Shown here: in pieces, positions 1-33,679 of the stretch
Numbering within the stretch: the first letter of the stretch is position 1
Layout of the letters: every line of letters begins with the position of its first letter
Source: Burkholderiales bacterium
Lineage (GTDB): Bacteria > Pseudomonadota > Gammaproteobacteria > Burkholderiales > Burkholderiaceae_C
Assembly (NCBI GenBank): GCA_016213265.1
Contig: JACRBA010000136.1
Coordinates: forward strand, 1 to 33,679
DNA: 33,679 nt
Reading direction: 5' to 3'
Notes under the pieces: generated by a model
What the model was told of the DNA's origin: nothing
Databases searched by the model: none
Seen by the model: only the letters and a program-made list of their open reading frames with translations
Position numbers and translations under genes: made by a program

Positions 1-1886
1 GCGGCCGCCCCCAGGCCCTGGCTGCCCTCTTCCGGCGGCCAGGGCTCGCCACGCCGGCGCCAGCGTGCGGCCACCTGGCCCGCGGCGTGGCCGCCGCCCG
101 GCGTCGCCGCGCCGGCCGCCTCGCCCCCGGCCACGGCGACCGTACCCCCCTCGGCCAGGCCACCCGGCTGGGCGCGCAGCGTGGCCGAAGGCCGCTCGCC
201 GCGGGGCGCGAAGGGGTCGTGCGGATGCAGGTGCGGGTAGTCGGTGGGCGCCACCCAGGGCAGCGAATCGAGCGGCAGCCGGTAGCCCATGGGCGAATCG
301 CCCGGCACCAGGTACATGCGCTCGTCACGGAAGAACCAGGGCCCCGTCTCCCAGCGCCCCCCCGCCAGCGCGGGCGCCTGGGCCCGGCGCAGCGGCAGCA
401 CGTAGCCCACCTCGTGCTCCAGCCCTTGGGCGAACACGCGGCGCAGGCGGGCCCTCTCCAGCTCGTCGTCAAGCCGCGCGTCCAGCGGGTCCACGTTGAC
501 AGGCAGGCGACGCTCGCGCCAGAGGTAGTACCAGGTGTCCTCGTAGCCCGTCTGCACGTGGTCGGCCGGCAGGCCGAGGCGCTCGGTCAGGGCCAGGAGG
601 AACCGCTTGGCGTCGGCGCTGGTGTAGTGGTGCGGTGTGCGCTCGTCGGCGAACAGGCCGGGGTCGTGCCAGCAGGGCTGGCCGTCGGTGCGCCAGTAGA
701 TCGACAGCGCCCAGCGCGGCAGCTGCTCGCCGGGGTACCACTTGCCCTGGCCGAAGTGCAGGAAGCCGCCCTGGCCGTACTCGGAACGCAGGCGCTGCAC
801 CAGGTCCTGCGCGTAGACGCGCTTGGTGGGGCCCAGGGCGTCGGTGTTCCACTCCGCGCCGTCGCGGTCGTCCACCGCCACGAAGGTGGGCTCGCCGCCC
901 ATGGTCAGACGCACGTCGCCCGCCACCAGCGCGGCGTCCACCAGCTCGCCCAGCGCGAGCACGGACTGCCATTGCTCGTCGGTGTAGGGCTTGGTGACGC
1001 GCGGCGATTCCCAGATGCGGCTGACCGCCATCTCGTGGTGGAAGGCCACTTCGCACTCGTCCACCGCGCCGGTGATGGGCGCGGCGCTGGACGGCTGCGG
1101 CGAGCACGCCAGCGGGATGTGCCCTTCGCCGGCCATCAGCCCGGAGGTCGGGTCCAGGCCGATCCAGCCCGCCCCGGGCAGGTACACCTCGCACCAGGCG
1201 TGCAGGTCGGTGAAATCCACCTCGGTGCCGCTGGGGCCGTCGAGCGCTTTCACGTCGGGCGCCAGCTGGATGAGGTAGCCCGAGACGAAGCGTGCCGCCA
1301 AGCCCAGGTGGCGCAGCGTCTGCACCAGCAGCCAGCCGCTGTCGCGGCAGGAGCCGCTGCGCTGCACCAGCGTCTCCTCCGGCGTCTGCACGCCCGGCTC
1401 CAGCCGGATGAGGTAGCGGATCTCCTGCTGCAGCCGCTGGTTCAGGCCGACCAGGAAATCGATGGTGCGCGCGGGCTCGCGCGGGATGCTGGCGAGGAAG
1501 CTGGCGAAAGCCGGCGTGGGCGGCTCGACGGCCAGGTAGGGCGCCAGCTCGGCCGCCAGCGCGGGCTCGTAGATGAACGGGAACTGCTCGGCCCCCGGCT
1601 CGAGGAAAAAGTCGAACGGGTTGTAGACGGCCATCTCGGCCACCAGGTCCACGGTGACCTTGAACTCGCGCGTGCGCTCGGGGAAGACCAGCCGGGCCAG
1701 GTAGTTGGCGAACGGGTCCTGCTGCCAGTTGAGGAAGTGCTCCGCCGGCTCCACCCGCAGCGAGTACGACAGGATGGGCGTGCGGCAGTGCGGGGCCGGA
1801 CGCAGCCGCACCACCTGGGGCGACAACGCCACCAGCCTGTCGTAGCTGTAGTGCGTGACGTGCCTGAGTGCAACATGGATGCTCAT
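1..1886 (-). CDS. Transglutaminase-like / DUF2126 protein (C-terminus outside window)
   Basis: The reading frame is open from an ATG at 1886 to the window edge, giving about 628 residues; family members are usually near 1,100. Residues 1-290 are a bacterial transglutaminase N-terminal region plus core. The papain-like triad is visible as Cys180 (in GSCRDSG), His229 (in DLHAWCEVY) and Asp245 (in GLDPTSG). The DUF2126 part begins near residue 325 (RLTMGGEPTFVAVDD) and runs off the edge. The start codon overlaps the stop of the alpha-E gene as ATGA (1883-1886), so translation is probably coupled. Known for the family: these proteins travel with a circularly permuted ATP-grasp and an alpha-E protein and were predicted to take part in peptide or amide chemistry (Iyer and Aravind group). 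The real substrate is unknown. Because the triad is intact I infer an active thiol peptidase or amidase/transferase. No signal peptide is seen, so it is probably cytoplasmic. Confidence 0.9.
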   Translation of the reverse strand, partial: MSIHVALRHVTHYSYDRLVALSPQVVRLRPAPHCRTPILSYSLRVEPAEHFLNWQQDPFANYLARLVFPERTREFKVTVDLVAEMAVYNPFDFFLEPGAEQFPFIYEPALAAELAPYLAVEPPTPAFASFLASIPREPARTIDFLVGLNQRLQQEIRYLIRLEPGVQTPEETLVQRSGSCRDSGWLLVQTLRHLGLAARFVSGYLIQLAPDVKALDGPSGTEVDFTDLHAWCEVYLPGAGWIGLDPTSGLMAGEGHIPLACSPQPSSAAPITGAVDECEVAFHHEMAVSRIWESPRVTKPYTDEQWQSVLALGELVDAALVAGDVRLTMGGEPTFVAVDDRDGAEWNTDALGPTKRVYAQDLVQRLRSEYGQGGFLHFGQGKWYPGEQLPRWALSIYWRTDGQPCWHDPGLFADERTPHHYTSADAKRFLLALTERLGLPADHVQTGYEDTWYYLWRERRLPVNVDPLDARLDDELERARLRRVFAQGLEHEVGYVLPLRRAQAPALAGGRWETGPWFFRDERMYLVPGDSPMGYRLPLDSLPWVAPTDYPHLHPHDPFAPRGERPSATLRAQPGGLAEGGTVAVAGGEAAGAATPGGGHAAGQVAARWRRRGEPWPPEEGSQGLGAA

Positions 1887-2836
1887 GCGGCCACCAGGAA
1901 GTCGCGGCTGATGCCCAGGCCAAGGTCGCCGACGCGGTCGAGGAACTGGGTGAGGAAGGCGTGCAGGCCGGTGGCGAGGATCTCGTCGATGCGGCCGAAT
2001 TCGAGATCGGCCTGCAGCCGGCCGGCGCGGCGCAGGGTGTCGGCCGACTGTTCGTTGGCCACCAGCTTGAGGTGGGTGACGACCTCGTTCATGCAGGCCG
2101 CCAGCGAGCGCGGCATGTCGGGCCGCAGGATGAGCAGCTCGGCCACCTTCTCGGGCGTGATCACGTTGCGGTAGACCTTGCGGTAGACCTCGAAGCCGGA
2201 CACCGAGCGCAGCACCGCCGACCAGTGGTAGAAGTCGTACTCGCCCTCGCGCTGATCGGCCGCGCCGAAGAAGTCGCTTTGCAGGGCATGGAACTTCACG
2301 TCCAGCAGGCGCGCCGTGTTGTCGGCACGCTCCAGGAAGCTGCCGATTCGGATGAAGTGGAAGGCCTCGTCCTGCAGCATGGTGCCGGCGGTCACCCCGC
2401 GCGACAGGTGCGAGCGGAACTTCACCCACTCGAACAGCGCGGCCGGGTCGCGCTGCAGGCTGCCGTCGGCGGCCATGCGGGTGAACTCCAGCCAGGTCTG
2501 GTTGGTCGTCTCCCACACCTCGGTGGTGAGCGTGCCCCGCACGGCGCGGGCGTTCTCGCGCGCCGCGCGCAGGCAGCTGAGGATGGACGAGGGGTTGCGT
2601 TCGTCGCTGACCATGTAGCGCATGACCTGCCGCGGCTCGATGGCGCCGTAGCGGGTGCTGTAGTCGGCCGTGAGCTCGGAGATGCCGAGCACACCGGCCC
2701 AGCCCTGCTGCGCGACCAACGCGGACTGCGGCAGCAGCGCGGTCTGGTAGTTCACGTCCAGCATGCGGGCGGTGTTCTCGGCCCGCTCCATGTAGCGGGC
2801 CAACCAGAAGAGGTGGTCGGCGGTGCGTGACAGCAT
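1883..2836 (-). CDS. Alpha-E domain protein (DUF403)
   Basis: A 317-residue, mostly alpha-helical protein whose N-terminus (MLSRTADHLFWLARYMERAENTAR split over the first 24 residues) is the hallmark of the alpha-E/DUF403 family. It is full length for the family. A second ERADNTARLLDV-type motif occurs near residue 170, matching the first motif and suggesting an internal repeat of a helical unit. The family has no established enzymatic activity. It is nearly always encoded between the ATP-grasp and transglutaminase genes, as here, and is thought to be a scaffold or partner. The gene starts 22 bases after the ATP-grasp stop and its own stop overlaps the next start, so it is the middle gene of an operon. 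A GAGGG Shine-Dalgarno-like sequence precedes the ATG. Confidence 0.93.
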   Translation of the reverse strand: MLSRTADHLFWLARYMERAENTARMLDVNYQTALLPQSALVAQQGWAGVLGISELTADYSTRYGAIEPRQVMRYMVSDERNPSSILSCLRAARENARAVRGTLTTEVWETTNQTWLEFTRMAADGSLQRDPAALFEWVKFRSHLSRGVTAGTMLQDEAFHFIRIGSFLERADNTARLLDVKFHALQSDFFGAADQREGEYDFYHWSAVLRSVSGFEVYRKVYRNVITPEKVAELLILRPDMPRSLAACMNEVVTHLKLVANEQSADTLRRAGRLQADLEFGRIDEILATGLHAFLTQFLDRVGDLGLGISRDFLVAA

Positions 2837-2858
2837 GGGGTGCCCTCGGAAGATGGGA

Positions 2859-4349
2859 TCAGGCGCTCTGGCTCTGGCTCTGGCTCTGGCTCGGCGGGGC
2901 GACCAGGGCGGGGTCGTCCTCCAGCACCCAGGTGTCCTTGGTGCCGCCGCCCTGGCTGCTGTTGACCACCAGCGAGCCTTCCTTGAGCGCCACCCGCGTC
3001 AGGCCACCCGGCACCATCTGCACCTGCGTGCCCGAGAGCACGAAGGGCCGCAGGTCGATGTGGCGCGGCGCGATGCCGGTCTCCACGAAGGTGGGGCAGG
3101 TCGAGAGGCTCAGCGTGGGCTGGGCGATGTAGTTGGCCGGGTGGGCCAGCAGATGCTCGCGGAACGCCGCGATTTCCGCGCGGGACGCGGCGGGGCCGAC
3201 GAGCATGCCGTAGCCCCCCGCGCCATGCACCTCCTTGACCACCAGCTCGTCCAGGTGGGCCAGCACATGCTGCAGCGCCGCCGGTTCGCGGCACTGCCAG
3301 GTGGGCACGTTCTGCAGGATCGGCTGCTCGCCGAGGTAGAACTCGATCATCCGCGGTACGTAGGGGTAGATCGACTTGTCGTCGGCGATGCCGGTGCCGA
3401 TGGCATTGCTGAGCGTCACGTTGCCGGCCTTGTAGGCCTCCACCAGGCCGGCGCAGCCCAGGGTGGAGTCGGGCCGAAACACGCGCGGATCGAGGAAGTC
3501 GTCGTCGATCCGGCGGTAGATCACGTCCACCCGCTTGGGCCCCTGGGTGGTGCGCATGAAGACGAAGCGGTCCTTGACGAACAGGTCCTTGCCTTCCACC
3601 AGCTCCACGCCCATCTGCTGGGCCAGGAAGGCGTGCTCGAAGTAGGCCGAGTTGTACATGCCGGGGGTGAGCACCACCACGGTCGGGTCGTTCACGCCAC
3701 CGGGGGCCACGCTGCGCAGCGTCTCCAGCAGCAGGTCGGGATAGTGCGCCACGGGCGCCACCCGGTGCTCGCTGAACAGCTCGGGGGACAGCCGCATCAT
3801 CATCTTGCGGTCCTCGAGCATGTAGCTCACGCCGCTGGGCACGCGCAGGTTGTCCTCCAGCACGTAGTAGGTGCCGCTGCCGTCGGCGTTGGCGGCACGC
3901 ACGATGTCGATGCCGGCGATGTGCGAGTACACGTCCTGCGGCACCGTCACGCCCATCATCTCGGGGCGGAACTGCGCGTTGTGCAGCACCTGTTCGCTGG
4001 GCACGATGCCGGCCTTGAGAATCTCCTGGTCGTGGTAGACGTCGTGGATGAAGCGGTTGAGCGCGGTGACGCGCTGCTTCAGGCCACGCTCCATCTCGCG
4101 CCACTCGTGGGCCGGGATGATGCGGGGGATGAGGTCGAAGGGAATCAGCCGCTCGGTGCCCTCGCCGTCGTCCTTGTCGCCATACACGGCGAAGGTGATG
4201 CCCACGCGCCGGAAGATCACCTCGGCCTCCTCGCGGCGGCTGCGCATCATGTCGCGCGGCTGCTGGGCCAGCCAGCGGTCGTAGGTGCGGTAATGCGCGC
4301 GCACCGTGGTGCTGGTGGCGTGCATCTCGTCGAAGCTCGGTCGCGTCAT
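2859..4349 (-). CDS. Circularly permuted ATP-grasp protein (DUF404/DUF407)
   Basis: A 496-residue protein of the circularly permuted type 2 ATP-grasp family. Recognisable blocks are the N-terminal YRTYDRWL and RRVGITFAVYGD, then FDLIPRIIPAHEW, HNAQFRPEMMG, YYVLEDNLRVPSGVSYMLEDR and, late, VVKEVHGAGGYGMLVGP and TCPTFV. ATP-grasp enzymes join a carboxylate to an amine through an acyl-phosphate, so this is predicted to be an amide or peptide ligase; its substrate is not known. It is preceded by a good Shine-Dalgarno sequence (GGGAGGAG) and its ATG overlaps the comEC stop as ATGA. The C-terminus is unusual: a short Ser-Gln repeat encoded by a hexanucleotide repeat just before the stop, probably a disordered tail. 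The two downstream genes complete the conserved ATP-grasp / alpha-E / transglutaminase set. Confidence 0.92.
   Translation of the reverse strand: MTRPSFDEMHATSTTVRAHYRTYDRWLAQQPRDMMRSRREEAEVIFRRVGITFAVYGDKDDGEGTERLIPFDLIPRIIPAHEWREMERGLKQRVTALNRFIHDVYHDQEILKAGIVPSEQVLHNAQFRPEMMGVTVPQDVYSHIAGIDIVRAANADGSGTYYVLEDNLRVPSGVSYMLEDRKMMMRLSPELFSEHRVAPVAHYPDLLLETLRSVAPGGVNDPTVVVLTPGMYNSAYFEHAFLAQQMGVELVEGKDLFVKDRFVFMRTTQGPKRVDVIYRRIDDDFLDPRVFRPDSTLGCAGLVEAYKAGNVTLSNAIGTGIADDKSIYPYVPRMIEFYLGEQPILQNVPTWQCREPAALQHVLAHLDELVVKEVHGAGGYGMLVGPAASRAEIAAFREHLLAHPANYIAQPTLSLSTCPTFVETGIAPRHIDLRPFVLSGTQVQMVPGGLTRVALKEGSLVVNSSQGGGTKDTWVLEDDPALVAPPSQSQSQSQSA
2865..2891 (-). repeat. Hexanucleotide repeat encoding a Ser-Gln tail
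   Basis: Four consecutive AGCCAG units plus a final AGC (minus strand) encode SQSQSQSQS directly before the last Ala and stop of the ATP-grasp gene. The unit is six bases long, so slippage would change tail length by two residues without breaking the frame. Confidence 0.9.
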
Positions 4350-6862
4350 TCGGCTCTCCTCCCATGACGAATAGCAACAACCGCACCACCCTCGGGCGGC
4401 TCGGCGGAGGGGCGCCAGTGCCAGTAGCGCCGACGCACATCTCGGGTGCAGGTGGCACCATCATCGCTCCATACCCATGCACCGCAATGGTCCGTGCGCA
4501 CCACAGGGACACTGGCGCCGGCGTAGCGGGCCAGTACCATGGGGTGCGGGTGGCCGTAGCGGTTGCGGTAGCCGGCCTGCAGCACGGCGATGCGAGGCCG
4601 CACCGCCGCCAGCAAGTCGTCGCTGGACGAGGTGCGGCTGCCGTGGTGGGGCACCACCAGCACGTCCGCGCGCAGGCCGGCTGAGGCCTCGGCGGACGCG
4701 GCCAGCGCCTGCTCCTGTGCCGCCTCGATGTCGCTGGTGAGCAGGGCCGCCCGGCCGTCGCTGGCGACCACGCGCAGCACGCAGCTGCGCGCGTTGGAGC
4801 TGGCCTCGTACGGGGCGGCCGCCAGCCCGCCCGGTGGGGGATGCAGCACCTCGAAGCGCACGCCGTCCCAGGCCCACGACTGGCCCGCTGCGCATTCCCG
4901 GTGCGGCACCGGCTCGCCACCGGGCCCGCGCGCGGTGCGCAAGGGGTGGCCGGGCTCCAGGCTGCTGAGCACCTCGTCCACGGCCATGGCCTGCAGCACC
5001 GCGGCGGCGCCGCCGACATGGTCGGTGTCACGGTGGCTGAGCACCAGCCGGTCGATGCGGCACTCGCCCAGCGCGCGCATCAGCGGCAGCAGCACGCGCT
5101 CGCCGGCGTCGCTGTCCAGCCCATAGCGTGGCCCGGCATCGTGCAGCAGCAGAGGCTGTGCCGTGCGCACCAGCACGGCACTGCCCTGCCCCACGTCGGC
5201 CACCACGAGCTCGAACTGCCCGGCCGCCGGGCGCGGCACCGCCGGCCACAGCAGCGGCAGCAGCAGCGGCAGGCCCGCGAACCGGGCACGCCAGGGCAGC
5301 GGCAGCACGAGCAAGGCGCCGCCCGCCAGGCCCTGCGCCGCCGCCCAGGCCGGCGCGGCCGGCACCGTCCACACGGCCCAGGGCGCACTCGCTGCCGCCT
5401 GAAGGCCCAGCCACAGGGGCGCGAGCGCCCAGCCGGCCAGCGTCCAGGCGCCCGGCCACACCAGGCCGGCCAGGGCCAGCGGCGTGACCACCGCGGTGAC
5501 CCAGGGCACGGCCACGAGGTTGGCCACGAAGCCGACGAGCGAGATCTGCTCGAACATCACCAGCGTGAGCGGTGCCAGCGCCAGGGTGGCCACCACCTGC
5601 TGGTGCAGCCCCGCGCGCAGCCACGCCGCCCACCGGGCGCGCGGGCCGGCGGGGGCCTCGTCCGCCGCGGGGGCTGCCTGGCTGGCGATCAGCAGCGCCA
5701 CGGCGGTGAACGACAACCAGAAGCCGGGCTGCAACAGCGCCCACGGGTCCAGCGCCGCCACCATCGCCCCGGCCGCGGCGCACACCAGCAGGGGCGGCCA
5801 GCGCAGGCCCAGCCCCTGGATCAACGCGGTGCCGGCCAGCATCCCCACCGTGCGCTGCGCGGGCACGCCCCAGCCGGCCAGGGCGGCATAGCCGGCCGCC
5901 AGGGCCACACCGCCCCAGCGCGCTGCGGCCGGTGCCGGCCAGGCATGCACCAGGCGTCGGCTGCGCCGCCAGAGCCGGCCCACCACGCCCGCGGCGAGCC
6001 AGGCGAACAGCGTCACGTGCAGCCCGCTGATCGACATGAGGTGGGCGACGCCGGTCTGGCGGAACACCGCCCAGGCGGGCGCGTCGATGGCGGATTGGTC
6101 GCCCACCGCCAGCGCGGCCACCACGCCGGCGGCCACCGGGTCGGCCCCGTGCAGCAGGGCGGCGTCGCGCCAGCCCTGCCGCGCGGCGTCCAGGCGGTCG
6201 CGCGGGTGCCAGGCGCGTGGGCCGTCCAGAAGGGCCAGCTCACGCGGGGCCGAGGCGCGCACCTGGCCCGTGGCGCCGATGCCCTGCTCGAACAACCACA
6301 GCTCGGCGTCGAAGCCCTCAGGGTTGAGCACGCCGTGCGGCTGCTTCAGGCGCACCGGCAGCCGCCACCGCTCACCGGCGCGCGGCACGGGGCCGTCCAC
6401 GCCACCCGCCCCGTCGCGGCTGCGCGTCCAGCCCAGGCGCAGCCGCGCCGGCACCCGCAGCGCCTCACCGCCGGGGCGCTGCGCGGCCTCGGTGTCGAGC
6501 AGGAACACGCTGCCCTCCGGGCCGGGCTGGGGCAGGCCGACGACCCGGCCGGTGACCACCATGTCCACGCCTTCCAGCGCGGGGTCCAGTCGGTCGGCCA
6601 GGCGCAGCGCACCCCGCCAGCCCGCCAGCGCGAACGCCAGGGCCGCCGCAGCGACCACCAGCAGAAGACGCCGCGGCGTGCCGGGACGGCCCAGGCGCGA
6701 CGCGGCCAGGCCGAGCGCGGCCACGCCGGCCAGTGCGCCGTACGCACCGGTCGGCCATGCCTGCGCCTGCTGCAGCTGCAGCGCCGTCCCGGCCAGCCAT
6801 GCGGCAGCCAGGGCCGCCACCCAGCCGCCCGCGGCGCTGCTGTCGGCGCCTCCTCCCTGCAT
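4346..6862 (-). CDS. comEC: ComEC/Rec2 DNA-uptake channel protein
   Basis: An 838-residue protein of normal ComEC length. It starts with membrane segments and a DUF4131-like domain (to about residue 200). The Competence domain follows, with many hydrophobic helices and the motif HLMSISGLHVTLFAWLAAG near residue 275. The C-terminal third is a metallo-beta-lactamase-like domain, with VADVGQGSAVLV, the metal-site motif SHRDTDHVGG and VVPHHGSRTSSS. ComEC forms the inner-membrane pore that imports single-stranded DNA during natural transformation; the lactamase-like domain is proposed to degrade the other strand. All landmark motifs are intact. It is divergent from ridA across 50 bases and overlaps the ATP-grasp gene by ATGA, so the two may be co-transcribed. 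No strong ribosome site precedes the chosen ATG. Confidence 0.95.
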   Translation of the reverse strand: MQGGGADSSAAGGWVAALAAAWLAGTALQLQQAQAWPTGAYGALAGVAALGLAASRLGRPGTPRRLLLVVAAAALAFALAGWRGALRLADRLDPALEGVDMVVTGRVVGLPQPGPEGSVFLLDTEAAQRPGGEALRVPARLRLGWTRSRDGAGGVDGPVPRAGERWRLPVRLKQPHGVLNPEGFDAELWLFEQGIGATGQVRASAPRELALLDGPRAWHPRDRLDAARQGWRDAALLHGADPVAAGVVAALAVGDQSAIDAPAWAVFRQTGVAHLMSISGLHVTLFAWLAAGVVGRLWRRSRRLVHAWPAPAAARWGGVALAAGYAALAGWGVPAQRTVGMLAGTALIQGLGLRWPPLLVCAAAGAMVAALDPWALLQPGFWLSFTAVALLIASQAAPAADEAPAGPRARWAAWLRAGLHQQVVATLALAPLTLVMFEQISLVGFVANLVAVPWVTAVVTPLALAGLVWPGAWTLAGWALAPLWLGLQAAASAPWAVWTVPAAPAWAAAQGLAGGALLVLPLPWRARFAGLPLLLPLLWPAVPRPAAGQFELVVADVGQGSAVLVRTAQPLLLHDAGPRYGLDSDAGERVLLPLMRALGECRIDRLVLSHRDTDHVGGAAAVLQAMAVDEVLSSLEPGHPLRTARGPGGEPVPHRECAAGQSWAWDGVRFEVLHPPPGGLAAAPYEASSNARSCVLRVVASDGRAALLTSDIEAAQEQALAASAEASAGLRADVLVVPHHGSRTSSSDDLLAAVRPRIAVLQAGYRNRYGHPHPMVLARYAGASVPVVRTDHCGAWVWSDDGATCTRDVRRRYWHWRPSAEPPEGGAVVAIRHGRRAE

Positions 6863-6912
6863 GCCCCAGTGTAGGATGCCCGCCGATCGCGTTTTCCCCT
6901 CTGGAGCCCCGC

Positions 6913-7386
6913 ATGTCCTCGTCCTCCATCGCCGCCCGCCTGACCGAACTCGGCATCACGCTGCCGCCCGTGGCGGTGCCGGCGGCGGCCTATGTGCCGT
7001 TCGTGCAGACCGGTTCGCTGGTCTTTCTCTCGGGCCACATCGCCAAGAAGGACGGCAAGCCCTGGGTGGGCCAGCTCGGCCTGACCATGACCACCGAGGA
7101 AGGCCAGGCCGCCGCCCGCGCCATCGCCATCGACCTGATGGGCACGCTGCAGGCCGCCGCGGGCGGCGACCTCGACCGCGTGGCCCGCATCGTCAAGGTG
7201 ATGAGCCTGGTGAACTCCACGCCCACCTACACCGAGCAGCACCTGGTGACCAACGGCTGCTCCGAGCTGCTGGGCCAGGTGTTCGGCCCGCAGGCCGGCG
7301 CGCATGCGCGCAGCGCCTTCGGCGTGGCGCAGATCCCGCTGGGCGCCTGCGTCGAGATCGAGCTCATCGCAGAGCTCAAGGCCTGA
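6913..7386 (+). CDS. RidA/YjgF-family enamine-imine deaminase
   Basis: A 157-residue protein of the longer YjgF-like (YjgF_endoribonc) branch of the Rid family. It contains FVQTGSLVFLSGHIA near residues 30-44 and the C-terminal block HARSAFGVAQIPLGACVEIEL. Arg133 and Glu150 match the Arg and Glu that RidA uses to hydrolyse reactive 2-aminoacrylate-type intermediates from PLP enzymes to keto acids and ammonia, so activity is plausible. The ATG at 6913 was preferred because GGAG lies seven bases upstream and the protein then begins where relatives do; the frame itself is open further upstream. The stop is nine bases before dsbB, so the two are probably transcribed together. The protein is expected in the cytoplasm. 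Confidence 0.9.
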   Translation: MSSSSIAARLTELGITLPPVAVPAAAYVPFVQTGSLVFLSGHIAKKDGKPWVGQLGLTMTTEEGQAAARAIAIDLMGTLQAAAGGDLDRVARIVKVMSLVNSTPTYTEQHLVTNGCSELLGQVFGPQAGAHARSAFGVAQIPLGACVEIELIAELKA

Positions 7387-7395
7387 GCGTTCGCC

Positions 7396-7884
7396 GTGGC
7401 CGCCTCTCGTTCCTGGGACCGCCCGTCCACCTGGCTGGGCTTCGTGGCGCTGGCGTCCTTCGGGGGCGTCGGCCTGGCCCTGCTGTCGCAGTACCGGTTC
7501 GACATGCCGCCCTGCCCGTGGTGCACGCTGCAGCGCCTGATCTTCCTGGTCATCGGCGCGGTGGCCCTGCTGGCGCTGGCCCTCCGCCGTGCCGGGGCGC
7601 GGCGGGCGCTGGCTGCCGTCGGGCTGCTGCTGTCGCTATCGGGCGTGGCCGCCGCCCTGTGGCAGCACTTCGTGGCCGCCGCCAGCGACAGCTGCGCGCT
7701 GACCTTCGCCGACCGCCTGATGCAGGGCCTGGGGCTCTACGACGTGGCGCCATCGGTGTTCGTGCCCATGGCGTCCTGCGCTGACGCCGCCGTGGACCTG
7801 CTGGGCGTCCCGTACGCCTTCTGGAGCCTCGCGCTGTTCGTGATCGTGGGCGCTGCCTGCGCCCGGGCCGTGCAACGGTCCTGA
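7396..7884 (+). CDS. dsbB: Disulfide bond formation protein B
   Basis: A 162-residue inner-membrane protein with four predicted transmembrane helices. It carries both cysteine pairs required of DsbB: Cys40-Cys43 in PCPWCTLQR, which faces quinone, and Cys100-Cys128 in the second periplasmic loop. Arg47 after the CxxC matches the quinone-interacting Arg of E. coli DsbB. It reoxidises DsbA and passes electrons to ubiquinone. Translation must begin at GTG 7396, since no in-frame ATG lies before the first helix. It follows ridA by nine bases and precedes a ubiquinone-biosynthesis hydroxylase, which supplies the quinone it uses; that functional link is my inference. Confidence 0.95.
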   Translation: MAASRSWDRPSTWLGFVALASFGGVGLALLSQYRFDMPPCPWCTLQRLIFLVIGAVALLALALRRAGARRALAAVGLLLSLSGVAAALWQHFVAAASDSCALTFADRLMQGLGLYDVAPSVFVPMASCADAAVDLLGVPYAFWSLALFVIVGAACARAVQRS

Positions 7885-7932
7885 TCCGAATCAAGACGGC
7901 ACACGCGGGCGGTGCCGACACTGCGCGGCGTG

Positions 7933-9174
7933 ATGACCTCCGCCGCCCCCACCCCCGCGCTCTCCTCCCTCACCCACGGCACGCCGCCCGGCGTGCTCAT
8001 CGTGGGCGCCGGCCCGGCGGGCCTCGCCCTGTCAGTGGCCCTGGCCCAGGCCGGCATCGCCAGCCGCGTGCTCGAGCAGGCGCCGCTGTCCACGCTGGAG
8101 GATCCGCCGGAGGATGGCCGCGACATCGCGCTGACGCATCGGGCGCGCCGCATCCTGGAGCAACTGGGCATCTGGCAGCGGCTGCCGGCCGATGAGATCG
8201 CGCCACTGCGCCAGGCCAAGGTGAGCGACGGCGGCTCGGCCTGGGTGCTGCCTTTCGACGCCCGGGACGATGGCCACGAGGCGCTGGGCTGGCTCGTGCC
8301 CAACCACCGCATCCGTGCCGCCTGCCATGCCGCGGCGCGTGCGGAGTCGCTCGTGACGCTGCAAGGCGACACGCGGGCGACCGGCTTCGGGCGCGACGGC
8401 GCCAACGCGTGGATCGACGCGACCGGCCCGGGCGCCACGGCCGAGCGCCATGCGGCCCCGCTGGTCGTCGCCGCCGACAGCCGCTTTTCCGGGGTGCGCC
8501 GGCTCGCCGGCATCGGCGCGCGCATGCTCGATTTCGGCCGCACGGCCATCGTCTGCCGCATGTCGCACGCCGCCGACCACGAAGGGGTGGCCCACGAGTG
8601 CTTCCGCTATGGCAACACGCTGGCCATGCTGCCGATGGCCGGCCACCAGTCCTCGGCCGTGCTCACGGTGCGCAGTGACGACGCCCCGGGCTGGCTCGCC
8701 CTGTCGCCGGCAGACTTCGCCCACCGGCTGTCCGAGCAGTTCGGCCACCGCCTGGGCGCCATGGAAACCGCCGGTGAACGCCACGCCTACCCTCTGGTGG
8801 CGACTTACGCGCACCGCTTTGCCGACGCGCGCTTCGCGCTTGTGGGCGACGCGGCGGTGGGCATGCACCCCGTCACCGCGCACGGCTACAACTTCGGGCT
8901 GTATGGCGTGGAGCGGCTTGCCGCCGCGCTGCAGCTGGCCCAGGAAGCCGGGCGCGACCTGGGCGATGCCGCGGCGCTGCAGCGCTGGGCCGACGAGCAC
9001 CGACGCACCACGCTGCCGATCTACCTGGGCACCAACGCCATCGTGCGGCTGTTCACCGACGACCGGGCACCGGCGCGGCTCGCGCGCACGGCCGTGCTGC
9101 GCGTGGCCAGCCGCCTGCCGCCGCTGAAGACAGCCATCACCCGCCAGCTCACCGGCCGCGCCGCGGCGGCCTGA
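7933..9174 (+). CDS. ubiM: UbiH/UbiF/Coq6-family FAD hydroxylase, UbiM-like
   Basis: A 413-residue flavoprotein monooxygenase. The Rossmann GxGxxG motif VGAGPAGLALS is at residues 24-34, and RDIALTHRARRILEQLGIW and LVPNHRIR follow. The FAD-binding GD motif is FALVGDAAVGMHPVTAHGYNFGL. The usual GADGxxS signature reads VVAADSRFSGVRR, so a Ser replaces the usual Gly. The family hydroxylates the ubiquinone ring. The THRARRILE and HPVTAHGYN blocks resemble UbiM (C5 and, in some species, C1/C6 hydroxylation) more than UbiH or UbiF; I assign this from memory of the subfamily, not from an alignment. An alternative GTG start at 7912 would add seven residues, and neither start has a strong ribosome site. 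Confidence 0.72.
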   Translation: MTSAAPTPALSSLTHGTPPGVLIVGAGPAGLALSVALAQAGIASRVLEQAPLSTLEDPPEDGRDIALTHRARRILEQLGIWQRLPADEIAPLRQAKVSDGGSAWVLPFDARDDGHEALGWLVPNHRIRAACHAAARAESLVTLQGDTRATGFGRDGANAWIDATGPGATAERHAAPLVVAADSRFSGVRRLAGIGARMLDFGRTAIVCRMSHAADHEGVAHECFRYGNTLAMLPMAGHQSSAVLTVRSDDAPGWLALSPADFAHRLSEQFGHRLGAMETAGERHAYPLVATYAHRFADARFALVGDAAVGMHPVTAHGYNFGLYGVERLAAALQLAQEAGRDLGDAAALQRWADEHRRTTLPIYLGTNAIVRLFTDDRAPARLARTAVLRVASRLPPLKTAITRQLTGRAAAA

Positions 9175-9181
9175 GCCCGCG

Positions 9182-9201
9182 GGCCGGCTGCCTGGCCGGC
9201 C
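9182..9201. terminator. GC hairpin between convergent genes
   Basis: A perfect 7-bp stem (GGCCGGC / GCCGGCC) with a 6-base loop lies just after the ubiM-like stop and just before the stop of the convergent crystallin-type gene. There is no T-tract on either strand, so termination here is inference from position. Confidence 0.4.
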
Positions 9202-9208
9202 GTGGGGG

Positions 9209-10033
9209 TCAGATGCGCGGCTCGCCGTACTGGTTGACGGTGATCGTCGCGTTCTGCGGCGGCGGGCTGGCCATCTGCATGTGGTGTTCCATGCCGCGGA
9301 AGGTATAGACCACGTCCCAGTACTGCGGGCGCTCGCGCTCGCGTCCGCCGGTGCAGCGCTGCACATGCTGCACGCTGTAGTCGGGCCGGCCGTCCGGCAG
9401 CTGCGAGCCGATGGCCGCACCGGCCACCGCGCCGCCCACCGTTGCCACGTCGCGGCCGGTGCCCGAGCCGATCTGGTGGCCCAGGATGCCGCCGATCACG
9501 GCGCCCACCACCGCACCGCCCACGTTGGGCGCGTTGGGGTTGTTCTCCACCGGAATGCGCTCGCGCTCGATCCAGCAGCGTGGCTGCTGCGGCGTGCCCA
9601 TCACCGCCCGCACGGACACGATCTGCGCCTCGTACAGCGGCTCCTGGCCACGGCGGCGGTAGTAGTCGTAGCTCACCGGCGGGGGCGGAGCGAAGCGGCG
9701 GTCGTCCACGCGGGCGTTCCAGGGCACGGGTCGCACCGAGCTGACCTGGTTGTTCAGGCCCATCGCCGCCAGCGAGGGGTAGCTGCCCGGCCGCAGGATG
9801 ACGCAGCGGCCCTCGAACCGGGCGTGCTCGCACACCTCGTAGCGCTGCCGCGCCACCACCACCGACGAGGCGCGGTCATTCAAGCCGTAGCGGCTCAGGT
9901 CGTTGATGGTCTCGTAGGTCGTGAACGCGCGGCCATCGAAATCGGCGCGCTGGTAGAACGTGACTTCCGCGCCGGCCTGGGCGGCGCAGAAAGCCAACAC
10001 GGCGGCGGCCGCCGGCTTCAGGGATCTGTGCAT
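9209..10033 (-). CDS. Secreted beta/gamma-crystallin plus glycine-zipper 2TM protein
   Basis: A 274-residue exported protein. The first 21 residues (MHRSLKPAAAAVLAFCAAQAG) look like a signal peptide. Residues 23-105 hold two beta/gamma-crystallin-like motifs (VTFYQRADFDGRAF and YEVCEHARFEGRCVILRPG, the latter followed by SYPSL and VSSVRPV). A central proline/tyrosine-rich stretch follows. Residues about 165-205 form a glycine-zipper 2TM (17-kDa surface antigen) segment, with GGAVVGAVIGGILG and GGAVAGAAIGSQL. A C-terminal region with two cysteines ends in NQYGEPRI. There is no lipobox Cys, so it is not an obvious lipoprotein. Glycine-zipper proteins associate with the outer membrane or periplasm; crystallin folds often bind calcium, but I cannot confirm the binding residues here. 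The ATG at 10033 was chosen for its AAGGAG ribosome site and the signal peptide. Confidence 0.85.
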   Translation of the reverse strand: MHRSLKPAAAAVLAFCAAQAGAEVTFYQRADFDGRAFTTYETINDLSRYGLNDRASSVVVARQRYEVCEHARFEGRCVILRPGSYPSLAAMGLNNQVSSVRPVPWNARVDDRRFAPPPPVSYDYYRRRGQEPLYEAQIVSVRAVMGTPQQPRCWIERERIPVENNPNAPNVGGAVVGAVIGGILGHQIGSGTGRDVATVGGAVAGAAIGSQLPDGRPDYSVQHVQRCTGGRERERPQYWDVVYTFRGMEHHMQMASPPPQNATITVNQYGEPRI

Positions 10034-10154
10034 GGTCCTTCTCCTTGTTGGGTCCGGTGCGCGAGGGGCCGGTCCCTCCAGGGGCGGCTGCCATCGTGCG
10101 GGCCCATGGTCGGCAGGCGCCGCTGCCGTGCCAAGCAGACAGGCGGCCAAGCAG

Positions 10155-10174
10155 CTGTAGCCCCGCTCCTACAG
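10155..10174. repeat. Perfect inverted repeat CTGTAG-N8-CTACAG
   Basis: Six-base arms separated by eight bases lie in the 200-base region between the divergent crystallin-type gene and ohrR. On the minus strand it reads like the GTAG-headed REP elements seen in Pseudomonas and xanthomonads; it could equally be an operator. The rest of 10034-10233 shows only the OhrR-type site and the crystallin gene's ribosome site. Confidence 0.5.
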
Positions 10175-10212
10175 GGCGGCGCACAAAGACCACTTTCACA
10201 GCGTGCTATTTA

Positions 10213-10224
10213 ATTGTGCGCAAT
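10213..10224 (+). promoter_or_regulatory. Candidate OhrR operator (ATTG-N4-CAAT) in AT-rich promoter
   Basis: The AT-rich segment 10207-10230 stands out in GC-rich DNA. It holds TATTTA, a possible -10, overlapping ATTG-TGCG-CAAT, a short inverted repeat of the kind used by MarR/OhrR repressors. It lies 10 bases upstream of the chosen ohrR start, consistent with autorepression. No clear -35 was found. Confidence 0.5.
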
Positions 10225-10233
10225 ACTTTTGCC

Positions 10234-10710
10234 GTGCCCGATCTTTCCCCTGCCCCCTCCTCTCCCGCGCCGACTACCGACTGGCTGGCCCTGGATGCGC
10301 AGCTGTGCTTCGCGCTGTATGCCAGCTCGCTGGCCATGACCAAGCTGTACAAGCCGCTGCTGGCGCCGCTGGGGCTGACCTACCCCCAGTACCTGGTGCT
10401 GCTGGTGCTGTGGGAGGCGGACGCCCAGGCGGTGGGCACGATCGGCGAACGCCTCGGGCTGGACTCCGGCACCCTCACGCCGCTGCTCAAGCGCCTGGAG
10501 GCACAGGGCCTCGTGCGGCGCGAGCGCGACGCCGAGGACGAGCGGCGCGTTCGCATCCACCTCACCGACGCCGGTCGAACCCTGCGGGCTCGCGCGGCGG
10601 AAGTGCCCCGCCAGATCCTCTGCGCCACCAGCTGCACGCTGGACGAAGTGGCCGCCCTCACCCAACGCCTGCACGCTCTGCGCGCGCAGCTGTCCCGTGC
10701 CAGCGCCTGA
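10234..10710 (+). CDS. ohrR: OhrR, organic-peroxide-sensing MarR-family repressor
   Basis: A 158-residue winged-helix MarR-family protein. The sensing cysteine is Cys25 in [13 protein letters not shown], matching the peroxidatic Cys of OhrR. A C-terminal pair, Cys130 and Cys134 (ILCATSC), is arranged as in two-cysteine OhrR proteins of the Xanthomonas type, which form an intersubunit disulfide on oxidation. The recognition helix region is [20 protein letters not shown] and the wing contains [16 protein letters not shown]. Oxidation by organic hydroperoxides releases it from DNA and induces ohr, the next gene, 37 bases downstream. The start is taken as GTG 10234; GTG 10216 is an in-frame alternative but would sit inside the candidate operator. 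No ATG is available near the domain start. Confidence 0.9.
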
Positions 10711-10747
10711 GCGCGCCGGCTTTCCCTGCCCACCCAAAGGAACCCCC

Positions 10748-11173
10748 ATGGCCCTCGACAAAGTCCTCTACACCGCCCGCGCCACCTCCACCGGCGGCCG
10801 CGCCGGCACGTCCAAGTCCGACGACGGCCGGCTCGAATTGAGCCTGAGCACGCCCAAGGAGCTGGGTGGAGACAGCGGCCCGGGCACCAATCCCGAGCAG
10901 CTGTTCGCGGCCGGTTACTCGGCCTGCTTCATCGGCGCGATGAAGGCCGTGGCCGCCAAGCAGAAGATCAGCCTGCCGGCGGACGTGTCCATCACCGCGG
11001 ACGTGGGCATCGGCCCCATCCCCCAGGGCTTCGGCATCCAGGTGGCGATGCAGATCCGCGTGCCGGGCATGGACCGCGCCGCCGCCGAGCAGCTGGTGGC
11101 CGCGGCCCACCAGGTGTGCCCGTACTCCAACGCCACGCGCGGCAACATCGACGTCACGCTGACGGTGGCCTGA
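10748..11173 (+). CDS. ohr: Organic hydroperoxide resistance peroxidase Ohr
   Basis: A 141-residue OsmC/Ohr-family thiol peroxidase of normal length. It has the two catalytic cysteines, Cys60 in [13 protein letters not shown] and Cys124 in [13 protein letters not shown], the partner Arg18 in STGGRAG and Glu50 in [11 protein letters not shown]. Ohr reduces fatty-acid and other organic hydroperoxides using lipoylated proteins or thiols as reductant, in the cytoplasm. The ATG at 10748 has an AAAGGA ribosome site seven bases upstream. It lies directly after ohrR and no second operator-like site is seen in the 37-base gap, so transcription is probably from the ohrR promoter. The convergent asparaginase gene ends 40 bases away. 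Confidence 0.96.
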
Positions 11174-11213
11174 GCCACCGCCCCCGGGCGCCCCTCCCCG
11201 CGAGGCGGCGCCG

Positions 11214-12167
11214 TCAGCCGGCAGGCGGCGCGTCGAGTGCGTCGCCCTGCCACCCGGCCATCAGGCGCAGCATCAGCTCGATGCGCGCGCGCGCCGGGGT
11301 GAGCACGCCGGCCGACGGCAGCTGACCCTCGGGCTGGCCCACCACGCCACCGCCTGGGCAGCGCGTGCTGCGCCACACGGCCACGCCGGCCGTGCGCGCC
11401 TGCCAGGCCGCCTCGAGCACGGCGGCGTGCACCGTGCCGTTGCCCGTGCCCTCGACCACCAGGCCCTGGTAGCCGGCCGCCTGCATCGCCCGCACGGCAA
11501 CACCGTCCACGCCGGCATGGCTGGCCACCACCCCGACGCGCGGCCACTCGGCCACGGGCCGCTCCCACACCGACGGCCCCACCGGCTGCGACACCGGCCA
11601 CGGCCGCAGCAGCCGGAGCTGGTGGTCCTGCACCAGGGCCACGGGGCCCGCCTCACCGGAATCGAACGCATCGAGCGCGAAGGGCTCGCGCTTGCGCACG
11701 TCCACCGGCCCGTGCACCCGCCCCTGCAGCACCGCGACCACACCCCGGGCACCGGGCTGCGCTGCCACCCGCACCGCGTCCAGCAGATTCTGCGGCCCAT
11801 CGGCCTGCAGCGAGGTGGCCGGCCGCATGGACGCCGTGAGCACCACCGGCTTGCCCGGCGCCAGCACGCGGTGCAGGAAGTACGCCGTTTCCTCCAGGGT
11901 GTCGGTTCCGTGGGTGACGACCACGCCGGCCACCTCGGGGCGCGCGAGGTGGTGCACCACACGCTGCGCGAGGCGCTGCCACACCTCGTGCGTCATGTCC
12001 TTGCTGTCGAGCTGGGCCACCTGCTCGGCCTCGATCGGCCACGCCGCCAGCGCGGGCACGGCGGCCATCAGCTGCGCCACGGACAGCTGGCCGGCCGTGT
12101 AGCCCACATCGCCGCCCGCGGCGGCGATGGTGCCGCCGGTGCCCAGGATCACCACGGTGTTTTGCAT
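11214..12167 (-). CDS. L-asparaginase, cytoplasmic-type
   Basis: A 317-residue asparaginase of the bacterial type I/II fold. The two threonine catalytic motifs are present: [13 protein letters not shown] (Thr13, with Tyr23 nearby) and [17 protein letters not shown] (Thr88-Asp89). Lys159 in GPVDVRKRE aligns with the catalytic Lys of E. coli AnsB (DVTK), and DSKDM matches the substrate-binding Ser-Gln-Asp region. It hydrolyses asparagine to aspartate and ammonia. No signal peptide is seen, so it is predicted to stay in the cytoplasm, unlike E. coli AnsB. It is divergent from lexA, and the shared 77-bp region contains two SOS-box-like sites, the nearer one only 12 bases from this start codon. 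Confidence 0.93.
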
Positions 12168-12178
12168 TTCTCGAAGGT

Positions 12179-12194
12179 CTGGATAAAAATACAG
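12179..12194 (+). promoter_or_regulatory. SOS box 1 (LexA site), CTGG-N8-ACAG
   Basis: The site CTGGATAAAAATACAG differs from the consensus CTGT-N8-ACAG at one arm base and has the AT-rich centre expected. It lies 51 bases upstream of lexA and 12 bases upstream of the divergent asparaginase start, so LexA bound here could affect both genes. Confidence 0.75.
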
Positions 12195-12197
12195 ATA

Positions 12198-12213
12198 CTG
12201 GATACAACCTCAG
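12198..12213 (+). promoter_or_regulatory. SOS box 2 (weaker LexA site), CTGG-N8-TCAG
   Basis: The sequence CTGGATACAACCTCAG keeps CTG and CAG arms at the same spacing and begins 19 bases after the start of box 1. Tandem boxes at the lexA promoter are also found in E. coli. It matches consensus less well than box 1. Confidence 0.5.
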
Positions 12214-12244
12214 CCGTACCGCCTGCGCGGTAGGCCGCCCGACG

Positions 12245-12919
12245 ATGGAAAGCCCCAAGCTCACCGCGCGCCAGCAGCAGATTCTCGATCTGGTGCAGTC
12301 CACCATCGAGCGCACCGGCGCCCCGCCCACCCGCGCCGAAATCGCCGCCGAGCTGGGCTTCCGCTCGCCCAACGCCGCGGAGGAACACCTGCAGGCCCTC
12401 GCCCGCAAGGGCGTGATCGAGCTGCTGGGCGGCACCTCGCGCGGCATCCGCCTGCAAACGCAGACGCTGCGCGCGCTGAACGAAGCCCGTGGCAAGCAAT
12501 TCTCGCTGCCCCTGCCCAGCCTGGCGCAGCTCACCTTGCCGCTGGTGGGCCGGGTGGCCGCGGGCAACCCCATCCTCGCCCAGGAAAACATCGACCAGAC
12601 CTACGTGCTCGAGGCCAGCCTCTTCCCCCGCCGCCCCGACTACCTGCTCAAGGTGAAGGGCATGAGCATGCGCGACGCCGGCATCATCGATGGCGACCTG
12701 CTGGCGGTGCAGAAGACCTCCGACGCGCGCAACGGCCAGATCGTGGTGGCGCGCCTGGACGACGAGGTCACCGTCAAGCGTCTGCACCGCACGCGCCACG
12801 CCATCGAGCTGCTGCCCGAGAACCCTGATTTCGAGCCCATCGTGGTGGCGCCGGGCCAGTGCGAGTTCGCCATCGAGGGCGTGGCGGTGGGCCTCGTGCG
12901 TCAGCACATGCTGGTGTAG
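12245..12919 (+). CDS. lexA: LexA, SOS repressor and self-cleaving protease
   Basis: A 224-residue LexA of typical length. The N-terminal winged helix-turn-helix covers residues 1-70 ([44 protein letters not shown]). The autocleavage bond is Ala106-Gly107 in GRVAAGNPI. The catalytic dyad is Ser141 ([11 protein letters not shown]) and Lys178 (DDEVTVKRL). RecA filaments formed on damaged DNA stimulate self-cleavage, derepressing DNA-repair genes. Two SOS-box-like sites upstream imply the usual autorepression. A small helix-hairpin-helix gene begins nine bases after the stop and is probably co-expressed. Confidence 0.98.
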
Positions 12920-12927
12920 GGGTGGGC

Positions 12928-13251
12928 ATGGGCCAGGCAGTTCCCGCCATCAAGGCACCAAAGGCCGCGAGCGCGGCCGATTGCCACACGCTGGAGCAGT
13001 TGCCCAACGTGGGGCCGGCCATGGCGCGCGACCTGCGCCTGCTGGGGGTGAATCACCCAGCGCAGCTGCGCGGGCAGGACGCCTTCGTGCTGTACCGGGC
13101 GCTCGAGCGGGCCACGGGCACGCGCCAGGACCCTTGCGTGCTGGACACCTTCTACGCCATCGTCGATTTCATGCAGGGTGCGTCGCCCCGGCCGTGGTGG
13201 GCCTATACGGCCGAGCGCAAGCGTCGGCATGGCCAGGCGCTGGGCGGCTGA
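12928..13251 (+). CDS. Small helix-hairpin-helix protein (Cdd1/'pathogenicity locus' type)
   Basis: A 107-residue protein. The sequence HTLEQLPNVGPAMARDLRLLGVNHPAQLRGQDAFVLYRALE (read in two halves, residues 20-60) is a helix-hairpin-helix motif of the Cdd1/TfoX-C type. CVLDTFYAIVDFMQGASPRPWWAYTAERK follows, matching the ending of Cdd1-family proteins. Such modules bind DNA non-specifically or act as protein-interaction domains; the actual role of this family is unknown and the name 'pathogenicity locus' is historical. ATG 12928 is nine bases after the lexA stop, so it is probably read from the lexA promoter and would be SOS-induced; that is inference. The convergent kinase gene ends nine bases away, leaving no room for a separate terminator. 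Confidence 0.8.
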   Translation: MGQAVPAIKAPKAASAADCHTLEQLPNVGPAMARDLRLLGVNHPAQLRGQDAFVLYRALERATGTRQDPCVLDTFYAIVDFMQGASPRPWWAYTAERKRRHGQALGG

Positions 13252-13260
13252 CGCCCCGGC

Positions 13261-15714
13261 TCAGCTGGCGGCCTTGAACGCCATGACCGCCTGGTTGCGC
13301 AGGGTGCGCAGCAGGCCCAGTTCACTCTCCGCCAGGTCGAGCGGCACGGTCTGGCGGTCGGCGTAGATCAGGGCGAAGGGCGCGCCCTTCAGCATCATGG
13401 GCAGCAGCAGGAAGCTGCAGGCCGGTGCGGGGCGGTACCACGCCGGCAGCCGCGGGCCCAGGCTGGCCGAACGCGCGTCCGCGATCAGGGTGTCGGCCCC
13501 TTTCATGCAGGCGGCGGCGAACAGGTCGGCCGGCTGCGGGCGTCGCACATCCACCGAGAATCGCTGGGCGAACGCCTCGCCGCCCGGCCCCAGGCCCAGG
13601 CGGCCCTGCAGCAGCCCGGTGCGCGGGTCGCGCAGGCAGAACACCACACGGTCGAACCCCAGGCCCTCGTGCATCGCGCCCAGGATCAGAGTGAGCACCT
13701 CATTGAGGCGGAAGCTGTCGCCCGCCATCGAGTGCGTGACGTTGGCGATGCCGGCCGTGAGCACGGCATGCGCGTTGGCCGGCGTCGCAGTGGCGGGCAG
13801 CAGCAGCGTCGGGGTGTCATCGGTGGCCACCGGGGCGGCCGGTGAGGCCTGCGGCGCGCCGGTGGCCGGCGCGGCGGTGCTGGCCGCTGCCGCTTCCCGG
13901 CCAGCCGCCGCTGTGACGGTGTCCATCAGGCGCCGCGCGCGGGCCTGGGCCGGCACCTCGAGCTTCAGGCTCGCGGCCATTTCCACCAGGTGCACACGCG
14001 CGAGCTTGACGGCGCTCGCCATGTCCTCGGGCCGCACGGCCAGCGCGCGCGCGAACCGGTCGGCGACCTGCATCACCCGCGCATCGGCCTGCGCCGGGTC
14101 GCCGTCGAGCAGGGCCTGCACGATCTCCCCCGCTGCACGCACCCGCCAGCGCATGCGCTCGATGGGCGGCTCGACCGGCCGCGTGGGCACCTCGTCCTGC
14201 GGCGGGCTCATCACGCGCCGCAGCGTGTCGGGCAGGCCCCACGACTGGGCGATGCCCTGGGCGAGGTCGTCGTAGCTCAGGCCCAGCACGTCGGCCGCGG
14301 CACGGGCCTCGCTCGGCGCGGGCGCACCGGCGTCGCGCAGGCCGCTGCGCGCGGTGCGCTGCCGCACCTGCGCCGCCTCCTCGGGAAAGTAGTACTCCGC
14401 CAGCATGCGGCCCAGGTGGCTCAGCATGCCGCCCAGGAAGGCCTCTTCGCGCTCGCGCGAGGGCGGCGAGAGCTGGTCCACCAGTGTGGCGGTGAGCAGC
14501 GCCTGGAGGAACAGCTCCTTCATGCGCTGGGCGTGCGCCTGGTCCTTCATGTGCTCCAGCAGCACGACCGAGAGCGCCATGTTGCGGATGCCGGCGAAGC
14601 CGATCAGCGCGGCGGCCCGCGAGACGGTGGCGATCTCGCCGGCGCCCACGTGCCGGAAGTGGGCCGTGTTGACCAGCCGCAGCAGCTTCTGCGTCAGCGC
14701 CACGTCCTTCAGGATCTCGGCCGACAGCACCCGCAGGCTCTCGTTCTCAGAGGCCGTGACGCGCTGGATGCGCGTGACCGAGTCGGACAGAGCGGGGAAG
14801 TCGCCATGCAGCCGCATGCGCCGCAGCAGGAACTCCAGCGTGCCATGGCCACCCGGCTGCGGCGGCGCCTCCGGCGGCGTGAGCCAGCGCGCCAGCGCAT
14901 CGCGGAACTCGGTGGCGCTCGCAAATCGCGATTCCGGCAGCGGCGCGGCGGCGCGCAGCACCATGCTGCGCAGCGCATCATCGACGGCCACGCCCGCGTC
15001 CGACGGCCAGTGCACGGGCTCATCGATGGCCTGCCGCAGCGCGGCTGCAGGCGTGGACGGAATGGGCCGCAAGGGCCCACCCAGCAGCAGCTGGCCCAGC
15101 ATCAGCCCAGCGGCGAACACGTCCATGGCCGGCGACGGCGCCTGGCCGCGCGCCGCCTCCGGCGAGATGTAGCCCGGCGTGCCCACGATGCGGCCATCGT
15201 GCGCATCGGCCAGGCGCGCCGCGATGCCGAAGTCCATCACGCGTGCGCGGCCGTCGCTGCCGATGAGGATGTTGGACGGCTTCAGGTCGCGGTGCACCAC
15301 CCCGCGTGCGTGGGCGAACGCCAAAGCATCGAGCACCTCGCGCATAAGCTCGGCCGCTTCCGGTGCGGGCATCGGACCGAGGCCCCGCAGACGGTCAGCC
15401 AGTGTCGTGCCTTCCACACGCTCGAACACCAGGAACACCGTGTCGCCGTCCTGGCCCGCCTCGTACACCGGCACGATGCCCGGATGGGTGAGCGCGCTGG
15501 CTGCCCGCGCCTCGGACAGCCATTCGCTGGCCGCCTGGGACTGCGCCCGGTCGGTCATCACCTTGACGGCCACCTCGCGCTGCAGCTGCGGGTCCCAGCC
15601 CAGCCACACCGCCGCCTGGGCCCCGCGGCCCAGCACCCGGCGCAGCTCGAAACGGCCCACCCGCTGCACGGGGGCGGAGCCGCTGGGAGGGCGCGCACTC
15701 ACCACGGTCGTCAT
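13261..15714 (-). CDS. Ser/Thr protein kinase - HDOD - GAF signalling protein
   Basis: An 817-residue cytoplasmic protein with three parts. Residues 20-275 form a Hanks-type kinase with all key residues: the glycine loop LGRGAQAAV (28-36), Lys51 in VAVKVM, HRDLKPSN with Asp143/Lys145/Asn148, DFG Asp161-Gly163 and GTPGYISPE. Residues about 305-510 are an HDOD domain (GDFPALSDSVTRI, LKDVALTQKLLRLVNTAHF, VSRAAALIGFAGIRNMAL, GGMLSHLGRMLAEYYFPEEA). An Ala/Pro-rich linker (about 600-660) leads to a C-terminal GAF-like domain (FRLNEVLTLILGAMHEGLGFDRVVFCLRD). No transmembrane helix is seen. Its ATG overlaps the stop of the upstream pseudokinase gene (ATGA, 15711-15714), so the pair is translationally coupled. 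HDOD proteins act in signalling networks; the substrate and signal here are unknown. Confidence 0.9.
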   Translation of the reverse strand: MTTVVSARPPSGSAPVQRVGRFELRRVLGRGAQAAVWLGWDPQLQREVAVKVMTDRAQSQAASEWLSEARAASALTHPGIVPVYEAGQDGDTVFLVFERVEGTTLADRLRGLGPMPAPEAAELMREVLDALAFAHARGVVHRDLKPSNILIGSDGRARVMDFGIAARLADAHDGRIVGTPGYISPEAARGQAPSPAMDVFAAGLMLGQLLLGGPLRPIPSTPAAALRQAIDEPVHWPSDAGVAVDDALRSMVLRAAAPLPESRFASATEFRDALARWLTPPEAPPQPGGHGTLEFLLRRMRLHGDFPALSDSVTRIQRVTASENESLRVLSAEILKDVALTQKLLRLVNTAHFRHVGAGEIATVSRAAALIGFAGIRNMALSVVLLEHMKDQAHAQRMKELFLQALLTATLVDQLSPPSREREEAFLGGMLSHLGRMLAEYYFPEEAAQVRQRTARSGLRDAGAPAPSEARAAADVLGLSYDDLAQGIAQSWGLPDTLRRVMSPPQDEVPTRPVEPPIERMRWRVRAAGEIVQALLDGDPAQADARVMQVADRFARALAVRPEDMASAVKLARVHLVEMAASLKLEVPAQARARRLMDTVTAAAGREAAAASTAAPATGAPQASPAAPVATDDTPTLLLPATATPANAHAVLTAGIANVTHSMAGDSFRLNEVLTLILGAMHEGLGFDRVVFCLRDPRTGLLQGRLGLGPGGEAFAQRFSVDVRRPQPADLFAAACMKGADTLIADARSASLGPRLPAWYRPAPACSFLLLPMMLKGAPFALIYADRQTVPLDLAESELGLLRTLRNQAVMAFKAAS

Positions 15715-17573
15715 GACAAGGTTCCCGCGTCGGCCTTGGGCGTGCCGCGCGCCGTGCGGGCACCGGCCGCCGTGGGCTGCGGCGCCGGGCCGCCTGCCGT
15801 CGCGCCGGGACCGGGCGGCGTGCGCGGCCGGGCGTCGCCCTGCAACGCCTCCTGGATGTCGCGCCCGCTCATGCCGAGTGCCCGCGCGTAGCGCTGCACC
15901 ACCAGGGCCACGGCTTTGGAGGCATGCCCGGCGGGCAGCATCAGGGCATCGACGAGGTCGTTGGCACAGCTCGCACTCAGGCGAAGAATGTCGGCGTCGC
16001 CGTCTGGCGTGCGCACGGGGGCCGTGGCGGGCACGCGCCGCATCATGTGCTGCACCGACTCGTCCAGGCCCCAATGGCGCGCCACGGCCGCACCGAGCGC
16101 CTCCATGTCGGCCCCCAGCACGGCGAATGAGGCCGCCTCGGCCCCCATGCCGGTCTCTTCCTTGGTCTCGGGCGGCACGCCAGGCGACCGGCTCGGCACG
16201 GTGACGACGGTGGGCTGCATCAGGCGACGGATCTGTGCCGCCTCGTCCGGGTAGTGGTACTGCACCAGCAGGCGTCCCAGGTTCTGCAGCAAGGTGACCA
16301 GGAAGACGACCTCGCCGTCGTAGCCGGCGGGCACCAGCCGGGTGGCGACCCGCCCTGCCCGCTTGGCGCGGCGGATCAGGGCCTCCATCTCGCCCGCGGC
16401 CTGCTCGTTCATGGGGCCGGGCCAGCGCCGCAGCGACAGGGCGGCACGGCGCACGCCGTCCAGCCCGACCATGGCGATGGCCCGCCGCAGCATGAGCACG
16501 GGCCCGTCGCCGGCCGCCCGCCCCGCGGCGAGCTGCGCGCTGTTGACCATGCGCAGCAGCTCGAAGCTGAGCGCAATGTCCTCGAGCAGGAGATCGGCCA
16601 TGTCGCTGGTGCGCGCACTGTCCATCAGCGCCAGGTGCGCCACGCGCTCGGCCGCGCCGGGCTGCGCCGGCAGCGCGCCCACCTGGCGGATGCGGTCCAG
16701 CAGCAGGACCAGCGGCCCGCCATCCTGCTCGGCCGTGGTGCGCAGCCAGCCTTCCAGGGCACGCTGCAGCGTGCGGGCATTGTGGTAGCGGTGCCGCTCC
16801 TGGCGGTCGGTGGCGCGGTTGACGATCGCACGCAGCGGCTCGGGAATGGGCCGCGGCACGGCCCAGGGCAGCCGCACGAACTCCGCGCCCTGCGGCGGCA
16901 TGCGGGCGATCACGCGGCCGAGGTCTTGTTCGTCCAGCGGCGGATGCCCCGCCAGCACCCAGTGCGCCACCAGCCCCAGCCCCAGCACGTCGCCGCCAGC
17001 GGCGTCGCGCACGGCACGCAGCTCGTCCAGCCCGCCCGGCTGCGTCACCGAGGCCCGCGGCGCGCCCGGCACCTCCAGGCCCATCACGGTGACGCGCTGG
17101 TCGTCCGACACGCACAGCCACCAGGGCTGCAGGTCATGGTGGGCCACCCCGGCTTCGTGGGCGAAGGCCAGGCCCTGTGCCGCCTGGGCCAGCCACTCGG
17201 CCAGCTCGGTGGCAGCCATGCCCTGCGCAGACATGCGCTCGGCCCAGGTGACACTCGTCCCACGCTCGTACACCACGTACGGCCAGCGCTCGTGCTCGCC
17301 GATCTCGAGCGCCTTGGCCAGCACGGGGTGATTCAGCCGGGCAGCGCGGCGCACCGCCTGTTGCCAGGCCGCGGCGCCGTCGCCGGGCGGATGCCGGGGC
17401 ATGGCGAGCATCACTTCCCCACCGTCACGGCCATCCATGGCCAGCCACAGCATGCCTCGCTCGCTCTTGCCGAGCAGGCGCAGCAGCTGAAACCGCCCGA
17501 AATGCCGCACCGCGCCGCGCGAAGCGGGGCCCGAAGCGGTGGAGCCGGAAGAGGAGGACGACATGGACACCAT
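15711..17573 (-). CDS. Pseudokinase - HDOD protein
   Basis: A 620-residue protein with the same kinase-then-HDOD order as its downstream partner but no GAF domain. The kinase region (residues about 25-285) looks catalytically dead. The glycine loop reads LLGKSERGM. The VAVK Lys is replaced (VMLAMPR). HRDLKPSN has become HHDLQPWW, keeping the Asp but losing Lys and Asn, and DFG has become VMG. The HDOD part (about 315-510) is recognisable: LLLEDIALSFELLRMVNSAQL, LRRAIAMVGLDGVRRAALSL, LVTLLQNLGRLLVQYHYPDEA. The C-terminal tail is Pro/Ala/Gly-rich. The start is uncertain: ATG at 17573 or 17564 both fit and neither has a strong ribosome site. I infer an allosteric partner for the downstream kinase. 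The 239 bases up to trxA show no convincing promoter for this gene. Confidence 0.85.
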   Translation of the reverse strand: MVSMSSSSSGSTASGPASRGAVRHFGRFQLLRLLGKSERGMLWLAMDGRDGGEVMLAMPRHPPGDGAAAWQQAVRRAARLNHPVLAKALEIGEHERWPYVVYERGTSVTWAERMSAQGMAATELAEWLAQAAQGLAFAHEAGVAHHDLQPWWLCVSDDQRVTVMGLEVPGAPRASVTQPGGLDELRAVRDAAGGDVLGLGLVAHWVLAGHPPLDEQDLGRVIARMPPQGAEFVRLPWAVPRPIPEPLRAIVNRATDRQERHRYHNARTLQRALEGWLRTTAEQDGGPLVLLLDRIRQVGALPAQPGAAERVAHLALMDSARTSDMADLLLEDIALSFELLRMVNSAQLAAGRAAGDGPVLMLRRAIAMVGLDGVRRAALSLRRWPGPMNEQAAGEMEALIRRAKRAGRVATRLVPAGYDGEVVFLVTLLQNLGRLLVQYHYPDEAAQIRRLMQPTVVTVPSRSPGVPPETKEETGMGAEAASFAVLGADMEALGAAVARHWGLDESVQHMMRRVPATAPVRTPDGDADILRLSASCANDLVDALMLPAGHASKAVALVVQRYARALGMSGRDIQEALQGDARPRTPPGPGATAGGPAPQPTAAGARTARGTPKADAGTLS

Positions 17574-17812
17574 GTGGCTGATTCGAGGCCCGGCCATGCG
17601 GTGGGCATGCCGGACATGGCCCGATTGGACCGCGGGGCACCGGCAGGCAGTGCACCGAACTGGACCGGAAAGCGTGACCATTTTGTGTGCCCGGGCCCTT
17701 GTCCAGGCCCCATCGCGCCCCGCCCGCGAGCGCCCGGGCGGACCGCGTGGACGGGGCCTTTATGTCAGAATCTTCACGCCCGGGAAACCCGGCGCCAACG
17801 GAGCCATCCCTC

Positions 17813-18142
17813 ATGAGCAGCGAACTGATCAAGCACATCTCCGACGCCTCGTTCGAGGCAGACGTCCTGAAGTCCGACAAGCCGGTGCTGGTGGACTACT
17901 GGGCCGAATGGTGTGGCCCGTGCAAGATGATCGCCCCCATCCTGGACGAAGCCGCCAAGGACTACGGCGAGCGCCTGCAGGTCGCCAAGATGAACGTCGA
18001 CGAAAACCGCGAAGTGCCCGCCAAGTTCGGCATCCGGGGCATTCCCACGCTGATGCTGTTCAAGGGCGGCCAGCTCGCCGCCACCAAGGTGGGCGCGCTG
18101 TCCAAGGCCCAATTGACCGCTTTCCTCGACGGCCATCTATAA
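17813..18142 (+). CDS. trxA: Thioredoxin 1
   Basis: A 109-residue classical thioredoxin, full length. The active site is [17 protein letters not shown] with Cys34 and Cys37. The cis-proline is in [13 protein letters not shown], and the buried Asp is in VLVDYW. It is the main cytoplasmic disulfide reductant, kept reduced by thioredoxin reductase. The ATG at 17813 gives the standard N-terminus ([15 protein letters not shown]); the frame is open upstream but the extra residues do not resemble thioredoxin. Its final bases carry the -10 element of the rho promoter. The 17574-17812 region upstream holds only an unconvincing -10-like CAGAAT near 17766. Confidence 0.98.
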
Positions 18143-18143
18143 T
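18113..18143 (+). promoter_or_regulatory. Sigma-70-type promoter for rho inside the trxA 3' end
   Basis: TTGACC (18113-18118) and a perfect TATAAT (18138-18143) are separated by 19 bases, slightly long. The TATAAT overlaps the trxA stop codon TAA. It would give rho a leader of about 270 bases. Confidence 0.65.
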
Positions 18144-18153
18144 CGCGCCTGAC

Positions 18154-18193
18154 GGCACTTTGGTGCGCGGCCTCACCGGCCGGCACCAGTGCC
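18154..18193 (+). other. Long stable hairpin at the start of the rho leader
   Basis: The arms pair as GGCACT/AGTGCC, GGTGC/GCACC and CGGCC/GGCCG around a TCACC loop, 16 base pairs in all. The only interruptions are a TT bulge at 18160-18161 and one unpaired G at 18167. It begins about 5-10 bases after the expected transcription start and has no following T-tract, so it is not an ordinary terminator. It may stabilise the rho mRNA or take part in autoregulation. Confidence 0.7.
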
Positions 18194-18370
18194 CGAGCGA
18201 TACCCGCCTTTCGCGGCCACCTCGCCCCCGGCACCCCCGGTTGGCGCGCGGCTTCAGGCCCTGAGGCGTCAGTCCCCTCCCCGGTTTCCCAGTCGGTTTC
18301 GTTTCGAACGCGGAACGCTTCGCGTGCGCAGGTCCATTCGGCCGCGGCACGCAGCGCCCGCCCACCGGCC

Positions 18371-18392
18371 CCACGTGCGCTTCGGCGCGTGG
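18371..18392 (+). other. UUCG-loop hairpin near the rho ribosome site
   Basis: GCGC-TTCG-GCGC forms a C(UUCG)G tetraloop hairpin, extended by CCAC/GTGG across a GT bulge. It ends 27 bases before the rho ATG. Between the two leader hairpins, 18194-18370 is largely C-rich and unstructured by eye, with runs such as CGCCCCCGGCACCCCCGG near 18221-18240, which would suit Rho binding. Confidence 0.5.
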
Positions 18393-18419
18393 CAGGCCTT
18401 TCCCCAAGGGTATTGGCCC

Positions 18420-19685
18420 ATGCATCTGTCTGAACTCAAGGCGCTTCACGTCTCCGCTCTCATCAAGATGGGCGAAGAGTTGGAGATCGACAACGTCTCG
18501 CGCCTGCGCAAGCAGGAGCTGATGTTCGCGATCATGAAGAAGCGCGCCAAGGCCGGCGAGCAGGTCTTCGGCGATGGCGTGCTGGAAGTGCTGCCCGACG
18601 GATTCGGCTTCCTGCGCTCCATCGACACCAGCTACATGGCGTCCACCGACGACATCTATCTGTCGCCGAGCCAGATCCGCCGCTTCAATCTCCACACCGG
18701 CGACCTGATCGAAGGCGAGGTGCGCGTGCCCAAGGACGGCGAGCGCTACTTCGCGCTGGTCAAGGTCGACCGCGTGAACGGCCTGACGCCGGAGGAGAAC
18801 AAGCACAAGATCATGTTCGAGAACCTGACGCCGCTCTTCCCGAAAGAGGCGTTCAAGCTCGAGCGTGACAACTTCAAGGGCGAGGAGAACATCACCGGCC
18901 GCATCGTCGACCTGATCGCGCCCATCGGCAAGGGCCAGCGCGCACTGCTCGTTGCGCAGCCCAAGACCGGCAAGACGGTGATGATGAAGCACATCGCCCA
19001 CGCGCTGGTGGCCAACCACCCCGAGATCCACCTCATCATGCTGCTCGTGGACGAGCGGCCGGAGGAAGTGACCGAGATGGTGCGCGGCGTGCGCGGTGAG
19101 GTGATCAGTTCCACCTTCGACGAGCCCGCTGCCCGCCATGTGCAGGTGGCCGAGATGGTGATCGAGCGGGCCAAGCGCCTGGTCGAGCTCGGCAAGGACG
19201 TGGTCATCCTGCTCGACTCCATCACCCGCCTGGCGCGCGCCTACAACAACGTGCTGCCCAGCTCCGGCAAGGTGCTGACCGGCGGCGTGGACGCCAACGC
19301 GCTGCAACGCCCCAAGCGCTTCTTCGGCGCCGCCCGCAACGTGGAAGAAGGCGGCTCGCTCACCATCATCGGCACCGCGCTCATCGACACCGGATCCAAG
19401 ATGGACGAGGTGATCTACGAGGAGTTCAAGGGCACCGGCAACTGCGAGATCCACCTGGACCGCCGCATGGCCGAAAAGCGCGTGTACCCCTCGATCCTGA
19501 TCAACAAGTCGGGCACGCGCCGCGAGGAACTCCTGCTCAAGCCGGAGATCCTGCAGAAGACCTGGATCTTGCGCAAGCTGCTGTACAACATGGACGAGAT
19601 CGAGGCGATGGAATTCGTGCTCGACAAGATGAAGGCGAGCAAGAACAACCTCGACTTCTTCGACATGATGCGCCGCGGCGGCTGA
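18420..19685 (+). CDS. rho: Transcription termination factor Rho
   Basis: A 421-residue hexameric RNA helicase. The N-terminal helical domain begins [24 protein letters not shown]. The RNA-binding cold-shock-like domain includes [15 protein letters not shown] and [12 protein letters not shown]. The ATPase core includes the Walker A AQPKTGKT, the Walker B region [16 protein letters not shown], the Q-loop region GSGKVLTGG-like stretch ([11 protein letters not shown]) and the R-loop RKGKR-equivalent late region. Rho loads on C-rich nascent RNA and terminates transcription. The start ATG has AAGGG about ten bases upstream and gives the usual N-terminus; the in-frame open region before it (from 18189) is leader, not protein. 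E. coli rho autoregulates through its leader, and the long leader here suggests the same. Confidence 0.98.
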
Positions 19686-19723
19686 CACCGGCCTTCCCTC
19701 CCGCGGCATGAGGAGCGCCCTGC

Positions 19724-21448
19724 ATGCCGCACAACGTCAGTCTCATCACCACCCTGGCCGCCGGCTTCGCGCTGGCGCTGGTGCTCGGCTTCATCGCCGT
19801 GCGCCTGCGCCTGCCTGCGCTGGTGGGCTACCTGCTCGCCGGCGTGGCCATCGGGCCGGGCACGCCGGGCTTCGTGGCCGACGGCGCCATTGCCGCTCAG
19901 CTGGCCGAGATCGGCGTCATGCTGCTGATGTTCGGCGTAGGGCTGCATTTCTCCCTGGCCGATCTGCTCGCGGTGCGGCGGGTCGCGCTGCCGGGCGCCG
20001 TGGCGCAGATGGCGGTTGCCACCGCGCTGGGGGCCGGGCTGGCCACCTGGTGGGGGTGGTCGCTGGGCAGCGCCCTGCTGTTCGGCCTGTCGCTGTCGGT
20101 CGCCAGCACCGTGGTGCTGCTCAAGGCACTGGAAGCCAAGGGCATCCTCGACAGTGCCAATGGGCGCATCGCCGTGGGCTGGCTGGTCGTGGAAGACCTG
20201 GCCATGGTGCTGGTGCTGGTGCTGCTGCCGGCGCTCGCGCCGCTCATGGGTGGCAAGGCGCTGCCGGGCGCCGAAGGGGCCCAGCTCGGCACCACCCTGC
20301 TGACGACGCTGGCACAGGTGGGTGCCTTCGTGGCGATCATGCTGGTGCTTGGCCGCCGGCTGTTCCCCTGGCTGCTCTGGCAGGTGACCAAGACCGGGTC
20401 CCGCGAGCTGTTCACGCTGTGCACCGTGGCCGCTGCCGTGAGCATCGCCTATGGTTCATCGGCGCTGTTCGGGGTGTCTTTCGCCCTCGGCGCCTTCTTC
20501 GCGGGCATGGTGCTGCGCGAGTCCGAATTCAGCCAGCGTGCGGCGGAGCAGACCCTGCCCCTGCAGGACGCCTTCGCGGTGCTCTTCTTCGTTTCGGTGG
20601 GCATGCTGTTCGACCCGGCCGTGCTGCTGGAGCAGCCGCTGCGCGTGCTGGCCACGGTGGCCATCATCATGGCCGGCAAGTCGGTGGCGGCCGTGGTGCT
20701 GGTGCTGCTGCTGCGCTACCCGGTGCGCACCGCGCTCACCGCGGCAGCCAGCCTGGCGCAGATCGGCGAGTTCTCTTTCATCCTCGCCGGCCTGGGGCTG
20801 ACGCTGGGCCTGCTCAGCGCCGAGGCCCAGAGCCTCATCGTGGCGGGTGCGCTGATCTCCATCGCGCTCAACCCATTGGCCTTCACGGCCATCGAGCCGC
20901 TGGAGCGATGGCTGGGCCGGCACCCTCGCCTGGCCAACCGCATCGCGCCGCCCGAGGACGCGCTGGCCGCGCTGCCCGTGAGCACAGAGGCCCGGTACCT
21001 GGCCAACCAGGTGGTGCTCGTCGGCTACGGCCGCGTCGGACGCGGCATCGGCGACGCCCTGGCGGCGCACGGCGTCCCTTTCGTGGTGGTGGAGGCCAAC
21101 CGCGACCACGTGGCGGACCTGCGCGACCAAGGGCATGTGGCCGTGTGGGGCGACGCCACCGAGCCCGAGGTGCTGGTGCAGGCCCACATCCGCGACGCGC
21201 GCGCCCTCGTGATCGCCACGCCCGACACCCTGGACGTGCGCCAGACGGTGGCCATCGCGCGCGAGCTCAACCCGACCGTGCAGGTGGTCGTGCGCAGCCA
21301 CAACGAGACCGAGGCCGCCCTGCTGCGCGAGGAAGGCACGGGCACGGTGCTGGTGGGCGAGCAGGAACTGGCCCGGGCCATGACGCGGCATGTGCTGGAC
21401 ACGCTGCGGCCGGCCACCCCAGGGCGCGCGGCCGCTGCGGCCGGCTGA
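19724..21448 (+). CDS. Kef/YbaL-type monovalent cation:proton antiporter
   Basis: A 574-residue CPA2-family transporter. Residues about 1-400 contain roughly 12 hydrophobic helices with the conserved YLLAGVAIGPGTPGFV, IGVMLLMFGVGLHFS, VASTVVLLKALE and FALGAFFAGMVLRESEFSQ. Residues from about 428 form a TrkA-N nucleotide-binding (RCK) domain, beginning VVLVGYGRVGRGIGDAL, which in Kef/YbaL relatives binds NAD(H) or other ligands and gates transport. The FSQRAAEQTLPLQDAFAVLFFVSVGMLFDP block is YbaL-like. It probably exchanges K+ or Na+ for H+ across the inner membrane; the ion is not determined. It starts 38 bases after rho with an AGGAG ribosome site, so it may be read from the rho transcript. 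Confidence 0.9.
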   Translation: MPHNVSLITTLAAGFALALVLGFIAVRLRLPALVGYLLAGVAIGPGTPGFVADGAIAAQLAEIGVMLLMFGVGLHFSLADLLAVRRVALPGAVAQMAVATALGAGLATWWGWSLGSALLFGLSLSVASTVVLLKALEAKGILDSANGRIAVGWLVVEDLAMVLVLVLLPALAPLMGGKALPGAEGAQLGTTLLTTLAQVGAFVAIMLVLGRRLFPWLLWQVTKTGSRELFTLCTVAAAVSIAYGSSALFGVSFALGAFFAGMVLRESEFSQRAAEQTLPLQDAFAVLFFVSVGMLFDPAVLLEQPLRVLATVAIIMAGKSVAAVVLVLLLRYPVRTALTAAASLAQIGEFSFILAGLGLTLGLLSAEAQSLIVAGALISIALNPLAFTAIEPLERWLGRHPRLANRIAPPEDALAALPVSTEARYLANQVVLVGYGRVGRGIGDALAAHGVPFVVVEANRDHVADLRDQGHVAVWGDATEPEVLVQAHIRDARALVIATPDTLDVRQTVAIARELNPTVQVVVRSHNETEAALLREEGTGTVLVGEQELARAMTRHVLDTLRPATPGRAAAAAG

Positions 21449-21450
21449 GC

Positions 21451-21456
21451 TATAAT
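21451..21456 (+). promoter_or_regulatory. -10 element TATAAT for rpmE2
   Basis: A perfect TATAAT lies two bases after the antiporter stop, with no recognisable -35 at normal spacing (GCGGCC there). Transcription would start near 21463 and give a leader of about 70 bases before the L31 start codon. Confidence 0.5.
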
Positions 21457-21536
21457 CCAACGTTTTTCCGCTCTAGGGCAAGTGCGTGCACATGGTGTGC
21501 CGCGTGGCTGCCCGCGACTGCTGCGAGGTCTGCGCC

Positions 21537-21797
21537 ATGAAAGAAGGCATTCATCCCAACTACCGCGACGTCTGTTTCGTCGACCTGTCCAACGGCTTCA
21601 AGTTCGTGACGCGTTCCTGCGCCCCGTCCAAGGAAACCATCAAGATGGACGACGGCCGCGAACTGCCGCTGTTCAAGCTCGAAACCACCAGCGAGTCGCA
21701 CCCCTTCTACACGGGCCAGCAAAAGAGCGTGGATACGCTGGGCGGCCGCGTCGAGAAGTTCCGCAACAAGTTCGCGCGCGTCGGCATCAAGAAGTGA
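21537..21797 (+). CDS. rpmE2: 50S ribosomal protein L31, type B (zinc-free)
   Basis: An 86-residue type B L31: [58 protein letters not shown]. The four-cysteine zinc site of type A L31 is absent; the two Cys (13 and 28) are not in CxxC pairs. L31 bridges the ribosomal subunits. The ATG at 21537 gives the standard N-terminus; frame upstream to 21486 encodes no L31-like sequence. In many bacteria the zinc-free form is a Zur-regulated spare, but in Burkholderiales it is commonly the housekeeping copy. I see no clear Zur site, and the TATAAT upstream plus the strong terminator downstream suggest constitutive monocistronic expression. Confidence 0.97.
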
Positions 21798-21825
21798 CCG
21801 CGCGGCGAATGCCGTTGCACAAGAA

Positions 21826-21850
21826 GGCAGCCGCGCGGCTGCCTTTTTTT
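21826..21850 (+). terminator. Intrinsic terminator of rpmE2
   Basis: A perfect 7-bp stem GGCAGCC/GGCTGCC with a GCGC loop is followed directly by seven T residues. It lies 28 bases after the rpmE2 stop. This is the clearest Rho-independent terminator in the window. Confidence 0.95.
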
Positions 21851-21876
21851 CTGCCCGTCCTTGGCATGATCCGCCC

Positions 21877-23568
21877 GTGAGTTCCACCACGCCGCCCCCT
21901 TCCTCCTCGGCCCCGCTGCCCAATCCCGCGCTGGTCACGCAGCGGGCCGCGCAGCGCCTGCCGCGCGTGGCCCTGCTGCTGTTCTGCGCCGCCTACCTGC
22001 TGCCGGGGCTGTTCGGCCGCGACCCCTGGCGCAACGCCGATGTGACGGCCTACGCGACCATGCTGAGCATCGCCGAGGGCCGCAGCCCCTGGTGGGCACC
22101 CACCCTGGGCGACCTGCCGGCCGACCCGGCCGTGCTGCCCCACCTGCTGGGCGCCCTGTTCATCCAGCTGCTGGGGCCCGTGCTCGACCCCGCCCTCGCC
22201 GCGCGGCTGCCGTTTGCCGCGCTGCTGGGCGTGACCCTGGCGCTGATCTGGTACGCCACCTTCCACCTCGCCCGCACTGAAGCCGCGCAGCCGGTGCCTT
22301 TCGCGTTTGGTGGCGAGGCAGAGCCGGTGGCCTACGCACGGGCGCTGGCCGACGGCGCGCTGCTCGCGATCATCGCCACGCTGGGGCTGCTGCAGCTGGG
22401 CCACGAAACCACGCCGGAGCTGGTGCAGCTCAGTGTGGTGGCCCTGTGGATGTGGGCGCTGGCGGCGGCGCCCTACCGGTCCTGGCCGGTGCGCTCGGCC
22501 CTGCTGCTGGCGCTGCCGGCGCTGGCCAGCAGCGGCGCACCCGCCATGGCGGTGGCCCTGGGCGTGCTGGCCCTGGCCGTGACCGGCCGGTCGCGTTATG
22601 CCGAGGCCCGGGGGCTGTGGCCCTGGCTGCTGGCCTCGCTGGCGCTGACGGTGGGGCTCGCCACGTGGTGGGGCGCCTGGCGCATGCGGCTGGACTGGCC
22701 AGAGGCCGGCGGCAGCGCCCGCCTGCTGCTGTGGTTCACCTGGCCGGTGTCGCCGCTGGCCCTGTGGACGCTGTGGCGCTGGCGCCGCCAGGTGCTGAGC
22801 CGGCACATCGCCGTGCCGCTGGGCGTGGTGCTGGTGGGCGTGGGGGCGTGCCTGCTCATGGGCGGCTCCGACCGCGCCCTGCTGCTGGCACTGCCGGGGT
22901 TTGCCGTGCTGGCGGCGTTCGCCCTGCCCACGTTGCGCCGCAGCGCCGGGGCGGCCATCGACTGGTTCTCCGTTTTCTTCTTCACGCTCTCGGCCCTCGC
23001 CATCTGGGTGGTGTACCTGTCCATGCAGACGGGTGTGCCGGCCAAGCCCATGGCCAACATCCAACGCCTGGCACCGGGGTTCCAGCCGGTGTTCTCGCTG
23101 ATCGAGCTGGTGGCCGCCGTGATGGGCACCGTGGCGTGGCTGTGGCTGGTGCGTTGGCGCACGTCGCGCCATCGCCACCCGCTGTGGAAGAGCCTGGTCC
23201 TGCCGGCCAGTGGTGTTGCCCTCGCCTGGCTGCTGGCCATGACGCTGCTGCTGCCGCCGCTGGACTATGCCCGCAGCCCGCGGCCGCTGGTCGCGCTGGT
23301 GGACCGGCATGTGCCACGAGGCTCCTGCCTGCGCGCACCCGGCCTCGCGCGTGCGCAGGTCGCCGCACTCGAGGCCTTCGGCCGACACACCGTGCGCACC
23401 CTGGCCGGCCCGGACGACGATGTGCCGGGCTGCGATCACCTGCTCATGGAATGGCGCGGCCGCGGGGCCACGCCGGCCGCCCCTGAGGGCTGGGAGCTGC
23501 AGGCCCGGCTGCCGCGGCCGGCCCAGCGCAACGAGCAGTTGCTGGTCTACCGGCGCACGGGCGCCTGA
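21877..23568 (+). CDS. GT-C-type (ArnT/GT39-like) membrane glycosyltransferase
   Basis: A 563-residue integral membrane protein with about 11-12 hydrophobic helices between residues 28 and 460 and a C-terminal soluble domain of about 100 residues (VDRHVPRGSCLRAPGL... LLMEWRGRG... QLLVYRR). The first periplasmic loop contains GRDPWRNADVTAYATMLSIAEG (starting at residue 47), which resembles the acidic catalytic loop of ArnT/GT39 enzymes (Asp49, Asp55). Such enzymes move a sugar from a polyprenyl-phosphate carrier to lipid or protein at the periplasmic face; donor and acceptor are unknown here. The start must be GTG 21877, since the nearby ATG at 21866 meets a stop after four codons. It lies after the rpmE2 terminator and is convergent with phoR. 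Confidence 0.7.
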   Translation: MSSTTPPPSSSAPLPNPALVTQRAAQRLPRVALLLFCAAYLLPGLFGRDPWRNADVTAYATMLSIAEGRSPWWAPTLGDLPADPAVLPHLLGALFIQLLGPVLDPALAARLPFAALLGVTLALIWYATFHLARTEAAQPVPFAFGGEAEPVAYARALADGALLAIIATLGLLQLGHETTPELVQLSVVALWMWALAAAPYRSWPVRSALLLALPALASSGAPAMAVALGVLALAVTGRSRYAEARGLWPWLLASLALTVGLATWWGAWRMRLDWPEAGGSARLLLWFTWPVSPLALWTLWRWRRQVLSRHIAVPLGVVLVGVGACLLMGGSDRALLLALPGFAVLAAFALPTLRRSAGAAIDWFSVFFFTLSALAIWVVYLSMQTGVPAKPMANIQRLAPGFQPVFSLIELVAAVMGTVAWLWLVRWRTSRHRHPLWKSLVLPASGVALAWLLAMTLLLPPLDYARSPRPLVALVDRHVPRGSCLRAPGLARAQVAALEAFGRHTVRTLAGPDDDVPGCDHLLMEWRGRGATPAAPEGWELQARLPRPAQRNEQLLVYRRTGA

Positions 23569-23602
23569 TCGGACGCCCTGCAGCCCCGGCGGCCGGCGCG
23601 GC

Positions 23603-24964
23603 TCACCGCCCGGCCAGTGCGCGCACAGCCTCCGGCAGGGGGCGGCCGTCCAGCGGGCGCCGCACCCGCCCCGCGGGCAGCACGAGCGTGAAGCAGGAGC
23701 CGACGCCCACGCCGCTGTCGATCAGCAGCTCACCGCCGTGGCGCTGCACCACGTGCTTCACGATGGCCAGGCCCAGCCCGGTGCCGCCCGTGTCACGCGA
23801 CCGGCTGCCATCCACCCGATAGAAGCGCTCGGTCAAGCGCGGCAGGTGTTCCGCCGCGATGCCGGGGCCTGTGTCGCGCACGGCGATCTCCCCGCCGCCA
23901 TCGGCCCGGTCACGCCAATGCACGCTGACCTCGCCGCCGTCCGGCGTGTAGCGCACCGCGTTGCTGACCAGGTTCGTGATGGCGCTCAGCAACTCTGCTT
24001 CGCTGCCGGCGAGGCCGACTCCGTCGCCCCAATCGAAGCTCAGCCGATGGCGAGAGGCGGACAGACCCTGCGCGTCGGCCTCCACGGCCGCGCCGATGCG
24101 CGACAGCGGCACCCAGCTGTCCGTGGGCGGCCGCGGGCTGCCCTCGAGGCGGGCGAGCGTGAGCAGGTCACCCACCAGGCTCTGCATGCGCTGGGTCTGC
24201 TGCGCCATGAGCGAGAGCACGCGTTTGCGCTCCACCTCCGACAGCGGCAGGTTGGTCAGCGTCTCGACGAACCCGGCCACCACCGTCAACGGCGTGCGGA
24301 TCTCGTGCGACACGTTGGCCACGAAGTCACGGCGCATGGCGTCCGCCCGCTCGCGCTCGGTGATGTCCTGGGTCAGCACGAGGCGCTGGCCGTCGCCATA
24401 GGCGCGCACCATCACCGACAGCACCCCCTGCCCGCCCGGCTGCGGTATCTGCACCGGATGCTCGAACTGGCGTGACTGCAGCAACGCCACGAAGGCGGGC
24501 GCGCGAACCAGGTTGGTCACGCGCTGCTCGATGTCACGGTGCCGGTCGAGGCCCAGGTGCTCGGCCGCGGTCTGGCTGCACCAGCGGATCTGCTCGGCCG
24601 CGTCGAGCAGCAGCACGCCATTGGGCGAGGCCTCGATGGCGGAGAGGAACTGTGCCAGCCGGTCCCGCTCCTGCTCGATCTGACGCTCGCGCCCGCGCAC
24701 GGCGCGCTCGACGCGGGCGGTCAGTTCTCCCCACAGGCCGATCTGCCAGCGCGGCGATTCCGTCAGGCCACCACTGAGCCAGCGCAGCACGCGATGGCCC
24801 ACCACCAGGTCGCGCAGGAACAGCACCGTGACGGCGATCAGCGCCCCGGCGAGCGTGCCTTCCAGCGAATGCGCGCCCCGTGTGGCTCCCCACAGCGTGC
24901 CCAGCAGCCCCCCCGCCGCCGCGACGGCGAGAGTGAACGCCAGACGCCAACCCATCCAGCCCAT
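23603..24964 (-). CDS. phoR: PhoR, phosphate-regulon sensor histidine kinase
   Basis: A 453-residue kinase with the PhoR layout. Two N-terminal membrane helices (residues 5-25 and 35-52, DUF3329-like) come first, then a PAS domain (about 105-200). The HisKA motif DFVANVSHEIRTPL has the phospho-acceptor His220. The ATPase domain has an N box (ITNLVSNAVRYTP), G1 (VRDTGPGI), F (LTERFYRVD) and G2 (GGTGLGLAIVKHV). It has no large periplasmic sensor domain; in this family phosphate status is read through PstSCAB and PhoU. It phosphorylates PhoB, encoded 11 bases upstream. ATG 24955 is an alternative start three codons in. It is convergent with the glycosyltransferase gene, 34 bases away. Confidence 0.97.
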   Translation of the reverse strand: MGWMGWRLAFTLAVAAAGGLLGTLWGATRGAHSLEGTLAGALIAVTVLFLRDLVVGHRVLRWLSGGLTESPRWQIGLWGELTARVERAVRGRERQIEQERDRLAQFLSAIEASPNGVLLLDAAEQIRWCSQTAAEHLGLDRHRDIEQRVTNLVRAPAFVALLQSRQFEHPVQIPQPGGQGVLSVMVRAYGDGQRLVLTQDITERERADAMRRDFVANVSHEIRTPLTVVAGFVETLTNLPLSEVERKRVLSLMAQQTQRMQSLVGDLLTLARLEGSPRPPTDSWVPLSRIGAAVEADAQGLSASRHRLSFDWGDGVGLAGSEAELLSAITNLVSNAVRYTPDGGEVSVHWRDRADGGGEIAVRDTGPGIAAEHLPRLTERFYRVDGSRSRDTGGTGLGLAIVKHVVQRHGGELLIDSGVGVGSCFTLVLPAGRVRRPLDGRPLPEAVRALAGR

Positions 24965-24975
24965 GGCGGGCTCGC

Positions 24976-25677
24976 TCAGGCGGCGGACGCCGTGGCGTGC
25001 TGGGTGAAGCGGTAGCCGGCCCCGCGCACCGTCTCGATCATGGTGGCGCAGCGCGCCGGCATGAGCGCCTCGCGCAGGCGCTTCACATGCACGTCCACCG
25101 TGCGCTCCTCGATGAACACATGGTCACCCCACACCCGATCGAGCAGCTGGGCCCGGCTGTGCACACGCTCCGGGTGCGCCATGAAGAAGTGCAGCAGGCG
25201 GAACTCGGTGGGGCCCAGGCGCAGCTCGACACCCTGGCGGCTCACGCGCCGCGTGGAGGGGTCCAGCCGCAGGCCGCCCACCTCGACCACGCTGTCCAGT
25301 GCCTCCGGCACGCGGCGGCGCAGCACGGCGCGGATGCGCGCCAGCAGCTCCTGCGTGGAGAACGGCTTGGTGAGGTAGTCATCGGCGCCGGCATCCAGGC
25401 CCGACACCTTGTCCGCCTCGTCCGCCCTCGCCGTGAGCATGATGATGGGCAGCTCGCGCGTGCGCGCATCGGCGCGCCAGCGGCGGGCCAGCGCCACGCC
25501 CGACTGGCCTGGGAGCATCCAGTCCAGCAAGACCAGATCCGGCAGCACGGCATCGACGGCCACCTGGGCCTGGTCGGCGTTCTCGGCCAGCGTCACCTCG
25601 AAGCCGGCATGGCGCAGGTTGATGGCGATGAGCTCGGCGATGGCCGACTCGTCTTCGACCACGAGCACGGTAGGCAT
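24976..25677 (-). CDS. phoB: PhoB, phosphate-regulon response regulator
   Basis: A 233-residue OmpR/PhoB-type regulator. The receiver domain contains the acidic pair (VVEDE), phospho-acceptor Asp52 in VLLDWMLPG, the switch Thr in IIMLTARAD and Lys in DDYLTKPFS. The C-terminal winged helix has LRLGPTEFRLLHFFMAHPERVHSRAQLLDRVWG, ERTVDVHVKRLREAL and VRGAGYRF. Phosphorylated PhoB binds Pho boxes and activates pstS and other phosphate-starvation genes. ATG 25677 was preferred over GTG 25683 because the AAGAGAG ribosome site is then at good spacing. It lies 33 bases after phoU and 11 before phoR, within the pst-pho operon. Confidence 0.98.
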   Translation of the reverse strand: MPTVLVVEDESAIAELIAINLRHAGFEVTLAENADQAQVAVDAVLPDLVLLDWMLPGQSGVALARRWRADARTRELPIIMLTARADEADKVSGLDAGADDYLTKPFSTQELLARIRAVLRRRVPEALDSVVEVGGLRLDPSTRRVSRQGVELRLGPTEFRLLHFFMAHPERVHSRAQLLDRVWGDHVFIEERTVDVHVKRLREALMPARCATMIETVRGAGYRFTQHATASAA

Positions 25678-25710
25678 GGTCACTCTCTTGTCTTTCTTCC
25701 GCGGCAGCGA

Positions 25711-26424
25711 TCAGCTGCGGGTCAGCGCGATCGACTCGACGGCTTCCACGCTGTTGTGGCGCACGTCGGTGCCCTTGACGATGTAGATGATCTGCTCGGC
25801 CAGGTTCTTGGCGTGGTCCCCCACGCGCTCGATCGCCTTGGCCACGAACACCAGGTCGATGGAGGCCGAGATGGTGCGCGGGTCTTCCATCATGTAGGTG
25901 ATGAGCTTGCGCATCAGGCCATCGAACTCGGCGTCGATCTGGTTGTCGTTCTTGATCACGTCCAGCGCCTGCACGGTGTCCAGGCGGGCGAAGGCATCGA
26001 GCGCCTTGCGCAGCGAGGCAGTGGCCAGCGTCGCCTCGAACGAGACATCGCCCACCGGCAGCCGCAGGCGGCTGAACACGCCCGTGTTGATCAGGCGCTG
26101 CACGGTGCGTGCGATGCGCGCGGCCTCGTCGCCCACGCGCTCGAGGTTGCCGATGGTCTTGCTGATGGCAATGAGCAGGCGCAGATCCCGCGCCGTGGGC
26201 TGGCGGCGCGCGATGATGGCCGACAGGTCCGCGTCGATGTCGATCTCGAGCTGGTTGACCTTCTCCTCCATCTGCAGCACCTGGGTGGCCGTCTCGGCGC
26301 TGTAGTTGGTCAGGGCGTAGATGGCCTGGGCCACCTGGGCCTCGACCAGGCCGCCCATCTCGAGCACGCGGGTGGAGACGCCGCTCAGCTCCGCGTCGAA
26401 CTGGGTGGAAAGATGCTTGTCCAT
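25711..26424 (-). CDS. phoU: PhoU, phosphate signalling regulator
   Basis: A 237-residue, all-helical PhoU of normal length with two repeats of three helices. The N-terminus LSTQFDAELSGVSTRVLEMGGLVE and the metal-binding-type motifs EIDIDADL and ERVGDEAARIA in the first repeat are matched by IERVGDHAKNLAEQIIYIVKG in the second. It connects the PstSCAB transporter to PhoR and keeps the Pho regulon off when phosphate is plentiful. An AAGGA ribosome site precedes the ATG. It lies 22 bases after pstB, in the usual position between transporter and two-component genes. Confidence 0.98.
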   Translation of the reverse strand: MDKHLSTQFDAELSGVSTRVLEMGGLVEAQVAQAIYALTNYSAETATQVLQMEEKVNQLEIDIDADLSAIIARRQPTARDLRLLIAISKTIGNLERVGDEAARIARTVQRLINTGVFSRLRLPVGDVSFEATLATASLRKALDAFARLDTVQALDVIKNDNQIDAEFDGLMRKLITYMMEDPRTISASIDLVFVAKAIERVGDHAKNLAEQIIYIVKGTDVRHNSVEAVESIALTRS

Positions 26425-26446
26425 GCGGGGTCCTTCGCGCGTCGCT

Positions 26447-27232
26447 TCAGCCGAAGCGGCCGGTGATGTAGTCCTCGGTGTCCTTCTTCTGCGGCTTCAT
26501 GAAGAGGTCACGGGTGGGGCCGAACTCGATCAGGTCGCCCAGGTACATGTAGGCGGTGTAGTCCGACACGCGGGCCGCCTGCTGCATGTTGTGGGTGACG
26601 ATCACCACGGTGTAGTCTGTCTTCAGTTCGTGGATCAGCTCCTCCACCTTGCCGGTGGAGATGGGGTCCAGCGCCGAGCAGGGTTCGTCCAGCAACAGCA
26701 CCTCGGGCTTGATGGCGATGCCGCGCGCGATGCACAGGCGCTGCTGCTGACCACCGGACAGGCCGGCGCCGCTCTGGCCGAGCTTGTCCTTCACCTCGGT
26801 CCACAGCGCAGCCTTCTTCAGGGCCCACTCGACACGCTCGTCCATCTCCACCCGCGACAGGTTCTCGAACAGGCGCACGCCGAACGCGATGTTGTCGTAG
26901 ATCGACATCGGGAACGGCGTGGGCTTCTGGAAGACCATGCCGACCTTGGCGCGGATGAGCGACACGTCCAGGCGCTTGTCCAGCACGTTCTCGCCGTCGA
27001 CGAGGATCTGCCCTTCGGCACGCTGCTCGGGATACAGCTCGTACATGCGGTTGAACGTGCGCAGCAGCGTGGACTTGCCGCAGCCCGACGGGCCGATGAA
27101 GGCGGTGACCTTCTTCTCGGGGATGTCGAGGTGGATGTGCTTCAGGGCGTGGAAGCTGCCGTAGTAGAAGTTCAGGTCGCGCACCGCGATCTTCGCCTTC
27201 TCGGCCAGCAGGGGTTCGACTCGGGCGTCCAT
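26447..27232 (-). CDS. pstB: PstB, phosphate ABC transporter ATPase
   Basis: A 261-residue ATP-binding subunit. Walker A is GPSGCGKS (47-54), the Q-loop is [16 protein letters not shown], the ABC signature is [14 protein letters not shown], Walker B is [13 protein letters not shown] and the switch His is in [18 protein letters not shown] hydrolysis at the inner membrane drives phosphate import through PstC/PstA. The N-terminal core [17 protein letters not shown] is typical of PstB. A GAGGAAAG ribosome site precedes the ATG, 19 bases after pstA. Confidence 0.99.
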
Positions 27233-27251
27233 GGAAGGGGCTTTCCTCGGG

Positions 27252-28118
27252 TCAGTGTTTGTTGCGGAACAGCACGCGCGCCAGGATGTTGAGCGTGAGC
27301 ACGCCGATCGTGATCAGGAAGACACCCGCCCAGGCCAGCTGCTGCCAGTTCTCGTACGGGCTCATGGCGAACTTGAAGATGGTCACCGGGAGGCTGGCCA
27401 TCGGTTCGCGCAGGTCGGACGTCCAGAACTGGTTGCTGAGCGCCGTGAACAGCAGCGGCGCCGTCTCACCCGACACCCGCGCCAATGCCAGCAGCACACC
27501 CGTCACCACCCCGGCGCGGGCCGCCTTCAGCGTGATGGACAGGATGACCTTCCACTTGGGCGTGCCCAGCGCGTAGGCGGCTTCGCGCAGTGCGTTGGGC
27601 ACCAGGCTGAGCATGTTCTCGGTGGTGCGGATGACCACGGGGATGACGATGAGCGACAGGGCGAGCACGCCGGCCCAGCCGGAAAAGGACTTGAAGCGCG
27701 ACACCACCACGGTGTAGATGAACAGGCCGATGACGATGGAGGGCGCGGACAGCAGGATGTCGTTGATGAACTGCGTCGTGCGACCCAGCCAGCTGCGTTG
27801 CCCGTACTCGGCCAGGTAGATGCCAGCCATGACGCCGACGGGCGTGCCGATGAAGGTGGCCAACGCCACCATCGTGAGCGAACCGAAGATGGCGTTGGCC
27901 AGCCCACCGGTCTCCGCCTGCGGAGGCGGCGTCATTTCGGTGAAGACCTGCCAGGAGATGCCGCCGATGCCCCTGGCGACCGTCTCGTAGAGGATCCAGA
28001 TCAACCAGAACACGCCGAAGGCCATGGCCGCCAGCGACAGCGCGAGGGCCACCACGTTCACGCGCTTGCGGCGCCGGTGCATGGCCATGCGGCCCGGGTC
28101 AAGGGAAGCCAGGCTCAC
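27252..28118 (-). CDS. pstA: PstA, phosphate ABC transporter permease
   Basis: A 288-residue inner-membrane permease with six predicted helices. The first lies near residues 25-45, and the EAA-loop region is [36 protein letters not shown] and a C-terminus ending in [10 protein letters not shown] are typical of PstA. It pairs with PstC to form the phosphate channel. The start is GTG 28118, overlapping the pstC stop as GTGA (28115-28118), indicating translational coupling. A later ATG (residue 11) is possible but loses the coupling. Confidence 0.97.
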
Positions 28119-29137
28119 GACTTCGCTCCTTCGTTCTTCTTCAGTCGGGCCAGCAGCAGCTTGGACATCGACAACACCACGAAAGTGATGAAGAACAGCA
28201 CCAGCCCCAGGTAGATCAGCGAGGCCTGGTGCAAGCCCTCGCCGGCCTCGGCGAACTCGTTGGCCAGCGCCGAGCTGATGCTGTTGGCCGCCTCGAACAG
28301 CGACAGCGAGTCGAGCTGGTTCATGTTGCCGATGACGAAGGTGACCGCCATGGTCTCGCCGAGGGCACGGCCCAGCCCCAGCATGACGCCGCCCACCACA
28401 CCCGTCTTGGTGTAGGGCAGCACCACGTTCCACACCACCTCCCAGGTGGTGGAGCCCAGGCCGTAGGCCGACTCCTTGAGCATGGGCGGGGTCACCTCGA
28501 ACACGTCGCGCATCACCGAGGCGATGAACGGAATGATCATGATGGCCAGGATGATGCCGGCCGACAGCAGGCCGATGCCCACCGGCGGGCCGGAGAACAG
28601 CGCGCCGAGCACCGGCACGCCCTTGAACATCGCCTGCAGTGGCTGCTGCACATAAGTGGCCAGCAGCGGACCGAAGACGAGCAGACCCCACATGCCATAC
28701 ACGATGGATGGCACCGCGGCCAGCAGCTCAACCGCCACACCGAGCGGGCGCTTGAGCCACTGCGGCGACAACTCGGTGAGGAACAGCGCGATGCCGAAGC
28801 TCACCGGCACGGCGATGACCAACGCAATGAACGAGGTCATCAGCGTGCCGTAGATCATCACCAGACCGCCGTAGCGGTCCTGGACCGGGTCCCACTCACT
28901 GCGCCACAGGAAGGACAGGCCGTACTCGCGGATGGCCGGCGCGGCACCGGCCACAAGGGACAGCAGGATCGCGACCAGCAGGCCCAGGGTCAGCCACGCC
29001 GCCGCGTGGGCAGCGATCGAGAAGAGCCGGTCCGCCCAGGGCGCGCGCGCGCGGCGCCCGCCGGGCCGGCCAGCCGGAGAGGTACGGTCCATCGTCAGCT
29101 CACGGGCGCTGGGGCTGGCGGGCAGTGTAGCGGTCAC
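28115..29137 (-). CDS. pstC: PstC, phosphate ABC transporter permease
   Basis: A 340-residue permease with six predicted helices and a rather long, basic, Pro/Arg-rich cytoplasmic N-terminus (about 40 residues). Family landmarks are [45 protein letters not shown], the EAA-loop region [22 protein letters not shown] and [17 protein letters not shown]. It forms the phosphate channel with PstA. GTG 29137 is the probable start, with AGGAG eight bases upstream; ATG 29092 is a shorter alternative. It is separated from pstS by 62 bases that contain a strong hairpin. Confidence 0.97.
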
Positions 29138-29160
29138 CTGGGTGCTCCTGCGGTGGGGGG

Positions 29161-29194
29161 GCGGGCGCCGACCCGGTCAGGGAGTGGCGCCCGC
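29161..29194 (-). other. Strong hairpin between pstS and pstC
   Basis: A perfect 9-bp stem GCGGGCGCC/GGCGCCCGC encloses a 16-base loop that can form three more pairs (CCC/GGG). No T-tract follows on the minus strand. It is well placed to protect the pstS mRNA 3' end or reduce read-through, so that the binding protein is made in excess over the membrane subunits. Confidence 0.65.
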
Positions 29195-29199
29195 GCCGA

Positions 29200-30237
29200 T
29201 CACTTCAGCGCGACCGGCTTGCCGGCGGCATCCTTGACATCGCCCCACTGCTTGCGCACCAGAGCCTTCACGTTGTCAGGCAGGGGCACGTACTCGAGCT
29301 CGGCGGCCATCTTGTCGCCATTGGCATACGACCAGTCGAAGTACTTCAGCGCGGCCGAGGCCTGCTCGGGCTTGGCCTGCACCTTGTGCATCAGGATGAA
29401 GGTCGCGCCGGTGAGCGGCCACGACTCCTTGCCCGGCTGCTCGGTGAGCACCTGGAAGAAGCTCTTGGCCCAGTCGGCGTTGGCGGCGGCCGCCTTGAAG
29501 TTCACGTCGTCCGGGGCCACAAAGACGCCGTCCTTGTTCTTCAGCAGCACGTGCGACATCTTGTTCTGCTTGGCGTAGGCATACTCCACGTAACCAATGG
29601 AGTTGGGCAGGCGCTGCACGTACAGGGCCACGCCCTCGTTGCCCTTGCCACCCGCGCCGGTGGGCCAGTTCACCGCCGTGCCTTCACCCACCTTCGCCTT
29701 CCACTCGGCGTTCACCTTGCTCAGGTAGTTGGTGAAGATGAAGCTGGTGCCCGAGCCGTCGGCACGGCGCACCACGGCGATGTCGGCATCCGGCAGCGCC
29801 ACGCCGGCGTTCAGGCCGGCGATGGCCGCGTCATTCCACTTGGTGACCTTGCCGAGGTAGATGTCGCCCAGCACCTGGCCGGTGAGCTTGAGCTGGCCCG
29901 GGGCGATGCCCTTGACGTTGACGACGGGCACCACGCCGCCGATCACCGTGGGAAACTGGAACAGGCCGTCGGCGGCCAGGTCCTCGTCCTTGAGCGGCAT
30001 GTCGGACGCACCGAAATCCACGTTCTTGGACTTGATCTGCTTGATGCCCGCGCCGGAGCCGACCGGTTGGTAGTTGATGCGGGCGCCAGTCGCCTTGTTG
30101 TAGGCGTCGGCCCACTTGGCGTACAGCGGGGCGGGGAAGGTCGCGCCGGCACCGGTCACGTCCTGCGCCAGGGCAGAGGTGGACAACGCGAGCGCGGCGG
30201 CACCGAGCCAGAAGGGACGAGCGAGAGCAGTCAGCAT
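29200..30237 (-). CDS. pstS: PstS, periplasmic phosphate-binding protein
   Basis: A 345-residue exported protein. The signal peptide ([24 protein letters not shown]) ends at ALA-Q. The mature start is [21 protein letters not shown]. The phosphate-binding loops are visible in [24 protein letters not shown] and [19 protein letters not shown]. It captures phosphate in the periplasm and delivers it to PstCA. An AAAGG ribosome site precedes the ATG and a Pho box lies about 80-105 bases upstream, so strong PhoB-dependent induction is expected. It is the first gene of the pst operon. Confidence 0.98.
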
Positions 30238-30316
30238 GTCATGAACCTTTCATCACAGGGGCCCGGCGCGGCCCATAGGCCGCTTCACCGGATGCCTGGC
30301 ACTGTAGGAAGGTTGT

Positions 30317-30343
30317 GTGACAGCGACGTGACGAGGATGACAA
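30317..30343 (-). promoter_or_regulatory. Pho box (PhoB site) upstream of pstS
   Basis: On the minus strand TCGTCAC-GTCG-CTGTCAC (30334-30317) gives two seven-base repeats with an 11-base period, close to the CTGTCAT-N4-CTGTCAT consensus. A further TTGTCAT unit lies just upstream at 30343-30337. A -10-like TACAGT about ten bases downstream fits a PhoB-activated promoter lacking its own -35. Confidence 0.75.
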
Positions 30344-30391
30344 GCGTCACGGGGCCGTCACGGCGGCGTCATCCACTCTCGCGGCCCGGGT

Positions 30392-31738
30392 TCACGCGCG
30401 CGCCAGAGCCGCCAGGCGCTCGGCCTGTGCGCGCGAGACCGCCGCGTCGGGCGCCTCCACCATCACACGCAGCACGGGCTCCGTGCCCGACGCGCGGATC
30501 AGCACGCGCCCGTGCCGCCCGAGTTCCTGCCGCACGGCATCGATCTCGCGCGCCAGCACGGTGTTCCGCGTCCAGTCGCTGCCCTCGGCCAGCCGGACGT
30601 TGACCATGGTCTGAGGGAACAGCTTCACCTCAGCCAGCTGACGCGCCAGGCTCTGGCCACGCCGCTGCACCGCCTGCAACACCTGCAGCGCGCTCACGAT
30701 GCCGTCGCCGGTGCTGTGCTTGTCCAGCGCCAGCAGATGGCCGGAACTCTCCCCGCCCAGCAGCCAGCCGCGCCGCACCAGCTCCTCCAGCACGTAGCGG
30801 TCTCCCACCTTGGCGCGCACCAGTTCCATGCCCTGCCCGGCCAGGGCCAGTTCGACGGCCATGTTGGTCATCAAGGTGCCCACCACACCCGGCACGGCCT
30901 CGCCCTGTGCGCGGCGGTCCATGGCCAGGAGGTAGACCAGCTCGTCACCGTTGTAGAGCCGGCCGTCGGCGTCCACGAGCTGCAGGCGGTCGGCGTCGCC
31001 ATCGAGCGCCACGCCATAGTCAGCGCCATGCTCCTTGACGGCGGCCACCAGCGCCTGCGGCGCGGTGGCACCCACCCCGTCGTTGATGTTGGTGCCGTTC
31101 GGGCTGCACCCGATGCTCACCACCTCGGCGCCCAGTTCATGGAACACGGCCGGCGCCACCTGGTAGGCGGCGCCGTGTGCCGCATCCACCACCAGCTTCA
31201 GCCCCTTGAGCGTCAACTCTCCGCTCACGGTGGACTTGCAGAACTCGACGTAGCGCCCCTGCGCATCGGAGACCCGCCGCGCGCGGCCCAGTCGGGCGGA
31301 GTCCACCCACTCAGGGGCCTGCGCCAGGGCGGCCTCCACGTCCAGCTCCCACGCGTCCGGCAGTTTCTCGCCCCGCGCAGAGAAGAACTTGATGCCGTTG
31401 TCCGGGTAGGCGTTGTGCGAGGCGCTGATCACCACCCCCAGGTCCAGTCTCAGCGCGCGGGTGAGGTAAGCCACGCCGGGCGTGGGCAGCGGGCCCGTGA
31501 GCAGCACGTTGACGCCCGCCGACGCGAAACCGGCCTCCAGCGCCGATTCCAGCATGTAGCCGGAGATGCGGGTGTCCTTGCCGATGAGCACGGTGGCGGG
31601 CCGGCCGCCGGACGGGCCGAGCGCCCGGCGCAGCACCTGGCCCACCGAATGGCCCAGGCGGAGGGCGAAGTCGGCCGTGATGGGCGGCTGCCCCACGGTG
31701 CCGCGGATGCCGTCGGTGCCGAAGTAGCGGCGGGTCAT
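30392..31738 (-). CDS. glmM: Phosphoglucosamine mutase GlmM
   Basis: A 448-residue alpha-D-phosphohexomutase of normal length. The N-terminus is [14 protein letters not shown]. The phosphoserine loop is [19 protein letters not shown] with Ser107. The metal loop is [13 protein letters not shown], the sugar loop is [12 protein letters not shown] and the phosphate-binding loop is [15 protein letters not shown]. It converts glucosamine-6-phosphate to glucosamine-1-phosphate for UDP-GlcNAc, peptidoglycan and lipopolysaccharide synthesis. It follows folP by 28 bases, and ftsH-folP-glmM is a conserved proteobacterial order. An AGGAG lies ten bases upstream of the ATG. Confidence 0.98.
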
Positions 31739-31766
31739 GGCGTCGTTTCTCCTCTTGAGCTCGTTG

Positions 31767-32636
31767 TCACGTCGCGGCGCCCAGGCCAGCGGCGTTCCAG
31801 ATCTTGAGCGCGTCGACCGTTTCCGCCACTTCGTGCACACGCACGATGCGCGCCCCGCGGGCGACGGCGGCCAACGCCGCCCCGAGGCTGGCCGCCTGGC
31901 GTTCGTTCACGGCACGCCCGGTCAGCTGGCCCAGGGTGCCCTTGCGCGACCAGCCCACCAGCAGTGGGCGGCCCAGTCCCGCAAGGCCATCCTGTGCCCG
32001 GAACAGCGCCAGGTTGTGCTCGAGCGTCTTGCCAAAGCCGTAGCCCGGATCGAGCACGATGCGAGAGGCAGCGATGCCGGCGGATTCGGCCGCCTGCAGC
32101 CGCTGGCGCAGGAACGCCCGCACCTCGCCCGCCACGTCGCTGTAGGCGGGGGCCAGTTGCATCGTGGCGGGGTCGCCTTGCATGTGCATGAGACAGACCC
32201 CCACGGCCGGGCGGGCCGCCACCGTGTGCAGGGCCCCCTCCCACTGCAGGGCCCGGACATCGTTGATGATGTCCGCGCCTGCGTCCAGCACGGCACGGAT
32301 GACTTCCGGCCGGCTGGTATCGACCGACACCGGCACGTTCAGGCGCACCGCATGGGCCACGACGGGCAGCACACGCGCCAGTTCCTCTTCCACCGTCGGC
32401 GGCACCGAACCCGGTCGCGTCGACTCGCCGCCGATGTCGAGGATGTCCGCGCCCTGGGCGAGGAGACGATCGCAGTGTGCACAGGCGGCGACCACGTCGC
32501 CGTGGCGCCCGCCATCCGAGAACGAGTCGGGCGTCGTGTTCACGATGCCCATGACCAGCGGGCGGGCCGCGAGGTCCAGGCTGAACCGTCCGGCCTGCCA
32601 GAGCCAGGCGGCGCCAGGAGAGGGAAGTCCAGTCAC
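31767..32636 (-). CDS. folP: Dihydropteroate synthase
   Basis: A 289-residue TIM-barrel enzyme of the folate pathway; it joins p-aminobenzoate to the pterin pyrophosphate and is the target of sulfonamides. Visible motifs are [83 protein letters not shown] and [12 protein letters not shown]. The start is taken as GTG 32636, since the first in-frame ATG lies inside the core motif; the ribosome site is weak. Further upstream the frame stays open but overlaps the terminator-like hairpin after ftsH, so it is unlikely to be coding. Confidence 0.96.
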
Positions 32637-32682
32637 GAAGCCAGGCTCGCCAATGAAGAGAGGTCGGGCCGCCGGACGGCAA

Positions 32683-32704
32683 ACGGGGCCCGCACGGGCC
32701 CCGT
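32683..32704 (-). terminator. Probable terminator or attenuator between ftsH and folP
   Basis: A perfect 9-bp stem ACGGGGCCC/GGGCCCCGT with a 4-base loop lies 24 bases after the ftsH stop. On the minus strand it is followed by only a short T run, so termination may be partial, allowing read-through to folP and glmM. Confidence 0.6.
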
Positions 32705-32727
32705 CTTTGGTGCCGTCGGCAACCGCG

Positions 32728-33679
32728 TCAGGCAGCGGCCGGGGCGCTGTCCGGGTTGACCGGGGGCGTGGCGCCACCGCCAGACCGGTTGGCCGAGGGG
32801 CTCCAGTCCTTCGGCGGCCGGGGCGGCTTGCCGTTCATGATGTCGTCCACCTGGTCCGCATCGATGGTTTCCCATTCGAGCAGCGCCTTGGCCATGGCAT
32901 GCATCTTGTCCTGGTGCTCCTCGATGAGCCGCCGCGCGATGGCGTACTGCTCGTCGATGATGCGGCGCACCTCGGTGTCCACCTTGCGCATGGTCTCTTC
33001 GGAGACGTTGGTCGTCTTGGTCACCGAACGGCCCAGGAACACCTCGCCCTCGTTCTCGGCATACACCATCGGGCCCAGGGAATCGCTCATGCCGTAGCGC
33101 ATGACCATGTCGCGTGCGATGTGCGTGGCCCGCTCGAAATCGTTGCTGGCGCCGGTGGTCATCTGGTTCATGAACACCTCTTCCGCGATGCGGCCGCCGA
33201 AGAGCATGGAGATCATGCTCAGCATGCGCACCTTGTCGGTGCTGTAGCGGTCCTTCTCGGGCAGCGAGACGGTCACACCGAGTGCGCCGCCGCGCGGGAT
33301 GATGGTGACCTTGTGCACCGGGTCGAGCTTGGGCAGCAGCCGGCCGATGAGCGCGTGGCCCGCTTCGTGGTAGGCCGTGTTCTTGCGCTCTTCCTCGTCC
33401 ATCACCATGGACTTGCGCTCGGTGCCCATGATGATCTTGTCCTTGGCGCGCTCGAAGTCGATCATCTCGACCACGCGGGCGTTGCGGCGGGCGGCGAACA
33501 GCGCCGCCTCGTTCACCAGGTTGGCCAGGTCGGCGCCGGACATGCCCGGCGTGCCGCGCGCGATGATGGCCGGATTCACGTCCTGGCCGATCGGGATCTT
33601 GCGCATGTGCACGTTCAGGATCTGCTCGCGGCCGCGGATGTCCGGCAGCGTCACGTAGACCTGGCGGTCGAAGCGGCCC
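32728..33679 (-). CDS. ftsH: FtsH ATP-dependent zinc metalloprotease (N-terminus outside window)
   Basis: The last 316 or so residues of FtsH, entering at GRFDRQVYV, the second-region-of-homology arginine finger of the AAA ATPase. The AAA lid (PGMSGADLANLVNEAALFAARR) and the M41 peptidase domain follow, with zinc ligands in TAYHEAGHAL and the third ligand Asp in TTGASNDFERAT. The C-terminal tail is Pro/Ser/Ala-rich and ends in APAAA. FtsH is a membrane-anchored hexamer that degrades misfolded membrane proteins and regulators such as LpxC and sigma-32. The transmembrane region and Walker motifs lie beyond the window edge. Confidence 0.98.
   Translation of the reverse strand, partial: GRFDRQVYVTLPDIRGREQILNVHMRKIPIGQDVNPAIIARGTPGMSGADLANLVNEAALFAARRNARVVEMIDFERAKDKIIMGTERKSMVMDEEERKNTAYHEAGHALIGRLLPKLDPVHKVTIIPRGGALGVTVSLPEKDRYSTDKVRMLSMISMLFGGRIAEEVFMNQMTTGASNDFERATHIARDMVMRYGMSDSLGPMVYAENEGEVFLGRSVTKTTNVSEETMRKVDTEVRRIIDEQYAIARRLIEEHQDKMHAMAKALLEWETIDADQVDDIMNGKPPRPPKDWSPSANRSGGGATPPVNPDSAPAAA

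Follow-up and report, generated by a model that had tools for sequence, protein, structure and literature searches.

A conserved HDOD-linked pseudokinase family, found beside and repeatedly without an active kinase-HDOD-GAF paralogue in Burkholderiales

The window, a 33,679-nucleotide stretch of DNA from a Burkholderiales bacterium, carries two adjacent minus-strand genes whose products each place a kinase or kinase-like domain ahead of an HDOD region. Both open reading frames lie at the coordinates given by the original prediction, and the two genes overlap as ATGA, as it had claimed. We refer to the upstream product as PSK and to the downstream product as ACT; thioredoxin (trx) and rho genes, relatives of which are also found near PSK in other loci, serve as locus markers.

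15711..17573, minus strand: PSK, a pseudokinase-HDOD protein of 620 aa, with its ATG at 17573
16734..17507, minus strand: PSK kinase-like domain, residues about 23-280, from alignment and AF2 model
15834..16718, minus strand: PSK HDOD region, residues about 286-580, bounds set by us (best Pfam stretch 301-453)
15711..15714, minus strand: ATGA overlap of the PSK stop and the ACT start, read from the sequence
13261..15714, minus strand: ACT, a kinase-HDOD-GAF protein of 817 aa, from open reading frame and Pfam
14869..15657, minus strand: ACT kinase domain with Lys51, Glu68, Asp143, Lys145, Asn148 and Asp161, from Pfam and alignment
13915..14850, minus strand: ACT HDOD region, residues about 289-600, bounds set by us (Pfam 307-502)
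13264..13749, minus strand: ACT GAF region, residues about 656-817 (Pfam 670-812)
17813..18142, plus strand: trx, divergent neighbor and locus marker, recognized by eye
18420..19685, plus strand: rho, second locus marker, recognized by eye, start codon picked by us

The longest open reading frame for PSK is 656 aa, from an in-frame ATG at 17681. By the Pfam gathering score (22.9 for HDOD), PSK and ACT are both HDOD proteins, at 72.8 and 101.2 bits, respectively. ACT also scores 145.1 bits for Pkinase and 24.3 for GAF (cut-off of 22.4), and the Pkinase score of PSK is 25.8, under the cut-off of 31.7. A search of NCBIfam yielded nothing above its cut-offs, and models of defense systems gave broad matches, as expected of kinases.

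Alignment places substitutions at all four positions where the upstream protein had been said to have lost a catalytic residue. In PSK of the window, Ala57 replaces the VAVK Lys, Gln149 the HRDxK Lys, Trp152 the loop Asn, and Gly165 the DFG Asp (residue numbers counted by hand from alignment anchors). PSK also lacks the alpha-C Glu, the APE motif, and the second Gly of the G-loop (Ser37 in LGKSERGM), none of which had been named earlier, and its activation segment is short; the HxD Asp147 is retained (HHD, 145-147). The claim that the downstream copy keeps its catalytic residues and carries a GAF domain is borne out, as ACT keeps the VAVK Lys51, alpha-C Glu68, HRD Asp143, HRDxK Lys145, Asn148, and DFG Asp161 of a predicted active Hanks-type kinase and its GAF match exceeds the Pfam cut-off. 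A pseudokinase is here a kinase fold that has lost at least one of the beta-3 Lys, HRD Asp, and DFG Asp; by predicted fold and by residues PSK is a bacterial Hanks-type pseudokinase, of a class itself known and here linked to HDOD.

Across relatives, these replacements are conserved. The VAVK Lys, HRDxK Lys, and DFG Asp each occur in 0 of 117 distinct PSK kinase domains (0 of 89 in a first, smaller count) and the HxD Asp is present in 114. Substitutions are uniform: the HRDxK Lys became Gln in 102 of 117, the DFG Asp became Gly in 101 of 117, and the G-loop Gly became Ser in 85 of 89. The Gln has turned into Gly or Ala in 11 of 117, mostly in one clade, and the loop Asn persists in a few (3 of 89; 6 of 117), including L048, the first PSK to branch on a tree of 86 rows. 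All ACT domains counted, 88 at first and then 107, carry both the VAVK Lys and the DFG Asp, and 106 of the 107 carry the HRDxK Lys; the larger count was made without two degenerate copies from genus g153 and on an alignment that predates degenerate L194. The median activation segment is 20 residues in PSK versus 27 in ACT. Upstream homologues that keep the catalytic residues were not encountered among the 117, the loop Asn of six apart, where the label PSK or ACT follows the better of two sequence scores and an upstream copy with intact motifs would be labeled ACT. The sole tandem of two intact ACT genes that we met (G049; L056 4505-9393) belongs to a different family of the order and reflects its own duplication, in which the motifs are kept. 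PSK thus represents a conserved kinase-fold family that is predicted to be without catalysis.

In the AF2 model of PSK, block means of confidence are 82-96 over residues 21-280, except for 171-180 at 55. Residues 299-385 are of low confidence, and the first part of HDOD is low in the models of both proteins; the GAF region of the ACT model is mostly above a pLDDT of 80. Foldseek with the PSK model returned PknB first (E 5.5e-11), and the pseudokinase domain of Rv3910 (3otv) had the highest target-normalized TM-score, 0.72, among the matches listed. A PSK profile also matched PknB (E 1e-24), which is the solved sequence nearest to PSK (E 1.3e-12) and to ACT (E 1.1e-44). The ACT model has a short helix (185-188) ahead of alpha-F (195-211), replaced in the PSK model by a single long helix (182-208), so the substrate platform of PSK looks altered or absent in the model.

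Arg10, Leu33, and Asp76 of PknB, which we take to be its back-to-back dimer positions, were compared across the families; titles of the PknB structure matches name L33D/L33E variants. The charged positions are conserved in both PSK and ACT, with Arg at the Arg10 equivalent in 105 of 119 PSK and Glu or Asp at the Asp76 equivalent in 115 of 119. Leu at the Leu33 equivalent is kept in just 14 of 119, and the lack of this central residue in most PSK argues against a PSK-ACT contact that is a plain copy of the PknB dimer, a candidate that we rejected. Paired and unpaired PSK have no clear difference at the three positions, so that this comparison speaks neither for contact nor against it.

Selection on the PSK kinase-like domain resembles that on its active counterpart. 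Among the pairs listed, dN/dS is 0.060-0.390 for the kinase-like domain of PSK (40 of 51 pairs) and 0.047-0.334 for the kinase domain of ACT (40 of 70), in pairs of 78-98.5% protein identity and dS under 1.3, a choice that favors low values and admits some pairs that are one genome under two ids. Unpaired PSK of the window's genus (L038, L039, and L040) have values of 0.060-0.084, and unpaired L036 versus L039 a value of 0.179. At the level of codon substitutions, this shows purifying selection on the PSK kinase-like domain in close pairs.

On the 86-row tree, built from the kinase-like and HDOD parts with a quick method that did not infer a root, 37 PSK fall on one side of a branch with support of 100 and 49 ACT-type proteins on the other. 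This two-sided pattern fits a single old duplication behind PSK and ACT. The duplication origin that had been suggested for the pair is therefore upheld as regards shared descent of the neighbors, and a recent event is not, because the pair spans many genera. The divergences of PSK and ACT are correlated after removal of Rho and Trx distances (partial r of 0.78 between PSK-HDOD and ACT-HDOD in 27 loci with all seven parts). Together with the conserved operon and the gene overlap, this correlation favors contact between the two proteins, but each of the ten domain pairs gave a positive value, and a common history may be the cause.

PSK occurs in 102 of 299 genomes of the window's family, a lower bound obtained with a cut of 432 bits or more plus G119 (377 bits, locus read), weaker matches being outside the count. 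Genomes G257 (440 bits) and G326 (410 bits) were dropped because the best match there is the ACT gene. ACT-type genes with a kinase region, a few of them degenerate, number 105 of 299 genomes, so that the kinase-then-HDOD order, described as rare in the original prediction, is only partly so. Both genes occur in 76 genomes, PSK only in 26, ACT only in 29, and neither in 168, for a co-occurrence odds ratio of 17 in a test that ignores kinship. ACT is directly downstream of PSK in 75 of the 102, and G317 has both on separate contigs. The survey that had been proposed thus found the genes together often, not rarely. Paired loci numbering 44 of 79 have an in-frame NTGA overlap (17 ATGA, 13 GTGA, and 14 TTGA). 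A hand count of 80 named loci gave 68 paired, some with cut or broken ACT frames, nine unpaired, and three too short to judge. Rubrivivax gelatinosus (L124) has the pair, and in Aquincola tertiaricarbonis (L104) PSK is unpaired.

The genera with PSK include Ideonella, Rubrivivax, Aquabacterium, Rhizobacter, Piscinibacter, Roseateles, Albitalea, and Aquincola, as well as other Burkholderiales, a list drawn from 60 relatives and from a scan of named genomes (289 pattern-matching stretches, 198 of them encoding a relative, of which the best 80 were taken). In a sample of 300 genomes of the order, just two, both from the window's family, had a match as strong as those of PSK (965 and 801 bits); the next best genome in that sample scored 332 bits, with an ACT gene. 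ACT-like genes extend to other families of the order.

PSK is repeatedly found without ACT. No ACT was found in 26 of the 102 PSK genomes (E of 1e-130 or better; best three candidates scored per genome). The loci of 22 of these 26 were read, and three of the 26 genomes hold an HDOD-GAF protein without a kinase. In a tree of 114 PSK, 33 of which have no adjacent ACT, the paired/unpaired label changes 15 times, at least 10 of them by well-supported branches. Counts alone fit gain or loss; we read most changes as probable ACT losses because the PSK and ACT parts of the tree group paired genomes much alike. Operon order alone could account for the more frequent loss of ACT. Four genomes of the window's genus (G001, G006, G009, and G013) showed an ACT gene nowhere but at an unrelated locus. 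A distinct ACT, likewise away from the unpaired PSK, is carried by four genomes of this genus (loci L051, L052, L053, and L054); the three included in the 86-row tree (L051, L053, and L054) form their own clade. This ACT may have been acquired. Ten hand-picked genes near unpaired PSK encode AIR-synthase-like (four), major facilitator (two), TatD (one), and dihydroorotate dehydrogenase (one) proteins and two proteins of no family, with no kinase or HDOD protein among the ten.

All 29 ACT-only genomes were read, and trx or rho is in the fetched flank only in G326. Because a degenerate copy follows ACT in this lone case, no ACT was seen next to the markers that lacked a kinase-dead paralogue. The marker is imperfect: of 80 named PSK loci, 66 have trx or rho within the stretch retrieved and 46 within 1.5 kb upstream. 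The 29 include G167, with a degenerate copy alone, and G223, with a degenerate kinase domain. Ten proteins flanking ACT-type genes without PSK at eight loci, chosen by hand where loci are G+C-rich, have no common family; four belong to no family and one is an EAL protein. In L184 an EAL-domain gene (5382-6713) is immediately upstream of the ACT gene, a possible hint of c-di-GMP signaling.

Degenerate relatives occur in other branches of the kinase-HDOD-GAF family. In genus g153 (L151 4120-9024; L152 1076-5882; L191 4455-6854) an active kinase-HDOD-GAF gene is followed by a kinase-dead copy, PS2, that retains GAF, reversing the order in the window; in G167 only the dead copy was found. PS2 of the three loci is placed between PSK and ACT on the tree. 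The data allow a tree that groups PS2 with the ACT of the same genus (p-AU 0.39) and the union of PS2 with PSK has support of just 76, so that the kinase-dead PSK and PS2 may have one or two origins. The ACT-type protein of G223 (L194 3260-5725) has a degenerate kinase domain that has lost the catalytic Asp and the HRDxK Lys; G297 of the same genus has an intact ACT (L185). HDOD-GAF relatives with an eroded or absent kinase domain (L060, L195, L197, L198, L199, L200, and L201) suggest that the kinase part may be dispensable in this family. Eroded kinase parts are present in G018, G078, G304, and G231, and HDOD-GAF proteins without a kinase in G072, G197, and, by sequence match, G278. PSK itself is in two overlapping frames in G095 (L163 3590-5516) and split between its kinase-like and HDOD parts in G142 (L167 3072-4855), from assembly error or decay.

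We favor, at about even confidence, a reading in which a non-catalytic HDOD protein, PSK, forms the core and a sensor kinase, ACT, supplies an optional input. PSK would stem from an ancient duplication of a kinase-HDOD-GAF gene and would have lost the GAF domain afterwards. Its kinase-like domain would serve for binding or scaffolding and so control the HDOD domain of the same protein, presumed to be the output, and through it some presumed target. ACT, with its sensor-like GAF and intact kinase, would be an input produced in step with PSK; we would expect it to bind PSK through like domains, either the two kinase parts or the two HDOD domains, and PSK would probably be a substrate of its kinase. 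As the core of the module, PSK would retain a role where ACT is lost. What comparison of the genes themselves establishes is the conserved replacement of catalytic residues, constraint on the kinase-like domain, two clades, a conserved operon, and repeated survival of PSK without adjacent ACT. From this, the dead copy probably has a job of its own. More tentatively, and with some doubt, we suggest that the module centers on the pseudokinase, with the live kinase as an accessory, the kinase fold serving HDOD mainly as a module for binding and regulation while phosphorylation is optional, and, jointly, that the family may have dropped catalysis again in other branches (G223 and the eroded copies).

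The original prediction saw PSK as an allosteric or scaffolding pseudokinase made in step with its active partner. On the corresponding regulator reading, PSK would above all activate or inhibit ACT by binding the ACT kinase domain and setting its activity, much as ROP5 is required for ROP18. The predicted coupling of a pseudokinase to an active partner stands insofar as the pseudokinase is conserved, the operon tight, and the genes co-occurring; the adjacency in 75 of 102 genomes, the four-base overlaps at 44 of 79 paired loci, the charged PknB dimer positions kept in both proteins, and the absence, in the 29 ACT-only genomes, of any marker-site ACT that lacks a kinase-dead paralogue all favor regulation of ACT. 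The stronger claim is countered chiefly by the recurrence of PSK without ACT: 26 of 102 PSK genomes are without a detected ACT, unpaired PSK looks constrained, and 28 of the 29 ACT-only genomes carry an ACT-type gene without PSK (G167 has the degenerate copy only), so ACT needs no PSK in general. The 26 genomes and the 15 label changes make a pseudokinase that serves only its active neighbor less likely, and activation of ACT is unlikely as the only role of PSK because of these same genomes; we regard the regulator reading as unlikely. If the two proteins instead act apart, PSK would have its own task, for example through a nucleotide-binding or repurposed pocket feeding HDOD, and the operon would reflect tandem duplication and common regulation. 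The recurrent absence of ACT, the conserved pocket pattern of HxD, Gln, and G-loop Ser, and the ten scanned genes near unpaired PSK, free of kinases and HDOD proteins, are consistent with separate tasks, but adjacency is kept in 75 of 102 genomes, whereas flanking proteins of PSK-less ACT loci have no family in common, and the change of Gln to Gly or Ala in 11 of 117 means that the pocket pattern is not strict. We consider separate tasks quite improbable.

Residual catalysis, which is compatible with the other readings, would require PSK to phosphorylate via an unusual route. The near-universal HxD Asp (114 of 117) points that way, as do the DLHK pseudokinases, which keep the HRD Asp and for which models suggest ATP binding (PMC12599244). 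PSK has neither the Lys nor the metal-binding Asp, however, and with its degraded APE, shortened activation segment (median 20 versus 27), and a model in which the helix ahead of alpha-F is not seen, phosphorylation by PSK seems very improbable. Least credible of all is the reading of PSK as a duplicate in decay, on its way to becoming a pseudogene. Its lost catalytic residues, the disrupted copies seen in G095 and G142, and internal stops flagged in 14 of 102 PSK matches could be taken for decay. Yet the seven flagged copies that were read (G014, G270, G187, G197, G278, G091, and G119) each have an uninterrupted frame of at least 568 aa, so the flags there come from matches that overrun the frame end, and dN/dS well under 1 together with PSK-specific conserved residues contradicts decay.

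As far as our searches reach, an HDOD-linked pseudokinase family with an active sister and repeated survival of the dead copy is undescribed in the open-licence literature. Within that literature, PMC12599244 included, we found no paper with both HDOD and pseudokinase, none joining HDOD with Hanks or threonine protein kinase, and none in which at least three of the terms HDOD, protein kinase domain, GAF, and Betaproteobacteria appear together. Bacterial pseudokinases are described as largely unexplored by experiment in PMC12599244. The signal to which an HDOD domain responds, not settled in PMC6543031, is also approachable here. Matched genomes with both genes, with PSK and no ACT, and with ACT and no PSK are available (environmental Ideonella/Rubrivivax group), and the job of a dead bacterial kinase can be asked directly, with and without its live paralogue.

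In its predicted kinase fold, PSK is like the pseudokinase domain of Rv3910 of Mycobacterium tuberculosis, which we take to be MviN, a membrane protein; we know of no HDOD domain in Rv3910. PknB is unlike PSK in being an active kinase, and is a transmembrane receptor with PASTA repeats. MviN recruits an inhibitory protein in cell-wall metabolism, as stated in PMC12599244. This 2025 review lists the bacterial Ser-Thr pseudokinase families ActPs1-3, GLW, CP1, DYD, and DLHK, the functions of which are mostly unknown (PMC12599244). PSK shares with these families a Hanks-type fold, degraded VAIK, HRD, and DFG motifs, and conservation as a family. It differs from them, as described there, in its HDOD fusion, its HxD-x-Gln motif, its position mostly beside an active paralogue, and its restriction to one bacterial family within the genomes sampled. 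PSK is most reminiscent of DLHK and GLW, and lies outside both because the DLHK Asn and the GLW motif are missing. Like the proteobacterial DLHK, it keeps the HRD-type Asp with the Lys and DFG degraded (PMC12599244), and unlike DLHK it is without the Asn (found in just 6 of 117 PSK and replaced by Trp in that of the window). Unlike GLW as there described, it has no GLW in place of HRD, the HxD Asp being present in 114 of 117. GLW proteins have a transmembrane region behind the kinase domain; in PSK, HDOD follows the kinase-like domain. SadB is an HDOD protein reported to bind c-di-GMP and act on motility (PMC6543031). It is like PSK and ACT in its HDOD domain and differs in combining this with a YbaK-like domain, with no kinase-like domain named in the passages of PMC6543031 on it, where the mechanistic role of HDOD is said not to be established. 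In ROP5/ROP18 of Toxoplasma, a pseudokinase is required for the activity of an active kinase (PMC3493473). The PSK-ACT pair may parallel this pair of a eukaryotic parasite in having a pseudokinase work with an active kinase.
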